A stretch of 64,000 nt of DNA from Micromonospora sp. WMMD980 (GTDB taxonomy: Bacteria; Actinomycetota; Actinomycetes; Mycobacteriales; Micromonosporaceae): positions 1,798,001 through 1,862,000 of the forward strand of contig NZ_JARUBE010000003.1 in the NCBI RefSeq assembly GCF_029626035.1, written 5' to 3'. The notes beneath the pieces are model-generated. The model searched no databases. It worked only from the letters and a program-made list of their open reading frames with translations, and was not told the origin of the DNA. Shown here piece after piece: positions 1 to 64,000 of the stretch. The position numbers were made by a program, and so were the translations under genes. The stretch's first letter is position 1; each line of letters begins with the position of its first letter.

Positions 1-1
1 C

Positions 2-550
2 CTGGACGTGCTCGCCGCGCACCGGGTACGGGCCACGTTCTTCGTCCTCGGCGCGATGCTGCGCCGGTATCCGGACCTGGGCCGCCGGCTGGTCGGCGCC
101 GGCCACGAGGTGGCCCTGCACGGCTGGACGCACGACAACCTGCTGCTGCGCGGGCCGGCCGGCACGGTCCGCGACCTGACCCGGGGGTACCACCTGGTCG
201 TGGACGTGACCGGCCGGCCGCCGCGGTTCCTGCGCCCGCCGTACGGGGTGCTGACCGGCGCGACGCTGCTGGCCGCCCGGCGGCTGCGGCTGCGCCCGGT
301 GCTGTGGAGCTGCTGGGGGCGGGACTGGACCGCGTCGGCCACCGGGGACGGCGTCCGGCGGCGGGTGCTGGCCGGGCTGCGCGGCGGCGGCACGGTGCTG
401 CTGCACGACTCCTCGGCCGCCGCCGAGGCGGGTGCCTGGCGGTCCACGCTCGCCGCGCTGCCCGAGCTGATCGCGGAGTGCCGCCGGCGCGGGTGGCAGG
501 TCGGCCCGCTGGCCGCCCACGGTCTGGCCGCGCGCCGAGGTGGCGGGTAG
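2..550 (+). CDS. Polysaccharide deacetylase (NodB-type), 3' part only
   Basis: This is the C-terminal part of a NodB-fold (CE4) polysaccharide deacetylase, an enzyme class that removes acetyl groups from cell-wall or other N-acetylated sugars. The reading frame is open to the left edge, so the true start and the first catalytic Asp motif lie outside the window. Visible family motifs are the metal-binding H-x3-H pair in HGWTH (bases ~121-135), the RPPYG loop (~235-249) and the C-terminal LLHDS motif (~400-414). No signal peptide can be judged. The next gene starts 118 bases downstream on the same strand. The family call is firm; the substrate is unknown. Confidence 0.85.
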   Translation: MDVLAAHRVRATFFVLGAMLRRYPDLGRRLVGAGHEVALHGWTHDNLLLRGPAGTVRDLTRGYHLVVDVTGRPPRFLRPPYGVLTGATLLAARRLRLRPVLWSCWGRDWTASATGDGVRRRVLAGLRGGGTVLLHDSSAAAEAGAWRSTLAALPELIAECRRRGWQVGPLAAHGLAARRGGG

Positions 551-668
551 GCCCGCGGGCCGCGTGCCGAGCGGGGGGTGCGCGACACCGTACCGCGCGG
601 CACCGGCTCCGGGATACGAATCTCGGAGCCGGCGACCCGTTCGGGTCGGCGTGGCTAGCGTGCGGGGC

Positions 669-1967
669 ATGAGGACCTGGGGTTCTTCCGTGGCGCTGGC
701 CGCCGCCCTGCTCCTACCGCTGTCGACGCCGACGACGCCGGCCGCGGCGGGGGTGCGGCCGGGCGTCTCGCCGGCCCGCCGGCTGCCGGCCGGCGCGCCG
801 CCCTGCCCCAACGTGCCGGCCCCGGCGACCCGCCCTCCGCAGGCGCCGCCGGCGCCCGATCCGGCCGCCCGCTCGGTCGGCGGGGCCGCGCTGGACAACG
901 CCGGACTCGTGGTCCCGCCCGTGGCGACCGCGCCGCCGCCGGTGACCGCGACCTCGTGGCTGGTCGCGGACCTGGACACCGGCGCGGTGCTCGGCGGCTG
1001 CGGTCCCCACGAGTACGGCGTCCCGGCCAGCGTGCAGAAGCTGCTGCTGACCGCGACCATGCTGCCCCGGCTGGATCCGGACCGGGAGGTCACCGTGACG
1101 GCCGGGGACGTGGCGATCGAGCCGGGCAGCTCGGCGGTCGGGTTGGCCGAGGGCGGGCGCTACCGGATCGGGACGATCTGGCTGGGCCTGCTGCTCAAGT
1201 CCGGCAACGAGGCGGCGAACGTCCTGGCCCGGCTCGGCGGCGGCCCGGACGGGCTGGCCGGTGGCGTGCGGGCGATGAACACGGAGGCGCAGCATCTCGG
1301 CGCGCGGCAGACGCACGCGGTCACGCCGTCCGGGCTGGACGGTCCGGGACAGTTCACCAGCGCGTACGACCTCGCGTTGATCGCCCGCGCGTGCTTCCGC
1401 GAACCGGCCTTCCGCCGCTACACCGCCACCCGGACCGCCCAGGTGCCCGCGCAGCCGGCGCTGCCCGAGAGGGCATTCCAGATCCAGAACGACAACATGT
1501 TGCTGGACCACTATCCGGGCGCCATCGGCGGCAAGACCGGCTTCACCGACCTGGCCCGGCACACCTACGTCGGCGCGGCCGAGCGCGGGGGGCGTCGGCT
1601 GGTGGTGACCCTGCTCGGCGCCGAGATCCCCACCCAGCGCGGCTGGCAGCAGGGCGCGGCGCTACTGGACTGGGGGTTCGGGCTGCCCCGCGACGCGACG
1701 GTCGGCCGGCTGGTGGAGCCGGGCGAGCTGGAGCGGTCGGCGGCGCCGCCGACCGGGGTGGCGTCGGCGCTGGCCGGGCACGCCGACCTGGGCGGTGGTG
1801 CGGCGCACGCCGGCACCCGGCCGGGCGCCGGGCCGTCGGTGGCGGTGGGCGCGGTGCTGGTGGTCGGGGGAGCGGTGCTGCTGGCGCGGCGGCGCCGGCA
1901 CGCCGCGGCGGCGGCCATGGCGACCGGCTCGGTGCTGCGGGAGGCGGAACTTCCGGAAGGCGACTGA
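669..1967 (+). CDS. D-alanyl-D-alanine carboxypeptidase (serine-type PBP)
   Basis: This is a secreted, membrane-anchored D,D-carboxypeptidase (peptidase S11) that trims the terminal D-Ala of peptidoglycan stem peptides. I chose the ATG at 669 because it begins a clear signal peptide (MRTW followed by an Ala/Leu core); the upstream in-frame extension has no such feature. A Pro/Ala-rich linker follows. The three active-site motifs are visible: SVQK (S-x-x-K, ~1032), SGN (~1200) and KTG (~1531). Near the C-terminus a Val/Gly/Leu membrane segment precedes an Arg-rich stop-transfer stretch. It converges with the LacI-type gene, with only 14 bases between the stops. Length (432 residues) is normal for actinobacterial members. 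Confidence 0.92.
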   Translation: MRTWGSSVALAAALLLPLSTPTTPAAAGVRPGVSPARRLPAGAPPCPNVPAPATRPPQAPPAPDPAARSVGGAALDNAGLVVPPVATAPPPVTATSWLVADLDTGAVLGGCGPHEYGVPASVQKLLLTATMLPRLDPDREVTVTAGDVAIEPGSSAVGLAEGGRYRIGTIWLGLLLKSGNEAANVLARLGGGPDGLAGGVRAMNTEAQHLGARQTHAVTPSGLDGPGQFTSAYDLALIARACFREPAFRRYTATRTAQVPAQPALPERAFQIQNDNMLLDHYPGAIGGKTGFTDLARHTYVGAAERGGRRLVVTLLGAEIPTQRGWQQGAALLDWGFGLPRDATVGRLVEPGELERSAAPPTGVASALAGHADLGGGAAHAGTRPGAGPSVAVGAVLVVGGAVLLARRRRHAAAAAMATGSVLREAELPEGD

Positions 1968-1981
1968 GGATGACCGCCCGG

Positions 1982-3007
1982 CTACCTTGCGGCGGGGGCG
2001 GCGGTGCTGTCCCGCAGCACCAGTTCGGTGGCCAGCTCGATGCGCGGGGACTCGATCTCCTCGCCCTGGGCGAGGCGTAGCACGGTGCGGGCGGCGAGCC
2101 GGCCCATCTCCACCAGCGGCTGCCGCACGGTGGTCAGCGGCGGCGAGGCCCACCGCGCCTCCGGCAGGTCGTCGAAGCCGACCACGGAGACGTCGTCGGC
2201 GACCCGCAACCCGCGCCGGCGCACCGCCTCGTAGACCCCGAAGGCCATCTGGTCGCTGGCCGCGAAGATCGCCGTGGGCGGGTCGTCGAGGTCGAGCAGC
2301 GCGCCACCGGCGGTGTAGCCGGAGGCGTGGTAGAAGTCGCCGGGGTGGACCAGGCGGTCGTCGGCCGGCACGCCGGCCGCCGCCAGCGCCGCCCGGTAGC
2401 CGTCCAGCCGGGCGCGGCTGCACAGCAGCAGCGGCGGGCCGGCGACGAAGCCGATCCGCCGGTGGCCCAGCTTCAGCAGGTGCTCGGTGGCGGAGAGGCC
2501 GCCGGTCCAGTTGGTGGCGCCGATCGCCGGCACGTCCGTCCCGGCCACCCCGGCGTCCGGGTCGACCACGACGACCGGCACGTTGAGCCGGCGTAGCTGC
2601 GCCTGCACCGAGGGGCTCAGGTGCGAGGTCACCACGATCACGCCGTCCGAGGCGCGGGCCCGCAGGTTGTGCAGCCACTGCCGGGTGGAGCTGGTCTCCC
2701 GGTGCACGGCCGAGATCACCACACCCACGCCGGCCGCGTGGCCGACGTCCTCCACCCCGCGGATGATCTCCACCGCCCAGGGGCTGTCCAGGTCGTTGAA
2801 GACCAGGTCGACCAGGTCCGCCCGGCGCACCGTGCGGCTGCCACGACGCCGGTAGCCGTGGTGACGCAGCAGCTTCTCGACCCGCTCCCGGGTGTCCGGG
2901 GCGACGTCGGAGCGCCCGTTGAGCACCCGCGACACGGTGGGCACGGAAACGCCGGCCTCCCGTGCGATCGCGGTGATGGTCACCCTGCGCTCGTCGTCCC
3001 CGCTCAC
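1982..3007 (-). CDS. LacI-family transcriptional regulator
   Basis: This is a 341-residue LacI/GalR repressor with an N-terminal helix-turn-helix (residues ~8-55: AIAREAGVSVPTVSRVLNG) followed by a periplasmic-binding-protein-like sugar sensor domain. It is transcribed divergently from the acetyl-ester hydrolase at 3209, and the shared intergenic region holds two CGGAA/TTCCG inverted repeats, so the esterase and the regulator itself are the likely targets. The effector is probably a sugar released by plant polysaccharide breakdown, but that is inferred from context only. The start at 3007 gives the usual short lead before the HTH. Confidence 0.93.
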   Translation of the reverse strand: MSGDDERRVTITAIAREAGVSVPTVSRVLNGRSDVAPDTRERVEKLLRHHGYRRRGSRTVRRADLVDLVFNDLDSPWAVEIIRGVEDVGHAAGVGVVISAVHRETSSTRQWLHNLRARASDGVIVVTSHLSPSVQAQLRRLNVPVVVVDPDAGVAGTDVPAIGATNWTGGLSATEHLLKLGHRRIGFVAGPPLLLCSRARLDGYRAALAAAGVPADDRLVHPGDFYHASGYTAGGALLDLDDPPTAIFAASDQMAFGVYEAVRRRGLRVADDVSVVGFDDLPEARWASPPLTTVRQPLVEMGRLAARTVLRLAQGEEIESPRIELATELVLRDSTAAPAAR

Positions 3008-3039
3008 CCGTGTTCCCTTCGCCGGTTGCCGGAACCGAC

Positions 3040-3054
3040 CGGAAAACCGTTCCG
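3040..3054. promoter_or_regulatory. Candidate LacI-type operator 1
   Basis: A CGGAA-N5-TTCCG inverted repeat lies 33 bases upstream of the LacI-family start codon. The same half-sites recur at 3127-3139 with a 3-base spacer, which suggests that both bind the same repressor. This copy is placed for autoregulation. Confidence 0.45.
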
Positions 3055-3085
3055 CCCCACGGACATCTTGCCGTACGCCGAGGGC

Positions 3086-3139
3086 TTGACGACAGATCGG
3101 TCCGGTCCTAGCGTTCGGTCAAGTTGCGGAAACCTTCCG
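3086..3139 (+). promoter_or_regulatory. Promoter and operator of the acetyl-ester hydrolase
   Basis: TTGACG (3086-3091) and TAGCGT (3109-3114) are separated by 17 bases, a good fit to a housekeeping actinobacterial promoter. The CGGAA-ACC-TTCCG inverted repeat at 3127-3139 overlaps or follows the expected start site, a classic place for a LacI-type repressor to block transcription. Both elements are read directly; their function is inferred. Confidence 0.55.
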
Positions 3140-3208
3140 GAAATACGCCGGGTGCCGGGCGCTTCGACGCGCCTCGACCGGCCCACGGACCGACCAGGAA
3201 GCCGAGGC

Positions 3209-4171
3209 GTGTTCACCGACCTGCCCGAGGCGGAACTCCGCCAGCACCGCAGCGACCTGTGCGAACCGGCCGACTTCGACGCCTTCTGGGCCGACACGCT
3301 CGCCGAGGCGCGCTCCTGCGGCGACCCGGTCGCGGCCACCCCGGTGCCCACCCCGCTGACCGGGGTGGACGTCTTCGACGTGACGTTCCCCGGCTTCGCG
3401 GGGCAGCCGGTGCGGGCCTGGTTGCGGATGCCGCGCGGCGTAAACGGGCCACTGCCGACGATCGTGCAGTACGTCGGCTACGGCGGCGGGCGCGGCCACC
3501 CGCTGGAGAACCTGCTCTGGTCCGCCGCCGGGTTCGCCCACCTCCAGATGGACACCCGCGGTCAGGGGTCCGGGTGGAGCCGCGGCGACACGCCCGACGT
3601 GGCGGCGGCCGGCCCGCAGGCGCCCGGGATGGCCACCCGCGGGGTGGAGGACCCGCGCCGCTACTACTACCGGCGGTTCCTCACCGACGCGGTGCGGGCG
3701 GTCGACGCCCTCACCGACCTGCCCGTCGTCGACCCGGCCCGGGTCGCGGTGCTCGGGCACAGCCAGGGCGGGGCCGCGGCGCTGGCCGCCGCCGCGCTGG
3801 CGCCGGGGGTCCGGGCGGCGGTGGCGCACGTGCCCTTCCTCTGCGACATCTCGCGCGCCGTCACGCTCACCGACTCGACGCCGTACCGGGAGATCCGGGA
3901 CTATTTGGCCGTGCACCGGGACCGGGAGGAGCAGGTGCTGCGCACGCTCTCCTACGTCGACGGGGTCGCCTTCGCGCGACGCGCCACCGTGCCGGCCCGC
4001 TTCTCCGTCGCGTTGATGGACGAGATCGTCCCGCCGTCCACCGTCTACGCCGCCTACCACGACTACCGGGGCGACAAGGAGTTGACGGTGTGGCGCTACA
4101 ACGGCCACGAGGCGGGCGCCATCGACGACGACGCCGCCGCGATCGACTTCCTCCGCACGTCCCTGAAGTAA
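3209..4171 (+). CDS. Acetylxylan esterase / cephalosporin-C deacetylase family (CE7)
   Basis: This is an alpha/beta-hydrolase of the CE7 family that deacetylates xylo-oligosaccharides and related acetyl esters. The GTG at 3209 is preceded by AGGA at a suitable distance and begins directly with the family's N-terminal sequence (FTDLPEAELRQHRS). The nucleophile elbow GHSQGG is at ~3757-3774, and the conserved region with DTRGQG lies upstream at ~3550. The length, 320 residues, is typical. No signal peptide is present, which fits CE7 enzymes acting on imported oligosaccharides in the cytoplasm. It is divergent from the LacI-type regulator and is followed immediately after its stop by a 46-base palindrome. 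Confidence 0.9.
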   Translation: MFTDLPEAELRQHRSDLCEPADFDAFWADTLAEARSCGDPVAATPVPTPLTGVDVFDVTFPGFAGQPVRAWLRMPRGVNGPLPTIVQYVGYGGGRGHPLENLLWSAAGFAHLQMDTRGQGSGWSRGDTPDVAAAGPQAPGMATRGVEDPRRYYYRRFLTDAVRAVDALTDLPVVDPARVAVLGHSQGGAAALAAAALAPGVRAAVAHVPFLCDISRAVTLTDSTPYREIRDYLAVHRDREEQVLRTLSYVDGVAFARRATVPARFSVALMDEIVPPSTVYAAYHDYRGDKELTVWRYNGHEAGAIDDDAAAIDFLRTSLK

Positions 4172-4217
4172 GGCGGGGCCCCTTGTTAACAGACGTCTGT
4201 TGACAAGGGGCCCCGCC
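4172..4217. terminator. GGGGCCCC palindrome, copy A (near-perfect 46-base)
   Basis: The element begins one base after the esterase stop codon. Its arms, starting GGCGGGGCCCCTTGT, are reverse complements around AGACGTCT, with a single mismatched pair. It belongs to the dispersed family also seen at 5622, 6831, 17907 and 49741, but its centre differs from the others. Position and structure suggest a transcription terminator. Confidence 0.7.
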
Positions 4218-4241
4218 CAACCCCGTGGTAGACACGGCAGC

Positions 4242-5045
4242 GTGCGCAGACGTACCGCAGCGGTCCTGGTCGTGGTGGTCGCGGCCCTCGCGACCTGCCA
4301 GCGGCCCGAGCCGCGCCCGGCGCCGTCGCCCGCCCCGACGGGCCCACGCGCCCCGGCCGACGTCGTCGACCTGGCCGCCGTCGACCCGACCGTGCGCACC
4401 GACATCCGGTACGCCTCGGCCCACAACTTCGTCGGCCGGCCGATCGACGGCTATCCCGAGCCGCTCTGCCTGCTCACCCGGCGGGCCGCCGAGGCGCTGC
4501 GCCGGGTGCAGGCCGCCGCGCTGGCCCGGGGCCGCAGCCTGAAGGTGTACGACTGCTACCGCCCGCAGCGCGCCGTCAACGAGTTCGTCGCCTGGGCGAA
4601 ACAGCCGCAGGAGTCGCAGATGAAGGCCGAGTTCTACCCGGACCTGCCGAAGGACCGGCTCTTCGCCGACGGCTACCTCGGGGCGCCCACCGCGCACAGC
4701 CGGGCCAGCACGCTCGACCTGACCCTGGTGCCGGTGCCCACCCCGGCGCAACCCGGCTACACGCCGGGCGAGCCCCTGCTGCCCTGCACCGCCCCCGCCG
4801 GTCGCCGGTTCGCCGACGACTCGATCGACATGGGCACCGGGTTCGACTGCTTCGACCCGCGCGCCCACACCGCCGACGCGCGGATCACCGGCGTCGCCCG
4901 GGCGAACCGGGAGCTGCTGAAGCGACTGATGAGCGAGGAGGGTTTCGAGAACTACCCGCGCGAGTGGTGGCACTACCGGTTCGTGGACGAGCCGTACCCG
5001 GACACCTGGTTCGACTTTCCGGTGGCCCGCTCGTCGCTGCGGTAA
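4242..5045 (+). CDS. D-Ala-D-Ala dipeptidase (VanX/DdpX family)
   Basis: This is a zinc peptidase of family M15D that hydrolyses D-Ala-D-Ala or related dipeptides. The GTG at 4242 starts a short hydrophobic leader ending in a Cys (LATC), so it may be an exported lipoprotein; the lipobox is imperfect because Thr sits at -1. Family features visible are the DCYRPQRAV region, the zinc ligands in HSRASTLDLT (His and Asp, ~4696-4725), and the catalytic Glu and third zinc ligand in EWWHYR (~4963-4980). Length is about 267 residues. It is monocistronic, between palindrome A and the DinB gene. With no vanH/vanA partner nearby, a cell-wall recycling role is more likely than glycopeptide resistance. Confidence 0.88.
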   Translation: MRRRTAAVLVVVVAALATCQRPEPRPAPSPAPTGPRAPADVVDLAAVDPTVRTDIRYASAHNFVGRPIDGYPEPLCLLTRRAAEALRRVQAAALARGRSLKVYDCYRPQRAVNEFVAWAKQPQESQMKAEFYPDLPKDRLFADGYLGAPTAHSRASTLDLTLVPVPTPAQPGYTPGEPLLPCTAPAGRRFADDSIDMGTGFDCFDPRAHTADARITGVARANRELLKRLMSEEGFENYPREWWHYRFVDEPYPDTWFDFPVARSSLR

Positions 5046-5114
5046 TGCCGTTGCCTCATGATCCACAGCGGTTAGGCTCCCGGTGACCGAACACCCTGCC
5101 CGGAAGGATGCCCC

Positions 5115-5621
5115 GTGGAGACCGAACGGATCGGCCCGCCGCTGCTGGCCGGCGAGCGGGAGACGCTGCGCGCGTTCCTCGACTTCCACCGGGCCACCCT
5201 GGCCCTCAAGTGCGAGGGGCTGACCGATGAGCAGTTGCGCCGGCGGTCCTCGCCGCCGTCGACGCTGTCCCTGCTCGGCCTGGTCCGGCACATGGCCGAG
5301 GTGGAACGCACCTGGTTCCGCCGGGTCATCGCCGCCGAGGACGTGCCGCTGGTCTGGTCGGACAGCGGCGACTTCCAGGTCGCGTACGACGCGGCCGGGG
5401 CGGACGCGGCCGAGGCGTTCGAGGCGTGGCGCCGCGAGGTCGAGCACGCCCGCCGGATCGAGCGGGAGGCCGAGTCGCTGGACGTGACCGGCCACCAGGC
5501 CCGCTGGGGCGAGGACGTCTCGCTGCGCCTGGTGATGGTGCACATGCTGCATGAGTACGCCCGACACAACGGCCACGCCGACCTCCTCCGCGAGGCCGTC
5601 GACGGCACCGTCGGCGTGTAA
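5115..5621 (+). CDS. DinB-family (DUF664) protein
   Basis: This is a 168-residue four-helix DinB-superfamily protein of the DUF664 type common in actinobacteria. The GTG at 5115 follows a GGAAGGA ribosome binding site. Metal-binding His candidates of the fold are seen in GLVRHMAEVER (~5278-5310), in MVHMLHEYARHNGH (~5536-5577), and around the conserved helix that follows. Such proteins are thought to be metal-dependent thiol or small-molecule transferases; no specific reaction can be assigned. Palindrome B starts one base after the stop codon. Confidence 0.85.
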   Translation: METERIGPPLLAGERETLRAFLDFHRATLALKCEGLTDEQLRRRSSPPSTLSLLGLVRHMAEVERTWFRRVIAAEDVPLVWSDSGDFQVAYDAAGADAAEAFEAWRREVEHARRIEREAESLDVTGHQARWGEDVSLRLVMVHMLHEYARHNGHADLLREAVDGTVGV

Positions 5622-5668
5622 GGCGGGGCCCCCGGTTAACGCCTCCGGTAGAGGCGGGGCCCCTTTTC
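5622..5668. repeat. GGGGCCCC palindrome, copy B
   Basis: GGCGGGGCCCC arms flank the core TTAACGCCTCCGGTAGAGG (5636-5654), and the right arm runs into TTTTC. The core recurs in inverse orientation at 6831-6875 and in direct orientation at 49741-49793. It sits immediately after the DinB stop, so it is probably a terminator. Together with copy C it brackets the dehydrogenase gene as an inverted pair. Confidence 0.75.
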
Positions 5669-5783
5669 GACACCCGTCGGTCGCGGCGCGGGACGGATGT
5701 CCCGGCCGCCGGGTCCTCCGGCCCTGCCGCCCGCCCGCCGCCGCGGAGAAGCGTGGGGGGTGACAACGGCGTGAGGAGGAGCC

Positions 5784-6821
5784 ATGAAGGCACTCGTGCA
5801 CGGCGGGCCGGGCGTGAAGTCCTGGTCCGAGATCCCGGACCCCACGATCGCCGGCCCGCGGGACGCGGTCGTCCGGATCGACGCGGTCACCATCTGCGGC
5901 ACCGACCTGCACATCCTCGGCGGCGACGTGCCCGAGGTCGAGCCGGGCCGGGTGCTCGGTCACGAGGCGGTCGGCACGGTCGTGGCGATCGGCGAGGGCG
6001 TCGCCAACCTGACCCCGGGCGACCGGGTCCTCGCCTCCTGCATCTCCGCGTGCGGCGTCTGCCGCTACTGCCGCGACGGCGTCTACGGGCAGTGCCTCGG
6101 CGGCGGCGGGTGGATCCTCGGGCACACCGTCGACGGCGTGCAGGCCGAGTACGCCCGGATCCCGTTCGCCGACCTGTCCACGTACCGCCTGCCGGAGGGC
6201 GTCTCCGACGAGGCGGCCGTGCTGCTGGCCGACATCCTGCCCACCTCCTACGAGGTCGGGGTGCTCAACGGCGGGGTACGACCCGGCGACACCGCCGTGG
6301 TGGTCGGCGCCGGCCCGATCGGCCTCGCCGCGATCCAGACCGCCCGGCTCTTCTCGCCCACCCACGTGATCGCCGTCGACAAGGCGCGGAGCCGGCTCGA
6401 CGCGGCCAAGCGGTTCGGCGCCGACCTGACCGTGCTCGCCGACGACGATCCGCTCGACGCGGTCCGCTCGGTCACCGGCGGGCTCGGCGCGGACGTGGCG
6501 ATCGAGGCGGTCGGCGTGCCGGCGAGCTTCGAGCTGTGCACCACGCTGGTCCGGCCCGGCGGACGGGTCGCCAACATCGGCGTGCACGGCGCGCCGGCCA
6601 CGCTGCACCTGGAGCGGCTCTGGATCCGCGACGTCACCATCACCACCGGCCTGGTCGACACCCGCACCACGCCCAAACTGCTCGACATGCTGGTCGCCGG
6701 CCAGCTCGACACCGCGCACATGGTGACCCACCGGTACCCGCTGGAGGAGATCGTCGAGGCGTACGACGTGTTCGCCCGCCCGGCCGAGACCGGCGCGCTC
6801 AAGGTCGTGCTCACCCGGTGA
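5784..6821 (+). CDS. Zinc-dependent alcohol dehydrogenase (MDR family)
   Basis: This is a 345-residue medium-chain zinc alcohol dehydrogenase. A GAGGAG ribosome binding site precedes the ATG. The catalytic-zinc region (CGTDLH, then GHEAVGTV at ~5959) and the structural-zinc cysteines (CGVCRYCRDGVYGQC, ~6052-6096) are present, followed by the nucleotide-binding GAGPIG loop (~6307). It resembles the threonine-dehydrogenase-like subgroup, so the substrate could be a secondary alcohol or polyol. It stands alone between two inverted GGGGCCCC repeats and converges with the esterase at 6878. Confidence 0.92.
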   Translation: MKALVHGGPGVKSWSEIPDPTIAGPRDAVVRIDAVTICGTDLHILGGDVPEVEPGRVLGHEAVGTVVAIGEGVANLTPGDRVLASCISACGVCRYCRDGVYGQCLGGGGWILGHTVDGVQAEYARIPFADLSTYRLPEGVSDEAAVLLADILPTSYEVGVLNGGVRPGDTAVVVGAGPIGLAAIQTARLFSPTHVIAVDKARSRLDAAKRFGADLTVLADDDPLDAVRSVTGGLGADVAIEAVGVPASFELCTTLVRPGGRVANIGVHGAPATLHLERLWIRDVTITTGLVDTRTTPKLLDMLVAGQLDTAHMVTHRYPLEEIVEAYDVFARPAETGALKVVLTR

Positions 6822-6830
6822 GGGGTGTTG

Positions 6831-6875
6831 AGCGGGGCCCCTTCCTCTACCGGAGGCGTTAACCGGGGCCCCGCC
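6831..6875. repeat. GGGGCCCC palindrome, copy C (inverse of copy B)
   Basis: GCGGGGCCCC and GGGGCCCCGC arms surround CCTCTACCGGAGGCGTTAA, the exact reverse complement of the core in copy B. It lies between the convergent dehydrogenase and esterase genes, two bases from the esterase stop, and could serve as a bidirectional terminator. Confidence 0.75.
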
Positions 6876-6877
6876 TT

Positions 6878-7657
6878 TCACCGCAGCGGGAGCCAGGGGA
6901 GGACGGCGGCGATCTGGGCGTCCCAGTACGCCCAGTCGTGGTCGCCGGGGCCGAAATCGACGGTGAGGGGCCGGCCCAGGCGGCGCGCGGTGTCGACGAA
7001 GCGCACGTTGTCCTCGTACAGGAAGTCCTCGGTGCCGCAGGCGACGTAGAGCGCCGGCAGGTCGTCGCCGGCCCGTTCCAGCAGCGCCACGGTGTCGTCC
7101 TCGTCCGGCGGCGGGCGCTCGCCCCATACCGTGTGCCACACCGCCGGGTCGACCGGGCTGGCGGGGTGGTGGCGCCGCCGCACCACGTCGAGCGCCCCGG
7201 AGAGGCTCGCGGCCGCGGCGAACCGGTCGGGGTGGCGCAGTGCCCACTTCAGCGCGCCGTAGCCACCCATCGACAGGCCGGCGACGAACGTGTCCTCCCG
7301 CCGGGTGGAGAGGCGGAAGAATGATCGGCAGACCTCGGGCAGCTTCTCGCTGAGGAACGTCCAGTAGCGGTTGCCGTGCTCCTCGTCCCGGTAGAAGCTC
7401 CGCTGCACCTGCGGCATCACCACGGCCAGCCCCAGCGGCGCGACGTAGCGTTCGATCGACGACCGCCGGGTCCACGCCGTGTCGTCGTCGGTGAGTCCGT
7501 GCAGCAGGTAGAGCACCGGCGGGTCGCCGTCGCCGTCGCCGTCGCCGGCGGCGTCGGCCAGGCCGATCCCGGCCGCGCCCCGGTCGGGCAGCAGCACGGT
7601 CATCGAGGTGCCCATGCCGAGCGCCTCGGAGAAGAAGTCACAGCGGATCCGAGCCAT
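6878..7657 (-). CDS. Alpha/beta-hydrolase esterase (esterase D / antigen 85-like fold)
   Basis: This is a 259-residue member of the putative esterase family PF00756 (tributyrin esterase, S-formylglutathione hydrolase and antigen 85 relatives). The LLHGLTDDDTAW segment forms the oxyanion region, GLSMGGYG is the nucleophile elbow (Ser at about residue 134), and a late Asp and GDHDW supply the remaining triad. There is no signal peptide, so it acts in the cytoplasm. The start codon at 7657 begins MARIRCDFFSEALG, typical for the family. It is convergent with the dehydrogenase and monocistronic. Confidence 0.88.
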   Translation of the reverse strand: MARIRCDFFSEALGMGTSMTVLLPDRGAAGIGLADAAGDGDGDGDPPVLYLLHGLTDDDTAWTRRSSIERYVAPLGLAVVMPQVQRSFYRDEEHGNRYWTFLSEKLPEVCRSFFRLSTRREDTFVAGLSMGGYGALKWALRHPDRFAAAASLSGALDVVRRRHHPASPVDPAVWHTVWGERPPPDEDDTVALLERAGDDLPALYVACGTEDFLYEDNVRFVDTARRLGRPLTVDFGPGDHDWAYWDAQIAAVLPWLPLR

Positions 7658-7810
7658 GAACCGGCAGCGTACCCGCGACCCGTTGGGGGGTTGATCGACC
7701 GTTCCTATTGCCGCGGGCCACCCGGGAGGGACAGGATGGGGATGCGTGCCGGAAACGTGTTCGTAACCTGCGCGCTGCTGGTCTCTGTCACGAGGAAGTG
7801 GGAGTCAGGC

Positions 7811-8203
7811 ATGAGCGACGTCTCGGCGGCACTGGGTGTGCGCCTCTACCCGGACCTGGTCGAGCCCGGCGGCCTCGCTCCCGCGCTCGCGCAGACCGCG
7901 ACCGCCCACCAGCTCGACGTCGGCCAGGTGACCGCTCCCGAGCAGGGCCGCAGCCGGTTCACCTGCGCCGAGCTGGCCTCGAAGCGGGGCGTGGTCTGCG
8001 TCAGCCTCGGCTCCCAGGCCCGCTACTTCATGATCGACCTGCGGGTCGAGGGCGAGGTCGAGGCCCGCGGCGACGCGACCGACCTGCTCCAGGTCGCGCA
8101 GGTGGCCGACGCCTGGCGCGCCGGCGCCACGCTCGCCGAGCTCACCGCGCGTTTCCCGTTCATGGAGCAGATGAAGCGCCACCCGGTGACCCAGGCCGGC
8201 TGA
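7811..8203 (+). CDS. Conserved hypothetical protein, 130 residues
   Basis: I do not recognise the family. The ATG at 7811 lies after GGAGTCAGGC and starts MSDVSAALGVRLY. The protein is soluble, with a beta-rich middle (RGVVCVSLGSQARYFMIDLRVEGEVEA) and a helical C-terminal third ending in FPFMEQMKRHP, suggesting a small two-part fold. There are no catalytic-looking clusters, Cys pairs or membrane segments. It is flanked by the divergent esterase promoter region and by about 300 non-coding bases before the RtcB locus. Codon use is typical of the genome. Confidence 0.7.
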   Translation: MSDVSAALGVRLYPDLVEPGGLAPALAQTATAHQLDVGQVTAPEQGRSRFTCAELASKRGVVCVSLGSQARYFMIDLRVEGEVEARGDATDLLQVAQVADAWRAGATLAELTARFPFMEQMKRHPVTQAG

Positions 8204-8502
8204 CCCGTTCCGCCGGCCGCCGTCGGGCCGTCGTCCGTCGTCGCGGCGGTCACGGTACGCCCCGTCCGCCCGCGCCGCCGATCCCCGTCATCCCGCACTC
8301 GCGTACCGGCGCGGCGATTCGTCGCCCCGTGGTCGTCGACGGTGGACGGGGCGCGTCGACGCCCGCTGCGGCGGTGTCCACCATCGACGGAGGAGTCGCG
8401 GAGCCGCCGGTACGGCGGTCGTGAATATCGCGTTGCCGCCACCGCCGCGGCGGCCGTACCGTGAGCGGGCAACGTCGAACTGATCCACTGAGGGAGCATC
8501 CC
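8204..8502. other. Intergenic region ahead of the RtcB locus, with a weak promoter candidate
   Basis: No ORF of normal codon use is seen in this 299-base gap. TTGCCG (8433-8438) and TACCGT (8457-8462), 18 bases apart, form a plausible promoter for the mini-ORF at 8503. GAGCCGCCGGTACGGCG (8401-8417) has small inverted repeats. Nothing else was recognised. Confidence 0.35.
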
Positions 8503-8622
8503 GTGTCGCAGCAGAATCGCAGCCGAGCCGAGCGGCCCGTGCCGCCCGCCGGCGCGCTGCTGCCCGAAACGGGCGCGGCCCGCCGGTATCGGCAGTGGCA
8601 ACCAGGGTGGTGGCGCGTCTAG
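8503..8622 (+). CDS. Mini-ORF, 39 codons, Trp-rich end, upstream of the tRNA-like element and rtcB
   Basis: A GTG at 8503 is preceded by GAGGGAG at ideal spacing and opens 39 codons ending at TAG 8620-8622. Third positions are mostly G/C, which supports coding. The peptide is Arg/Pro/Ala-rich and ends YRQWQPGWWRV, with three Trp in its last eight residues. A rho-independent-type terminator (8646-8684) follows 23 bases after the stop, before the tRNA-like sequence and rtcB. It may be a small protein with its own transcript or a leader peptide linked to attenuation. No homolog is recognised. Confidence 0.45.
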   Translation: MSQQNRSRAERPVPPAGALLPETGAARRYRQWQPGWWRV

Positions 8623-8645
8623 CGCCGGCGCGACGATCTCGCGCG

Positions 8646-8684
8646 AACCGCCCGCCCTCCCGACCGGAGCCGGGCGGTTTCTTT
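8646..8684 (+). terminator. Rho-independent-type terminator before rtcB
   Basis: AACCGCCCG (8646-8654) pairs perfectly with CGGGCGGTT (8671-8679) and is followed by TCTTTTC, one of the few true U-tract-like terminators in the window. It lies between the mini-ORF and the rtcB leader, so rtcB needs readthrough or its own promoter. Confidence 0.75.
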
Positions 8685-8698
8685 TCGTCCGCCCGTCC

Positions 8699-8747
8699 GG
8701 GCCGATGGAGCAACTGGACCGCGGGTTCGAGTCCCGTACGGCCCACA
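8699..8747 (+). ncRNA. tRNA-like minihelix immediately upstream of rtcB
   Basis: The ends pair as a six-base acceptor-like stem (GGGCCG 8699-8704 with CGGCCC 8739-8744), followed by ACA. The 3' half holds a canonical T-arm: GCGGG/CCCGT stem around the loop TTCGAGT (8721-8737). Only about 15 bases (8706-8720) replace the D arm, anticodon arm and variable loop, so this cannot be a working tRNA. It resembles the acceptor/T-arm half of a tRNA and ends 22 bases before the rtcB start codon. It could be a regulatory RNA domain, an RtcB substrate mimic or a decayed tRNA gene. Confidence 0.6.
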
Positions 8748-8769
8748 TCCCACGAACGAGGAGACGACG

Positions 8770-9969
8770 ATGGGTTTCACCCCGCTGGCCGGTACCCGGG
8801 CGCCGGTCCGGGTCTGGACCGACCCGTACGCGATCGAGGCGCAGGCGGCCCGGCAGCTGCGCAACATCGGCGCGCTGCCCTGGGTGCAGGGCGTCGCGGT
8901 GATGCCGGACGTGCAATTCGGCAAGGGCGCGACCGTCGGCTCGGTGATCGCCATGCGGCAGGCCGTGTCGCCGGCCGCGGTCGGCGTCGACATCGGGTGC
9001 GGCATGTCCGCGGTGCGGACCTCGCTGACCGCCGACGACCTGCCCGACGACCTCGGTCCGCTGCGTTCGGCGATCGAGGCGGCCATCCCGGTCGGCTTCG
9101 CGATGCGCGACGACGCGGTCGACCCGCGCCGGCTGCGTGGGCTGGAGCAGGCCGGCTGGGACGAGTTCTGGCGGCGGTTCGGCACGCTCGACCGGAGGGT
9201 GGCGCAGCTCCAGACGCGGGCGCAGCGGCAGCTCGGCACGCTCGGCGGCGGCAACCACTTCATCGAGGTCTGCCTCGAACGGGGTGGCCCGGACGACGGG
9301 CGGGTCTGGCTGATGCTGCACTCCGGTTCCCGCAACATCGGCAAGGAGTTGGCGGAGCGGCACATGGCGGTAGCGCGCGGCCTGCCGCACAACTCCGGTC
9401 TGCCGGACCGTGATCTCGCGGTGTTCCTCGCCGGCACGCCGGAGATGGACGCCTACCGGCGGGACCTGTGGTGGGCGCAGGAGTACGCGCGGCGCAACCG
9501 GGCGGTCATGCTGGCCCTGCTCGGCCAGGTGGTGCGGGACGCGTTCCCGCAGGTCGGCTTTGACGAGCCGATCTCCTGCCACCACAACTACGTGGCCGAG
9601 GAGCGCTACGACGGGGTGGACGTGCTGGTCACCCGCAAGGGCGCGATCCGGGCCGGCGCGGGCGACCTGGGCATCATCCCGGGCTCGATGGGCACCGGCT
9701 CGTACATCGTGCGGGGCCGGGGCAACGTCGATGCCTACTGCTCGGCGTCGCACGGCGCCGGGCGGCGGATGTCGCGGGGGCAGGCGAAGCGGACGTTCAG
9801 CACGGACGACCTGGCCGCGCAGACGACGGGCGTGGAGTGCCGCAAGGACGCCGGGGTGGTCGACGAGATCCCCGGCGCCTACAAGGACATCACCGAGGTG
9901 ATGGCCGAGCAGGAGGACCTGGTCGAGGTGGTCGCCCACCTCAAGCAGGTGGTCTGCGTGAAGGGTTGA
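8770..9969 (+). CDS. rtcB: RNA-splicing ligase RtcB
   Basis: This is the GTP- and Mn-dependent RNA ligase that joins 2',3'-cyclic phosphate or 3'-phosphate ends to 5'-hydroxyls, used in RNA repair and tRNA healing. The 399-residue length matches the short bacterial RtcB form. Visible signatures are GVDIGCGM (Asp74, Cys78: Mn ligands), LGGGNHFIE, HSGSRNIG, the HHNY motif and the late SHGAGRRMSR segment that contains the guanylated-His region. GAGGAG precedes the ATG. No archease or rtcA gene is adjacent. The leader contains a tRNA-like minihelix, and a strong hairpin follows the stop. Confidence 0.93.
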   Translation: MGFTPLAGTRAPVRVWTDPYAIEAQAARQLRNIGALPWVQGVAVMPDVQFGKGATVGSVIAMRQAVSPAAVGVDIGCGMSAVRTSLTADDLPDDLGPLRSAIEAAIPVGFAMRDDAVDPRRLRGLEQAGWDEFWRRFGTLDRRVAQLQTRAQRQLGTLGGGNHFIEVCLERGGPDDGRVWLMLHSGSRNIGKELAERHMAVARGLPHNSGLPDRDLAVFLAGTPEMDAYRRDLWWAQEYARRNRAVMLALLGQVVRDAFPQVGFDEPISCHHNYVAEERYDGVDVLVTRKGAIRAGAGDLGIIPGSMGTGSYIVRGRGNVDAYCSASHGAGRRMSRGQAKRTFSTDDLAAQTTGVECRKDAGVVDEIPGAYKDITEVMAEQEDLVEVVAHLKQVVCVKG

Positions 9970-10003
9970 GGTAGGGCCGGCGTCGAGGGGCGCCGGCCCT
10001 ACC
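9970..10003 (+). terminator. Terminator hairpin of rtcB
   Basis: GGTAGGGCCGGCG and CGCCGGCCCTACC form a perfect 13-base stem with an 8-base loop, beginning at the rtcB stop codon. There is no U-tract, as is common in high-GC genomes. Confidence 0.8.
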
Positions 10004-10045
10004 GGGAACGACGGGCGTGGCGCGCGACGACGGGCAGCGGCGTTC

Positions 10046-10264
10046 TCATCGTTCCTCCCCGTCGTCGACCCACTCCAGCAGGTCGCCGGGTTGGCAGTCG
10101 AGGACCCGGCACATCGCCTCCAGGGTGCTGAACCGGACGGCCCTGGCGCGGCCGTTCCTCAGCACGGCGACGTTGGCCGGGGTGAGCCCGACGCGTTCGG
10201 CGAACTCGCCGACGCTCATCTTGCGCCGGGCCAGTTCGACGTCGATGCGCACGACGGTGGGCAT
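10046..10264 (-). CDS. XRE/Cro-type helix-turn-helix regulator
   Basis: This 72-residue protein is essentially one HTH domain (VGEFAERVGLTPANVAVLRNGRA) followed by the typical LEAMCRVLDCQPGDLLEW tail of the HTH_26 group. The ATG overlaps the stop of the upstream DUF2975 gene by one base (TGATG), so the two are translationally coupled. This regulator/DUF2975 pairing is common in Gram-positive bacteria and usually autoregulates. DNA targets are unknown; the short region before 10740 contains several ATCGA repeats that could serve. Confidence 0.9.
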   Translation of the reverse strand: MPTVVRIDVELARRKMSVGEFAERVGLTPANVAVLRNGRARAVRFSTLEAMCRVLDCQPGDLLEWVDDGEER

Positions 10265-10740
10265 CAGATCACCGCTTCCATGTCGGTGCGCAGCGTGGTG
10301 GCCTGCCGTAGCAGCGCGCGCATCACGACCATCAGCAGCCCCAGCACGCTGACCCCGGTGCTGAGCAGGACGAGCAGCGGCGGCAGGCCCGGGTCGTCGG
10401 CGTGGAAGCCGACCCGGAGGAAGACACCGACCAGGCTCACCCAGCCGGCGGCGATCGCCCAGACGATGCCGTCGACCCAGGCCAGGGACGCCTCGGTGAA
10501 GATCCGATCGTGTGTGACCAGAGTGAGGAGGTGCCAGGTGCAAACGATCACCACCTGCACGCAGAGTGCCCAGAACACCGGGACCGCGGTAGCCGGCCAC
10601 CGGAGAGATGCGTCGTCCGGGTTCTCCCGGGCCATGTGCGCGAACTGCCCGGGCGGCGACATCGTCTGGAACAGCACCAGGATCCCGAACAGAAGGACGA
10701 GGAAGGCACGGAGTGCGATGACCGCGCGCTCGGTAGTCAA
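10264..10740 (-). CDS. DUF2975-type membrane protein
   Basis: This is a 158-residue protein with four predicted membrane segments: ALRAFLVLLFGILVLF near the N-terminus, a segment around VFWALCVQVVIV, one around GIVWAIAAGWVSLVGVFL, and a last around LLSTGVSVLGLLMVV. It forms a two-gene operon with the XRE regulator. The apparent start is TTG at 10740, with no convincing ribosome binding site, so translation may be leaderless; TTGACT lies upstream at ~10773-10778 (reverse strand). The function of the family is unknown; such pairs often respond to envelope conditions. Confidence 0.75.
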   Translation of the reverse strand: MTTERAVIALRAFLVLLFGILVLFQTMSPPGQFAHMARENPDDASLRWPATAVPVFWALCVQVVIVCTWHLLTLVTHDRIFTEASLAWVDGIVWAIAAGWVSLVGVFLRVGFHADDPGLPPLLVLLSTGVSVLGLLMVVMRALLRQATTLRTDMEAVI

Positions 10741-10789
10741 CCTGTATCGACTACCGCTCGCAAACTATCGAAAGTCAATCGATCCACTG

Positions 10790-11682
10790 TCATCCGGTTG
10801 ACGCCAGCGTGACCGGGACGCGCACCAGATCGACCCGGGAACCGTCCCGCGCCGACACCTGGAACACCTCCACCACGCCGGCTCCGGCCGCCGCACGCCG
10901 GTAGCGGACCGCCACCCGGTACGCCCCCCGGCAGCCGGAGCCGCACGAGGCCGTGGTGAACCCGGTGCCGACCTCCCGGCCTGCCGCGTCCAGCACCCGC
11001 ACGCTCACCGTGGCCTCGAGGACGTCGGCGGTCCCGGTGACGGTGACCGGGCTGGCAACCCGGTCGCCGCTCGCCGGGGCGGTCACCACGATCGGGGGCA
11101 GCAGATCGGCGTAGTCGTCCCGGCCGGTCGTCGCGCCGGCCGGGGCGAAGGCGACCCGCCGGACGGTGGGGAACTGGGTGAGCGTCCAGACCACCTGGGC
11201 CCGTCGCATCCGGACGGCGCGGCTCCGCCGGCGTCGAACCCCGGTGGCGGAACCACTGTCGCGACGCCGCCGACGATGCGGGTCACCTCCGCGCCGGCCG
11301 GCACCAGGGTGGTCAGGCCGTCGACGCGTTCCGCCGGGGACGGGCCGGCGGCCAGTTCGGCGAGCGCCAGGCGGGACGTGGCGACGGTGGCGGGAAGCGC
11401 GTGCCGGGTGGGCGCGAGCCGGCCGGCCCGGACGAACCAGAGCTGGACGTCCAGCGTTCGGTCCGGCCCGCCGGACGAACGGAGGGTCGGCGTACCCGGA
11501 CCGGCCGGCGGGCCGGCGTCGGCGGCGCGCGTCGCGGGCGGACCCGGCGCGGCGGTGGTGGCCGACGGGGCGGTGGTGGCCGACGGGGCGGCCGGCACCG
11601 GCCCGAGGGCGCCGGTGCGCGGCGGGGCACAACCGGCGGCGACCAGCAGCAGCGCGACGAGGGGTGGGATCAGGCGTCGCAT
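10790..11682 (-). pseudogene. GerMN/Gmad2 lipoprotein, frameshifted
   Basis: The N-terminal frame (from ATG 11682) encodes a lipoprotein signal ending VAAGC, a Pro/Ala/Thr linker and the first half of a GerMN domain (LALAELAAGPSPAERVDGL, IVGGVATV). Near 11215-11225 homology moves to another frame, where the rest of GerMN (RAQVVWTLTQFPTVRRVAF) and a Gmad2 immunoglobulin-like domain (TAPASGDRVASPVTVTGTA) continue to 10790. One missing base around a G/C-rich stretch explains this. The gene overlaps the kinase stop by one base. An intact product would be an exported accessory of the two-component system, in the style of LpqB. A sequencing error cannot be excluded. Confidence 0.8.
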
Positions 11683-12690
11683 CAGGTGTCCCGGGTGGCA
11701 TCGAGCGGCAGGGCGAGACGGAACCGGGTGCCGTGACCCACCTCGCTGGTCACGTCGAGCCGGCCGCCGAGCAGCCGGGCGTTCTCCCGGGCGATGGCCA
11801 GCCCCAGCCCGCTGCCGGGTCCGGTGCGGGCCGGGTCGACCTTGTAGAAGCGCTCGAAGATGTGGGCCAGGTGCTCGGCGGGGATGCCGGGGCCGTGGTC
11901 GGCCACCTCGACCACCAGCTCGGCGCCGGCGCGGCGAACCTCGACGCCGAGCCGGCCCCCGCCGTGGGTGATTCCGTTGTCCACCAGGTTCGTCAGGATC
12001 CGCTCCAGCCGGCGCGGATCGGTCACCACCGGCGACGCGTCCACGGCCACCGCGACCCGGGCGCCCGGGTCAGCGGCGGTGATCCGCCGCAGCAGCGCCG
12101 CGACGTCCACCGGGCGCACCGCGAGCGCCTCCCGCCCCCGCGTCCAGACGGGAGATCTCCAGCAGGTCCTCGACCAGCCGACGCAGCCGGACCACGTCGG
12201 CCACGAGCAGCTCGGCCGCCCGCACCGCGCCGGCCGGGAGGGCGTCGATCTCGTCGGCCAGCAGCAGCTCGGCGGTGGAACCGGGGATCCGGCCCCCGAC
12301 GACCAGCAGGTGGGGCCGACCGGGGGTGCGCTGGAAGTCGAGCTGCCCGGCGGCGACGGTGGCCCGCAGGCCCGCCCCCGGCGTGGGCGCGTACCGGGGG
12401 TTGGAGGCCCGGGTCCCGCCGGCGACGAGCAGCACGTGCCGACCGGCCTCCTCGAAGCTGGCCAGCAGGTCGGCGCGGCGGGCCTCGGTCAACGGCAGGA
12501 ACTGGGCGGCGACCACCAGTTGGTAGCGGGCGTCGGCGGCGGCGCGTTGCAGCGAGCCGTCGAACCGGGCCTGCCGCAGCATGAGATAGGAGCCGGCTGC
12601 CGACATCCCGGCGGACAGGCCGGCGACCAGCACGAGCGCGACGACCAACCGGCGCCGCAACCGGCCGGGTGCGACAGTGCCGGCCGCCAC
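11682..12690 (-). pseudogene. Sensor histidine kinase, internally deleted and frameshifted
   Basis: From GTG 12690 the product has one membrane segment (LVVALVLVAGLSAGMSAAG) and an extracellular sensor region, then jumps from GSTAEL directly to a segment resembling the second HisKA helix (ELLVADVVRLRRLVEDLLEI). The second membrane segment, HAMP linker and phospho-accepting H-box (HELRTP) expected here are absent. At a GGGGG run (~12139) the frame also shifts; the other frame carries the intact ATPase with N box (NLVDNGITHGG), DHGPGIP and GSGLGLAIA, ending at 11682. It follows the response regulator by 7 bases. Without its His it cannot autophosphorylate. Confidence 0.8.
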
Positions 12691-12697
12691 GGCGCGC

Positions 12698-13384
12698 TCA
12701 CCCCGTCGCCAGCTTGTAGCCGGCGCCGCGAACGGTGCGGATCAGGGCCGGCGCGCGGGGGTCGTCCTCCACCTTGGCGCGCAGGCGCTGCACCGCCACG
12801 TCGACCAGCCGGGAGTCGCCGAGGTGGTCGTACCCCCAGACCCGGTGGAGCAGCAGCTCGCGGGTGAACACCTGGCCGGGACGCCGGGCCAACTCCAGGA
12901 GCAGCCGGAACTCGGTGGCCGTGAGGGTGAGTTCGCGCCCCCGGAGGCGGGCCTCGAAGCGCGCCGGGTCGATCTCCAGCGGACCGGCGGTCACGGTGGC
13001 CTCGGGCGGCGGCGCGACGGTCCGGCGGAGCACGGCGCGGACCCGGGCGACCAACTCCGGAAGGTCGAACGGCTTGCGGAGGTAGTCGTCGGCGCCGCAC
13101 TCCAGGCCGACCACCACGTCGATGGTGTCGGTGCGTGCGGTGAGCATGAGGATCGGCACCCGACTGGTGCGCCGGATCTCCCGGCACACCTCGAATCCGT
13201 CCAGCCGGGGAAGCATCACGTCGAGCACGATGAGGTCGGTCGGGCCCGCGCGCCAGACGGCGAGGGCGGCCGGGCCGACGGCGGCGGTGGTCACCCGGAA
13301 CCCGGCGCGGCGCAGGCCGAGAGCCGACACCTCCCGGATGGAGGCGTCGTCCTCGACGACCAGCACGCGGCCCTCCACGATCAC
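12698..13384 (-). CDS. OmpR/PhoB-family response regulator
   Basis: This is a 228-residue response regulator with a receiver domain (acidic pocket VEDD, phospho-Asp in LIVLDVMLPRLDGFEVC, Lys in RKPFDLPELV) and a C-terminal winged helix (TATEFRLLLELARRPGQVFTRELLL, then DVAVQRLRAKVEDD). The GTG at 13384 has an AGGA-type site upstream; GTG 13378 is an alternative. It is the first gene of an operon with a kinase and a GerMN lipoprotein, both disrupted. This regulator looks intact, so it may now be uncoupled or phosphorylated by another kinase. Confidence 0.9.
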   Translation of the reverse strand: MIVEGRVLVVEDDASIREVSALGLRRAGFRVTTAAVGPAALAVWRAGPTDLIVLDVMLPRLDGFEVCREIRRTSRVPILMLTARTDTIDVVVGLECGADDYLRKPFDLPELVARVRAVLRRTVAPPPEATVTAGPLEIDPARFEARLRGRELTLTATEFRLLLELARRPGQVFTRELLLHRVWGYDHLGDSRLVDVAVQRLRAKVEDDPRAPALIRTVRGAGYKLATG

Positions 13385-13473
13385 CGAGGGTAGTCCTGCG
13401 CAACCTCGGACGGCGTGGGCGGATCGGACGGTGCCGAGGGACCGACCGGCCCCTCGGCACCTCGCCACGTGGT

Positions 13474-14028
13474 TCACGCCTGCCACTGGTGGGCGACGTC
13501 GATCACGATCCGGCTGTGCGTGCCGGGACCGCTGAGCACGACGACGCGGAACGGCAGTTGGGCGCGGACCCCCACCGCGACGGTGGTGTAGCCCTCGAAG
13601 CTGCCCCCGAAGACGACGTCGCGCGACGTGCGGGAACCCAGCGCGGTCCCGGCGTGCTCACCGACGCGGTACGGCACGGTCGCGACGTGTCCGGCGTCGT
13701 ACGCGGGCGCCCGCAGCGACACCGACAGCAGCGCCCCGCCGGCGGTGTAGGGGCTCAACGCGAGGCCCTGCCCCTCGGTGTACGTCTCGCCGTAGGCGAC
13801 GGAGTAGCCGTTCACCGGCCCGGCGAACTCGAAGACGACCCGGTCCCAGCAGTCCTGCCGTTCGGTGGCGACGCCGACCAGCGGGGCGGCGCTCAGGGTG
13901 CCGGCCGACTTGGCCGTGCTGCCCCAGGTGATCCCGCAGTACGGCGCTGCCGCGCTCGCGCCGCTCACGCCGACGACCAGGCCGCCGAGCAGGACGACGA
14001 GCGCCAGCAGTGTTCTCCTCAGTCTCAT
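13474..14028 (-). CDS. Secreted AMIN-like domain protein
   Basis: This is a 184-residue exported protein. The ATG at 14028 follows GGGAGGTCACC and starts a clear signal peptide (MRLRRTLLALVVLLGGLVVG, cleavage near ASAAA). The mature part matches the actinobacterial AMIN-like (lipo)protein group: WGSTAKSAG near the start, two Cys around the first strands, a DRVVFEFAG strand, VVFGGSFEGYTTVAVGVRAQLPFRV, and VIDVAHQW at the end. AMIN-like modules bind cell-wall glycan in other proteins; the role here is unknown. It lies just downstream of the response-regulator promoter region but on the same strand, with its own start signals. Confidence 0.8.
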   Translation of the reverse strand: MRLRRTLLALVVLLGGLVVGVSGASAAAPYCGITWGSTAKSAGTLSAAPLVGVATERQDCWDRVVFEFAGPVNGYSVAYGETYTEGQGLALSPYTAGGALLSVSLRAPAYDAGHVATVPYRVGEHAGTALGSRTSRDVVFGGSFEGYTTVAVGVRAQLPFRVVVLSGPGTHSRIVIDVAHQWQA

Positions 14029-14136
14029 GGTGACCTCCCGTGTGCCGGGACCCCCTTCCGGTGTCCCTGCCCCGACGGTCGACGGGCCCGGCAACAGCGC
14101 CTTCGCAGCGGCGTAACCGCCGGGTAACAGCCGGCC

Positions 14137-15366
14137 TCACCGGTCGTCCTCGCCGGTGACCCGCTTCCGGGCGCGGTAGAGCGGCAGCCAGGTCAGCGCG
14201 GCGCCGATCGCCCCGGCCCAGAGCGAGGCGCGTGGTCCGGCGTACTGGCCCAGCAGGCCGGCGAGCCCGGCGCCGACCGCGATGGCACCGGTCAGCAGGA
14301 ACCGGAACGTGGCGTTCATCCGGCCGAGCAGCCGGTCCGGGGTCACCCGCTGCCGCAGGCTCACCCCGATCACGTTACCGATGCCGGTCCGCCAGGCCAG
14401 GGCCAGCCAGCCGAGACCGGCCGACCAGAGCCACGGTCCCCGGTCGATCATCGCCACCAGCGCGCCGGCCGGGGCGACCAGCAGCCCGGGCAGCCACAGC
14501 GTGCGTCCGGCGCCGATCCGGGCCGCCAGCGGGCGGGCGGTCGTCGCGCCGAGCAGCGCACCTACCCCGCCGACGGCCAGGAAGAGGCCGAGCGCGCCGG
14601 CGCCGAGCCCGAGTTCTCGCAGAAAGACCACGGGCAGCATGGTGGTCATCAGGTTCACCGTGAGGTTGATACCGGCCAGGGAGACGGCCAGTGGACGCAG
14701 CACCCCCCGGCCCAGCACGTGCCGCACCCCCTCGCTCAACTCCCGACCGAAGCCGCCGGCTGGCCGCGTGCCCGTGCCGACCGCCGCGCGACGGACCCGG
14801 GTCAGGACCAACGCGGCGAGCAGGTGGGTGACCGCGTTCAGGGCCAGCGCGAGGGGCGCGCCGAGCGCCTGCACGAACAGGCCGCCGAGCCCTCGGCCGC
14901 CGATCTGGACGGTGGCGTTGGTGGTCATCAGCAGCGAGTTCGCCGCCACCAGGCGCTCCCGGCCGATCAGCTCCGGCAGGACGCTCTGCGACGCCACGTC
15001 GCCGAAGACGGTGGCGACGCCGACGAGCAGCACCACCGCGTAGAGCTGGCCGAGCGTCAGCCCGCCCGCCCACCAGGCGAGCGGGACCGAGGCGTGGAGC
15101 GCGGCGCAGGCCAGGCCGGCGGTCACCAGCACGGTGCGTCGGGGGGTCCGGTCCACCCACACCCCGGCGGGCAGGCCGATCAGCAGGAACGCGGCGGTGC
15201 TCAGCACCGCGAGCAGGCCGACCTGACCGGGCGTGGCCGCCAGCACCGACACGGCCAGCACCGGTACGGCGAGCTGCCCCACCTGGAACCCGACGCTGTC
15301 GACGAGGTTGGCCGTGTAGACGTGGCGGAACGCGCGGGGCCAGCGGGCGGGTGAGGCGGTGGTCAT
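14137..15366 (-). CDS. MFS transporter (DHA3-type exporter)
   Basis: This 409-residue protein has about twelve membrane segments of the major facilitator superfamily, closest in style to the DHA3 macrolide/siderophore exporter branch. The WVDRTPRRTVLV loop between TM2 and TM3 is the family's A motif. It is transcribed divergently from the DUF5937/ArsR regulator at 15437, with 70 bases between the starts, a usual arrangement for a drug exporter under control of its own regulator. Substrate unknown. Confidence 0.9.
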   Translation of the reverse strand: MTTASPARWPRAFRHVYTANLVDSVGFQVGQLAVPVLAVSVLAATPGQVGLLAVLSTAAFLLIGLPAGVWVDRTPRRTVLVTAGLACAALHASVPLAWWAGGLTLGQLYAVVLLVGVATVFGDVASQSVLPELIGRERLVAANSLLMTTNATVQIGGRGLGGLFVQALGAPLALALNAVTHLLAALVLTRVRRAAVGTGTRPAGGFGRELSEGVRHVLGRGVLRPLAVSLAGINLTVNLMTTMLPVVFLRELGLGAGALGLFLAVGGVGALLGATTARPLAARIGAGRTLWLPGLLVAPAGALVAMIDRGPWLWSAGLGWLALAWRTGIGNVIGVSLRQRVTPDRLLGRMNATFRFLLTGAIAVGAGLAGLLGQYAGPRASLWAGAIGAALTWLPLYRARKRVTGEDDR

Positions 15367-15436
15367 GCCGGGAGCCTGTCCCGTGTCACCGGCGGCGGTC
15401 GACTAGTTTGAGCCTGGTCGAATCCGGGAGGCGGCG

Positions 15437-16432
15437 GTGCTGCGGGTCGCGTTGGGAGTGCGGGATCTCGCCGGGGTGCGCTTCGCGATCTCGCCGCTCT
15501 GGGAGGTGGTCGCGAGCGTACGGGCGCTGCGGATGCCCGAGTTCTTCCCGGCCCACCACCTCTGGCGCGACCAGGTCGCGCCGCGACTGGCCGAGGTGGA
15601 CTGGCGCCTGCTCGCCGACCTGGTGCCGGAGCCGACCGTGGTGATCCCGGGCTTCGTCTGTCCGGCGCCGCCGGCCGCGCTGCCGGCGCTGGAGACGGAA
15701 CTGGCCGCGCTCGTGGCCACCCCGCCGGCCGTGGTCCGCGCCGGCTTGGCCGAACTGCCGGGAGCCCGCTCGCCCCGGCTGGCCGCCTTTCACGCCGACC
15801 CGACGGCCGGGCTGGCCCGCCTGGCGTCGGTGATCGGCGACTACGCGGCGGTGGCGATCGCGCCGTACTGGCCGCGCATGCGGTCCCTGCTGGAGCGGGA
15901 GATCATGGTGGCGGCCGGGCGGATGGCGACCGACGGGCTGCGCGGCCTGCTCGACGGGATCGACAGGCACGTGTCCTGGGACGACGGCATGCTGCGCGTC
16001 GATCACCTGACCCGCGCCGGCGCGGTCGACCTGGGTGGTCGCGGCCTGGTGCTGGTCCCGTCCGTCTTCGCCGGGGCGCGGGTCTGGTCCAACCTGACCG
16101 AGCGGCCGACTCAGCCGCTGCTGCGTTACCCGGCCTCGGCCGTCGGCACGCTCTGGGAGCGCAGTGCCACTCCGGCCAGCGTGGCGCTCACCCGCGTGCT
16201 GGGTCGGACCCGCGCCACCCTGCTGCACGAGCTGGCGGTGCCGGCCTCCACCACGGAACTGGCCGGGCGCTGCGGGTTGAGCGCCGGCACGATCTCCCAC
16301 CATCTCACCGCGCTGCGCGACGCCGGTCTGGTCGGCACCCACCGGGCAGGGCGCTACCTCCTGTACGCGCGGACCGGCCCATCGGAGGCGCTGATCCACG
16401 CCACCGGCTCACCAGGCTCACGTGGATCGTGA
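15437..16432 (+). CDS. DUF5937/ArsR-type winged-helix regulator
   Basis: This is a 331-residue regulator. The N-terminal two thirds match the actinobacterial DUF5937 sensor-like domain (LRVALGVRDLAGVRFAISP, then LWEVVASVRAL), and the C-terminus is an ArsR-type winged helix (GRTRATLLHELAVPASTTELAGRC, then AGTISHHLTALRDAGLV). GTG 15437 follows GGGAGGCGGC. It is divergent from the MFS exporter and probably represses it. The insertion sequence at 16454 lies 21 bases after its stop. Confidence 0.88.
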   Translation: MLRVALGVRDLAGVRFAISPLWEVVASVRALRMPEFFPAHHLWRDQVAPRLAEVDWRLLADLVPEPTVVIPGFVCPAPPAALPALETELAALVATPPAVVRAGLAELPGARSPRLAAFHADPTAGLARLASVIGDYAAVAIAPYWPRMRSLLEREIMVAAGRMATDGLRGLLDGIDRHVSWDDGMLRVDHLTRAGAVDLGGRGLVLVPSVFAGARVWSNLTERPTQPLLRYPASAVGTLWERSATPASVALTRVLGRTRATLLHELAVPASTTELAGRCGLSAGTISHHLTALRDAGLVGTHRAGRYLLYARTGPSEALIHATGSPGSRGS

Positions 16433-16453
16433 TCCGTACCGTCTGGTGGTTAG

Positions 16454-17902
16454 TACGGCAGCCGCCATTCGTGATCATGGTGGGAATTCGAGGTTGAGGC
16501 GGCGGGCGTAGTGGGCTCGTTTGGCTCGTGCTTGGTGTCGGCGTCGCCATGTTGACCAGCGCAAACGGTAGGCGATGCTGCGGGTCGGCCGGATGAGCAG
16601 GATGTTGATCAGGCGGCGGATCTCGTTGACGGTCAGCTCGATCATGTCGGGTTGACCGTGACGGTCTGCTGTTCGGGCGTCGGCGGCGCAGATCGCGAGG
16701 ACCGCGAGGGCTGCCAGGGCCAGGGTGGTGAACCGGTGCCAGGACGTCCAGCGGCGGACTTGGTGCTGGTCAAGACCGACCTGACCCTTTCCGGCCTGGA
16801 ACGATTCCTCCACGACCCAACGAACTCCCGCTACCCGCACGAGCTGGGCGAGGGTGGCCGGGCCGGGTGTCCAGCAACGGTAGAAGGCCAGCTCACCGGT
16901 GGTGTTGTTGCGGCGGATCAGCAGACTGTGCCGGCCGTCGTCGTCCGAGTCGCCGTCGGCGCCGACGTCGGTCAGCCATGCCCAGTCGTAGAACCGTGGC
17001 CCTTTCGACCCGTCGCCGGCACTGCGCCGGGTCCACGCGGTGGCAGGCAGGTCGGCGGCCAGCCGGTCGGCGCGACAACGGGTCTTCCCGCCGTCGATCG
17101 GCACGAGATGATCGCAGGAGACCGCCAAGACGTAGCCGAGGCGCAGTTTGCGCAGTTCACCCCGCAGCCGAGTGTTGTTGCCGTAGGCCTCGTCCGCGGC
17201 GACCCATCGGGCCGGGACCAGGGCTTGAACAGCGGCGGTGATCATGTCGTCGGCCAGCTCGGATCGGGTGGCGAACGCGACGTCGTCCGGGACGCCGGCC
17301 TGCTCACACCGCTGTCGATCGTCGGTCCAGGACTTCGGTAGGTAGACCCGGCGGTCGATCAGGGTGTGGCCGTGTCTGCTCGCGTAGGCCAGGAACACGC
17401 CAACCTGCGCGTTCTCGATCCGCCCGGCGGTGCCGGTGTATTGGCGCTGGACACCGACGGTGTGCACACCTTTTTTCAGATCGCCGGTCTCGTCAACGAC
17501 GAGGACCCCGTCGGGGTCGCCAAGCCGGTCGACGACGACCTGTCGCACGTCGTCACGCACCGCGTCGGCGTCCCACTTCGCCCGATACAGCAACCTCTGC
17601 ATCGCGTCCGGCCGGCCATGCCCGGCCTGCTCCGCCAACTGCCAACACGTCTTGATTTCGATATTCGTGAGCAGCCCTGTCACGAACGCCGCCGCCGCCC
17701 GCCGCGGCTCCACCCGCCCGAACCGTCCCGCGAACGCATCGCACACCCCGGCCAGGACCTGCCGCCACCGGGCAGGGTCTACGCTGTGGCACGCGGCCAC
17801 CGCCAGATCTGAAGTTATGTCCACAGCAGACAGACGATCACGCGGTGGCCGCACCTCGTCTACCGACCCCCACCAGCAACATCTCAAACGGCGGCTGCCG
17901 TA
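16454..17902. mobile_element. Complete IS701-family-like insertion sequence
   Basis: The element runs between two copies of the inverted repeat TACGGCAGCCGCC (16454-16466, and its complement at 17890-17902), with weaker similarity continuing inward. Both sides are flanked by TTAG (16450-16453 and 17903-17906), a four-base target duplication that fits the YTAR-type targets known for IS701. The whole is 1449 bases with a single intact transposase. Perfect duplications and ends suggest a recent insertion, into the gap between the ArsR-type gene and palindrome D. Confidence 0.92.
16475..17887 (-). CDS. IS701-like DDE transposase
   Basis: This 470-residue transposase fills the insertion sequence. 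The DDE catalytic set is visible: Asp in VLVVDETGDLKKG, Asp in RWVAADEAYGNN, and Glu in RWVVEESFQAGKG. The N-terminal region (VEPRRAAAAFVTGLL, then NCWQLAEQAGH-like text) is typical of the IS701/DDE_5 group. The start may be ATG 17887 or GTG 17863 (MDEVRPPRD). The reading frame is uninterrupted, so the element may be active. Confidence 0.92.
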   Translation of the reverse strand: MRCCWWGSVDEVRPPRDRLSAVDITSDLAVAACHSVDPARWRQVLAGVCDAFAGRFGRVEPRRAAAAFVTGLLTNIEIKTCWQLAEQAGHGRPDAMQRLLYRAKWDADAVRDDVRQVVVDRLGDPDGVLVVDETGDLKKGVHTVGVQRQYTGTAGRIENAQVGVFLAYASRHGHTLIDRRVYLPKSWTDDRQRCEQAGVPDDVAFATRSELADDMITAAVQALVPARWVAADEAYGNNTRLRGELRKLRLGYVLAVSCDHLVPIDGGKTRCRADRLAADLPATAWTRRSAGDGSKGPRFYDWAWLTDVGADGDSDDDGRHSLLIRRNNTTGELAFYRCWTPGPATLAQLVRVAGVRWVVEESFQAGKGQVGLDQHQVRRWTSWHRFTTLALAALAVLAICAADARTADRHGQPDMIELTVNEIRRLINILLIRPTRSIAYRLRWSTWRRRHQARAKRAHYARRLNLEFPP

Positions 17903-17906
17903 TTAG

Positions 17907-17955
17907 AAAGGGGCCCCTCCTCTACCGAATCCGTTAAAAGGGGGCCCCTCCTTAC
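17907..17955. repeat. GGGGCCCC palindrome, copy D
   Basis: AAAGGGGCCCC and GGGGGCCCC arms enclose CCTCTACCGAATCCGTTAA, a diverged form of the inverse core of copy C. It begins right next to the insertion sequence's TTAG duplication, so before insertion it lay between the convergent ArsR-type and HD genes. Confidence 0.7.
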
Positions 17956-17960
17956 TCGGC

Positions 17961-18554
17961 TCAGCCGTACACCGGATGCTCGGCCTGGAAGGCCAGCCGG
18001 TGGTCCGCGCCGGCGGCCAGCTCGGCGAGCACGTCGTCGAGGTCCAGGAACGTCTGCCACGCCTCCTGCCCGGTGATGCCGGCGAGCCGGTCCACCACGA
18101 GCTGCTCCAGGTCGGTGACCCGGCGGCCCTTCCAGACCTTGTCGGCGAGGCTGACCAGCAGGTCCTCCAGTTGCACGCCGGGGGAGCGCCAGTCGGCGTG
18201 GGTGGCGGCGAAGCGGGCCCGCTCCTCGGGCACGCCGAAGCGCAGCAGCAGCTGGAAGCCGGCCTCCTCGTGCGCCGAACCGGGGCCGGTCAGCTCGCCC
18301 GGGTGCTCGACCTTGCCGATGTCGTGCACGGCCGCACCGAACAGCACCGCCTGCCGGTCGAACGGCACCGCGGCGAAGCGGTCGGTGAACGCGGCGGTGA
18401 GGTGCCAGGCCACGTCGTGCACCAGCCGCAGGTGCGCGCCGAGCCGGGGTGGCGCGGCGAGGGCGTCCAGCAACTCGACCGCCACGCCCGGCAGCGGGAG
18501 AAGCGGCGGGTCGCCCGGGTCGGTCAGGGCACGGCGCAGCGCGTCGGAGGTCAC
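17961..18554 (-). CDS. HD-domain metal-dependent phosphohydrolase
   Basis: This is a 197-residue HD-superfamily protein. Metal ligands are apparent in RLVHDVAWHL, the HD pair in GAAVHDIGKV, the His in ATHADW and the Asp in SLADKVWKG. HD proteins hydrolyse nucleotide or phosphodiester substrates; none can be named here. The start is GTG 18554. It is monocistronic, with palindrome D after the stop. Confidence 0.85.
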   Translation of the reverse strand: MTSDALRRALTDPGDPPLLPLPGVAVELLDALAAPPRLGAHLRLVHDVAWHLTAAFTDRFAAVPFDRQAVLFGAAVHDIGKVEHPGELTGPGSAHEEAGFQLLLRFGVPEERARFAATHADWRSPGVQLEDLLVSLADKVWKGRRVTDLEQLVVDRLAGITGQEAWQTFLDLDDVLAELAAGADHRLAFQAEHPVYG

Positions 18555-18693
18555 CGGGGCGAGGGTACCGGCTGTCCCGGCCGGTCACCCCGCGTCCTGG
18601 CCGAGTGGCTGACGGTGAACGGTCCGCTCACCCGATCCCCCGGCGAGCGTCCGATCAGGAGGGTGGGGCGGACGTCCATCACGGGGAGACCAG

Positions 18694-19650
18694 ATGACCG
18701 CATTGAACCGCCGTACCCTGCTGCGCGCCGCCGCGCTCACCGGCGCCGCCGCCGCGACCGGCCTGTCCGGTGGCCTCGTCGCCGCCGCGCCGGCCTCGGC
18801 CGACCAGGTCGTCAACGGGCCGTGGCTGGTGAGCGTGGGCTGGGGTGTGCTCCAGATCGACCCGGGCCACACCACGCCACGGTCGCTGCTGCCGGACGGG
18901 GACCACGCCAAGACCTCGCCGGACGGCCGGTACGTGGCCTGGGTGAACAACGCGTGGTCGGGTGACGGCACGCTGCTGCCCTACGTGGCGGTGCACGACC
19001 GCGTCACCGGCACGAAGCGCACGCTGCTCGCCGACCCGCCCGGCGTGCTGTACGGCGCGCCGACCTGGTCGCCGGACGGCCGCGAGATCGCCCTGGTGAC
19101 GGGGAGGGACAGCGACACGCTGATCGCGGTCGACGTGGCGACCGGCGGGACCCGGGTGCTGGCCCAGGGCCACGCCATGGGTTCGCCGGACTGGTCCCGG
19201 GACGGCTCGATGATCGTCATGCACTGGCGCAGCCGCTCGGAGGGGCCGCAGCTGCGCGTGCTGGAACTGGCGACCGGCACGGTGCGGCGGCTCTACGCCC
19301 CGCTGGCGGGGGAGCGCTTCAGCGGGCCGGTGTTCACGCCCGACTCCGAGCGGGTGGTGTTCTGCACCACCCGCTGGTATCCCGACCTGCAGAGCCGGAA
19401 CCAGTCTCTGGCGTCGGTGCGGATCGGCGGCGCCGGGCTGAAGAAGCTCACCGCCGAGCCTCGGTTCTATCTGTCGCCGGTGTTCTCCCCGGACGGGCGC
19501 TACTGCGCCGCGCTGTCCGTGCCGCCCACCAACCCGGAGCCGGACGGCGGCAACATCATCGTCGCCACCAGGGGTCTCGACGCCGAGTGGTGGATCGCCG
19601 GTGACGAGTACGACGACTCCTCCCGACTGGACTGGGCGCGGGCGATCTGA
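18694..19650 (+). CDS. Tat-exported TolB-like beta-propeller protein
   Basis: This 318-residue protein starts with a twin-arginine signal (NRRTLLRAAALTGAAAA, cleavage near ASA) and continues as WD40-like PD40/TolB repeats, for example SPDGRYVAWV, WSPDGREIALV, WSRDGSMIVM, FTPDSERVVF and FSPDGRYCAAL. It is therefore a folded beta-propeller exported by Tat, probably a binding or scaffolding protein of the cell surface. GGAGACCAG precedes the ATG. It stands alone between the HD gene and a methyltransferase. Confidence 0.85.
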   Translation: MTALNRRTLLRAAALTGAAAATGLSGGLVAAAPASADQVVNGPWLVSVGWGVLQIDPGHTTPRSLLPDGDHAKTSPDGRYVAWVNNAWSGDGTLLPYVAVHDRVTGTKRTLLADPPGVLYGAPTWSPDGREIALVTGRDSDTLIAVDVATGGTRVLAQGHAMGSPDWSRDGSMIVMHWRSRSEGPQLRVLELATGTVRRLYAPLAGERFSGPVFTPDSERVVFCTTRWYPDLQSRNQSLASVRIGGAGLKKLTAEPRFYLSPVFSPDGRYCAALSVPPTNPEPDGGNIIVATRGLDAEWWIAGDEYDDSSRLDWARAI

Positions 19651-19790
19651 TCCGTCCGCACCGACGCGGCGGCCGGCCGGCGGCCGCCGCGTCGGCGTAT
19701 CCGGTGTGGATGTCCACGCGGTTGGGCGCGCGCGGTGCGAGGCTGGGGGAGGACGCCGCCGAGGGGGCCGGCGACCGCCGGGGAGGTGCG

Positions 19791-20567
19791 ATGGTCGAGC
19801 CGCCGACCGGGACCTCGGCCCACCGCGCGCAGGCGCACGGCCGGCACGCCAACCATCACCGCTACCACGACGGCGCGCAGGTCGACGGGTACGTCGACGA
19901 CCCGTACCATCGGGTGCGCCGTGCCGTCGCGGCCCGGCTGGTGGCCGAGGGGGTGACCGGCGGCGGCCCGGTTCTCGAACTGGGGTGTGGGTCACGCGGC
20001 ATGCTCGACCCGGTCGCGTTGCCCGGGCCGCTGGTGCTGGCCGACATGGCCGAGGCCGCGCTGGGCACCGCTCGGCGGGCCGCCGGCGGTCGGGCGACGC
20101 CGGTCTGCCTGGACGCCACCCGGGGGCTGCCGTTCCGGGCGGGCAGCTTCGCCGGCCTGCTCGCCGGTGAGCTGATCGAGCACGTCTACGACCCGCTGGC
20201 GCTGCTGCGGGAGTGCCACCGGGTGCTGGCCCCGGACGGCCTGCTGGTGCTCACCACGCCCAACCTCGCGCCGGTGCAGGACCGCCTGGCGTTCCTCGCC
20301 GGGCGGGCGCCGCGCCAGGTCGACCCGCTGCACCCCTACCTGTGGCTGCACATCCGTCCGTTCACCGCGTCACTGCTGCGGCGCACCCTGCGCCGGGCGG
20401 GGTTCACCCCGCTGGCGATCCGCTCGAACGAGGTCGTCTGGCGACTGCCCGGTGGCCGGTGGGTCACCTCGCGGTGGCTGGCCCGGGCGGCGCCGGGGCT
20501 GGGCGGCTCGCTGATCTGCGCCGCCCGGCGGCGCGCCGCGCCGCCACCGGCCCGGAACAGGGCGTGA
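19791..20567 (+). CDS. Class I SAM-dependent methyltransferase
   Basis: This is a 258-residue methyltransferase of the type-11 group. The ATG at 19791 follows GGGAGGTGCG. The SAM-binding glycine motif appears as LELGCGSRGML, followed by LVLADMAEAALG, the acidic motif region and a GELIEHVYDPLALLRECHRVL stretch typical of UbiE/Coq5-type enzymes. The C-terminal half (RPFTASLLRRTLRRAGF) is the usual cap. Substrate unknown. The next operon starts 57 bases downstream. Confidence 0.88.
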   Translation: MVEPPTGTSAHRAQAHGRHANHHRYHDGAQVDGYVDDPYHRVRRAVAARLVAEGVTGGGPVLELGCGSRGMLDPVALPGPLVLADMAEAALGTARRAAGGRATPVCLDATRGLPFRAGSFAGLLAGELIEHVYDPLALLRECHRVLAPDGLLVLTTPNLAPVQDRLAFLAGRAPRQVDPLHPYLWLHIRPFTASLLRRTLRRAGFTPLAIRSNEVVWRLPGGRWVTSRWLARAAPGLGGSLICAARRRAAPPPARNRA

Positions 20568-20623
20568 TCGCGACATTGACAAAGGGCTATCATGGAGGCT
20601 CCGTCGTTCGACCGGGGGATGTC

Positions 20624-21634
20624 ATGGCGCGCCTGCTCGGTTGGGTCGTCACCAATCTCGACGCGTTCATCGGTCTCGTGCTGGCCGTCACGGTCGCCGT
20701 CCTGGGCCTGACCAACGCGGTCAGCCAGGACGTGGTCAACAGCGCCATCCTGCTGGTCCTCGGCCTGCTCGCGCAGGCGGTGCTGCGCGACCGGCTGCGC
20801 CGCCGCACCGCCGAGCAGGAGGTCCGCCAGGTCATCGTGGACACCCGGGAGCGGCTCACCGACCTGGTGCCGCCGATGCGCGAGCTGACCGGCCCGGAGG
20901 GCGCGCTGAGCCGGGCCCGGGAGGCGATCCACAGCTCCTCCATGGTGCGGGTGCTGCACGGCAGCGAGGTCGGTCAGGCGCTGGCCGAGGCGCGTCAGCA
21001 CACCGACAGGTGGGACTTCAAGGGCGGCACCGGCACCTACCTGCGCGCGGTGACCCTGCCCGAGTGCCTGCGACTGGCCCGCCGCCGCAACGCCACCCTC
21101 ACCGTCGCCGTCGAGATCATCGACCCGACCGACGAGGAGGTCTGCGAGCGGTACGCGCGTTTCCGGCGCAGCCTGGAGTCGGACGAGCCGACCGGGCGGA
21201 CCGAGCCGTGGACGGTCGACCGCACCCGCAAGGAGTCCTACGCGACGGTGCTCGCCGCCTGCTGGCACCTCCAGCGGTCCGGACTGCTCACGGTCGACCT
21301 GCGGCTCACCGCGCAGATGACCACCTTCCGCTACGACCTCTCCTCGTCCTGCGTGGTCGTCACCCAGGAGAACCCGCAGACTCCGGCGCTGCGCATCGAC
21401 CGCGGCGAGGTCTACTACAACCGGTTCAACATCGAGCTGGACTACAGCCGCCGGCAGAGCCGGCGGGTGCCGATCGAGTCGGCCGGTCAGGTCCGGCTCG
21501 ACGACGAGCCGTCGGTCGAGCAGGTACGCCGGCTGTTCGGCGCGCTCGGGCTGGCGCTGCCCCGCTCCTTCGGCGACCGGGAGGTCGCCGACATCGTGCG
21601 CAAGGCCCTCCAGGCGAGGAACCCCTACACATGA
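20624..21634 (+). CDS. Two-TM membrane protein with a large unknown soluble domain
   Basis: I do not recognise this 336-residue family. ATG 20624 follows GGGGGATGTC. Two membrane segments occupy residues ~10-32 and ~38-55 (FIGLVLAVTVAVLGL, then AILLVLGLLAQAVL), followed by an Arg-rich helix and a cytosolic domain of about 270 residues. That domain contains WDFKGGTGTYLRAVTLPE, AVEIIDPTDEEVCERYARFR and a beta-rich C-terminal part. Its stop overlaps the next start (ATGA), so it is coupled to the cupin-like and IMPase-like genes. The arrangement, a membrane helix pair plus a soluble domain, resembles effector or sensor layouts of SLATT/2TM type, but no homology is claimed. TTGACA (20576) and TATCAT (20588) occur upstream but are too close to form one promoter. 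Confidence 0.8.
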   Translation: MARLLGWVVTNLDAFIGLVLAVTVAVLGLTNAVSQDVVNSAILLVLGLLAQAVLRDRLRRRTAEQEVRQVIVDTRERLTDLVPPMRELTGPEGALSRAREAIHSSSMVRVLHGSEVGQALAEARQHTDRWDFKGGTGTYLRAVTLPECLRLARRRNATLTVAVEIIDPTDEEVCERYARFRRSLESDEPTGRTEPWTVDRTRKESYATVLAACWHLQRSGLLTVDLRLTAQMTTFRYDLSSSCVVVTQENPQTPALRIDRGEVYYNRFNIELDYSRRQSRRVPIESAGQVRLDDEPSVEQVRRLFGALGLALPRSFGDREVADIVRKALQARNPYT

Positions 21635-22284
21635 CGAGCTACGCCGACCTGGCACGGGAGATCGACCGGGGCGCCCGGCCGGAGCTGCTGCGCGACTGGG
21701 TCCTCGACGTGCTCGGCGACATCGCCGACGGCCGGCGGCCACTGCGGGCGGTCCGGCATCCGCTCGGCTTCACCTGCCTGCCGGTGGAGCGCGACGGCGC
21801 GGACGGCATCTGCGTGCACGCCTGGCCGGGTGAGCCGCCGCCGGTGCGCCCGAGCACCTCGGCCATGCACTCGCACAGCTGGGACCTGCTCAGCCACGTG
21901 CTGCACGGCACGGTCCGCAACGAGCTGATCGACGTCACCGACACGTCCGACGACCCGTCCTGGCGGGTCTACCAGGTGCACAGCCTCGGCGAGGTCGACG
22001 AGGTGGCCGCCACCGACCGGCTGGTGACCGCGGTGACGGCGACCGTGGAGACGCACTCCGCCGGCGACTCGTACGCGCTGCGTGCCGGCGGTTTCCACAC
22101 CTCGGAGGTGACCACCGGTGGGCCGGCCGTCACCGTGGCGCTCGGCCGGACCACTCCCGGCGCGTGCGACCTGAGCCTCGGCGCGGTGGACGGGCGCAGC
22201 CACCGCGTACGCCGGGACCGCTGCGACGCGGCGGAGACGGCGCGGATGGCGCGGCAGATCGCGCGACTGGTGGCACGGGGCTGA
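21631..22284 (+). CDS. Cupin-like metal-binding protein
   Basis: This is a 217-residue soluble protein overlapping the preceding stop by four bases. The centre looks like a cupin-type metal site: MHSHSWDLLSHVLHG with clustered His (~21865-21909) and a later GGFHTSEV. These could bind Fe or Zn as in cysteine-dioxygenase-like folds. The N-terminal helix bundle (YADLAREIDRGA, then LLRDWVLDVLGDI) is unrelated to enzymes I know. No specific reaction can be given. It is the middle gene of the operon, 15 bases before the phosphatase. Confidence 0.75.
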   Translation: MTSYADLAREIDRGARPELLRDWVLDVLGDIADGRRPLRAVRHPLGFTCLPVERDGADGICVHAWPGEPPPVRPSTSAMHSHSWDLLSHVLHGTVRNELIDVTDTSDDPSWRVYQVHSLGEVDEVAATDRLVTAVTATVETHSAGDSYALRAGGFHTSEVTTGGPAVTVALGRTTPGACDLSLGAVDGRSHRVRRDRCDAAETARMARQIARLVARG

Positions 22285-22299
22285 CTGGCTGGAGGAGCC

Positions 22300-23202
22300 A
22301 TGGACGTGGAGCCGAACAGAGGCGGGCCCGACCTGCGCGACGCGCACCGGTTCGCGGTGCAGGCGGCCCGGGCGGCCGGCCGGCTGCTACGCCGGGGCCT
22401 CCGGGAGGAGGTGCACGCCCGGGCCAAGGACGACTCCGGCGACGTGGTCACCGACCTCGACCTGGCCGCCGAGCGCCTGATCGTCGACCGGATCCGGGCC
22501 CGCTGGCCGGAGCACGGCGTGATCGCCGAGGAGGGCGGCGAATACGCCCCGGACACCACCTGGGCGTGGCTCGTGGACCCGCTCGACGGCACCAACAACG
22601 TGGCGATCGGCCTGCCCGCTTACGTGGTCGGCATCGCGCTGTGCGAGCGCGGCTCTCCGGTGCTCGGCGTGGTGCACGATCCGATCGCCGGCCGGACCTG
22701 GTCCGCGGTGCGCGGCCAGGGGGCCTTCGTGCACGGTTCCGACCCGGTGGGCTGCCGGCTGCGCGCCGCGCACCGGCCGGTGCCGGCCGCGCCGGTGTTG
22801 GCCTGGACCCAGGGGCACGGGGTACGCCGCGACGACAGCACCGCCCGGGCGTTGAAGGTCGTCCTCGACTCCACCGCCCGCCGGGTGCTGCAACTGTGGG
22901 CGCCGCTGCTGGCCTGGGTGATGTTGGCCCGCGGCGACATCGACGGAATCGTCGGCTACCGCCCCGAGTCGGTCGACCTGCCGGCCGGGATGCTGCTGGC
23001 GGCCGAGGCGGGGATGGCCGTGCGCGCGTTGGACGGCGGCACGTTCGACGACCGTTACGGCGTGCCGGCGGACCGGCGCAGCTTCGTTGCCGGCCCGCCG
23101 GAGACGATCGACCGGCTGGTCAAGCTGGTCACCGCGGCCCAGTGGATCGAACCGCAGGTGCGCCGACTCACCCCGGTCAGCCTCGGCTCGGTCGGGTGGT
23201 GA
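22300..23202 (+). CDS. Inositol-monophosphatase-family phosphatase, divergent
   Basis: This is a 300-residue member of the IMPase/FBPase/CysQ superfamily, Mg-dependent phosphatases of inositol phosphates, PAP or related small phosphates. GGAGGAGCC precedes the ATG. Visible motifs are DVVTDLDLAAE, IAEEGGEY and WLVDPLDGTNN. The canonical Phe after the DGT motif is missing, and the usual WD-x-A box reads VDLPAG, so specificity has probably drifted. It is the last gene of the 2TM/cupin/IMPase operon and overlaps a reductase remnant on the other strand by 26 bases. Confidence 0.88.
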   Translation: MDVEPNRGGPDLRDAHRFAVQAARAAGRLLRRGLREEVHARAKDDSGDVVTDLDLAAERLIVDRIRARWPEHGVIAEEGGEYAPDTTWAWLVDPLDGTNNVAIGLPAYVVGIALCERGSPVLGVVHDPIAGRTWSAVRGQGAFVHGSDPVGCRLRAAHRPVPAAPVLAWTQGHGVRRDDSTARALKVVLDSTARRVLQLWAPLLAWVMLARGDIDGIVGYRPESVDLPAGMLLAAEAGMAVRALDGGTFDDRYGVPADRRSFVAGPPETIDRLVKLVTAAQWIEPQVRRLTPVSLGSVGW

Positions 23203-23494
23203 GACGACCGGCGGCGTGGCCCTGCAGCCGGTCGGCCAGGAAGTCGTCCCAGGTCCGCACACCCCGCGTCGCGTCCGGCCGAGCCAGGTTCGCCCCGTCG
23301 CGGTAGGCGCGCCCGACCCGGCCCGGAATTCGTAGCGGCGGTCGCAGCCGTCGCCGGCCGGTGGCCGTCAGGTAGCCGGCCAGCAGCTCGTCGAGGCCGA
23401 GTGTGGCCGGGCCGGCCAGGTCGGGCGCCAGCCCGGCCGGCGCGCCGAGCGTCAGCGCCCGGCACAGCACCGTGCTCACCGGCGCGACGGAGGT
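23177..23494 (-). pseudogene. NmrA-type NAD(P)-binding reductase, C-terminal fragment
   Basis: Only the last ~105 residues of an NAD(P)H-binding/NmrA-type reductase are recognisable (LAPDLAGPATLGLDELLAGY, LRIPGRVGRAYRDGANL, GVRTWDDFLADRL). The Rossmann part with the cofactor-binding glycine loop is missing. Beyond ~23494 the frame is antisense to a sigma-factor fragment. The gene ran leftward, so its lost 5' half lay toward the sigma stump. The two form a decapitated divergent pair joined at one point. Confidence 0.7.
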
Positions 23495-23495
23495 C

Positions 23496-23700
23496 GCCGG
23501 GCAGGCCACCACGTTCGGTCGGCTCTTCCCGTACGCCCGGCCGGTGCTCGTCAACGGCGCCGCCGGGGTGCTGGTGAGCGCCGGCGGCCGGCCGCTGTCG
23601 GTGATGGCGTTCACGGTCACCGGCGGGCGGATCGCCGCCGTGGACGTGATCGCCGACCCGCACCGGCTGGCCGCGCTCGGCCTCGACTGCGCCTCCGCCC
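23496..23700 (+). pseudogene. ECF41-type (SigJ-like) sigma factor, C-terminal fragment
   Basis: About 65 residues match the SnoaL-like C-terminal extension of ECF41/SigJ sigma factors (RLFPYARPVLVNGAAGVLV, SVMAFTVTGGRIAAVDVIAD, HRLAALGLD). Both sigma regions (sigma-2 and sigma-4) are absent, and no normal stop follows before the GNAT gene on the other strand. ECF41 genes are known to neighbour carboxymuconolactone decarboxylase, oxidoreductase or epimerase genes, which fits the adjoining reductase stump. Confidence 0.7.
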
Positions 23701-23705
23701 CGCCG

Positions 23706-24599
23706 TCAGGGCACGACGACCAGGTTGGCCATGTCCACCACCGGCCGGAAGCCGAGGCGGGCGTAGAGCCGGTTCGACGTCGGGTTCGCCTGGTTGGTGA
23801 AGAGACACACCCGCGCGCCCTCGGCCCGCAGCAGCCTGCTCACCTCGGCCACCGCGTTGCCGGCCCACCCCCGGCCGCGCTGCTGCGGCGGCGTGTAGAC
23901 CGGTCCCACCCGGGCGACGCCGAACGCCGTCGGGTTGGCGGCGGTGAGGTGCACCGGCCGGCCCGCCGTGTCGGTCCAGAACCAGACCCGGCCGCTCCGG
24001 ATCCGTCGTAGCAGGTCGTCCCGGTCGGGTGTCTCGTGTGCGCTGGCGCCACGCGGGCGGCCCGCCTGCTCGTCGGCGTCGGCCATGAACGCGCCGAACC
24101 AGGTGCCGACCAGGTCGACCTCGTCCTCACCGGCGAGCCTCAGCGCGCCCGGCGCCGGCGCGGGCGGGACCAGCGTGTCGAGTTCGTGCAGCCGGGTGTG
24201 CTGGGCGACCTCGACACGCCCGCCGCGCAGGCGCGCCACCTCGTCGGCGCAGGCGCGGACCGCGGGCAGCGCGCCGTTGACCGCCGACACCCGCTCGCCG
24301 CGCCCGTGCCAGGTGCGGGCCAGCGCGACCGCCGCCTCCGTCGGCATCGGCAGCAGGAACGGCGGGCGCGGCGGGAACGGCGCGGCCCGCATTCCCGCGC
24401 CGACCACCGCGCCGGAGTCGTCCCGGACCACCAGCCACCAGTCGTCCGCCGGCAGCGCGATCCCATCGGCCCGGCGGGCGGCCATCCGGTACGCGACGGA
24501 GGCGACCACGGTGTTGACCACCGGGTCGGCGGCCAGGTGGTCGCCGGCGGCGCCGAGGAACTCCACGGGGTCGGCGTGGAAGTGCAGGGTGACGGTCAT
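23706..24599 (-). CDS. GNAT-family N-acetyltransferase
   Basis: This is a 297-residue GNAT acetyltransferase. The acetyl-CoA-binding motif A is in the C-terminal half (VGPVYTPPQQRGRGWAGNAV with the Q-x-x-G-x-G core), followed by LFTNQANPTSNRLYARLGF, the motif B region. The N-terminal half is a degenerate GNAT-like domain, as in the DUF4081-type double-domain proteins. Substrate unknown. It is monocistronic on the reverse strand, facing the sigma-factor fragment. Confidence 0.88.
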   Translation of the reverse strand: MTVTLHFHADPVEFLGAAGDHLAADPVVNTVVASVAYRMAARRADGIALPADDWWLVVRDDSGAVVGAGMRAAPFPPRPPFLLPMPTEAAVALARTWHGRGERVSAVNGALPAVRACADEVARLRGGRVEVAQHTRLHELDTLVPPAPAPGALRLAGEDEVDLVGTWFGAFMADADEQAGRPRGASAHETPDRDDLLRRIRSGRVWFWTDTAGRPVHLTAANPTAFGVARVGPVYTPPQQRGRGWAGNAVAEVSRLLRAEGARVCLFTNQANPTSNRLYARLGFRPVVDMANLVVVP

Positions 24600-24663
24600 G
24601 CCGGCACGCTAGTTGGTGGACGAAGCCCGCCCGTAGGGGTTTTCCGCCCGGCCCGCTCGCGGC

Positions 24664-25524
24664 TCAGGCGGTCACCAGTTCCGCGAACCATCGGCCGCCG
24701 TTCGGGCGCAGGTCCCGCACGGCCAGTCCGGCCGCCGCGGCCGCCGGGTGCACCGCCCGGGTGTCCAGCCGCGCCCAGCCGAAGCTGGGCCCCCGCCGCC
24801 GGCCGGACACCACGTGCGCCTGGCCCTGCCAGGCGCCGCTGCCGGGCGGGTCCAGCTCGACCAGCACCACGCCGTCCGGGCGCAGCAGCTCCCGGCACCG
24901 GCGCAGCAGCCGGGCCGGGTCGCCGCCGATGCCGATGTTGCCGTCCAGCAGCACCACGTGCCGCCACCGGCCCTCGGCCGGCAGCGGCGCGAACAGGTCG
25001 GCCCGCAGCGCCACCGCGCCCCGGGCCCGGGTCAGCGCCACCGCCCGCGCGCAGACGTCCACCCCGACCGTGGTGACACCGGCCCGGGTCAGTGCCGCCG
25101 CGACCCGGCCCGGTCCACAACCCAGGTCCAGCGTCGGGCCGTCGCAGCGGGCCACCACCGCGGCGGTCGCCGCCTCCGCCGGCCCGTGCCACCGCTCCAC
25201 CGGCAACCGCCGGCGGACCCCGTCCGCGTGCACCAGCCAGTGAACGCCGGACCGCCGCCGCAGCGCGTCGCCGAAGCCGTCCGCGGCACAGCTCTCCGCC
25301 CGCGACTGCGGGGCTCGCAGGCCCGGCTCGCTCCTCGCGCTCGCGGGGTCGGTGGTCGTTCGCGACTGCGGGGCTCGCAGGCCCGGCTCGCTCGTCGCGC
25401 TCGCGGGGTCGGTGGTCGTTCGCGACTGCGGGGCTCGCAGGCCCGGCTCGCTCGTCGCGCTCGCGGGGTCGGTGGTCGTTCGCGACTGCGGGGCTCGCAG
25501 GCCCGGCTCGCTCCTCGCGCTCAC
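24664..25524 (-). CDS. Class I methyltransferase with a repeat-expanded N-terminus
   Basis: The catalytic part (~residues 75-286) is a SAM methyltransferase with LDLGCGPGRVAAAL as motif I, VGVDVCARAVALTRARGA, and VVLLDGNIGIGGDP. The GTG at 25524 overlaps the DUF2064 stop by four bases (GTGA). Its first ~70 residues come from a 60-base tandem repeat translated as 20-residue units (SEPGLRAPQSRTTTDPASA, three complete and one partial), which is probably unstructured. The gene is the last of an operon with GT2 and DUF2064 genes, a grouping that suggests modification of a glycosylated lipid or polymer. Confidence 0.8.
   Translation of the reverse strand: MSARSEPGLRAPQSRTTTDPASATSEPGLRAPQSRTTTDPASATSEPGLRAPQSRTTTDPASARSEPGLRAPQSRAESCAADGFGDALRRRSGVHWLVHADGVRRRLPVERWHGPAEAATAAVVARCDGPTLDLGCGPGRVAAALTRAGVTTVGVDVCARAVALTRARGAVALRADLFAPLPAEGRWRHVVLLDGNIGIGGDPARLLRRCRELLRPDGVVLVELDPPGSGAWQGQAHVVSGRRRGPSFGWARLDTRAVHPAAAAAGLAVRDLRPNGGRWFAELVTA
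25301..25524. repeat. 60-base tandem repeat, about 3.7 units, in frame
   Basis: Units start at 25301, 25361, 25421 and 25481, with period 60 and one or two differences between units (CTCCTCGCG versus CTCGTCGCG). The last is cut after ~41 bases, exactly where DUF2064 ends. Because the period is divisible by three, the methyltransferase frame stays open. Each unit carries GCGACTGCGGGGCTCGCAGG. This is a simple tandem array without spacers, not a CRISPR. Confidence 0.92.
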
Positions 25525-26207
25525 CGGGCACCGCCCGCCAGCAACGTCGGCCGCCACGCGGCCATCTCGCCGGCGAACCGGCCGTCGGGCGCGGAGCGGG
25601 CCACCGCCAGCGCGTCGGCCCACTCGTCCACGTCGCGCAGCGTGGGCAGGGCACCGACCCGAAGGCCGGCCCCGACCAGCGCGGCGTGGGTGAGCCGGCC
25701 GGTGTCGGCGGTGGACATCGGCACGCCGCGCAGCGCCGCCGCCCAGCGCGGGTCGCGCAGGCCCAGGCCCCACCAGCCGCCGTCCGCGGCCGGGCCGAGG
25801 ACCGCGTCGGCACCGGGCGTGGACAACCGGCGTACGGCGTCGGCCAGCCGCGCCGGGGTCAGCTGCGGGGTGTCCATGCCGATCTGCACCACCGGCCACC
25901 CCGGGTACGTCTCGGCCACGTCGGCGTGCGCGTGCGCGAGGCGATCGGCCAGGCCGTCACCGCGCTGCCGGAACACCGGCCATCCGGCGACCGCGGCGGC
26001 CAGGTTCGCGCCGTCCTCGGCGTCGGCGAAGCTCCCGGCCAACGCCAGCACCGGCAGGACGCCCCGGGTGGCGGCGACCGCGTCCAGCGTGTCACGCAGC
26101 GCCGCGGCGGCGATCCGGGCCGCCTGTGTCGGAGTGGCCGGGGGACAGAGGCGGGGGTTCACCGTCCCCGGCACCGGGGCCTTCGCCACCACCAGCAGGA
26201 CGGTCAC
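25521..26207 (-). CDS. DUF2064/TIGR04282 nucleotide-sugar-transferase-like protein
   Basis: This is a 228-residue protein of the DUF2064 (TIGR04282) family, with a GT-A-like fold related to CofC and nucleotidyltransferases. The N-terminus MTVLLVVAKAPVPGTVNPRL matches the family's AKxPxPGxVKTRL motif, with Asn instead of Lys. The acidic motif is IGMDTPQL, and GPAADGGWWGLGLRD follows. It starts with GTG overlapping the GT2 stop by four bases and ends by overlapping the methyltransferase start. Its exact reaction is not established for the family; context suggests sugar or polyprenol-phosphate metabolism. Confidence 0.85.
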   Translation of the reverse strand: MTVLLVVAKAPVPGTVNPRLCPPATPTQAARIAAAALRDTLDAVAATRGVLPVLALAGSFADAEDGANLAAAVAGWPVFRQRGDGLADRLAHAHADVAETYPGWPVVQIGMDTPQLTPARLADAVRRLSTPGADAVLGPAADGGWWGLGLRDPRWAAALRGVPMSTADTGRLTHAALVGAGLRVGALPTLRDVDEWADALAVARSAPDGRFAGEMAAWRPTLLAGGAR

Positions 26208-26878
26208 CGCGGGCCGTCCACGCTGCGCAGCACCGTGAGGAAGTCCCGGGTGGCCCGGACCGTGCCGCGTACCGAGCCGGACACCTTGGACTTCGTGCCG
26301 GCGGCGCGCGGGGCGTAGCGGACGTCGCGCTCGTGGATCCGCCAGCCGGCCGCCGCGGCCCGGATCATCAACTCCAACGGATAGCCGAACGCCCGGTCGG
26401 TGACGCCGAGCGCGAGCAGCTCCGCGCGCCGGGCGACCCGGATCGGGCTGAGGTCGCGCAGCGGCACCCCACGCTGCCGCAGCAACGCGGCCACCAGCGC
26501 GGTGCCGGCCCGCGCGTGCCACGGCCAGGCGCCGGCGGACACCGGCCGGCGGCGGCCCACGGCCAGGTCGGCGGCGCCCGCCGCGACCGGGGCGACCAGC
26601 GCCGGCAACTCGCCGGGGTCGAACGAGCCGTCCGCGTCCAGCACGCAGACCAGCTCCGTCCCGGCGGCCTCCAGGCCGGTGTGCACGGCCGCGCCGTAAC
26701 CGCGGCGGGCTTCGCGTACCACCCGGGCGCCGTGCCGGGCGGCCACCTCGGGCGAGCCGTCCCGGGAGCCGTTGTCCACCACGATGGCCCGGTAGCCCGG
26801 CGGCAGCGCCGTCAACACCCCGGGCAGGGCGGCGGCCTCGTCCAGGCACGGCAGCACCACGTCGATCTGTGTCCGCAT
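26204..26878 (-). CDS. Glycosyltransferase family 2 (dolichyl-phosphate-mannose-synthase-like)
   Basis: This is a 224-residue GT2 with IDVVLPCLDEAAALPGVL at the N-terminus, VVDNGSRDGSPEVA, and the DXD-type CVLDADGSFDPGELP. There are no C-terminal membrane segments. ATG 26878 is the first gene of the reverse-strand operon GT2-DUF2064-methyltransferase. It is divergent from a polytopic GT-like protein, so the group probably makes a polyprenyl-linked sugar and transfers it outside the membrane (inference). Confidence 0.9.
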   Translation of the reverse strand: MRTQIDVVLPCLDEAAALPGVLTALPPGYRAIVVDNGSRDGSPEVAARHGARVVREARRGYGAAVHTGLEAAGTELVCVLDADGSFDPGELPALVAPVAAGAADLAVGRRRPVSAGAWPWHARAGTALVAALLRQRGVPLRDLSPIRVARRAELLALGVTDRAFGYPLELMIRAAAAGWRIHERDVRYAPRAAGTKSKVSGSVRGTVRATRDFLTVLRSVDGPR

Positions 26879-27023
26879 GCCGCCGACGGTAGGCCGACGG
26901 CCGCCCGGCCGAGTCCCGATCGGGCTTACGGAACCCTTACCGAGCAGGCACTTCTTACCGTCCTGTGACGAGTCGGCGGTTGCCGTCCCGGCCGGCGCCG
27001 GCGGGCCGTACCGTGCGGTCGTC

Positions 27024-28430
27024 ATGAGATCCGCACCCACGCTGCGCCGCGCCCCCGCCGTGGACCGGACCGGGCCCCCACGCCGGGGTGACCTGGTCGC
27101 GGTCGCCGTCGAGGTGGCGCTGCTCGCCGCCGCCGTCGTGATCGGGCTGGTGCTCAACCGCCGCGGCGTCGGCCTGCACGCCGACGCCGCGCCGCTCTAC
27201 GCCACCTGGCGACCGCACGTCGGCTGGGGTACGCCGCTCGCGGTGGCCGTCGCGCTGGTCGTGCTCGGACCGGGACTGCGCTGGTCGCGGACCGCGCGGT
27301 GGGGGCCGCTGCTGGCCGCCGGCTGGCTGGCCGCGGTGGCCTGGACGCTGGCGCTGGCACTGGTGGACGGCTGGTCCGCCGGGCTGACCCGGCGGCTGAC
27401 CCCGCAGGCGGAGTACCTGCACGAGGTGCCCGGGGTGACCGACATCCCGGCCATGCTGGCCGGCTTCACCGGGCGCATCCTGGACTTCCAGCCCGACTCC
27501 TGGTCCACCCACACGGCCGGGCACCCGCCGGGCGCGCTGCTGGTCTTCGTCTGGCTGGATCGGGTCGGGCTGGGTGGGGGCACCGCCGCCGCGCTCTGCT
27601 GCGTGCTGGTCGGGGCCACCGCCGTGGTGTCGGTGCCGGTCACCCTGCGCGCGTTGGGCGCCGCCGACGCGGCCCGGGCGGTGCTGCCGTTCCTGGTGCT
27701 GCTGCCCGGCGCGGTGTGGCTGGGCGCCTCCGCCGACGCGGTGTTCACCGGTGTGGTCGCCGCCGGGTTGGCGTTGCTGGCGGTACGCGGACCGCTCGCC
27801 GCGCTGGCCGGTGGGCTGCTGCTCGGCTTCGCGCTGCACCTGTCGTACGGGTTCGTGCTGGTCGGGGTGCTCGCGGTGGCGGTGCTGGCGCTGCGGCCGG
27901 ACCGCCGCCGGGCGGCCCTGCTCGCGGCGACCGCGGGCGTCGCCGCCGTCACGGCGCTGTTCGTGCTGGCCGGCTTCCACTGGTGGGAGGGGTACGACCG
28001 GGTCGTCGAGCGCTACTACCAGGGCTGGGCGGCGGACCGCCCGTACGCCTACTGGGTGTGGGCCAACCTGGCCGCGCTGCTGCTCTCGGCCGGGCCGGTG
28101 CTCGGCCCGTCGCTGCGCCGCACCGTCGTCGCGGCCCGCGCCACCTGGCGCGCCGTCGAGGCGTCGTCGTCGGCGGTGTGGGTCGTCCGGGCGCGGCGGG
28201 TCGTCGGGCTCGGCCCGGCGGTGCTGTTGCCGGCGGCGGCCGCGCTGGTGGTGACCGTTGCCGACGTGTCCGGGATGAGCAAGGCCGAGGTGGAGCGGAT
28301 CTGGCTGCCGTTCGTGGTCTGGCTGCTGGTCGCCGTCGCCCACCTGCCCCCGTCGACACGGCGCCGCTGGCTGACCGTCCAGGCGTTGACCGCCCTGCTC
28401 GTCAACCACCTCCTCCGCACCGTCTCCTGA
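27024..28430 (+). CDS. Polytopic membrane protein, GT-C/GT87-like
   Basis: This is a 468-residue protein with at least ten hydrophobic segments spread across its length. An extracellular loop near residues 125-180 contains PQAEYLHEVPGVTDI and STHTAGHPPGALLVFVWLD; the HPPG motif and preceding acidic positions resemble actinobacterial GT-C mannosyltransferase-like proteins. ATG 27024 has no clear ribosome binding site and may be leaderless. It is divergent from GT2 and convergent with the epimerase. Function is inferred only as a lipid-linked sugar transferase. Confidence 0.75.
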   Translation: MRSAPTLRRAPAVDRTGPPRRGDLVAVAVEVALLAAAVVIGLVLNRRGVGLHADAAPLYATWRPHVGWGTPLAVAVALVVLGPGLRWSRTARWGPLLAAGWLAAVAWTLALALVDGWSAGLTRRLTPQAEYLHEVPGVTDIPAMLAGFTGRILDFQPDSWSTHTAGHPPGALLVFVWLDRVGLGGGTAAALCCVLVGATAVVSVPVTLRALGAADAARAVLPFLVLLPGAVWLGASADAVFTGVVAAGLALLAVRGPLAALAGGLLLGFALHLSYGFVLVGVLAVAVLALRPDRRRAALLAATAGVAAVTALFVLAGFHWWEGYDRVVERYYQGWAADRPYAYWVWANLAALLLSAGPVLGPSLRRTVVAARATWRAVEASSSAVWVVRARRVVGLGPAVLLPAAAALVVTVADVSGMSKAEVERIWLPFVVWLLVAVAHLPPSTRRRWLTVQALTALLVNHLLRTVS

Positions 28431-28464
28431 CCCACCCACCCGAGCCGGCACCCACGTTGGCCCC

Positions 28465-28505
28465 ACCCGCCCCGCGGCCCACTCCGTGACGAGCCGGGGC
28501 GGGGT
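28465..28505. terminator. Shared hairpin between convergent genes
   Basis: CCCGCCCCG (28466-28474) pairs with CGGGGCGGG (28495-28503) between the stops of the GT-C-like gene and the epimerase. It is symmetric enough to serve both strands. Confidence 0.6.
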
Positions 28506-28506
28506 G

Positions 28507-29580
28507 TCAGGCGGGGTGGGGCGTCAGGCGGGTGGCGGGGGAGCGTTGGGGGTCGGTGGCGAAGGCGGTGACGCCTTCGGCGAAGGTGACCCGCGCGGTG
28601 TAGCCGAGCAACTCCCGGGCCCGGGTGGGGTCGGCCACCACGTGCCGGACGTCGGCCGCCCGGGCGCCGCCGGCCACCACCGGCGCGGGGCCGGCCATGG
28701 CCGCCGCCAGCGTCGTCGCCAGGTCGCCCACGGTGTGCGGCTGTCCGGAGCAGACGTTCACCGGCACCAGACCGTCGGGTGGCGGCGCGGTCAGCGCCAG
28801 CAGGTTCGCCCGGGCCACGTCGGTGACGTGCACGAAGTCGCGCCGTTGCCGGCCGTCCTCCAGCACGACCGGCGCGCGCCCGCCGGCCAGCGCGGAGCGG
28901 AACAACGAGGCCACCCCGGCGTACGGGGTGTCGCGGGGCATCCGCGGACCGTAGACGTTGTGGTAGCGCAACGCCCACACCGCGCCGCCGGTCTGCCGGG
29001 CCCACGCGGCGGCGTAGTGCTCCTGGGCGAGCTTGCTCGCCGCGTACGTGCTGCGCGGCTCCAGCGGCGCGTCCTCGGGCACCAGCGCCGGGGCGAGCGT
29101 GTCGCCGCAGTCGGGGCAGGTCGGGTCGTACCGGCCGGCGGCCAGGTCGACGGCGCGACGCGGGGCGGGACGGACCACGCCGTGCCGGTCGCAGGTGTAG
29201 CGCCCCTCGCCGTACACCACCATCGAGCTGGCCAGCACCAGCCGACGTACCCCGGCGGAGTGCATCGCGGCCAGCAGCGTCGCCGTGCCGAGGTCGTTGT
29301 GCGCCGCGTAGTCGGGCGCGTCGGACGGATCGAGGCCGTGCCCGACCATGGCCGCCTGGTGGCAGACCGCGTCCACCCCGGACAGCAGCCGCTCCAGCAG
29401 CGCGCCGTCGCGCACGTCGCCGACCACCGGGTCGTGCCGCCGGGACCACTCCGGCAACGTCCCGCCGTGCGCCTGCGGCAGCAGGGCGTCCAGGCAGACC
29501 GGCTCGTGGCCCTCGGCCGCCAGCAGGTCGGCGATCTGCGATCCGATGAAGCCGGCCGCGCCGGTGACCAGTACCCGCAT
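28507..29580 (-). CDS. NAD-dependent epimerase/dehydratase with a Cys-rich insert
   Basis: This is a 357-residue extended SDR acting on nucleotide sugars. The cofactor loop is VTGAAGFIG at residues 5-13, and the catalytic YxxxK is YAASK; SSMVVYGEG holds the Ser. Between these sits an insert with CDRHG and CPDCG, which looks like a small zinc ribbon and is not in standard UDP-glucose 4-epimerases. ATG 29580 starts MRVLV. It is divergent from the molybdopterin oxidoreductase and probably supplies a sugar donor to the GT genes nearby. Confidence 0.88.
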   Translation of the reverse strand: MRVLVTGAAGFIGSQIADLLAAEGHEPVCLDALLPQAHGGTLPEWSRRHDPVVGDVRDGALLERLLSGVDAVCHQAAMVGHGLDPSDAPDYAAHNDLGTATLLAAMHSAGVRRLVLASSMVVYGEGRYTCDRHGVVRPAPRRAVDLAAGRYDPTCPDCGDTLAPALVPEDAPLEPRSTYAASKLAQEHYAAAWARQTGGAVWALRYHNVYGPRMPRDTPYAGVASLFRSALAGGRAPVVLEDGRQRRDFVHVTDVARANLLALTAPPPDGLVPVNVCSGQPHTVGDLATTLAAAMAGPAPVVAGGARAADVRHVVADPTRARELLGYTARVTFAEGVTAFATDPQRSPATRLTPHPA

Positions 29581-29724
29581 ACCCGCTGACGCTAGGGCAC
29601 CCGGCACGGGTGGGAGGTCGGTTCCGGCCGGACGTCAGCGGTTCGTAAGGCACCGCGGTGGTAAGGCTTCGGTAATGCGGCAAACGCCGCCGAGGGCCGC
29701 CCGCGCGGTCTAGCGTCCCATCCC

Positions 29725-31047
29725 GTGACCACCGACGTTCCACCGCCGCCGCCCGAGCCGGGGTACGCCACGCCGGCCCGACTCTGGCGCGCCCTGGATC
29801 GCCACCGACCGCCGGGCGTCGACGTGATCGACCGGGCCTGGCGCAGCCCGGTACGCGGACCGTGGCTGACCTCGGTGCTCGGCGCGGTGCTGCTGGCCGC
29901 GCTGCCGCTGGTGATCGTCACCGGGCTGCTCGACTGGATCGCCTACGGCCCCCGCTTCGACCAGGCGTTCCCCCGCGACGTGGGCTGGCTGCACCCGCCG
30001 GTGTTCGACTGGCCGACGCGGCCGGCCTGGCTGTTCCGGCTCACCCAGGGGCTGCACGTGACGCTCGGCATCGTGCTGGTGCCGGTGGTGCTGGCGAAGC
30101 TCTGGTCGGTGGTGCCGAAGCTGTTCGCCTGGCCGCCGGCCCGCTCGGTCGCGCAGGTGCTGGAACGGCTGTCGTTGCTGCTGCTGGTCGGCGGCATCCT
30201 GTTCCAGAGCGTGACCGGCCTGCTCAACGTCCAGTACGCGTACCTGTTCGGCTTCGACTTCTACACCGCGCACTGGTACGGCGCCTGGATCTTCACGGTG
30301 GCGCTGGTGACACACGTGGCGATCAAACTGCCCCGGCTGGTGACCACGCTGCGCGGGCCGGGCTTCGCGCGTACCCCGGTGGAGCGGACCGGGCCGGAGC
30401 CGGCGGATCCGGACGGCCTGGTGGCCCGCCGACCCGGCCCGGCCACGATGAGCCGGCGCGGGGTGCTGGCGCTGGCGGGCGGCGGCGCGCTGCTGCTGGC
30501 CGCGCTGACCGTGGGGCAGAGCGTGGACGCGCTGCGGCGCACCGCGTTGCTGCTGCCCCGGGGCCGGCGCGTCGGCGACGGGCCCACCGGCTTCCCGGTG
30601 AACCGCACCGCCACGGCGGCCGGTGTCACGGCCGACCGCACCGGCCCTGGCTGGCGGCTGTCGCTGCGGGCCGGCGACCGCACCGTCACGCTGGACCGGG
30701 CCGGGCTGCTCGCGCTGCCGCAGCACACCGCCACGCTGCCGATCGCCTGCGTGGAGGGCTGGTCCACGTCGCAGACCTGGACCGGGGTGCGCCTGCGTGA
30801 CCTCGCCGGGCTGGTCGGCGTCGGCGGTCCGGCCGCCGCGCGGGTCCGCTCGCTGGAGCGCGGCGGACTGTTCAGCCGGGCCACCCTGCACGGCGGGCAG
30901 GTGACCGACCCGGACGCGCTGCTCGCGCTGCGGGTCAACGGCGTCGACCTGAGCCCCGACCACGGCTTCCCGGCCCGGGTCGTGGTGCCCGCGCTGCCGG
31001 GCGTGCACTGCACCAAGTGGGTGGAGGAGATCGTGTTCGATGGCTGA
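29725..31047 (+). CDS. Membrane molybdopterin oxidoreductase with cytochrome-b561-like domain
   Basis: This is a 440-residue fusion. The N-terminal ~220 residues contain four to five membrane helices with spaced His (for example LTQGLHVTLGIVLVP, then HWYGAWIFTVALVTHVAIKL), like a di-heme cytochrome b561. A cytoplasmic or linker region and a further helix (RRGVLALAGGGALLLAALTV) follow. The C-terminal ~150 residues form a sulfite-oxidase-type molybdopterin domain (LPIACVEGWSTSQTWTGV, with the probable Mo-ligand Cys; then DHGFPARVVVP). The start is GTG 29725. The next gene overlaps its end by eight bases. Likely role: electron transfer to or from an exported substrate. Confidence 0.87.
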   Translation: MTTDVPPPPPEPGYATPARLWRALDRHRPPGVDVIDRAWRSPVRGPWLTSVLGAVLLAALPLVIVTGLLDWIAYGPRFDQAFPRDVGWLHPPVFDWPTRPAWLFRLTQGLHVTLGIVLVPVVLAKLWSVVPKLFAWPPARSVAQVLERLSLLLLVGGILFQSVTGLLNVQYAYLFGFDFYTAHWYGAWIFTVALVTHVAIKLPRLVTTLRGPGFARTPVERTGPEPADPDGLVARRPGPATMSRRGVLALAGGGALLLAALTVGQSVDALRRTALLLPRGRRVGDGPTGFPVNRTATAAGVTADRTGPGWRLSLRAGDRTVTLDRAGLLALPQHTATLPIACVEGWSTSQTWTGVRLRDLAGLVGVGGPAAARVRSLERGGLFSRATLHGGQVTDPDALLALRVNGVDLSPDHGFPARVVVPALPGVHCTKWVEEIVFDG

Positions 31048-31471
31048 GCTGCGGCGGGCGTACGGCGCGGCGCCCTGGCACCTGGCGCTGCTGGCCGGCT
31101 GCCTCACCGTGGCCGGCTGGGTCGCGCTGCGGCTGGCCGGGGAGCCGACCGCCGGCCGGATGCTGCTCTGGTTCGTCGGCGCGGCGGTCGCCCACGACCT
31201 GGTGCTGTTCCCGGCGTACGCGGCGGCGGACCGGGCGCTGGGCCGTGCCGACCGGTCGCTGCGCAACCACGTCCGGGTCCCGGCGCTCGGGTCGGCGCTG
31301 CTGTTCCTGATCTACCTGCCCGGCGTGCTGGGACTCGGGGACGGCACCTACGCGGCGGCCACCGGCCTCGCCCCGGAACCCCTGCTCGGCCGCTGGCTGG
31401 CGCTCAGCACCGGGTTCTTCGCCGTGAGCGCGCTGCTCTACGCGGCCCGTCGGCCGTGGCGCCGGCGGTGA
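31040..31471 (+). CDS. Small membrane protein coupled to the Mo oxidoreductase
   Basis: This 143-residue protein has four hydrophobic segments (LALLAGCLTVAGWVALRLA; MLLWFVGAAVAHDLVLF; GSALLFLIYLPGVLGL; LSTGFFAVSALLYAA). It overlaps the end of the molybdopterin gene by eight bases, so the two are co-translated. I do not recognise the family; it may be an assembly or membrane-anchor partner. A conserved-looking AHDLVLFPAYA motif with His and Asp lies in the second helix. Confidence 0.8.
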   Translation: MAELRRAYGAAPWHLALLAGCLTVAGWVALRLAGEPTAGRMLLWFVGAAVAHDLVLFPAYAAADRALGRADRSLRNHVRVPALGSALLFLIYLPGVLGLGDGTYAAATGLAPEPLLGRWLALSTGFFAVSALLYAARRPWRRR

Positions 31472-31489
31472 CCGGGCCGGGCGGTGACC

Positions 31490-32132
31490 TCAGGCGCCCG
31501 GCCCGACCAGCAGCGCGGCCACGGTGCCGGCGGTGGCGAGCGCGGCCAGCGCGGCGCTGGTGGCCACGAACCGGCCCAGCGGCACCGTCAGCCCGGCCGC
31601 CCGGCAGCGCTCGTACCAGATCAGCGTGGCCAGCGACGCCCACGGGGTGGCCAGCGGCCCGACGTTCGTGCCGGCCAGCAGCGCCAGCAGTTGGGTGTGC
31701 CGGTCGGCGGCGATGACCGCCTCGCCGGCCACGTAGGCGGGCAGGTTGTTGACCGCGTTGCTGAACAGCGCGCCGACCGCCCCCGCCCGCAGCGCGCCCT
31801 CCGCGCCCGGATCGGTGCCGATCAGCGCGCCCATGACCGTGTCCAGCCCGTGTCGGCCGATGGTCTGCACCACCAGGAACAGCCCGGTGACGAACACCAG
31901 CAGCCGCCACGGCACCAGCGCCGGGCGCAGCCGGTGCCGGGCCCGCACCGCGAAGCCGGCCACCAGGATCGCGGCGGCCACCCCGGAGGCGATCCCGATC
32001 TCCACGCCGGCCAGCACCCCGACGACGAAGAGCAGGCAGGCCAGCAGCGCGGTCCGGTAGAGCAGGCGGTCCGCCGGCAGGTACGGCGACGGCGGCACGA
32101 ACTCCTCGGCGCCGGCGCGGGCCGGTCGCCAG
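31490..32132 (-). pseudogene. ArsB/NhaD-type permease, C-terminal half only
   Basis: About 214 residues of the second half of an ArsB/NhaD (SLC13-like) ion transporter remain: TM-rich stretches with VGALFSNAVNNLPAYVAGE, the conserved NNLP motif, and GTNVGPLATPWASLATLIW. The first half, including the first half-channel, is missing. The frame stays open to the right only because it is antisense to the NACHT gene. Similarity ends near 32132, exactly where the N-terminally truncated NACHT gene begins on the other strand. Confidence 0.75.
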
Positions 32133-32188
32133 TATCGGGCAGCCCGCGCGAGTTCTCCGACGCGCTGAGCTTCCTCACCGGGCTGCGG

Positions 32189-35100
32189 GTGCTGCTCGGC
32201 CTGGAGCCGCACCGGCTGGTCGTGGTGCCCGGCCCGCGCGACGTGACGATGGCCGCCTGCCGGGCCTACTTCGCCACCTGCGAGGCCGACGACGTGGACC
32301 CGCAGCCGCCCTACTGGCCCAAGTGGCGGCACTACGCGCGGCTCTTCGACGACCTGTTCCAGGGCCTCGAGGACCGGATCTTCGACAGCGAGCAGCCGTG
32401 GACCCTGTTCCCGGTGCCCGACCTGCGGGTGGTGGTGGCCGGGCTGAACTCCACCATCGCCATCACCCACCGCGAGGAGGACCGCTACGGCTTCCTCGGC
32501 GAGGCGCAGTCGACCTGGTTCGCCCAGCGGCTGCGCCACTACCAGCAGTCCGGCTGGCTGCGGCTGGGCGCGATGGCGCACGCGCCCGGCCCGCGCAGCC
32601 CGTACGCCGACGAGGCCCCGCCGGACCGGGTGTCGCTGCGCGACCGCGGCTCGGTCAACCGACTGGTCGGCCCGATGCTCAACCTGCTGCTCTCCGACGC
32701 CGCGCCGGCCGGCCGGGCCGACCCGGTGGTGCCGCTGGTCGCCGCCCCGCGCGACGGCCGGGCCCAGGTGCTGCGCCTCGGCGTGGACGGGTCGACCCGC
32801 TGGGTGCTCGGCCGCGACCGCCCGGACGCCGGTGAGTCGACCGTCTCGGCGTGGCCCCGCGCCGAGGCGACGTTCGGCGCGTCCGGCCCGGCGCAGGTGC
32901 CCGACCCGCGCCGTCCCACCGTGGTCGAGGGCGCCACCCGGGCCGAGGTCGCGGCGCCGGTGACGCCGGTGGAGCGGCTGCTCGACCGGCTCGCCGAGGT
33001 GTGCGAGGCCCGCTACGACCGGGTGGTGGTGCGGCGGGTCGAGGCCGATCCGCCGCACCTCTTCGTCAGCTACCGGTCCGACGGCGTGGTCCGGCAGCAG
33101 CGGGTCGGCGCGCACGTGGGCACCCCCGGGCCGGAGGACGTGGACCGGTTCGCCCGCCGGGTGCACGCCGCCGACCCGGACATCGCCTCCGAGCTGGTCT
33201 ACGACGGCGACCGGGCGCCGCGCGGGCTGGCCGAGGAGGCGCAGCGGCGCGGCGTGCGGGTGCTGCACCTGACCGAGTTCCAGGGCCTGCTCGACCTGCG
33301 CGACTACGTGGCCGCGCAGACCGCCCGCCTCCAGGCCGACCGGCTCTACCCACCGGGGCAGTACGTGCCGCAGCGCTACCGGCACCTGGTCGGGGCCGAC
33401 CAGCGGGTCCGCGAGGACGTGGTGGACGAGCTGCTGGAGACGGTCTCCGCGCCGGACGGCCGGTTCGTGCTGGTGCTCGGCGACTTCGGTCGGGGCAAGA
33501 CGTTCGCGCTGCGCGAGGTGGCCCGCCGGCTGCCCACCGCCGCGCCCGACCTGATCCCGATCCTGGTCGAGCTGCGCGCGCTGGACAAGGCGCACTCCGT
33601 CGACGGTCTGGTCGCCGCGCACCTGGCCAACCACGGCGAGCAGGTGATCGACCTCAAGGCGTTCCGCTACATGCTGCGGCAGGGTCGCATCGTGCTGCTC
33701 TTCGACGGGTTCGACGAGCTGGTGGCCCGGGTGACCTACGACCGGGCGGCCGACCACCTGGAGACGCTGCTCCAGGCGGCCGAGGGCGCGGCGAAGATCG
33801 CGGTGAGCAGCCGGACCCAGCACTTCAAGACCAACTCGCAGGTGCTGACCGCGCTGGGTGAGCGGGTCGGCCTGCTGCCGCACCGCCGGGTGCTGGCGGT
33901 GGAGGACTTCACGCCCGGCCAGATCGAGGCGTTCCTGCGCAACCGTTACGGCGGCGACGAGGCGGCGGCCCGGGAGCGGATGAGCCTGCTCGCCGGCGTC
34001 AAGGACCTGCTCGGCCTCTCCCGCAACCCGCGCATGCTCGGTTTCATCGCCAACCTCGACGAGGGTCGGCTGGCCGCGGTGGCCGGGGCCGGCGGCACGT
34101 TCAGCGCCGCCGCGCTCTACCGCGAGATCCTGGAGTCCTGGCTGGACTTCGAGGAACGGCGCACCCAGGGCATCCCGGGCGCCCCGGTCAGCCTGCGCCG
34201 GCCCGAGCTGTGGCAGGCGGTGAGCCGGCTGGCGTTCCAGCTCTGGGAGAGCGGCGAGTCCTACCTGCGGCTGGCCGAGCTGGCCGAGTCCACCGGCCAG
34301 CTCGCCGGGCGGGCCGACTCGCGGTTGTCCGGGCCGCAGGCCACGCACGCGGTCGGCGCGGGCAGCCTGCTGGTCCGCACCGACGACGGGCTGTTCGGGT
34401 TCATCCACACCTCGGTGATGGAGTGGCTGGTCGCCGAGGGGGTCGCCGAGCAGCTCAACCGGGGTGAGGAGCCGGCCGCGCTGGCGGTACGGTCGCTGTC
34501 CGCGCTGGCCGTGGAGTTCCTGGGCGACCTCGCCGATCCGGCCCGCTGCACGGCGTGGACGGCCCGGGTGCTCGGCGACGAGTCGGCGGGCGAGACGCTG
34601 CGCGCCAACGCGTTGCGGCTGAGCGCCCGGCTGCGCCTGCCCGACCGGGCCGACCTGCGCGGCGCGGTGCTGCGCGGCGAGGACCTGTCGCACCGGGAGC
34701 TGGCGGGCGCGGACCTGACCGGCGCCGACCTGACCGACACCCGGCTGGTCGCCACGAACCTGACCGAGGCGCGGCTGGAACACGCCCGGCTGCGCGGGGC
34801 CCGGCTGGACGAGGCCCGCCTCGCCGGGGCGGACCTGCGTGGCGCGGAGCTGGCCGGCGCCCGGCTGTTCCGGGCCGACCTGCGCGGGGCGCGGATCGCC
34901 GGTAGCAGTTGGCACCGCACCGCGCTGATCGACGTCAGTGCCGACCCGGCGATGCTGCGCGCCCCGGAGCTGCGCGGCGCCGTGGTCGCGCCGGGCCGGC
35001 CGGTGGCGCCCGGCCTGGCCCCGCCGGCGGTGGGGGTGGGCTACGGCTTCGAGGTGGGCCGGCTGCCGGTGCCGGTCGCCTACAGCCCGGACGGCGCGGT

Positions 35101-37117
35101 GCTGGCGGTGGGCAGCGACGACGGCGGCGTGCTGCTCTGCGACACGGCGACCGGGCTGCCGGTGCGGACGCTCGCGGGTCACCGGTCCCGGGTCTACGCG
35201 GTCCGCTACGACGCGGCCTCGCACCAGCTCGTCACCGGCGCGGCCGACCTCACCGTGCGGTTGTGGGACGCCGACCACGGCGACGTGCGGCACGTCATCG
35301 AGGACGTCTTCGCCGGCTGGGTCTGGCCGCTGCTCACCGACGGCCGCCGGGGCCGGCTGGTGGTCGGCGACGCGGCCGGCGTGGTCCGGCTCTTCGACAC
35401 CCGCACCGCCCGGCTGCGCCACGGGTGGCCGGGGCACGACGCGCCGATCTGGGGCACCTCGTTCAGCCCGGACGGGCGGCGGGTGGTGGTGGCCGACAGT
35501 GCCGGCACGGTGCGCGGCTGGGACCTGCACACCGGTCGGCTGGCCTTCGAGGTGCGCGAGCCGGAGGTGGTCTACCGGGTGGTGCACTCGTCGGACGGCC
35601 GGCTGCTGGCCGCCGTCGGGCAGCACGGCCGGGTGTGGATCCGCCGGGCCACCGACGGCGAGCTGCTGCGCCAGCCGCGCGGGCACGAGGCCGACGTGTA
35701 CGCCCTCGACATCCACCCCGACGGCGCGCTGATGGCCACCGGCGACACGCACGGTGCCCTGCGACTGTGGGAGACCGAGACCGGCCGCCCGGTGCGGGTG
35801 CTCGGCCGGCAGCGCGGCGCGATCTACAGCGTCCGGTTCAACGGCGACGGCAGCCTGCTCGCCACCGCGGCCAGCGACGGCGCGATCCAGCTCTGGGACA
35901 CCGAGGACGGCCAGGTGCGCCACGAGCTGACCCGGCACCGCGGCTCGGTCTGGCCGGTGGTCTGGCGGCCCGACCAGGCCCAGGTCGCCACCAGCAGCAA
36001 CGACGGCACGACCCGGCTGTGGGACGTGCGCACCGGGCAGCTCCAGCAGACGCTGCGTGGGCACGGCCGGCGGGTCACCGCGCTCTCCTTCCGCGACGAC
36101 GGGGAGGTGCTGGCGGCGTGCGGCAACGACGGCGTGATCCGGCTCTGGGAGCCGCGCACCGGCCGCCTGCTGGGGCAGCTCGCCAGCCCGGCCGACCGGC
36201 TGCTCTCGGTGGTCTTCTGCCCGGACGAGCCGCTGGTGGCCACGCCCAGCGGCGACGGCGGCGTGCACCTGTGGAACACCGACACCGGCGCCGACGAGCG
36301 GGAACTCAACGTGGACACCGACCACGTCTGGGCGGTCGCGTTCAGCCCGGACGGCGACGCGCTGGCCACCGCGAACGACGACGACACGGTCCGGTTGTGG
36401 TACCGCCGCACCGGCCGGCACTTCGCCACGCTCACCCCGCACCGGGGCCGGGTGCGCACGGTGGCGTTCAGCCCGGACGGTGAGACCATCGCCACCGGTT
36501 GCGACGACCAGATGGTGCGGCTCTGGGACGCCGCCACCGCCACCTGCAAGCTGACCCTGGAGCACCACACCGACCGGGTCTACTCGGTCGGCTTCAACAG
36601 CGACGGAACGCTGCTGGCCAGCGCCGGCAACGACGGCACGGCGGTGATCTGGGACGTCTCCACCGGCGAGCGGCGCATCGTGCGCACCGAGCACGTCGGG
36701 CGGCTCTGGTCGTGCGCGTTCAGCCCCGACGGCAACCTGCTCGCCACCGCCGGCGACGACCTGGTGATCCGGCTCTGGGATCCGGTCACCGGGCGCAAGC
36801 ACGGCACCCTGGCCGCGCACACCCGGCGGGTCTGGTCGGTGCACTTCAGCCCGGACAGCAGCCTGCTGGCCAGCGCCGGAGACGACGGCACGGTGCGGCT
36901 GTGGGACGTGGCGGACCCGGAGCACGCGCAGTTGCGGGCCACCCTGATCGGCCTGCCGGACGGTTGGGCGGCGGTGAGCCCGGACGGCCGGTACAAGCTC
37001 GACGGCGACCCCGGCGGCCAGTTCTGGCACGTCATCGGCACCTGCCGCTTCGAGGTGGGCGAGCTGGACCCCTACCTCACCCAGGTCCGCCGGATGGCCG
37101 TCGACGCCCCCTTCTGA
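32189..37117 (+). CDS. Giant STAND protein: phosphoesterase remnant, NACHT, pentapeptide and WD40
   Basis: Homology starts at ~32133 (SGSPREFSDALSFLTGLR); the first usable in-frame start is GTG 32189. The order is: the end of a calcineurin-like phosphoesterase domain (VVVPGPRDV, VAGLNSTIAITHREED), whose DxH and GD motifs are lost; a Mrr/REase-like segment (RRVHAADPDIASELVYDGD); a NACHT ATPase with Walker A GDFGRGKT (~33481-33504) and Walker B IVLLFDGFDEL; winged/superhelical linker; pentapeptide repeats (~34640-34910); and about 15 WD40 repeats (~35070-36990), enough for two propellers. Such proteins belong to the signal-transducing NTPases that include antiviral Avs/NACHT systems. Defence is plausible but unproven, and the protein may be inactive after its N-terminal loss. 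Confidence 0.85.
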   Translation: MLLGLEPHRLVVVPGPRDVTMAACRAYFATCEADDVDPQPPYWPKWRHYARLFDDLFQGLEDRIFDSEQPWTLFPVPDLRVVVAGLNSTIAITHREEDRYGFLGEAQSTWFAQRLRHYQQSGWLRLGAMAHAPGPRSPYADEAPPDRVSLRDRGSVNRLVGPMLNLLLSDAAPAGRADPVVPLVAAPRDGRAQVLRLGVDGSTRWVLGRDRPDAGESTVSAWPRAEATFGASGPAQVPDPRRPTVVEGATRAEVAAPVTPVERLLDRLAEVCEARYDRVVVRRVEADPPHLFVSYRSDGVVRQQRVGAHVGTPGPEDVDRFARRVHAADPDIASELVYDGDRAPRGLAEEAQRRGVRVLHLTEFQGLLDLRDYVAAQTARLQADRLYPPGQYVPQRYRHLVGADQRVREDVVDELLETVSAPDGRFVLVLGDFGRGKTFALREVARRLPTAAPDLIPILVELRALDKAHSVDGLVAAHLANHGEQVIDLKAFRYMLRQGRIVLLFDGFDELVARVTYDRAADHLETLLQAAEGAAKIAVSSRTQHFKTNSQVLTALGERVGLLPHRRVLAVEDFTPGQIEAFLRNRYGGDEAAARERMSLLAGVKDLLGLSRNPRMLGFIANLDEGRLAAVAGAGGTFSAAALYREILESWLDFEERRTQGIPGAPVSLRRPELWQAVSRLAFQLWESGESYLRLAELAESTGQLAGRADSRLSGPQATHAVGAGSLLVRTDDGLFGFIHTSVMEWLVAEGVAEQLNRGEEPAALAVRSLSALAVEFLGDLADPARCTAWTARVLGDESAGETLRANALRLSARLRLPDRADLRGAVLRGEDLSHRELAGADLTGADLTDTRLVATNLTEARLEHARLRGARLDEARLAGADLRGAELAGARLFRADLRGARIAGSSWHRTALIDVSADPAMLRAPELRGAVVAPGRPVAPGLAPPAVGVGYGFEVGRLPVPVAYSPDGAVLAVGSDDGGVLLCDTATGLPVRTLAGHRSRVYAVRYDAASHQLVTGAADLTVRLWDADHGDVRHVIEDVFAGWVWPLLTDGRRGRLVVGDAAGVVRLFDTRTARLRHGWPGHDAPIWGTSFSPDGRRVVVADSAGTVRGWDLHTGRLAFEVREPEVVYRVVHSSDGRLLAAVGQHGRVWIRRATDGELLRQPRGHEADVYALDIHPDGALMATGDTHGALRLWETETGRPVRVLGRQRGAIYSVRFNGDGSLLATAASDGAIQLWDTEDGQVRHELTRHRGSVWPVVWRPDQAQVATSSNDGTTRLWDVRTGQLQQTLRGHGRRVTALSFRDDGEVLAACGNDGVIRLWEPRTGRLLGQLASPADRLLSVVFCPDEPLVATPSGDGGVHLWNTDTGADERELNVDTDHVWAVAFSPDGDALATANDDDTVRLWYRRTGRHFATLTPHRGRVRTVAFSPDGETIATGCDDQMVRLWDAATATCKLTLEHHTDRVYSVGFNSDGTLLASAGNDGTAVIWDVSTGERRIVRTEHVGRLWSCAFSPDGNLLATAGDDLVIRLWDPVTGRKHGTLAAHTRRVWSVHFSPDSSLLASAGDDGTVRLWDVADPEHAQLRATLIGLPDGWAAVSPDGRYKLDGDPGGQFWHVIGTCRFEVGELDPYLTQVRRMAVDAPF

Positions 37118-37133
37118 CCCGCTTGATTCAACA

Positions 37134-37150
37134 CCACCTCGGGGAGGTGG
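37134..37150. terminator. Hairpin between NACHT and GNAT genes
   Basis: CCACCTC-GGG-GAGGTGG is a perfect seven-base stem 17 bases after the NACHT stop and before the convergent GNAT end. Confidence 0.6.
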
Positions 37151-37198
37151 CGGGGTCCGAGCGCGTCGGATGCCGCAACCTCGCCGGAATGGTGCCGA

Positions 37199-37792
37199 TC
37201 ATGCTGGTGGACCCACCCAGCGGACCTCGCCGTCGTGCCACACGTCCGTGGGGGCCAGGCCGCAGGCCGTGGCCACCGCCGCCGACGTGCGGTGGTCGGG
37301 ATGAATGTGGGCCACGAGGGTACGCACACCGCGTGGCCCGAGCCAGCCCACCATGCCCCGGGCGGCCTCGGTGGCGATCCCGCGCCCCTGCCAGGGCGTG
37401 CCGACCACCCAGGCGATCTCCGCGACCGTTCCGCCGGCGACCGGGGCCACCTCGTCGAGATGCCGGTGCCCGACCGCCCGCGCGCCCCCCGCGGCGGCGT
37501 GCCGGGGTGGACCCTCGGGTGCGGTCACGGTGGCCTGGACGGTGCCGGCCAGCCGACCGTCGTCGCGCACCTGGATCACCCAGTTGCACCACGACTCCGC
37601 CGGGTCGGGGGAGCCGGCGACCAGCCGCTGGTAGCGAGCGCGCAACGCCTCCGAGGCGGCGGGCTCGCCGCCGATGAAGGTGTGCAGCGCCGGCTCGGCG
37701 AGCACGGCGGCCATCTCCTCCGCGTGCGCGACGGCCAGCGGCAGCAGGGTCAGCCGCGCGGTGGTGATTACCTCGGCTGTGAACCCGCTCAT
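37199..37792 (-). CDS. GNAT-family acetyltransferase (RimJ/RimL-like)
   Basis: This is a 197-residue GNAT with the N-terminal TTARLTLLPL strand of the RimJ/RimL group and acetyl-CoA motif VGTPWQGRGIATEAA. A helix around VRTLVAHIHPDHRTSAAVA and the closing CGLAPTDVWHDGE are typical. ATG 37792 overlaps the DUF397 stop by one base (TGATG), tying it to the XRE-DUF5753/DUF397 genes. Substrate unknown; ribosomal-protein or small-amine acetylation are family possibilities. Confidence 0.88.
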   Translation of the reverse strand: MSGFTAEVITTARLTLLPLAVAHAEEMAAVLAEPALHTFIGGEPAASEALRARYQRLVAGSPDPAESWCNWVIQVRDDGRLAGTVQATVTAPEGPPRHAAAGGARAVGHRHLDEVAPVAGGTVAEIAWVVGTPWQGRGIATEAARGMVGWLGPRGVRTLVAHIHPDHRTSAAVATACGLAPTDVWHDGEVRWVGPPA

Positions 37793-37986
37793 CAGCGCCG
37801 GGGTGCCAGATGGGCGACGAACGCCCGCCATGCCGGCGGCGCGAAGACGAGCACCGGACCGCGTGGATCCTTGGAGTCGCGGACGCCGATCAGGTCGGTC
37901 AGATTGTCGGCCACCTCGACGCAGGCGCCACCGTTGGAGCTGCTCCGGGTGCTGGTGCGCCAGCGCCCACCGATCAGCTCATCCAT
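37792..37986 (-). CDS. DUF397 protein
   Basis: This is a 64-residue DUF397 protein with the family hallmarks WRTSTRSSSNGGACVEVAD, VRDSKDPRGPVL and FAPPAWRAFV. DUF397 genes nearly always follow an XRE-DUF5753 regulator in actinomycetes, as here. The WhiJ/AbaA-orf systems of Streptomyces suggest that the pair forms a regulator and small antagonist-like partner. The start overlaps the regulator's end by 13 bases. Confidence 0.93.
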   Translation of the reverse strand: MDELIGGRWRTSTRSSSNGGACVEVADNLTDLIGVRDSKDPRGPVLVFAPPAWRAFVAHLAPRR

Positions 37987-38720
37987 GATCGCGCTCTCAG
38001 GAAGTCGATGGTCTGGTCCCGCGGCAGCGAAACGGATCTCACGGTATCCCAGACCGCCCAGAGGGCCGCAACATCATTCTGAATCCGTCCGGCAGCCTGG
38101 TCGTCGAGGTGGCCGACGTCCTCACCGTCGGAGGTGCTGGCGATGATGAACGGGCCGGCCTGGCCAGGGTGGAGCCCGGCCCCCAGGGGCAGGACGTGCA
38201 CCATCACGTGCTGACGTCCGGCGAGGTCCATCAGGTGATCCAACTGGGGATGCATGGTCTCGGGATCCCCTCGGCGCAGCGCAGCCTCGTCGAGGACGAA
38301 GACCAGCAGCGGCGGACGCGGTCGATCGAGCACCGCCGCCTGGCGGAGGAGCCGTGCCTCCAGCAGGCTTTCCGCGTCGGCGAACAGCGGCCCACTTCGA
38401 AGGACCGCGAGGGCGTACTCGGGTGTCTGAAGTAGACCCGGCAGGACGGCGGACTCGTACCAGCGCAGGGCCGTCGCCTCGCGTTCGATGTCGGCCCAGG
38501 GGCGGAACCAGGCCGGTTCCCGGCGCTTCAGCGCGTCCGGCCACAGCTCGGCGGCGTCCCTGCCGAGCAGTTCGGCGACCTGGGCGCGGTGCCGGGTCTG
38601 CGGGATCCGGCCCTGGCTCGCCCATCGGGCCGCGGTCTTCGGGTCGACGCCGACCCGCTCGGCCAGGCTCTCGGCGGTGTGCCCCGCCTCGGACATCGCG
38701 GCCGCCACGGCACGGTTCAT
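37974..38720 (-). CDS. XRE regulator with DUF5753 domain
   Basis: This is a 248-residue regulator: an N-terminal helix-turn-helix (HTAESLAERVGVDPKTAARWAS) and a C-terminal DUF5753 domain (ALRWYESAVLPGLLQTPEYA, VLDEAALRR, VHVLPLGAGLHPGQAG, SFLR-type end). ATG 38720 has GAGGACGTAGGG upstream. The HTH is less canonical than usual for this group (VDPKTAARW). It is the first gene of an operon with DUF397 and GNAT and is divergent from two tiny Cys-motif proteins. Confidence 0.92.
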   Translation of the reverse strand: MNRAVAAAMSEAGHTAESLAERVGVDPKTAARWASQGRIPQTRHRAQVAELLGRDAAELWPDALKRREPAWFRPWADIEREATALRWYESAVLPGLLQTPEYALAVLRSGPLFADAESLLEARLLRQAAVLDRPRPPLLVFVLDEAALRRGDPETMHPQLDHLMDLAGRQHVMVHVLPLGAGLHPGQAGPFIIASTSDGEDVGHLDDQAAGRIQNDVAALWAVWDTVRSVSLPRDQTIDFLRARSWMS

Positions 38721-38843
38721 CCCTACGTCCTCCCCGAACATCCCGACCATCCCGTGGTCATCCTGCAACGCAGTGTGATTGCCGCGCAACGCTCGGCAGG
38801 GTTCTGGTGGAGGGGGTGTCGCGGCAGCGGAGGGGGACACGCG

Positions 38844-39191
38844 ATGACGGAGGAGTGGGCGCGGGTCGTGCGGCCCGACGTACCGGCGGGCGAACCGGAC
38901 GGATCGCGGACGTTGCCGGCGCTGACCGCCCTGCACTCGACGAGCCGCCCGGGCTGGGTCTGCGACGGCTGTGGTGCGGACTGGCCCTGTCCGGTGTGGA
39001 CCTCGGTGCCGACCGACGCGGTGCGGCGGGCCGAACTGTTGCCGGAGTTCGTCCGACTGACCCGCCGGGCGATCCGCGACCTGCGTGGCCGCCCTGGCGG
39101 GCCGCAGCCGCCGGAGATCGTGCGGCGGTTCCTGTGGTTCCTGCCGCTGAGCGACGAAGAGGCCCGCGCCGTCGCACTGAGGTTGCGGTGA
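38844..39191 (+). CDS. Small protein with CxxCGxxWPC motif (first of two)
   Basis: This is a 115-residue protein of unknown function. ATG 38844 follows GGAGGGGGACACGCG. Residues ~39-49 read CDGCGADWPCP, a zinc-knuckle-like cluster; the rest is Leu/Arg-rich and helical. The following gene carries the same motif and overlaps it by four bases (GTGA), so the two are likely co-translated related proteins. It is divergent from the XRE-DUF5753 regulator, the usual place for its target in such cassettes. Confidence 0.75.
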   Translation: MTEEWARVVRPDVPAGEPDGSRTLPALTALHSTSRPGWVCDGCGADWPCPVWTSVPTDAVRRAELLPEFVRLTRRAIRDLRGRPGGPQPPEIVRRFLWFLPLSDEEARAVALRLR

Positions 39192-39442
39192 CCCGGGGTC
39201 GCCCGGAGCACGTCGCGTCGCGGCCGACCTGGCGGTGCCGGGTCTGCGGGATCGCCTGGCCGTGCGCGCCCGCGAAGCTGCGGCTGCTCGCCGCGTACCG
39301 GGAAGCCCGACCCGCGCTGCTGATGCACCTGGCCACGCTCTACGCCCGGGCCGAGGCGGAGTTGCCCGCGCGGGACGGCACGCGGTCGGTGGATCGCTAC
39401 CAGCGCTTCGTCGGCTGGGCGAGACACCGGGGCGGGGGGTGA
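39188..39442 (+). CDS. Small protein with CxxCGxxWPC motif (second of two)
   Basis: This is an 84-residue protein starting at a GTG that overlaps the previous stop. WRCRVCGIAWPCAP near residue 15 repeats the CxxCGxxWPC pattern of its neighbour; the remainder is a single long helix-rich stretch (RLLAAYREARPALLMHLATLYARAEAEL). Similar small proteins in actinomycete genomes are sometimes labelled flavin reductase, but nothing here supports that. A metal-binding partner or DNA-binding accessory is possible. Confidence 0.7.
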   Translation: MTRGRPEHVASRPTWRCRVCGIAWPCAPAKLRLLAAYREARPALLMHLATLYARAEAELPARDGTRSVDRYQRFVGWARHRGGG

Positions 39443-39470
39443 GCGCCGCCCGCCCCGGTCCACCGGTCGG

Positions 39471-40706
39471 TCAGCGTCGCCACTTCTGGTTGGCGGTGCC
39501 GCCGCACTCCCAGATCTGCAGCCGGGTGCCGTCGGCCGAGCTGTTCCCGGTGGCGTCCAGGCACTTGTTGGCCTGCGGGTTCACGATGTCGCCGGCGGCG
39601 CTGAACACCCACTTCTGCGCGCCGGTGCCGTTGCAGTCGTAGAGCTGCACCTTGGCGCCGTTGGCGGTCGACCCGGACGCCACGTCGAGGCACTTGCCGA
39701 GCGCGCGTACCGAGCCGTCGGCGTTCCACGTCCAGCGCTGGGCGGCGGTGCCGTTGCAGGTCCAGAGCTGCACCGGGGTGCCGTTGGCGGTGTTCGCGCT
39801 GGCCACGTCGACGCACTTGTTGCCGTAGCCGACGATCTGCCCGCCGGTGCCCCCGCCGCCGGTGTCCCAGGCCTGCACCCGGACGTAGTCGACGGTCATG
39901 GTCTGCGGGAACGTGGTGCTGCCGTCGGGCGAGCCGGGCCAGTTGCCGCCGACCGCGACGTTCATGATCATGAAGAACGGGTGGTCGAAGACCCAACGGT
40001 TGCCGCCCGCGTCGGCCGGCGTCTTGCGGGAGTACGCCACGCCGTCGAGGTACCAGGTGATCGAGTCCGGCGCCCAGTCGACGGCGAACGTGTGGAACGC
40101 GTCGGCGAGGGCCTGGCCGCCCGGCAGCGAGGTGGACGCGCCGATGCCGTTGCCGCCGGAGTAGCCCGGGCCGTGCAGCGTGCCCCACACCGTGGACGGC
40201 GCGTAGCCCACGTTCTCCATGATGTCGATCTCGCCGCTGTTGGGCCACGGATTGCTGCCGATGTCGTTGCCGAGCATCCAGAAGGCCGGCCACAGCCCCT
40301 GCCCGCGCGGGATCTTGATGCGGGCCTCGAACCGGCCGTACGCCTGGCTGAACGTGCCGTTGGTGAGCAGCCGGGCGGAGGTGTACTGGCAGCTTCCGTA
40401 CCAGCAGCCGTAACCGGCCGGGTTCTCCTTGCGGGCGGTGATGACGAGGTTGCCGTTGCCGTCGAGCGCGGCGTTGCGGGTGCTGTTGGTGTAGTACTGC
40501 AACTCGTTGTTGCCCCAACCGCCGCCGCCGATGTCGTAGCGCCACTTGCTCGCGTCGGGGGCGGCGCCGGCCGGGCCGTTGAAGTCGTCGGACCAGGTGA
40601 CCGCGCCGGGGGCGGCCACCGCTGGGGTGCTCGGGACGGTGGTGAGGGCGGCCGTGAGGCCGACCGCCGCCATCGCCAGGGCGGCGACGGTACGGATACT
40701 GCGCAC
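39471..40706 (-). CDS. Secreted GH16 endo-beta-1,3-glucanase with ricin-type CBM13
   Basis: This is a 411-residue exported glycoside hydrolase. GTG 40706 follows GCAGGAGG and starts a signal peptide (RTVAALAMAAVGLTAALT, cleavage near AVAA). The GH16 catalytic motif GEIDIMENVG is present, with both catalytic Glu. After a Gly-rich linker, the last ~130 residues form a ricin B-type lectin domain with three QxW-like repeats (AQRWTWN, AQKWVF, NQKWRR). It probably degrades laminarin-like or fungal 1,3-glucans. An AT-rich upstream region with the inverted repeat CCTTC-GAT-GAAGG is a candidate regulatory site. Confidence 0.93.
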   Translation of the reverse strand: MRSIRTVAALAMAAVGLTAALTTVPSTPAVAAPGAVTWSDDFNGPAGAAPDASKWRYDIGGGGWGNNELQYYTNSTRNAALDGNGNLVITARKENPAGYGCWYGSCQYTSARLLTNGTFSQAYGRFEARIKIPRGQGLWPAFWMLGNDIGSNPWPNSGEIDIMENVGYAPSTVWGTLHGPGYSGGNGIGASTSLPGGQALADAFHTFAVDWAPDSITWYLDGVAYSRKTPADAGGNRWVFDHPFFMIMNVAVGGNWPGSPDGSTTFPQTMTVDYVRVQAWDTGGGGTGGQIVGYGNKCVDVASANTANGTPVQLWTCNGTAAQRWTWNADGSVRALGKCLDVASGSTANGAKVQLYDCNGTGAQKWVFSAAGDIVNPQANKCLDATGNSSADGTRLQIWECGGTANQKWRR

Positions 40707-40786
40707 GGGATGCCTCCTGCGGTGGTGGGGTCCGTTCACCGCGCGATCGGCCGGCACCGCCGAACGGTAAACAAACTATAAAGATA

Positions 40787-40799
40787 GCCTTCGATGAAG
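40787..40799. promoter_or_regulatory. Candidate operator upstream of the GH16 gene
   Basis: CCTTC-GAT-GAAGG is a perfect inverted repeat 81 bases upstream of the glucanase start. On the same strand as the gene it is followed by TATAGT, a possible -10 box (reverse strand, ~40774-40779). The AT-rich patch ATAAAGATAG is unusual for this genome. Repressor unknown. Confidence 0.45.
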
Positions 40800-40822
40800 G
40801 TATGAACGAAGCCGCCCCGCTG

Positions 40823-42085
40823 TCAAGAGAGCGCTTCCTCCGGCACGCCCCGGCGCGCCGCCGGAACCGGCCGGCCCATCGACCGCCACGGCCCGCCCAG
40901 CAGCGGCGTGAGCACCACCAGCAGGTAGCAGCCGCCCATCACGACGAGCGTGGACGCGGGGCCGAACCGGTCGGCGGTCAGCCCGGCGCCCAGCGCGCCG
41001 AGCGGCATCGCCGCCCAGGCGCCGGCGCCGATCACCCCGTAGACCCGGGCCCGCATCGATGCCGGTACCCGCTCCAACTCCACCGCGCCCATCAGTGGGT
41101 TGAGCGCGCCGGCCGCCAGCCCGGCCACCGCGACGACCGCGACCACCACCGGCAGCGGCGGCGCGGCGGCGAGCGCCCACAGCGGGGGCGCGCCGCAGAT
41201 CGCGTACGCGGTGACGAACGTGGCCCGGCGGGGCAGCCGGTGCCCGATCGCGCTGAACACCAGCGAGCCGATCAGCGCGCCGCCCCCCATGACGCCGACC
41301 AGCAGGCCGAACGCGGCCGGGCCGCCGAGTTCGCGGTCGGCGACGACCGGCAGCAGCACGTTGCTCTTGGCCGCGTCGAACAGGTTGGTCACCAGCACCA
41401 GCAGCACCATGGCGCGCAGCAGCGGCTCCCGGGCGAGGAAGCGCAGCCCGGCGGCGAACTGCCGCCAGTAGCCGCCCACCTCCACCTCGTCGTCCTCGGT
41501 GGACGGGCGCAGGCCGCGCGGCACCAGCAGCGTCACGACCAGCGCCGAGACGGCGAACGTCGCCGCGTCGACGGCCAGCACCGGCAGCGGACCCAGCACA
41601 CCGACCAGCAGGCCGGCGACCGGCGCGCCGATCATGCGGGCGCCTCGCGAGGTGGCCTCCGCCCAGCCGACCGCCCGCTCGATCGGCACCCCGGCCGCGG
41701 CGGCGGCCTCCGGCAGCAGCGCGGTGCGGGCGGTCTGGCCGGGTGTGTCCAGTAGGCCGCTGACGAAGACCAGCGCCAGCAGCGCCGGGAACGGCAGGCC
41801 GACCGTGGCGTGCAACAGGGGTACGGCGGCGACGGTCACGCCGGAGACGACGTCGGCCAGCACGCTGGACCGGCGGTAGCCGATCCGGTCGACGAGCACG
41901 CCGCCGAACGCGCCGCCGAGCACCACCGGCGCGGTGGCGAACGCGCCGGCCAGCCCGGTGGCCGCCGGCGAGCCGGTCTCGGCCAGCACGTAGAGCGGCA
42001 GCGCGATGAGCGTCAGCACGTTGCCGGTCAGCGAGACGGCGTGCCCGATCAGGAGCCCGGCCAGCGGCCGGCGGTCGCGGGTCAC
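40823..42085 (-). CDS. MFS transporter
   Basis: This is a 420-residue major facilitator protein with about twelve membrane segments; VLVDRIGYRRSSVLADV is the A-motif loop after TM2. GTG 42085 overlaps the stop of the ArsR-type gene by four bases, so the two are one operon and the regulator very likely controls export. Substrate unknown; the DHA3/NreB-like exporter group is the best fit. Confidence 0.9.
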   Translation of the reverse strand: MTRDRRPLAGLLIGHAVSLTGNVLTLIALPLYVLAETGSPAATGLAGAFATAPVVLGGAFGGVLVDRIGYRRSSVLADVVSGVTVAAVPLLHATVGLPFPALLALVFVSGLLDTPGQTARTALLPEAAAAAGVPIERAVGWAEATSRGARMIGAPVAGLLVGVLGPLPVLAVDAATFAVSALVVTLLVPRGLRPSTEDDEVEVGGYWRQFAAGLRFLAREPLLRAMVLLVLVTNLFDAAKSNVLLPVVADRELGGPAAFGLLVGVMGGGALIGSLVFSAIGHRLPRRATFVTAYAICGAPPLWALAAAPPLPVVVAVVAVAGLAAGALNPLMGAVELERVPASMRARVYGVIGAGAWAAMPLGALGAGLTADRFGPASTLVVMGGCYLLVVLTPLLGGPWRSMGRPVPAARRGVPEEALS

Positions 42086-42657
42086 TGCGGCCCCCGGTAT
42101 GCCTGCCAGACCAGCGTCACCATCTCCGCGCCCGGCCGGCCGGGCGCACCGCGCGCGTGCCACCGCCGCGCCAGCTCGGACAGCTCGTCGCCCATCTCCA
42201 CCAGTTCGTCGGGGGTCAGGTGCAGCACCGTGTCGCTGCTGTTGGTGCCGCGCACCCAGGCCAGGTCGAGGCTCGCCTCGGAATCCAGGTAGGCCTGGTA
42301 GCGGGCCACGTAGCGCTCCATCGCGGCACGGCGCAGCAGATCGCCGGCGAGCCGCCGCTCCGGGTCGTCGAGCAGTTCGACCGGGTCCCAGTCGGTGGTG
42401 GCGTGCGCGGCCCGCCACCACCGCTCGCGGCGGTCGCGGGCCAGGTCGGGCGCCTCGGTCACGAAGCCGTGCTCGGCCAGCTTGCCGATGTGCCAACTGA
42501 CCGAGCCGACCGCCTCGCCGGTGCGGTCGCTGAGCATCCCCACGGTCTGCGGGCCGCGGATGCGCAGCTCGCCGAGGAGCCGTAGTCGAGTGGGGTGGGC
42601 CAGCGCCCGCATGGCGCGCGGGTCGGTCAGGTGCACGTGGTTCGGCTCGTCCGCCAT
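42082..42657 (-). CDS. ArsR-family winged-helix regulator
   Basis: This is a 191-residue regulator with an N-terminal winged helix (MRALAHPTRLRLLGELRIRG, then GSVSWHIGKLAEHGFV) and a C-terminal helical domain (LLRRAAMERYVARYQAYL) as in the HTH_20 subgroup. It precedes and overlaps the MFS gene. TACAAGA-TG-TCTTGTA lies 31 bases upstream of its start, a probable self-operator. No metal-binding Cys is seen, so the ligand is probably a small organic compound. Confidence 0.9.
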   Translation of the reverse strand: MADEPNHVHLTDPRAMRALAHPTRLRLLGELRIRGPQTVGMLSDRTGEAVGSVSWHIGKLAEHGFVTEAPDLARDRRERWWRAAHATTDWDPVELLDDPERRLAGDLLRRAAMERYVARYQAYLDSEASLDLAWVRGTNSSDTVLHLTPDELVEMGDELSELARRWHARGAPGRPGAEMVTLVWQAYRGPQ

Positions 42658-42687
42658 GGGGTGAGGCTAGACGGACAAGAAGTGAAG

Positions 42688-42703
42688 TACAAGATGTCTT
42701 GTA
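42688..42703. promoter_or_regulatory. Operator of the ArsR/MFS operon
   Basis: TACAAGA-TG-TCTTGTA is a perfect inverted repeat with seven-base arms, 31 bases before the ArsR-type start codon in an AT-rich patch; it is a strong candidate for autoregulation. Confidence 0.6.
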
Positions 42704-42707
42704 GGAG

Positions 42708-43145
42708 TCAGTCCAGGCAGAACTCGTTGCCCTCGGGATCGGTCATGATCAGGTGGCCGGCGCCGAGCGGGGGAGCGGGCTCGTGGCGGGCCACGCGGCT
42801 CGCGCCGTGCGCGACGAGCCTGTCGGCCGCCGCCTCCAACGCCGCCATCCGGGCCTCCCCGGTCAGGCCCGGCGCGGCCCGCACGTCCAGGTGCACCCGG
42901 TTCTTGACCCGCTTGGGCTCCGGCACCCGCTGGAAGAACAGCCGTGGCCCGGTGCCCTCGGGGTCGACCACGGCTGAGGCGTCGTTGTGCCGCTCCGGTG
43001 GCACGCCGAACGCGGTGAGCGCCTGCGCCCACGAGTCGAAGCCGTCCGGCGGCCCCTGCACCCGGTAGTCGAGCGCCTCGGCCCAGAACGCGGCGAGCGC
43101 GGCCGGGTCGGCGCAGTCGAAGGTGAATTGCACGTCGAGGCCCAT
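42708..43145 (-). CDS. VOC-family glyoxalase-like protein
   Basis: This is a 145-residue VOC protein (MGLDVQFTFDCADPAALAAF start, the paired beta-alpha-beta units, HLIMTDPEGNEFCLD end). The latter is the common signature of the actinobacterial glyoxalase-like/bleomycin-resistance fold. Catalytic identity is unknown. It lies upstream of the ArsR/MFS operon on the same strand, with only 50 bases between, containing the operator. Confidence 0.88.
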   Translation of the reverse strand: MGLDVQFTFDCADPAALAAFWAEALDYRVQGPPDGFDSWAQALTAFGVPPERHNDASAVVDPEGTGPRLFFQRVPEPKRVKNRVHLDVRAAPGLTGEARMAALEAAADRLVAHGASRVARHEPAPPLGAGHLIMTDPEGNEFCLD

Positions 43146-43222
43146 CGCGGCTCTCCCTCTGTCGGATCCCGGCCAGCCTGCCCGAGGTAGCGGTCAGGAG
43201 CTGTCCGCGACCCGCCGGGACG

Positions 43223-43714
43223 TCAGGACCGGCGGGTCGCCGCTCGGCCCTTGAGCCGGCGGCCCATCTCCCGGGCGATCTCCCGCTTGGCGTCCCGCTC
43301 GGCGAGCGCCTGACGCTTGTCGTACGACCGGCGGCCCCGGGCCAGCCCCAGCTCGACCTTGGCCCAGCCGTCGGCGAAGTACATCGACAGCGGCACCAGC
43401 GTGACCCCGCCGTCGCGCAGCTTCTCCAGGATCCGGGCGATCTCCATCCGGTGCAGCAGCAGCTTGCGGGTGCGCCGGGGCGCGTGGTTTGTCCAGGTGC
43501 CGAAGCCGTACTCGGCGATGTGCAGCCCGTAGAGCCAGATCTCGCCGTCGCGCTCCTGCGCGAACGCGTCGACCAGCGACACCCGCCCCTCGCGCAGCGA
43601 CTTCACCTCGGTGCCGGCCAGCACGATGCCGGCCTCGTAGGTCTTGAGGACGTCGTAGTCGTGCCGCGCCTTCTTGTTCGAGGCGATCGCCTTGCGCCCG
43701 TTCTCCCTGGCCAC
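43223..43714 (-). CDS. smpB: SsrA-binding protein SmpB
   Basis: This is the tmRNA partner for trans-translation. [36 protein letters not shown] and [18 protein letters not shown] are diagnostic. The GTG at 43714 begins VARENGRKA, matching the family's N-terminus; GTG 43750 gives a 12-residue extension and overlaps the next gene. Neither has a clear ribosome binding site. In many actinobacteria smpB follows ftsEX; here it follows a secreted Cys-repeat gene, and no tmRNA is visible nearby. Confidence 0.92.
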
Positions 43715-43737
43715 GCCGGCGGGCGTGGTGGGGAGGG

Positions 43738-44295
43738 TCAGAGGCGGCACTGCCAGGAGTACGGGTCGCCGAAGCGGGCGAAGCGCTCCACCGTCGCGTA
43801 CCCGAAGGTGGTCTCGCGGCAGGCGGCGAGCACGTCGATGTCGGAGTAGGTGACCCCGGCCCGGCTGTAGCGCACGCAGCGCCAGCCGTAGACGGTGTCA
43901 CCGCGCAGCTCGGCGGTCGAGCTGCCGGTGAGCTGGCACCAGAGCGTGAAGTCCGGCGTCACCACCTCGGGGCGGACCCGCCAGCAGCGCACCGAGGTCG
44001 GGTCGTAGAGGTCGCCGATGCGGTCCACCGCCGCGTCGGTGCGGTACGTCCACCGGCAGGCCGCGTCGAACGCGAGATCGCCGAGGTGCCCGTCGCCGCC
44101 CCGGCAGTGCCAGTCGTACGCGGTCGCGCCGGTCAGCGCCGCGTCGGCCGCCCCGAGCGACCGGCAGTAGGCGCCGAGATCGAGCCCGCCCAGCTCCTGC
44201 GGGGGCGGCGGTGCGGCGTGCACCGCGGCCGGCGCGGCGAGCGCGGCGGCGAGCAGGGCGAACGTGGTGAACAGGGCGCGCAGGGTGCGTCGCAT
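43738..44295 (-). CDS. Secreted protein with four Cys-Trp repeat motifs
   Basis: This is a 185-residue exported protein of unrecognised family. ATG 44295 starts a signal peptide ([19 protein letters not shown], cleavage near VHAA). The mature part has four similar units with a Cys near the start and W-x-C at the end: YCRSLG to YDWHCR, ACRWTY to VRCWR, WCQLTG to YGWRCV, ACRETT to YSWQCRL. These probably form disulfides in a repeat fold. The 3' end overlaps a possible longer smpB start. No partner genes are obvious. Confidence 0.8.
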
Positions 44296-44510
44296 GGTCG
44301 TCCTTCCGGTAGCGGATGCTCCAGCGGGCGGCGGTGGCGCGGACAACGCTAGAGAGGCATGGAAATCCTTTTAAGGCTTGCGAGTGGACAGTCTTGAGAA
44401 GAAAGAATTTCCGATTTCTTGCGAGAGTGAACGGGCGTACCCGCCGTTCCGGGTGCCGGCGCCCCCACCGGCACCTAGGCTGGCCCGAACGGTGGCGAGG
44501 GGAGCGGCGG

Positions 44511-45389
44511 ATGACACGGGTGGCGGTGCTCGGACTCGGCGGCATGGGTACGCCGATGGCGGCGAGCCTGCTCAGGGCCGGGCTGGACACGGTGGTGTGG
44601 AACCGGCACCCCGAGCCGGCCCGCGCGCTCGCCGAGCGGGGCGCCGTGGTGGCCGCCGACCCGGCCGAGGCGGTCTGCCGCGCCGACGTGGCGGTGACCA
44701 TGCTGACCGACGGGCCCGCGGTCCGTGCCGTCGCCGCCGACCAGGGCATGCTCGCCGCGCTGCCCGCCGGCGCGGTCTGGGCGCAGATGAGCACCATCGG
44801 CGTGGCCGAGACCGAGCGGCTGGTCGAGTTGGTCTCCGCCGAGCGGCCCGACGTCACCCTGGTGGACGCGCCGGTCGCCGGCAGCCGGGGCCCGGCCGAA
44901 CAGGGCCGCCTCACCGTGCTCGCCTCCGGCCCGGAGCAGGCGCGCGAGCGGGTCGCCCCGGTGTTCGACGCGGTCGGGCAGCGGACGCTGTGGCTCGGCC
45001 CGGCCGGCGCCGGCTCGCGGCTCAAGCTCGTCAACAACCTGCTGCTCGCGTTCGTCAACGAGGGGGTCGCCGCGGCGGTGGCGCTCGGCGACACGCTCGG
45101 CCTCGACCGGGACACCGTCCGGCAGGCGCTCGACGGCAGCCCGCTCGTCGCGCCCTGGGCGGCGGAGAAGCTGGCCCGGGTGGTCCGCGACGAGCACGGC
45201 GCGCAGTACCCGCTCGCGCTGGCCCTCAAGGACGTCGAGCTGGCGTTGCGCGAGGCCCCGGCGGGCAGCTTCCCGGCCGCCGAGGCGCTGGCCGCCGAGT
45301 GGCGGCGCGCGGCGGACAGGGGGCTCGGCGACGACGACCTGACCGTGGTGACCCGGATGCTCGGCTCCGACGCGACCCGCCGGCCTTGA
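44511..45389 (+). CDS. 3-hydroxyisobutyrate-dehydrogenase-family oxidoreductase
   Basis: This is a 292-residue beta-hydroxyacid dehydrogenase: the N-terminal Rossmann loop is VLGLGGMGTPMAASL (residues 5-19), the substrate-binding DAPVAGSRGPAEQG is present, and the catalytic Lys sits in GSRLKLVNNLLL. Such enzymes oxidise 3-hydroxyisobutyrate, tartronate semialdehyde or related acids, or act as imine reductases. ATG 44511 follows GGGGAGCGGCGG. It is monocistronic and convergent with the YhhN gene. Confidence 0.9.
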   Translation: MTRVAVLGLGGMGTPMAASLLRAGLDTVVWNRHPEPARALAERGAVVAADPAEAVCRADVAVTMLTDGPAVRAVAADQGMLAALPAGAVWAQMSTIGVAETERLVELVSAERPDVTLVDAPVAGSRGPAEQGRLTVLASGPEQARERVAPVFDAVGQRTLWLGPAGAGSRLKLVNNLLLAFVNEGVAAAVALGDTLGLDRDTVRQALDGSPLVAPWAAEKLARVVRDEHGAQYPLALALKDVELALREAPAGSFPAAEALAAEWRRAADRGLGDDDLTVVTRMLGSDATRRP

Positions 45390-45490
45390 CCTCGACCAGA
45401 GCTTCTCTCAGCCCCTTCCTGGGTATCCGGCTCCCACCGTGGCCCGGTCGCATCCACAAGGCATGACGGGGCCCCACCCCGGTTGGCGGT

Positions 45491-45515
45491 GGGTGGCTCC
45501 CGCGCACCGCCACCC
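45491..45515. terminator. Hairpin between convergent genes
   Basis: GGGTGGC (45491-45497) pairs with GCCACCC (45509-45515), close to the YhhN stop; a modest shared terminator. Confidence 0.45.
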
Positions 45516-45522
45516 GCGCCGC

Positions 45523-46158
45523 TCAGGCGGGCACCATGTCCGGCTCGCGGGCGGCGTCGGCACCGGCGGTCACCCAGCCGGTGGTGATCAGCAGCAGCGC
45601 GGCACAGTAGGTGCCCATCACCAGCAGGCCCGCGCCGGGCAACCCGATGCCGGCCGCGCCCACGCCGATGAGCAGGTCGGAGACGAGGAAGAACGCGCCG
45701 CCGGCCGCGACCCGGGCGGACACGCCGGCCGCGGCGGCGGCCATCAGGCACAGCGCCAGGCTGTAGCCGAGCACCGGCAGTCGCAGCGGCCCCAGCGCGC
45801 CCCACAGCAGCGCGTTCCCGACCGCCCAGGCGAGCAGGTAACCGGTCCAGGCCACCGCCGGCGCGCGACCGCGACGTGCGAAACCGGCCAGGAACGCGAG
45901 CTGCGCGAGCAGGAAGAACCCCATGCCGACCAGGAACGCGGTTCGGCCCGGCACGAGCAGGGCCACGTCGCCGGCGGTGGCCGCGACCAGGCCGGCGGCC
46001 ACCGCGTCCACCCGGCGTCGGTGCGTCAGGAGGTACGCCAGCAGCACCGGCGCCAGCAGCGGCTTGGCCAGCCACTGGAGCGCTGTCGAGTCGACCGCCA
46101 CCGCGACCAGCTCGACGGCCGCGACGAGCACGAACAGGGGGAGCCAGAGGCGCCTCAC
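45523..46158 (-). CDS. YhhN/TMEM86-family lysoplasmalogenase
   Basis: This is a 211-residue membrane protein of the YhhN family, whose animal member TMEM86B hydrolyses the vinyl-ether bond of lysoplasmalogens. About eight membrane helices are evident (LWLPLFVLVAAVELVAVAV onward), and the conserved LAKPLLAPVLLAYL and SDLLIG segments with Asp are present. GTG 46158 overlaps the sterol-desaturase-like stop by four bases. It is the third gene of the FadR/desaturase/YhhN operon, pointing to ether-lipid turnover. Confidence 0.85.
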   Translation of the reverse strand: MRRLWLPLFVLVAAVELVAVAVDSTALQWLAKPLLAPVLLAYLLTHRRRVDAVAAGLVAATAGDVALLVPGRTAFLVGMGFFLLAQLAFLAGFARRGRAPAVAWTGYLLAWAVGNALLWGALGPLRLPVLGYSLALCLMAAAAAGVSARVAAGGAFFLVSDLLIGVGAAGIGLPGAGLLVMGTYCAALLLITTGWVTAGADAAREPDMVPA

Positions 46159-46982
46159 CGGACCGGCTGCCAGCCGGGGCGGCCGAGCAGGTAGCCGAGG
46201 CGGTGCCGCCAGCAGGTGGCCCGGCGGACGTCGGAGAGGATCGCGGCGAACTCGTGGGTGGCCACCCGCAGCGGGTTGTAGGTCTGGATGTTCCTCGTCA
46301 GGCCGTAGCGCACCGGTGCCCGCTCCGGCTCGAAGCTGCCGAACAGCCGGTCCCAGACGATCAGGATGCCACCGTAGTTGCGGTCCAGGTATTCGGTGTT
46401 GGAGCCGTGGTGCACCCGGTGGTGCGACGGGGTGTTGAAGACCCATTCGATCGGCCGGGGCAGCCGGCCCACCCGCTCGGTGTGCAGGAAGAACTGGTAG
46501 AGCAGGCTGATCGACTGCTGCAGGAAGATCATCCACGGCGGGATGCCGAGCAGCGCCAGCGGCAGCCAGAACGGCAGCGAGGTCATCGGCGTCCAGCTCT
46601 GCCGCAGCGCGGTGGAGAGGTTGTAGTGGACGCTGGAGTGGTGCACCACGTGGCTCGCCCACAGCACGCGTACCTCGTGGTGCGAGCGGTGGAACCAGTA
46701 GTAGGCCAGGTCGTCGGCGAAGAAGACGATCGCCCAGGTCCACCAGTCGCCGGGGGAGAGGTGCACCGGCGCGACCGTCCACAGCGCCGCGTAGAGCCCG
46801 ACGGTCAGCAGTTTCCACGGGAAACCGATGACCTGGCTGCCCAGCCCCATCGACAGGCTGGTGGTGGTGTCGCGCAGCTCGTAGCCGCGCTCGTCGTCGT
46901 CGGGCAGGAAACGATAGGAGACCGCCTCGATGACGATCAGCAGCAGGAACGCCGGTACGGCGTACAGCACGGCGGGGATCAT
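46155..46982 (-). CDS. Sterol desaturase / fatty-acid-hydroxylase-superfamily protein
   Basis: This is a 275-residue integral-membrane di-iron enzyme. His clusters of the superfamily are WFHRSHHEVRVLWASH, HVVHHSSVHYN and HHRVHHGSNTEYLDRNYGG. Members include alkylglycerol monooxygenase (TMEM195), which oxidatively cleaves ether lipids. Being sandwiched by four-base overlaps between a FadR regulator and a lysoplasmalogenase homolog, it is a good candidate for ether-lipid oxidation here, though other lipid hydroxylations are possible. Confidence 0.85.
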   Translation of the reverse strand: MIPAVLYAVPAFLLLIVIEAVSYRFLPDDDERGYELRDTTTSLSMGLGSQVIGFPWKLLTVGLYAALWTVAPVHLSPGDWWTWAIVFFADDLAYYWFHRSHHEVRVLWASHVVHHSSVHYNLSTALRQSWTPMTSLPFWLPLALLGIPPWMIFLQQSISLLYQFFLHTERVGRLPRPIEWVFNTPSHHRVHHGSNTEYLDRNYGGILIVWDRLFGSFEPERAPVRYGLTRNIQTYNPLRVATHEFAAILSDVRRATCWRHRLGYLLGRPGWQPVR

Positions 46983-47707
46983 GCGCGCGCTTCCCTTCCG
47001 GGGGTGGGGGTGGCGGGGGTGGTGACCGGGGCGGTCAGCAGCGCCCGGGCGTGCCGGGCGGCCGCCGCGCCCTGGCCGGACGCGACGGCGGCGGCGAGCT
47101 GGCGGTGGCCGGCCACGTCGAGCAGCTCGGCGGCGCGGGCGTCCGGGGGGACGTCACCGACCGCGAACGTGCCGGCCACCAGGCTGTTGAAGGCGAGTTG
47201 GTACGCGGTGTTGCCGCTGCCCCGCACGACCAGCCGCCAGATGCGGATGTTCGCCTCGGCCATCCGGTCCAGGTCGGGCGCGAGCGTGCCGTACACCTCG
47301 GCGGCCCGGACCAGCGCGGCGACGACGTCGGTGTCGGCGCGCTCGGCGCAGAGCCGGGCCGCGTCGACCCCGACGCAGGCTCGCATCTCCAACATGTCGC
47401 GCACCAGCGTCTCGACCGGGAGCACGTCGCCGGAACGGGCCAGCGACAGCGCCAGGTCGAGGCCGGCGTGCACCCGCCAGTCGAGCACCCGGGTGGCGCC
47501 GCCCTGGTTCACCCGGACCAGGCCGAGCTGCTGCAGCCGACGTAGCGCCTCGCGGACCGCGTGCCGGTTCACCGCGAACGCGGCGGCCAGCTCCCGTTCG
47601 CCGGGCAGCGTCTCGTCCGGGCGGTGCCGGCCGGACACGATCGCGTCGCGGAGCTGGCCGAAGACGTGGTCGGAGACCGAGGCGCGGGGGACGGGGACGA
47701 AGTCCAT
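46979..47707 (-). CDS. FadR-type (GntR superfamily) regulator
   Basis: This is a 242-residue regulator with a GntR winged helix (LRDAIVSGRHRPDETLPGERELAAAF, then HAVREALRRLQQLGLV) and an all-helical FadR C-terminal domain (metal-ligand-type Asp and His positions in MRACVGVDAARL and LDVAGHRQLA). ATG 47707 begins MDFVPVPRA. It is the first gene of the reverse-strand lipid operon. A perfect FadR-type operator lies 36 bases upstream. Confidence 0.9.
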   Translation of the reverse strand: MDFVPVPRASVSDHVFGQLRDAIVSGRHRPDETLPGERELAAAFAVNRHAVREALRRLQQLGLVRVNQGGATRVLDWRVHAGLDLALSLARSGDVLPVETLVRDMLEMRACVGVDAARLCAERADTDVVAALVRAAEVYGTLAPDLDRMAEANIRIWRLVVRGSGNTAYQLAFNSLVAGTFAVGDVPPDARAAELLDVAGHRQLAAAVASGQGAAAARHARALLTAPVTTPATPTPGREARA

Positions 47708-47742
47708 GGGCAGCAGTGTGGCTCCGGACACATCAACCCGTC

Positions 47743-47759
47743 AACTGGTTGGACCAGTT
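47743..47759. promoter_or_regulatory. FadR-type operator
   Basis: AACTGGT-TGG-ACCAGTT is a perfect 17-base inverted repeat matching the TGGT-N3-ACCA consensus known for FadR-type GntR regulators. It lies 36 bases before the fadR-like start, so it should control the whole operon. Confidence 0.7.
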
Positions 47760-47841
47760 TCGAGGGGCGGCCGGTGCGTGCCGCCGCGGTCACCCCTCGT
47801 ATCCTTTCCGCCGTAGGCCCACGACCGGGAAGGGAGTCGGT

Positions 47842-49735
<1,894 letters not shown>

Positions 49736-49740
49736 CTGAA

Positions 49741-49793
49741 AGGAGGGGCCCCTTCTTAACGCCTCCGGTAGAGGAGGGGCCCCCGCTTAACGC
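49741..49793. repeat. GGGGCCCC palindrome, copy E
   Basis: AGGAGGGGCCCC arms flank TTCTTAACGCCTCCGGTAGAGG, the same core as copy B, and a second CTTAACGCC follows, as if a further unit began. It lies five bases after the htpG stop and eight before the convergent SDR end, consistent with a two-way terminator. Confidence 0.75.
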
Positions 49794-49801
49794 CCGGAGG
49801 C

Positions 49802-50500
49802 TCAGGGGAGCGTGGGGTAGAGCGCGGCCACGCCGCCGGACAGGCCGGCCCGGACCCGGCGGGACGTGTCGTCGGCGAGGATCTCGTACCGGTCGGCCTC
49901 GACCCCGTCGACGGCGAGCCGCGCGACCTCGGCCGGATCGGCCTTCGGCCCGGTCACCCCGGCGGCCATCTCGGTGTCCATGTAGCCGACGTGCAGCCCG
50001 GCCACCCGCACGCCCCGGCCGGCGAGCTGGACGCGCAGGGCGTTGGTCATCGACCACTCCGCGGCCTTGGCCGCGCCGTACGCACCGACCTGTGGAAACG
50101 TGATCCAGGACAGCGCCGAGAGGACGTTCAGGATCGTGCCGCCACCGTTGGCGGCGATCCGCGGGGCGAACGCCCGCACCACGGACAGCGTGCCGAGGTA
50201 GTGGGTCTCCAGCTCCAGCCGGATCTGCGCGAGGTCGCCGTCGAGCAGGTCCGCGCCGGTGCCGACGCCCGCGTTGTTGACCAGTAGCGTCACGTCGCCG
50301 GCCAGGTCCGCGGCGGCTGCCACCGAGGCGGGATCGGTGATGTCGAGGCGTACCGGGGTGACGCCGGGCAGGTCGACGGTGTCCGGGTTGCGCGCGCCGG
50401 CCCAGACGGTCGCGCCCCGGGCCGCCAGCTCGGCGGCCAGGTGCCGGCCGAAGCCGCGGTTCGCGCCGGTGACCAGGGCGGTGCTTCCAGCGATCTTCAT
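49802..50500 (-). CDS. Short-chain dehydrogenase/reductase (SDR)
   Basis: This is a 232-residue classical SDR. The cofactor loop TGANRGFGRHLA is at residues ~14-25, the NNAGVG motif is present, and the catalytic Ser and YGAAK (Tyr-x3-Lys) follow. The substrate is unknown. Together with the HxlR regulator upstream on the same strand (26 bases between), it may be a redox- or aldehyde-responsive pair. Palindrome E lies just after its stop. Confidence 0.9.
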   Translation of the reverse strand: MKIAGSTALVTGANRGFGRHLAAELAARGATVWAGARNPDTVDLPGVTPVRLDITDPASVAAAADLAGDVTLLVNNAGVGTGADLLDGDLAQIRLELETHYLGTLSVVRAFAPRIAANGGGTILNVLSALSWITFPQVGAYGAAKAAEWSMTNALRVQLAGRGVRVAGLHVGYMDTEMAAGVTGPKADPAEVARLAVDGVEADRYEILADDTSRRVRAGLSGGVAALYPTLP

Positions 50501-50526
50501 GTCTCGCTCCGAGGATGGTGAGGTGA

Positions 50527-51003
50527 TCAGGAGGTACGCAGACCCGGGCCGGGCAGCACGGTCAGCTCACCGGGCGGCACGTCGTGCCCGGCGTCGCAGC
50601 GCAGCCGGGCGTGCACGTCGGCCCCGCAGTCGTGGTGAGTGACCCGGACGGACGGGCCGGCCTCGTCGGCGGCGTACGCGTCGCCCCACTGCCGCAGCGC
50701 GGCGAGCACCGGCAGCAGGTCGCGACCCTTGGCGGTGAGCACGTACTCGTCGCGGGTCCGCCGGCCGGGCTCGCGGTAGGGGCGCCGGTCGAGCAGCCCG
50801 TCGGCGACGAGCTGCTTGAGGCGGGTGGCGGCGACCGGCTCGCTGACGCCGACCCGACGGGCGAAGTCGTCGAAGCGCCGGGTGCCGAACAATGCCTCGC
50901 GCAGCAGGAGCAGCGTGGTGCGGTTGCCGACCACCTCGATCGCCCGGGCGATCGAGCAGTTCGCGGTGGACCAGGAGTCACGCCGCGCGAGGAGGTCCGT
51001 CAT
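50527..51003 (-). CDS. HxlR-family regulator
   Basis: This is a 158-residue HxlR/MarR-like winged-helix regulator (SIARAIEVVGNRTTLLLLREAL, then RLKQLVADGLLDRRPYRE) with Cys residues CSIAR and later CGADVHARLRC, which could sense oxidants or aldehydes as in other HxlR proteins. It precedes the SDR gene on the same strand. Immediately upstream lies a perfect nine-base-arm palindrome. The C-terminal extension with paired Cys is more than the core family needs. Confidence 0.9.
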   Translation of the reverse strand: MTDLLARRDSWSTANCSIARAIEVVGNRTTLLLLREALFGTRRFDDFARRVGVSEPVAATRLKQLVADGLLDRRPYREPGRRTRDEYVLTAKGRDLLPVLAALRQWGDAYAADEAGPSVRVTHHDCGADVHARLRCDAGHDVPPGELTVLPGPGLRTS

Positions 51004-51019
51004 GCGACCGACGGTACCG

Positions 51020-51047
51020 AGCTGACTTAGGGAAACGAAAGTCAGCT
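51020..51047. promoter_or_regulatory. HxlR operator candidate
   Basis: AGCTGACTT (51020-51028) and AAGTCAGCT (51039-51047) form perfect nine-base arms around AGGGAAACGA, starting 17 bases from the hxlR-type start codon and ending close to the LLM gene's stop. One helical turn separates the arms, which suits a dimeric winged-helix repressor. Confidence 0.65.
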
Positions 51048-51064
51048 ACCTCACAGCCTTCCCC

Positions 51065-52627
51065 TCACAGCTGGCCGGGGAAGAAGCCGTGCCGGGCCAG
51101 CGGCTCGACGATCTGGTGCTCCTCGTACGACAGGTGCGACAGCAGCGTGTCGGTGAGCAGATCCACCGCCTCCTGCAACGCGGTGAAGTCGCCGGGGGAG
51201 GCGACCAGCGCCACGAGCGCCCGGTCGACGCTCTCCACCACGCCGTGGATCACCACGTGCTCCTGCTCCAGGCGGTCGAGCACCGGCCCCAAGCCGGCGT
51301 CGGCGCGGCGCAGGTGCGGGAAGATCGACGCGTCCTCCAGGCCGTGGTGCTGGGTCACCACGGTGCAGTACGCGGCGCAGTAGGCGCCCAGGGTCCAGTC
51401 GTTCTGTCGCATGGTCATCTCGTTCAGCGCGGCCCGCGCGCCGCCCGGCGACACCGCCCCGCGCCGGACCTGGTCCAGCAGGTCGCGCACCTGGGCCAGC
51501 TCCTGGCGCAGGTGGTCGTGCACGTCCACCAGGTGCTGCCCGGCGGCCTGCCCGCGGGCCGGGTAGACGTGCCCGGGCGGCGGTGGAGGCGCGGTCGGAC
51601 GGGTCGTCTCGTCCCAGAGGCGGTGGGCGCTGCGCCGTACCCCCGGGTCGGGGGTGGGGGTGACCGCGAGCGTGCTCGGACCGCCGGCGACGGCCTGCTC
51701 CTCGACCACGGCGCGGGCCCCGCTGCCGGGCGCGGTGCGCTCGGCGGCGACCAGCTCCCGGACGGCCGGCGCCACCTCCTGGGCGAAGAGCTGGATGGCG
51801 CGCGGTTCGTCGCTGCCGAGGATGAACGTGGCGACGCCGTGTTCCAGGGTGAGGCCGGCGAGCTGCTCGATCCACTGCTCCGGCGGCCCGGCCAGGAAGC
51901 CGGTGGACGAGCGGGCGAACGTGCCGGTGACGTTGAGCATCCGGCGGATCGCCGCCGGATCGCGCCCGGCGGCCCGCGCGCCCTCGTCGACGAGCGCGTT
52001 GAGCGCCGGCAGGTCGTCCGGCCCCTTCGGCAGGTACGACAGGGACGGCAGCCAGCCGTCCGCGGCCCGGCCGACCAGCCGCAACATGCGCGGCTTGTAC
52101 GCGCCCACCCAGATGCCCACCGGGTGCGCGGGCGCCGGTCCGCGCTTCGCGCCGACCACCCGGTAGTGCTCCCCGTCCACCCGGATCATCCCGCGCCGCC
52201 CGGTGTCCCAGACCTCGCGGACGACCTGGATCGCCTCGTCGAGAGCGTCGACCGCCGCGCCGGGGGAGAGCCGCCGCCCGCCGGTCGCCTCGATCGCGTC
52301 CCAGAACGCGCCCGCGCCCAACCCCAGCTCGACCCGGCCGCCGGTGAGCAGGTCCAGGCTGGCCACGCTGCGGGCCAGCACCACCGGTTGGCGCAGCGGC
52401 AGGTTGAGCACGTTGCCGGCCAACCCGATCCGGACGGTCGCGGCGGCCACGTACGACATCAGCGTCCAGGTGTCCAGGAAGCCCGGTTGGTAGGGGTGGT
52501 CCTGGAAGGTGACCAGGTCGAGCCCGGCCTGTTCGCAGAGCGTGGCCAGCGCGACCACCTGGTCGGGGTGACCGGCGGCGGGGGTGAGGAAGCCACCGAA
52601 TGCCAGCTCGTGTCCGTGGTCGGTCAT
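51065..52627 (-). CDS. LLM-type flavin/F420 oxidoreductase fused to a hemerythrin domain
   Basis: This is a 520-residue fusion. Residues ~1-320 are a luciferase-like TIM barrel (FGGFLTPAAGHPDQVVALA, LARSVASLDLLTGGRVELGLGAG, GAYKPRMLRLVGR), commonly F420- or FMN-dependent. After a Pro-rich linker (PTAPPPPPGHVYPA), the last ~150 residues form a hemerythrin domain with HDHLRQEL, QHHGLEDASIFPHL, EQEHVVIHG and SHLSYEEH, enough His/Glu for a di-iron site. ATG 52627 starts MTDHGHELAF. The fusion suggests redox or oxygen sensing coupled to flavin chemistry; substrate unknown. Confidence 0.88.
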   Translation of the reverse strand: MTDHGHELAFGGFLTPAAGHPDQVVALATLCEQAGLDLVTFQDHPYQPGFLDTWTLMSYVAAATVRIGLAGNVLNLPLRQPVVLARSVASLDLLTGGRVELGLGAGAFWDAIEATGGRRLSPGAAVDALDEAIQVVREVWDTGRRGMIRVDGEHYRVVGAKRGPAPAHPVGIWVGAYKPRMLRLVGRAADGWLPSLSYLPKGPDDLPALNALVDEGARAAGRDPAAIRRMLNVTGTFARSSTGFLAGPPEQWIEQLAGLTLEHGVATFILGSDEPRAIQLFAQEVAPAVRELVAAERTAPGSGARAVVEEQAVAGGPSTLAVTPTPDPGVRRSAHRLWDETTRPTAPPPPPGHVYPARGQAAGQHLVDVHDHLRQELAQVRDLLDQVRRGAVSPGGARAALNEMTMRQNDWTLGAYCAAYCTVVTQHHGLEDASIFPHLRRADAGLGPVLDRLEQEHVVIHGVVESVDRALVALVASPGDFTALQEAVDLLTDTLLSHLSYEEHQIVEPLARHGFFPGQL

Positions 52628-52761
52628 CCGTCCCACTCCTCGCGTGATCTTGCCTGGTCCCGCCCCACGGTAGCTCCACCAGCGCGCCGGCGACGGTGGA
52701 CCCGCCACCGTGGACGCGGTAGTCCGGTCGGGTGAAGAACGTCACAAGAAGTAGGCGATAG

Positions 52762-53649
<888 letters not shown>

Positions 53650-53755
53650 TCCCCGGCTCGCGGCGTTCCCGCGGTCCGTGCGGGTGCCGTGTCCGCGACA
53701 CATCCTGCGGGTCGGTGGCACGAGTCCTCGGGACGCGTCGTGGCGACCGGGGACG

Positions 53756-53788
53756 GAACGCCCGGCCGGGTCATCCGGTCGGGCGTTC
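53756..53788 (+). terminator. Hairpin downstream of the Rpf gene
   Basis: GAACGCCCG (53756-53764) pairs with CGGGCGTTC (53780-53788), with further pairing inside the loop. It lies about 107 bases after the stop and before the YbaB-like gene. Confidence 0.65.
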
Positions 53789-53929
53789 GCCGTCGCGACA
53801 CGCCGGGGTCCTGGGCGTCCGTCCTGCTCCCGGCGTCGACGGTCGGCCGGGCGCGGCGGTTGACGAGGTTCCGTCGCCGGTGGTTGCTATGGTCACGAGG
53901 CTCGGCTAAGACGTGAAGAAAGCGCGGAT

Positions 53930-54379
53930 ATGACCAACGATGCGTTCTCGGCCGCCGCGAGCCTCGACGAGCTGCTGACCCGCACGCAACAGGCGCTGGC
54001 CGCGATGCGGTCCCGGGCCTGCGTGCTCGCCGACGGCGAGCCGGGTGAGCTGCTCCGGGCCGAGGGGGCGGCCGCCGGTGGCCGGGTCCGGGCGGTCGCC
54101 GTCCAGGGTGGCCGGTTGCACTCGGTCGTCGTCGACCCGGAATTGGCCGGCGTGTCGCTGGAGGTCCTCTGCGGACATCTGGTCGACGCCGTCAACGACG
54201 CGTTGAGCGAGTTGGACACGCGGGTCGGCGACTCCGCCCGGGCGGACACCGACGCGCTCGCCGCCCGGCTCGGCGGCCTGCCCGACCAGGCGGAGCTGTT
54301 CAGTCGGACGGTGCACGAGGTGGCCGCGCGCATCCGCCGCGACCGGGACGCGGCGACCCGCGCCGCCCACCCAGCCTGA
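53930..54379 (+). CDS. YbaB/EbfC-family DNA-binding-like protein
   Basis: This is a 149-residue protein with a coiled N-terminal helix (LDELLTRTQQALAAMRSRA), a beta sheet with GRVRAVAVQGGRLHSVVVDPEL, and the characteristic C-terminal LCGHLVDAVNDALSELD of the YbaB/EbfC fold. These proteins often bind DNA as nucleoid-associated dimers; actinobacterial paralogs also occur next to ESX or secreted-protein genes. No such partners are seen here. ATG 53930 has AAGAAAGCGC upstream, a weak binding site. Confidence 0.75.
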   Translation: MTNDAFSAAASLDELLTRTQQALAAMRSRACVLADGEPGELLRAEGAAAGGRVRAVAVQGGRLHSVVVDPELAGVSLEVLCGHLVDAVNDALSELDTRVGDSARADTDALAARLGGLPDQAELFSRTVHEVAARIRRDRDAATRAAHPA

Positions 54380-54656
54380 GCGGTCATCCGTGCCTGAGCG
54401 GCCACCGCTGTCTGAGTGCCAGCCGCATGGCCGGTCGCCCGGCCTTGCGTGTCGGCCCGTCCGACGGCGAGCGGTCCCGCCGTGCCGCCCGCTGTCCCGG
54501 CACTGGCGGGACGCGCGACATGTGCGCCGTCCTCTTCCTGCTGTTCGGGATTGCGCTCCCGAACAGTGGGAGCGGCCGACCCGGGCCGGGCCGGGAGTTG
54601 GAGACACGGAACGGCCGGCCGTCTCCGAGGAGGACGGCCGGCCGCTCGCGTCGGGG
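54380..54656. terminator. Intergenic region with two perfect hairpins
   Basis: No ORF is supported. CTGTTCGGG (54541-54549) pairs with CCCGAACAG (54558-54566). CGGCCGGCCGTC (54612-54623) pairs perfectly over 12 bases with GACGGCCGGCCG (54633-54644), 13 bases beyond the M4 peptidase stop; this second hairpin is a convincing terminator for that gene. Near-repeated TGAGCGG/TGAGTGCC phrases at 54379-54420 are unexplained. Confidence 0.6.
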
Positions 54657-56717
54657 TCAGCTCAGCGTGACCGCGGTGTCGTCGACGACGAAGGACGTCT
54701 GGAGGGAGGCGTCCTCCACGCCGCTGAAGGAGATGGACGCCGTGGTGCCGGCCAGCGACGAGATGTTGAAGGATCGCTGCGCGTAACCGGTGGCCTTGTT
54801 CAGGTTGGAGTAGGTGGCGAGCGTGGTGCCGCCGGCCTTGACGGTCAGCTTGTCGTAGGCGGTGGTCGTGGTGGACTCCGCGCTGTCGATGTGCAGCCAG
54901 AACGTCAGGGTCGCCTTGCACCCGGCCGGGATGGTGACCGACTGGCTGAGCGTGTCGGTGTGCGAGGAGCCGTAGCCGTCGAGCCACGCCTTGTACGAGC
55001 CGCCGTGCGCCGCCTGGCCGCTGTCGGTGGTGATGACGCCGGAGGAGGCGCTCCAGCTCACGTTGCCCGACTCGAAGCCGGGGTTGGCCAGCTTGTTGCC
55101 GGAGCAGCCGCCCGAGGGCGGGGTGGTGGTGGCGGTCGGCGTGGGAGTGGTGCCGCCAGAGCAGGTCGGGTCGCCGGACTGCGCCGGCACGCTGACCGCG
55201 TCCCAGGCCGCCTTGACCGTGTTGAACTCGGTGCAGCCGGTCGGGTAGAGGTTCTTGGCCGCCTGCAACGTCCAGGTGCGGTACTTGAGGTAGGACGAGG
55301 ACGAGGTCTTCAGCAGCATCGCGTTGTACATGATCTTGATGGCCTTCTGGATGCCCAGACCGGTCACGCTGCCGCCGTTGCAGGTGGAGCTGGTCGGCTG
55401 CCCGTTGGTGGGGCTGTTGCCGTTGGCCAGCAGGTAGAACCAGTGGTTGCCGGGGCCGGCGGAGGCGTGCACCTCGCCACCGGGGACGCTGCTGGAGTAG
55501 CAGTTCGGGTCGCCGAGCGCGCCCGGGTTGTACATGTTGCGGATCGGGCCGGAGCCGACCAGGTTGATCTTCTCGCCGACCAGGAAGTCCGGCGCGTCGT
55601 AGCTGGACGGCTCGTTGGCGAACCACTCGGTGGCCGCGCCGAACGTGTCCGCCACGAACTCCTGGGTGCCGCCCCGGGAGATGCCGCCCGGGGTGTGGTC
55701 GTCGATGCCGTGGCCGATCTCGTGGGCCACCACGTCCAGCGAGCCGATCCACTGGCCGGCGGTGTTCTTGCCGATCTGCACCTGGCTGCCGTCGTAGTAG
55801 GCGTTCTGGTCGTTCAGGCCCACCCGGATCGGCCAGTAGCCGCCGTTGCCGTCGGCGCCGTTGCGGCCCAGCCACTGGCTGAGCATCTTGTGCTCGGTCT
55901 GCGCGGCGAACAGCGCGTCGACGCAGCCGGTCTCCCGGTTGGTGGCGGTGCCGTTGCCCCAGGCGTCGTCGGTGCCGCTGAACGTGGTGTTGTTCGCGGC
56001 GTCCTGGCAGCTCAGGTTCGTGACGGTCGGGTCCTTCATGGTGTAGGTGCTGCCCGACTTGGTGGTGTTCAAGGTGAGCGGGCTCGGCCCGTTCCAGGCG
56101 CCGGTGCCGGTGCCGGCGACGACGTGCTCCTGCGTGCCCAGGACCGCGCCGGTCCGGGCGTCGACGTCCACGGTGAGCCGGCTGGGGCCGTCGGCGTTGG
56201 TGCCGCGCACGGTCGTCTCCCAGGCCAGCGCCGGGCTGGCGCCGAGCGTGTAGACGACAAGCGTGGTGCCCTCGACCGAGCTGACGGTCTTGAGCTGGGC
56301 GCGTGCCTTCTTCGCGGCGGCGGCCGAGGTCAGCTTCGGGGTGGTGGCGAGCGCGCCGATCGGCCGCTGCTGGGCGACCGAGGCGTACTTCAGGTTGCCG
56401 GCGGCGTCGGTGGCGAGCACGAAGTCGCCGCCGACCACCGGCAGTCCCTTGTAGGTGCGCTCGTAGGGCACGTACTGGGTGCCCTCGGAGGAGATGACCG
56501 GCTTCTGCACGAACGCGTCGTCGGAACCGGCCTGGAGGTAGGCGGGGCGGTCCGCGACCAGTGCGCGGGCCGAGTCGGCCGCCGCCGCGCGGGCCTGGGC
56601 GGGGTTGGGGGCGGCGGGCCCGGGGGGCGCGGCCTGCACGGCCGCGGCGGTGCCGGCGGCGATCACGCCGGCCGCGGCCGCGCCGGTGAGCGCGGCGAGG
56701 CGAGGTGAGAGCTTCAA
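54657..56717 (-). CDS. Secreted M4-family (thermolysin-like) metalloprotease
   Basis: This is a 686-residue secreted zinc protease. It starts with TTG 56717, preceded by AGGAG nine bases away, and begins a signal peptide (RLAALTGAAAAGVIAAGTAAA). A propeptide with FTP and PepSY-like segments (residues ~45-195) precedes the M4 catalytic domain: HEIGH zinc motif at residues 332-336 and the third-ligand Glu in GGTQEFVADTFG at ~353. A Thr/Pro linker leads to a C-terminal ~130-residue beta-sandwich (LANPGFESGNVSWSASSG), probably a carbohydrate-binding-like or P-domain-like module. It is monocistronic, with a strong terminator after it. Confidence 0.93.
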   Translation of the reverse strand: MKLSPRLAALTGAAAAGVIAAGTAAAVQAAPPGPAAPNPAQARAAAADSARALVADRPAYLQAGSDDAFVQKPVISSEGTQYVPYERTYKGLPVVGGDFVLATDAAGNLKYASVAQQRPIGALATTPKLTSAAAAKKARAQLKTVSSVEGTTLVVYTLGASPALAWETTVRGTNADGPSRLTVDVDARTGAVLGTQEHVVAGTGTGAWNGPSPLTLNTTKSGSTYTMKDPTVTNLSCQDAANNTTFSGTDDAWGNGTATNRETGCVDALFAAQTEHKMLSQWLGRNGADGNGGYWPIRVGLNDQNAYYDGSQVQIGKNTAGQWIGSLDVVAHEIGHGIDDHTPGGISRGGTQEFVADTFGAATEWFANEPSSYDAPDFLVGEKINLVGSGPIRNMYNPGALGDPNCYSSSVPGGEVHASAGPGNHWFYLLANGNSPTNGQPTSSTCNGGSVTGLGIQKAIKIMYNAMLLKTSSSSYLKYRTWTLQAAKNLYPTGCTEFNTVKAAWDAVSVPAQSGDPTCSGGTTPTPTATTTPPSGGCSGNKLANPGFESGNVSWSASSGVITTDSGQAAHGGSYKAWLDGYGSSHTDTLSQSVTIPAGCKATLTFWLHIDSAESTTTTAYDKLTVKAGGTTLATYSNLNKATGYAQRSFNISSLAGTTASISFSGVEDASLQTSFVVDDTAVTLS

Positions 56718-57076
56718 GGGGGTTTGCTCCTGTTCCTAGGCGCGCCGCACGGAGCCCGGTGGGGTCGGGCGGCGCGATGGTGCGAGGCGGGGGTGACGGC
56801 CGGTCACCGGAGCTGCCGGCGTGGCTCCGGGTCGACAGATCGACCGTCGTGAGCCGCCGGGGGTCGACGACTCGCTGGTGCACGATCACACGCCGTCGGA
56901 GCCGTGAGCAATGGGTGACCTGGGCAACCGACTCCTGCCGGACACCCGGCGGTCGCCCCGGATTCAGGAAGCAATGATCTTCAATAGCCCCTGATCAGGG
57001 CGAACATTGTTGGTAGTGGACGAGTCCATGGCCGATCTGGGATCAATGCCGCAGTTCCCGAATGGTGCACAGAGTT
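56718..57076. other. Gap between the M4 protease and PBP genes
   Basis: These 359 bases show no supported gene. CCCTGATCAGGG (56989-57000) is a perfect palindrome in an AT-richer patch (CAATGATCTTCAATAG) that may hold PBP termination or protease promoter elements. GTCGACAGATCGAC (56832-56845) is a second short inverted repeat. I see nothing else. Confidence 0.4.
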
Positions 57077-59425
57077 TCAGCGCGGTCCCCGGGTCCTCGT
57101 CGGCGGCCCGCCGGGCGGCGTCGTCAGTGAGGGCGACAGGGTCGGCCGCGGTCCGGGCCGCCGGCTCGGGCTGGGACTCGCACTCGACGGAGTCGCGCTC
57201 GCGGTCGGCGACCCGGACGGCGACGCGGACGGGCTCGGCGCGGAGCTGCTCGGGACCGGCGCCGACGGGCTCGGCTCCGGCGCGTCGCCGGGAAAGGCCG
57301 GCTCGCGGAAGCGGTACTTGTCCGGGTCGAGCTTCATCGCCGCGGTGGCCCGGGTCATGAACTGGCGCCAGATCGGCGCGGCCCCGGTCGAGCCGTACAC
57401 CTCGTAGCTGCCGCCCGTCGTCCGCAGCGGCTTGCCGTCGGTGGTGCCCAGCCAGACCGCCGAGGCGAGGGCGCCGGTCCACCCCACCATCCAGGTGTGC
57501 ACGTTCTTGGTGGTGCTCTGCCCGGCCTGCCACGTGCCGGTCTTGCCGGCGGAGTCCCAGCCGTTGTCGAGCCGGGCCGCCCGGACCCGGCGCAGCGTCC
57601 AGTCGAGCTGGTTCACCGCCTCGGCGTCGAGATCGAGGTCGGTCTGCCGTAGCTGCTCGGTCCACACCTTGTCGTCGTCCTTGGTCACCGAACGGACGAA
57701 GTGCGCGTCGGCGCGCCTGCCGCCGGCCGCGAACGTGGCCATCCCGTTCGCGTGGTCCTGCACGGTGATGCCGTACTGGCCGATGCCGACCTCGGTGGAG
57801 AAGTGCTCCGCCAACTCGTCGGCCGGGTCGTCACGCAGGTCGACCCGTTGCGGCCGCGGGTTGCCCCGCACCGTCTCCCACATCGACCCCACGCCGGCCT
57901 GCCGGGCCGTCTCGATGACCTTCGCGGTGCCCAGCTTCTCGGTCAGCTCGAAGTAGGTGACGTTCAACGAGGCGACCGTGGCCTCCCAGAGCGCGCAGTC
58001 CGGCTGGCACGACGCGTGCTCGGCGTTGCGGATCGGCCCGGCCGCGCTGCCCCGGGTCCGGCCGGAGGCGGGGAACTCCTTGGTGTCCGGCGAGTCGAAC
58101 CGCTGCTTCACCGACATGCCGTCGCGCACGGCGGCGGCCAGGTCGTACACCTTGAACGACGACCCCGGCGGATGCTGGCCGAAGCCACGCGCCTGGCCCT
58201 GCTCGTCGGTGTACCAGCCGGCGTAGTCGGCGCCCGAGCCGCGGTCGCCGCCGTAGTAGCCGAGCACCCGCCCGGTGCCCGGCTCCACCGCGACCAGCGC
58301 CGCCTGCCAGTTCTTCGGCTGGCCGCGGACCGCCGCCGGCGCGGTGTCCCGGCGGATGTCCGCCGCCGCCTCGGCCGCGTCCTGCACCCGCTTGTCGACC
58401 GTGGTCACGATCCGGTAGCCGCCGTCGCGGATCACCTCGTCCGGCTTGCCGCGGAACGGCTCGCTCCGCCGCAGCTCCGCCAGCACGTGGTTGACCACCA
58501 GACCGGTCGGCCGGTCCAGGTCGGAGTCGCCCGCGTCGCGGTCGATCGGTCGCACCGTGTCCGGGTACGCCAGATCCACCGCCTGCTGCGGAGTCAGGTA
58601 ACCGAGCTTCACCATGCCGTCGCGGATGTAGTTCCAGCGGTCGATCGAGTTCCGCTTCGCGAGGGCGTTGCGGCGCGGGTCGTAACCCGGTGCGCCCTGC
58701 GGGTCCGCCGGGTCCGCCTCCGGCTGCTTCACCATGGCGCAGAGCACCATCGCCTCGGCCGGGGTGAGCTGCTGCGCCGCCGGCGCGTCGCGGCGCACGG
58801 TCTTGCCGAAGAACGTCTGCGCGGCCGCCTCGATGCCGTAGGCGCCCCGGCCGAACGGGACCGTGTTCAGGTAGAAGCCGAGGATCTCCTCCTTGCTGTA
58901 CTTGTCGTCGAGCTTCCAGGCGATGACCGCTTCGCGCAGCTTGCGGGAGTAGGTGACCCCACGCAGGTCGGCGGCGACCCGCGCGTACTGCTGGGTCAGC
59001 GTGGAGGCGCCCTGCCGCTGGCCGCCGCTGACGTTCGCCCAGGCGGCGCGCAGCACGCCCTTGACGTCGATGCCGCGGTTGGTCCAGAACGTCCGGTCCT
59101 CGGCCGCCACGATGGCCTGCTTCGCCGAGTCGTTCATCGCCTCGTACGGGACGATCGTGCGGTTCTGCGCGCCCAGCTTCGCCATCGGGGTGCGGCCGTC
59201 GGCGTAGAGGACCGTGGTCGACTCGGGCAGCTTCAGGTCGGTGGGCGTCGGCACCGAGTCGAAGTAGTAGCCGCCGGCGACCAGCCCGGCCCCGGCGAGC
59301 AGCGCGCATACCGCCAGCACGACCAGCAGTCGCCGCCCCCGCCGTCGCGGTCGCCTCGGGACCGCGCCGTTGTCTCCGCTGTGCCGCACGCGATGCCTCC
59401 GACTGCTCGGCCGAATCGTGTCCAT
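57077..59425 (-). CDS. Bifunctional penicillin-binding protein (class A, GT51 + transpeptidase)
   Basis: This is a 782-residue class A PBP that polymerises and cross-links peptidoglycan. After a basic N-terminus and one membrane helix (RLLVVLAVCALLAGAGLVAG), the GT51 domain shows AAEDRTFWTNRGID and QGASTLTQQYAR with catalytic Glu. The transpeptidase has SxxK in PPGSSFKVYDL, SLN in VASLNVTYFE, and KTG in GKTGTWQAG. The tail is a Ser/Pro-rich low-complexity stretch of about 70 residues. ATG 59425 is the family-like start; GTG forms further in are possible. It is divergent from the nucleotidyltransferase. Confidence 0.93.
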   Translation of the reverse strand: MDTIRPSSRRHRVRHSGDNGAVPRRPRRRGRRLLVVLAVCALLAGAGLVAGGYYFDSVPTPTDLKLPESTTVLYADGRTPMAKLGAQNRTIVPYEAMNDSAKQAIVAAEDRTFWTNRGIDVKGVLRAAWANVSGGQRQGASTLTQQYARVAADLRGVTYSRKLREAVIAWKLDDKYSKEEILGFYLNTVPFGRGAYGIEAAAQTFFGKTVRRDAPAAQQLTPAEAMVLCAMVKQPEADPADPQGAPGYDPRRNALAKRNSIDRWNYIRDGMVKLGYLTPQQAVDLAYPDTVRPIDRDAGDSDLDRPTGLVVNHVLAELRRSEPFRGKPDEVIRDGGYRIVTTVDKRVQDAAEAAADIRRDTAPAAVRGQPKNWQAALVAVEPGTGRVLGYYGGDRGSGADYAGWYTDEQGQARGFGQHPPGSSFKVYDLAAAVRDGMSVKQRFDSPDTKEFPASGRTRGSAAGPIRNAEHASCQPDCALWEATVASLNVTYFELTEKLGTAKVIETARQAGVGSMWETVRGNPRPQRVDLRDDPADELAEHFSTEVGIGQYGITVQDHANGMATFAAGGRRADAHFVRSVTKDDDKVWTEQLRQTDLDLDAEAVNQLDWTLRRVRAARLDNGWDSAGKTGTWQAGQSTTKNVHTWMVGWTGALASAVWLGTTDGKPLRTTGGSYEVYGSTGAAPIWRQFMTRATAAMKLDPDKYRFREPAFPGDAPEPSPSAPVPSSSAPSPSASPSGSPTASATPSSASPSPSRRPGPRPTLSPSLTTPPGGPPTRTRGPR

Positions 59426-59534
59426 GCCCGGCTCGCAGGCTAACCGACCTGCGCCGACGGCACCGGCCGGCGCGGCCGGTGCGGCCACCCGACCCGGCCG
59501 GCGTCGCCGGTGACCGGACGGGCAGGATGCGGGC

Positions 59535-60362
59535 ATGCGCGACGACGTACGCGGATACCTCGCCGAACTCGTCCGGCGGGCCCGGGACGTGCTCGGCGAC
59601 GAGCTGGTCGGCGCGTACGCGGCCGGCTCGCTCGGCCTGGGCGCCTACCAGCCCGGACGCAGCGACGTGGACGTGGCGTTGCTGGTCGCCGCGCCGCCGT
59701 CGGCCGCCGCGAAGCGGACGCTGGTGGACCGGCTGCGGCACGGGTCGCTGCCCTGCCCGGCGCGCGGCCTGGAACTTGTCGTCTACCGGCGCGACGTGGC
59801 CGCCTCCGGCACCGGTGAGCCGGACTTCGCGCTGGAGCTGAACACCGGCGCCACGATGCCGTTCCGGGCCACCTACGACCCGGCCGACCGGCCCGGAGCG
59901 GACGGGCGGTTCTGGTACGCGCTGGACCGCAGCATCCTGCGCCAGTCCGGGCTGACCCTGCTCGGCCCGTCCGCCGCCGCCGCGTTCGCCGACCCGGACC
60001 CGGCGACGCTGCGGGCGCTGCTGGTGGACGCGCTGCGGTGGTGGCTGGCGCGGCCCACGCCGCCCGGCGACGCGCCCGCCCCGGGCGCGGAGGACGCGGT
60101 GCTCGGGGCCTGCCGCGCGCTGGTGCGCTGCCGCGACGGCGTCTGGCTGGGCAAGGTCGACGCCGGACGCCGGGTGGCCGCCGACGACCCGGACGCCGCG
60201 CTGATCCACCAGGCGGTCGCCGCCCGCGCGGGCGGGCCGCCGCCGTCCGGGCCGGCCGCCCGGGCGTTCCAGCGCCGGGTGCTGGCGCGGATCGAGGCCG
60301 GCGGCCGACACTCCACCGGCCCCACCAGGGCGGGAACTAGGGTGGGCGGGGGAGGTGCGTGA
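59535..60362 (+). CDS. Nucleotidyltransferase (aminoglycoside adenylyltransferase-like)
   Basis: This is a 275-residue protein with the minimal nucleotidyltransferase motif AAGSLGLGAYQPGRSDVDV (G-S and D-x-D) near residues 29-47, followed by DUF4111-like helical C-terminal region (LLVDALRWWLARPTPP, CRALVRCRDGVWLGK). This combination is typical of AadA-type spectinomycin/streptomycin adenylyltransferase relatives in actinomycetes, though activity on antibiotics is not certain. It ends two bases before the next gene's ATG, so the two may be co-transcribed. Confidence 0.85.
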   Translation: MRDDVRGYLAELVRRARDVLGDELVGAYAAGSLGLGAYQPGRSDVDVALLVAAPPSAAAKRTLVDRLRHGSLPCPARGLELVVYRRDVAASGTGEPDFALELNTGATMPFRATYDPADRPGADGRFWYALDRSILRQSGLTLLGPSAAAAFADPDPATLRALLVDALRWWLARPTPPGDAPAPGAEDAVLGACRALVRCRDGVWLGKVDAGRRVAADDPDAALIHQAVAARAGGPPPSGPAARAFQRRVLARIEAGGRHSTGPTRAGTRVGGGGA

Positions 60363-60364
60363 TC

Positions 60365-63157
60365 ATGACGGAGTTGAGCGCGTCGGCGCGGGCCGGGCTG
60401 GAGGCGGCGGTTCCCGGTGGCGTGAGCACCCGGGCCGCGGACCGGCTGAAGCTGGCCCACGACGCGTCGCACTACCTGCTGCACCCCGGCGCGGTGGTCA
60501 CCCCGGCCGACGCCGGGCAGGTCGCCGCGCTGCTGGCGCAGAGCCGCCGCGCCGGCGTACCGCTGACGTTCCGCTCCGGCGGCACCAGCCTCAGCGGCCA
60601 GGCGGTCACCGACCGGCTGCTCGTCGACGTCCGCCGGCACTTCCGCGACCTGGCGGTGCTCGACGACGGCCGCCGGGTCCGGGTCCAGCCGGGGGTGGTG
60701 CTGCGGCAGGTCAACGCGCGGCTCGCGGCGCACGGCCGCAAGCTCGGCCCGGACCCGGCCAGCGAGGCCGCCTGCACCGTGGGCGGGGTGGTCGCCAACA
60801 ACTCCAGCGGGATGACCTGCGGCACCGAGTTCAACACCTACCGCACGTTGGAGTCGCTGGTGCTGGTGCTACCCAGCGGCACCGTGCTGGACACCGGCGC
60901 GCCGGACGCCGACGCCCGGCTGCGCGCCACCGAGCCGGCGCTGCACGCCGGCCTGCTGCGGCTGCGCGACCGGGTGCGCGGCAACCCCGACTCGGTGCGC
61001 CGGGTCCGCGCCCAGTTCGCCATGAAGAACACCATGGGGTACGGGGTGAACGCGTTCCTCGACCACGACGACCCGGTCGACCTGCTCACCCGGCTGGTGG
61101 TGGGCAGCGAGGGCACGCTCGCGTTCGTCGCGTCGGCGACGTTCCGCACCGTACCCGTGCTCCGGCACGCCGCGACCGGCCTGCTGGTCTTCGACAGCCT
61201 CGGCGCGGCGACGGCGGCGATGCCGGCGCTGGTGGCCGCCGGGCCGGCGGCGGTGGAGCTGCTCGACGCCGCCGCCCTGCGGGTGGCCCAGCGCGACCCG
61301 AGGGCGGACCCGGCGCTGCGCGGCCTGGCCGTGCGCGGGCACGCGGCGCTGCTGGTGGAGTGGCAGGAGTCCGACCCGGCCGCGCTGGCCGACCGGGTCG
61401 CCGCCGCGCAGCCGGTGCTGTCCGACCTGCCGCTGACCACTCCGGCCCGGCTCAGCGGCGAGCCGGCGGCAAGGGCCGCGCTCTGGCACATCCGCAAGGG
61501 CCTGTACGCGGCGGTGGCCGGCGCCCGACCGTCCGGCACCACCGCGCTGCTGGAGGACGTCGCGGTGCCGGTGGCGGCGCTGGCCGACACCTGCGCCGCG
61601 TTGACCGACCTGTTCGACCGCCACCGCTACGCCGACAGCGTCATCTTCGGTCACGCCAAGGACGGCAACCTGCACTTCATGCTCAACGAGCGGTTCGCCG
61701 GCGGCGCGGCCCCGACGCGCTACGCCGACTTCACCGAGGAGATGGTCGACCTGGTGCTCGGCCACGGCGGCACGCTCAAGGCCGAGCACGGCACCGGCCG
61801 GGTGATGGCCCCCTACGTGCGCCGCCAGTTCGGCGACGAGCTGTACGACGTGATGCGCGAGCTGCGCGCGCTCTGCGACCCGGACGGCGTGCTCAACCCG
61901 GGCGTGCTGCTCGGCGACGACCCGGAGGTGCACCTGCGGCACCTGAAGACCGTGCCGACCGTGGCGGAGGAGGTGGACCGCTGCGTCGAGTGCGGCTACT
62001 GCGAGCCGGTCTGCCCCAGCCGGGACCTCACCACCACGCCCCGCCAGCGGATCGTGCTGCGCCGCGAGATCGCCGCCGCCGAGGCCGCCGGCGACCGGGC
62101 GTTGGCGGCGGAGCTGACCGACGCCTACGACTACGACGCGGTGCAGACCTGCGCGGTCGACGGCATGTGCGCCACCGCCTGCCCCGTCCTGATCAACACC
62201 GGTGACCTGGTCAAGCGGCTGCGCGCCGAGGAGCACGGCCGGGCGGTGTCGACCGGCTGGCGGGCCGCCGCCCGGCGGTGGGGCGCCACCACCCGGGGCA
62301 TGGCCCGCGGGCTGGACCTGGCCGGCGCGTTGCCACCGGCGCTGCCCGAGGCGGCCACCCGGGCGGCCCGGGCGGTGCTCGGCGCGGACCGGGTCCCGCA
62401 GTGGCGACGCGACCTGCCCGCCGGCGGGTCGCCGCGCCGACCGCACCCGGTCGACGATCCGGACGCCGTCTTCGTGCCGTCCTGCCTCGGCACGCTCTTC
62501 GCCCCCGCCGAGGGCGGCGCCGGGGTGGCCGCCGCGCTGCTCACCCTCGCCGACCGGGCCGGCGTCCGCCTGCTGGTGCCGGACGGCGTCGGCGACCTGT
62601 GCTGCGGCACGCCCTGGTCGTCCAAGGGGCTGACCGACGGCTACCGGGCGGTGCGCGAGAAGGTGCCGCCGGTGCTGCGCGCGGCCAGCCGCGACGGCGC
62701 GCTGCCCGTGGTCAGCGACGCCGCCTCCTGCACCGAGGGCTTCGACCGGCTGCTCGCCGACGCCGGCGACCTGCGGGTGGTCGACGCGGTGGAGTTCGCC
62801 GCCACCACGCTGCTGCCCCGGCTGACCGTGCGCCGCCGGCTGGGTTCGCTGGCGCTGCACCCGACCTGCTCGTCGACCCGGCTCGGCCTGGACGACGCGC
62901 TGCGCGCGGTGGCCCGGGCGGTCGCCGACGAGGTGGTGGTCCCCGACGGCTGGCAGTGCTGCGGCTTCGCCGGCGACCGAGGGCTGCTGCATCCGGAGCT
63001 GACCGCGTCGGCCACCCGGGCCGAGGCCGCCGCCGTCGCGGCGCGGCCCTTCGACGGGTACGCCTCGGTGAACCGCACCTGCGAGATCGGCCTGGCACGG
63101 GCCACCGGGCAGCCGTACCGGCACCTGCTGGAGCTGCTCGCGGAGGTGACGGCCTGA
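60365..63157 (+). CDS. FAD-binding and Fe-S D-lactate dehydrogenase-like protein
   Basis: This is a 930-residue fusion oxidising D-lactate or a related 2-hydroxyacid and passing electrons to the respiratory chain. ATG 60365 has GGGAGG ten bases upstream; GTG 60359 is an alternative. The N-terminal FAD-binding 4 domain has TFRSGGTSLSGQAV and VANNSSGM; the FAD-linked oxidase C-terminal part includes FGHAKDGNLHF. Two ferredoxin-type motifs follow (CVECGYCEPVCP at ~61983, CAVDGMCATACP), then two CCG domains (GDLCCGTPW, WQCCGFAGDRG) as in GlpC. It overlaps the glutaredoxin gene by one base (TGATG). Confidence 0.92.
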   Translation: MTELSASARAGLEAAVPGGVSTRAADRLKLAHDASHYLLHPGAVVTPADAGQVAALLAQSRRAGVPLTFRSGGTSLSGQAVTDRLLVDVRRHFRDLAVLDDGRRVRVQPGVVLRQVNARLAAHGRKLGPDPASEAACTVGGVVANNSSGMTCGTEFNTYRTLESLVLVLPSGTVLDTGAPDADARLRATEPALHAGLLRLRDRVRGNPDSVRRVRAQFAMKNTMGYGVNAFLDHDDPVDLLTRLVVGSEGTLAFVASATFRTVPVLRHAATGLLVFDSLGAATAAMPALVAAGPAAVELLDAAALRVAQRDPRADPALRGLAVRGHAALLVEWQESDPAALADRVAAAQPVLSDLPLTTPARLSGEPAARAALWHIRKGLYAAVAGARPSGTTALLEDVAVPVAALADTCAALTDLFDRHRYADSVIFGHAKDGNLHFMLNERFAGGAAPTRYADFTEEMVDLVLGHGGTLKAEHGTGRVMAPYVRRQFGDELYDVMRELRALCDPDGVLNPGVLLGDDPEVHLRHLKTVPTVAEEVDRCVECGYCEPVCPSRDLTTTPRQRIVLRREIAAAEAAGDRALAAELTDAYDYDAVQTCAVDGMCATACPVLINTGDLVKRLRAEEHGRAVSTGWRAAARRWGATTRGMARGLDLAGALPPALPEAATRAARAVLGADRVPQWRRDLPAGGSPRRPHPVDDPDAVFVPSCLGTLFAPAEGGAGVAAALLTLADRAGVRLLVPDGVGDLCCGTPWSSKGLTDGYRAVREKVPPVLRAASRDGALPVVSDAASCTEGFDRLLADAGDLRVVDAVEFAATTLLPRLTVRRRLGSLALHPTCSSTRLGLDDALRAVARAVADEVVVPDGWQCCGFAGDRGLLHPELTASATRAEAAAVAARPFDGYASVNRTCEIGLARATGQPYRHLLELLAEVTA

Positions 63158-63579
63158 TGGGGCGCAGTTGGCGGTTCGCCGGCCTGATGCTGGTCGCCGG
63201 GGTGGTCATGGCGTTCGGCCAGTGGCGTTCGGGGCAGCCGCCGTTGGGCTTCGTGCCGTTCGCCGTGCTGGCGGTGCTCTTCTCGCCGCTCGTCTTCCCC
63301 CGGTCGCTGACCTCGGCCGAGGCACGGCTGCGCAGCGCGCGCGACGGGCGGACGGTCGTCTACTGGCGGCCCGGCTGCACCTACTGCCTGCGGTTGCGTC
63401 TGCGGCTGGGCCGGCGCGCCGGGCGGGCGCACTGGGTGGACATCTGGCGTGACCCGGAGGGGGCGGCGGCGGTCCGGGCGGTGACCGGCGGCGACGAGAC
63501 CGTGCCGACCGTGGTGCTGCCGGACGGGGCCGTGGTGAACCCCGATCCGGCCTGGTTGCGGGCGCGCCTCCGGGCCTGA
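63157..63579 (+). CDS. Membrane-anchored glutaredoxin/mycoredoxin-like protein
   Basis: This is a 140-residue protein with two N-terminal hydrophobic segments (RFAGLMLVAGVVMAFGQ, LGFVPFAVLAVLFSPLVF) and a C-terminal thioredoxin-fold domain with the redox motif PGCTYC (~63373-63390) and the cis-Pro TVPTVVLPDG. It is the mycoredoxin type of glutaredoxin used with mycothiol. ATG 63157 overlaps the previous stop, which suggests co-expression with the Fe-S oxidoreductase; a role in protecting its Cys clusters would be reasonable but is unproven. Confidence 0.87.
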   Translation: MGRSWRFAGLMLVAGVVMAFGQWRSGQPPLGFVPFAVLAVLFSPLVFPRSLTSAEARLRSARDGRTVVYWRPGCTYCLRLRLRLGRRAGRAHWVDIWRDPEGAAAVRAVTGGDETVPTVVLPDGAVVNPDPAWLRARLRA

Positions 63580-63621
63580 GCCGGGGCTGCCGGGACCGGC
63601 GGCCGTGGCTAGGGTCTTCCC

Positions 63622-64000
63622 ATGCACCGGTCCCGGCTCTACGCACTGATCATCGACGCGCCCCGGGAGTCGGCCGGGGAGGTCACCGCGTTCTGGTCCG
63701 CCGCGCTCGGCGCGCCGGTCCGCACCGACCCGTCCGAGCCCGAGTTCACCGGCCTGGCCGACGTGGTCCCGGGGCTGGTCACCGCCGTGCAGGCGGTCGA
63801 CGACGCGCCCCGGCACCACCTCGACATCGAGACCGACGACGTGCCCGCCGAGGTGGCGCGGCTGCGCGGGCTGGGCGCCACGCCGGTCTCCCGCTGGCAG
63901 GACTGCCACGTGCTGCGCGCGCCCGGCGGCCACCTGGTCTGCGTGATCCCGGTGGCCAGCGACCCGGAGCTGTTCGCGTCCACCGCCACCCGCTGGCCGT
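63622..64000 (+). CDS. VOC-family protein, cut by the window edge
   Basis: ATG 63622 opens a frame that runs past the right edge. The visible 126 residues are a VOC/glyoxalase-like protein (RLYALIIDAPRESAGEVTAFW, HHLDIETDDVPAEVARLRGLG, HVLRAPGGHLVCVIPV). The last seen residues (DPELFASTATRWP) begin a linker, so a second VOC unit may follow. Weak upstream binding site (AGGGTCTTCCC). Function unassigned. Confidence 0.8.
   Translation, partial: MHRSRLYALIIDAPRESAGEVTAFWSAALGAPVRTDPSEPEFTGLADVVPGLVTAVQAVDDAPRHHLDIETDDVPAEVARLRGLGATPVSRWQDCHVLRAPGGHLVCVIPVASDPELFASTATRWP

Follow-up and report, generated by a model that had tools for sequence, protein, structure and literature searches.

Introduction

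The STAND NTPase conflict systems of multicellular bacteria contain TIR, calcineurin and two-transmembrane (2TM) SLATT parts, according to the available portions of two accounts (PMC7159879, 2020; PMC8195603, 2021). Set against those portions, the large protein that we call D is similar in being actinobacterial and in joining TIR and calcineurin-like effector-type domains to NACHT and WD40, whereas the membrane protein that we call A carries a predicted pseudo-phospholipase-D (pseudo-PLD) domain and has no SLATT match. The arrangement in which A is followed by a cupin (B), a phosphatase (C) and a permease (E) does not appear in the same portions of PMC7159879 and PMC8195603, and words beginning with cupin or inositol occur 0 times in the main texts of the two papers.

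The smaller proteins also have relatives of known kind. Members of the IMPase superfamily (SuhB, HisN, CysQ) share PF00459 with C but have a WDxA box where C has VDLPA, and C falls far below the HisN and CysQ cut-offs. Cysteine and cysteamine dioxygenases have an HxH...H site, as does B, and Foldseek places them near the top of its matches to the B model; B has no sequence match to any PDB chain or Pfam family, however, and other cupins match its model equally well by VIA-align. A can be likened to non-catalytic PLD-fold ligand domains, namely the sugar-binding domain of TrmB (2f5t) and DUF1669 of FAM83B (5qhm). Enzymes that hydrolyze nucleotide phosphates occur in each of the NUDIX, EEP and IMPase classes.

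A preliminary description of the locus, confined to A, B and C, could name no known system with this gene set. We found no description of it in the literature searched, subscription journals being mostly outside the coverage of that search.

Results

Organization of the locus in WMMD980

The sequence analyzed (the window) is a 64-kb stretch of Micromonospora sp. WMMD980, whose genome comprises 6.83 Mb in four contigs. It contains the following features.

19704..20567, plus strand: methyltransferase (PF08241/PF13489), start codon uncertain
20624..21634, plus strand: A, 336 residues, two N-terminal transmembrane helices and then a predicted degenerate phospholipase-D-fold domain without HxKxxxxD
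21631..22284, plus strand: B, 217-residue cupin
22300..23202, plus strand: C, 300-residue IMPase-superfamily phosphatase (PF00459), DPLDGT and EE motifs intact, VDLPAG signature
31490..32134, minus strand: remnant of E, an ArsB/CitMHS-type permease located between C and D in relatives; the C-terminal half is present
32135..37117, plus strand: D remnant, STAND protein minus TIR and the first part of a phosphoesterase-like domain

The three genes A, B and C lie on the same strand with exactly the spacing first described, A and B overlapping by 4 bases (ATGA) and B and C being separated by 15 bases. When each was compared with its counterparts at 8 Micromonospora loci, dN/dS was 0.145–0.35 for A, 0.21–0.43 for B and 0.16–0.27 for C; all three are thus under purifying selection. 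The nearest named relatives of A, among the matches listed, are from Micromonospora.

The methyltransferase gene stops 56 bases short of A, and a methyltransferase was found at 18 of the 80 loci described below (Micromonospora, Plantactinospora) as well as at variant loci L129, L130, L195 and L196. An IS701-family transposase gene (16475–17887, minus strand; NF033540, 422 bits) lies ∼2.7 kb upstream of A, and at about 25.3–25.6 kb a short segment recurs several times inside one reading frame. PADLOC searches of ten neighbor genes returned Csa3/CARF-like matches for one gene, a mad2-like match for the methyltransferase, and nothing else.

A is a membrane protein with a predicted pseudo-PLD domain

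Two N-terminal membrane helices had been proposed for A, and both are borne out by hydrophobic stretches (19-residue windows with a Kyte-Doolittle value above 1.6 begin at residues 4–17, 32 and 35–37) and by helices in the predicted structure, where they have moderate confidence (pLDDT about 65–75). The ∼270-residue domain that follows, which the preliminary description could not place, is real and matches no named family, but it can now be placed: residues 111–330 are modeled with a pLDDT of mostly 80–97 (69 at 181–190), and Foldseek and VIA-align matches assign the model to the phospholipase-D fold. These fold-search results, for A as for B, name families among the matches listed, and others may also fit. 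The HxK(x)4D catalytic motif is present in 0 of the 52 rows of alignments A1, A5 and A8 (42 distinct proteins), and we therefore rejected the possibility that A is an active PLD enzyme.

Pfam searches returned no family for A at E≤10, SLATT included, and neither A nor B has a significant match in Pfam, NCBIfam or PADLOC. The PADLOC model of a CBASS-type 2TM effector matches A weakly and over residues 9–82 only (E=0.0085). A known PADLOC system was rejected as an identification because no family fits B or C and the match to A is weak and confined to the transmembrane region. Profile comparison places distant A proteins in the same family as A (220 columns, E=1.4e-35). Among the viral contigs and phage records searched, no match was found for A, for its relative on a Rhodococcus opacus plasmid, or for C, and a phage-borne origin was rejected on these grounds.

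B is a cupin and C belongs to the IMPase superfamily

The His-rich, cupin-like site noted earlier in B is supported by both the predicted structure (pLDDT 94) and an alignment of 11 sequences at 21–58% identity, in which His43, His63, His80, His82 and His156 are invariant; H80, H82 and H156 form a predicted three-His cupin site. YubC, ADO and cysteine dioxygenase are among the high-ranking Foldseek matches to the B model, and some database sources label close relatives of B as cysteine dioxygenase. B has no sequence match to any Pfam family or PDB chain, however, and so is not placed in the cysteine dioxygenase family by sequence. Because VIA-align ranks many cupins equally (cysteine dioxygenase 4qm9 is at rank 36), we call B a cupin with an HxH...H site and no more.

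The assignment of C to the IMPase superfamily holds (PF00459, E=5.6e-43; 147.8 bits against a cut-off of 27), as do the VDLPAG box in place of WDxA and a DGTNN motif without the usual Phe. The DPxDGT metal motif occurs, as DPLDGT, in 81 of 81 matched copies of C, including that of the window itself, and VDLPA occurs in 63 of the 81 matched stretches; the VDLPAG box is a family trait. All 10 listed NCBIfam equivalog models (HisN, CysQ or IMPase) score C below their cut-offs, the best being HisN (133 bits, cut-off 275) and CysQ (99 bits, cut-off 229). The residue that we take to be the inositol-contacting Glu of SuhB-type IMPases is Gly in C when aligned by eye, and inositol monophosphate is therefore not favored as its substrate.

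A-B-C belongs to a conserved five-gene unit

Using A alone, we fetched 80 loci from named genomes, these being the best 80 of 243 candidates, so that close relatives dominate. At 80 of 80 loci, B and C adjoin A and are collinear with it. This adjacency led us to reject scattered housekeeping genes as an explanation: homologs of the three genes are mostly not scattered independently, and A matches no characterized housekeeping family. The preliminary description had missed a larger unit, in which A-B-C is followed by E on the opposite strand and then by D, in the order A-B-C>, <E, D>, at 68 of the 80 loci; 60 of these 68 have a TIR match starting at most 5.2 kb from the start of A.

The remaining 12 loci comprise three where the contig ends near A (L013, L014, L064), one with 5.6 kb of downstream sequence (L016), and eight from Micromonospora. 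Coordinates matched to the genus search place D 13–26 kb from A in five of the eight (L003, L009, L012, L015, L074) and on another contig in two (L004, L008); L005 lay outside that sample. The widest A-D spacing noted was about 42 kb (G325). At one further locus (L215, genome G591), two divergent copies of A adjoin, one of which heads a full A-B-C/E/D unit.

D of the relatives is a protein of ∼1,900 residues with TIR, phosphoesterase-like, inactive restriction endonuclease (REase), NACHT, pentapeptide and WD40 parts. The L022 copy has matches to TIR_2 (4.9e-34), NA-iREase3 (5.8e-42) and NACHT (3.8e-11), together with pentapeptide repeats and WD40, and so carries the TIR, NACHT and repeat domains of a TIR-NACHT STAND protein. 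Its calcineurin-like domain is below cut-off, whereas that of L060, whose D N terminus reads TIR, phosphoesterase and iREase, is above it. The phosphoesterase metal motifs of D look degenerate by eye. E, between C and D, is an ArsB/CitMHS-like permease that scores 154.7 against NCBIfam ArsB, far below the cut-off of 457.

The unit occupies several chromosomal contexts. A uvrB gene is present in the fetched flank of 52 of 80 loci, in genera that we take to be Streptosporangiales, and coaE in that of 33 of 80; in Nocardia, both efp and nusB lie beside the unit at all 8 loci. None of uvrB, coaE, efp and nusB was found within the fetched flanks of the 17 Micromonospora loci, nor was any seen at L192–L194, where three genomes of another family carry the full unit.

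D co-occurs with A across genomes

The preliminary description had called for a phylogenetic profile of A, B and C in relation to defense genes, and in that profile D, a receptor gene of a kind ascribed to bacterial conflict systems, co-occurs with them, mostly adjoining A-B-C. A itself is patchy (13/296 and 21/394 in class samples; 35/120 in one family). A match to A is present in 32 of 121 Micromonospora genomes; 29 of the matches are at no less than 80% identity and 3 are distant (24–31%). At E≤1e-150, D was found in 29 of the 29 genomes with close A and in 2 of the 92 others (G301, which carries B, and G317, a fragmented assembly); at E≤1e-60, the latter count was 4 of 92. Matches to B were found in 35 of the 121 genomes, namely the 29 with close A, the 3 with distant A, and G301, G397 and G324, the last interrupted by a stop codon. 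E is broader than A or B (84 of 121). Because 55 genomes without close A contain E, in some cases as similar as linked E, it may be a neighbor.

In other genera, D at E≤1e-60 was present in 37 of 45 A-positive genomes compared with 1 of 20 A-negative genomes, where the sole match has no TIR. These counts are of presence per genome, irrespective of linkage, and the 20 negatives are those listed of 85 without A. No D was found in 8 of the 45 A-positive genomes, and in G233 the distance between D and A amounts to millions of bases.

For 30 hand-chosen loci (29 independent, L046 and L203 being the same place), we built trees of A, B, C, E and three domains of D, which agree with one another at normalized Robinson-Foulds (RF) distances of 0.22–0.41. 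The domains of D agree with one another to about the same extent (0.26–0.37). The congruence fits joint inheritance, and a shared species history would look alike.

Variant loci

Parts of the unit also occur separately. A-B stands alone at coaE-uvrB at L208 and L209, and L210, L212 and L214 have A-B-C with no E or D in the stretch, which at L212 ends 2 kb after C; the genome of L214 holds D, unlinked to A-B-C. A is alone or decayed at L211, L213 and L202. On the Rhodococcus opacus plasmid pCP135 (L204), A-B follows a serine protease gene at a distance of 97 bases; here, both A and B are annotated as hypothetical.

The third gene changes class. At L126 and L127, A-B is accompanied by an EEP-family enzyme in place of C, and at L128 and L191 a NUDIX domain is fused to B. 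The distant A-B-EEP trio of L126 has a thrS-like gene on one side and a HIT-like gene on the other, and that of L127 precedes HIT-like and phosphatidylinositol-synthase-like genes (all named by eye); these neighbors could point to an inositol-lipid ligand or reflect chance.

B also accompanies D at loci where we found no A: at L195 and L197, together with a distant E-like permease, and at L196, where the sequence starts 734 bases before B and the context is cut. At L129 and L130, again with A not found, B lies beside an HTH-phosphoesterase-NACHT-WD40 protein, followed in this tandem STAND locus by a methyltransferase and then a TIR-phosphoesterase piece that lacks NACHT. B is thus the hub of the set, A-B and B-D pairs each being found without the remaining genes. 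In addition, three genomes (L198, L200, L201) encode a B-like cupin flanked on one side by a membrane protein other than A and on the other by a convergent NUDIX gene; we rejected these as A-B pairs because the membrane protein of L198 has no Pfam family and does not look PLD-like by eye.

E and D are truncated in the WMMD980 sequence

The window has E and D at 31490–37117, a distance of 8.3 kb from A-B-C, and compared with L002 1,413 bases are missing at 32134/32135. The missing bases correspond to the first half of E, the E-D intergenic region and the TIR of D, so that the window's own D has no TIR effector domain, while its inactive REase, NACHT, pentapeptide and WD40 parts are still open. 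The starts of E and D are both intact in L002 and in the close relative G366. Direct repeats of at least 12 bases were found inside neither of the 61-base L002 flanks, each searched by itself. The truncated E abuts D, and an antisense frame of E runs into D, which gives rise to a misleading 1877-residue open reading frame. D function has probably been lost in WMMD980 through a strain-specific deletion, or the assembly is wrong at the breakpoint. A-B-C remains open although D has lost its effector; dN/dS cannot date the loss.

Discussion

We tentatively propose, with less than even confidence, that A-B forms the core of a membrane-located actinobacterial module. The module would both sense and process a phosphorylated small molecule and would usually be coupled to the TIR-NACHT-WD40 protein D. 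This proposal draws on the association of A, B and C at every fetched locus, the order A-B-C>, <E, D> at most of them, the co-occurrence of D in several contexts, the congruent trees, the pairing of B and D at loci in which no A was found, and the change of class of the third enzyme. Counted against it are the absence of D from 8 of 45 A-positive genomes, A-B or A-B-C without D, the lost effector of the window's D, the lack of a viral or phage match for A, and the lack of a fitting PADLOC family for B or C. A-B-C is shared by many soil actinobacteria, and because it usually travels with the immune-receptor-like D, the likeliest reading is that it handles signals for a system of that kind. We observed directly the gene order, the families, the status of the motifs and the co-occurrence, and a role in defense for A-B-C is what we infer.

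In this module, A, anchored by two transmembrane helices, would bind a ligand through its non-catalytic PLD-fold domain. B, translationally coupled to A, would be a metal cupin that oxidizes or isomerizes the ligand or a small co-substrate. C, whose motifs are conserved, or an EEP-family or NUDIX enzyme elsewhere, would hydrolyze the phosphorylated molecule and so set its level. If the balance were upset, for example by infection, a signal might reach D, whose NACHT would assemble and deploy TIR on NAD+, domains that are present in relatives. E, given its permease family, may carry the molecule or a product across the membrane. In WMMD980, the step of D activation is probably broken because D lacks TIR, and A-B-C is intact.

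The preliminary description saw in A-B-C a membrane effector or sensor with two small-molecule enzymes, possibly a signaling or defense module linked to nucleotides or inositol phosphates. The part that stands is that a membrane protein and two small-molecule enzymes are kept together, usually in a genome with a TIR-NACHT-WD40 receptor; the idea of a dedicated defense operon fares less well given A-B(-C) without D, the fixed place near uvrB in many genera and the lack of a match in the viral contigs and phage records searched. These same observations bear on a possible but doubtful alternative, in which A-B-C acts by itself in metabolism or stress, for example in the repair or turnover of a damaged phosphorylated metabolite or lipid headgroup, and has no more in common with D than the site of insertion. 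The persistence of A-B and A-B-C without D (L208–L210, L212, L214, the last with D unlinked in its genome), the place near uvrB held over many genera, the open A-B-C beside a broken D in WMMD980 and the absence of phage or viral homologs from the records searched are all consistent with it. However, D is far commoner with A than without it (37/45 compared with 1/20; in Micromonospora, 29/29 compared with 2/92), A and D are paired in several chromosomal contexts, and B accompanies D at some loci without an A that we found.

It is unlikely that A is instead a membrane effector, a pore or disruptor, opened by a nucleotide from the TIR of D, with B and C as an off-switch that destroys the nucleotide. 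The 2TM and ligand-type domains of A, the TIR in D, and the fact that NUDIX, EEP and IMPase enzymes all include nucleotide-phosphate hydrolases count in its favor. Yet there are A-B pairs with no TIR or D found nearby (L126–L128, L191, L208, L209), A matches no Pfam family, SLATT included, and no TIR product is known for D. A further point in favor is that 2TM SLATT proteins are joined to nucleotide enzymes in conflict systems, as described in the available portions of PMC7159879. Finally, a thiol or metalloid detoxification cluster composed of a cysteine-dioxygenase-like cupin, an ArsB-like efflux pump and a methyltransferase is improbable: cysteine and cysteamine dioxygenases are among the best Foldseek matches of B, E is ArsB/CitMHS-like and the methyltransferase recurs, but many unrelated cupins match B equally or better by VIA-align, E is far below the ArsB cut-off, and A, C and D are left unexplained.

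Returning to the membrane module coupled to D, a further step, which we regard as speculative, is that A-B with an interchangeable hydrolase (IMPase, EEP or NUDIX) constitutes an undescribed signaling system that licenses or restrains a TIR-NACHT-WD40 receptor. On this view, the appearance of EEP or NUDIX in place of IMPase would limit the ligand to molecules on which several phosphate hydrolases can act. If the proposal is true, two families with no significant match in Pfam, NCBIfam or PADLOC would gain a first testable role, an NLR-like receptor would gain named genetic partners and an assayable small-molecule circuit, and a bacterial NLR-like protein would be controlled by a dedicated metabolite circuit.
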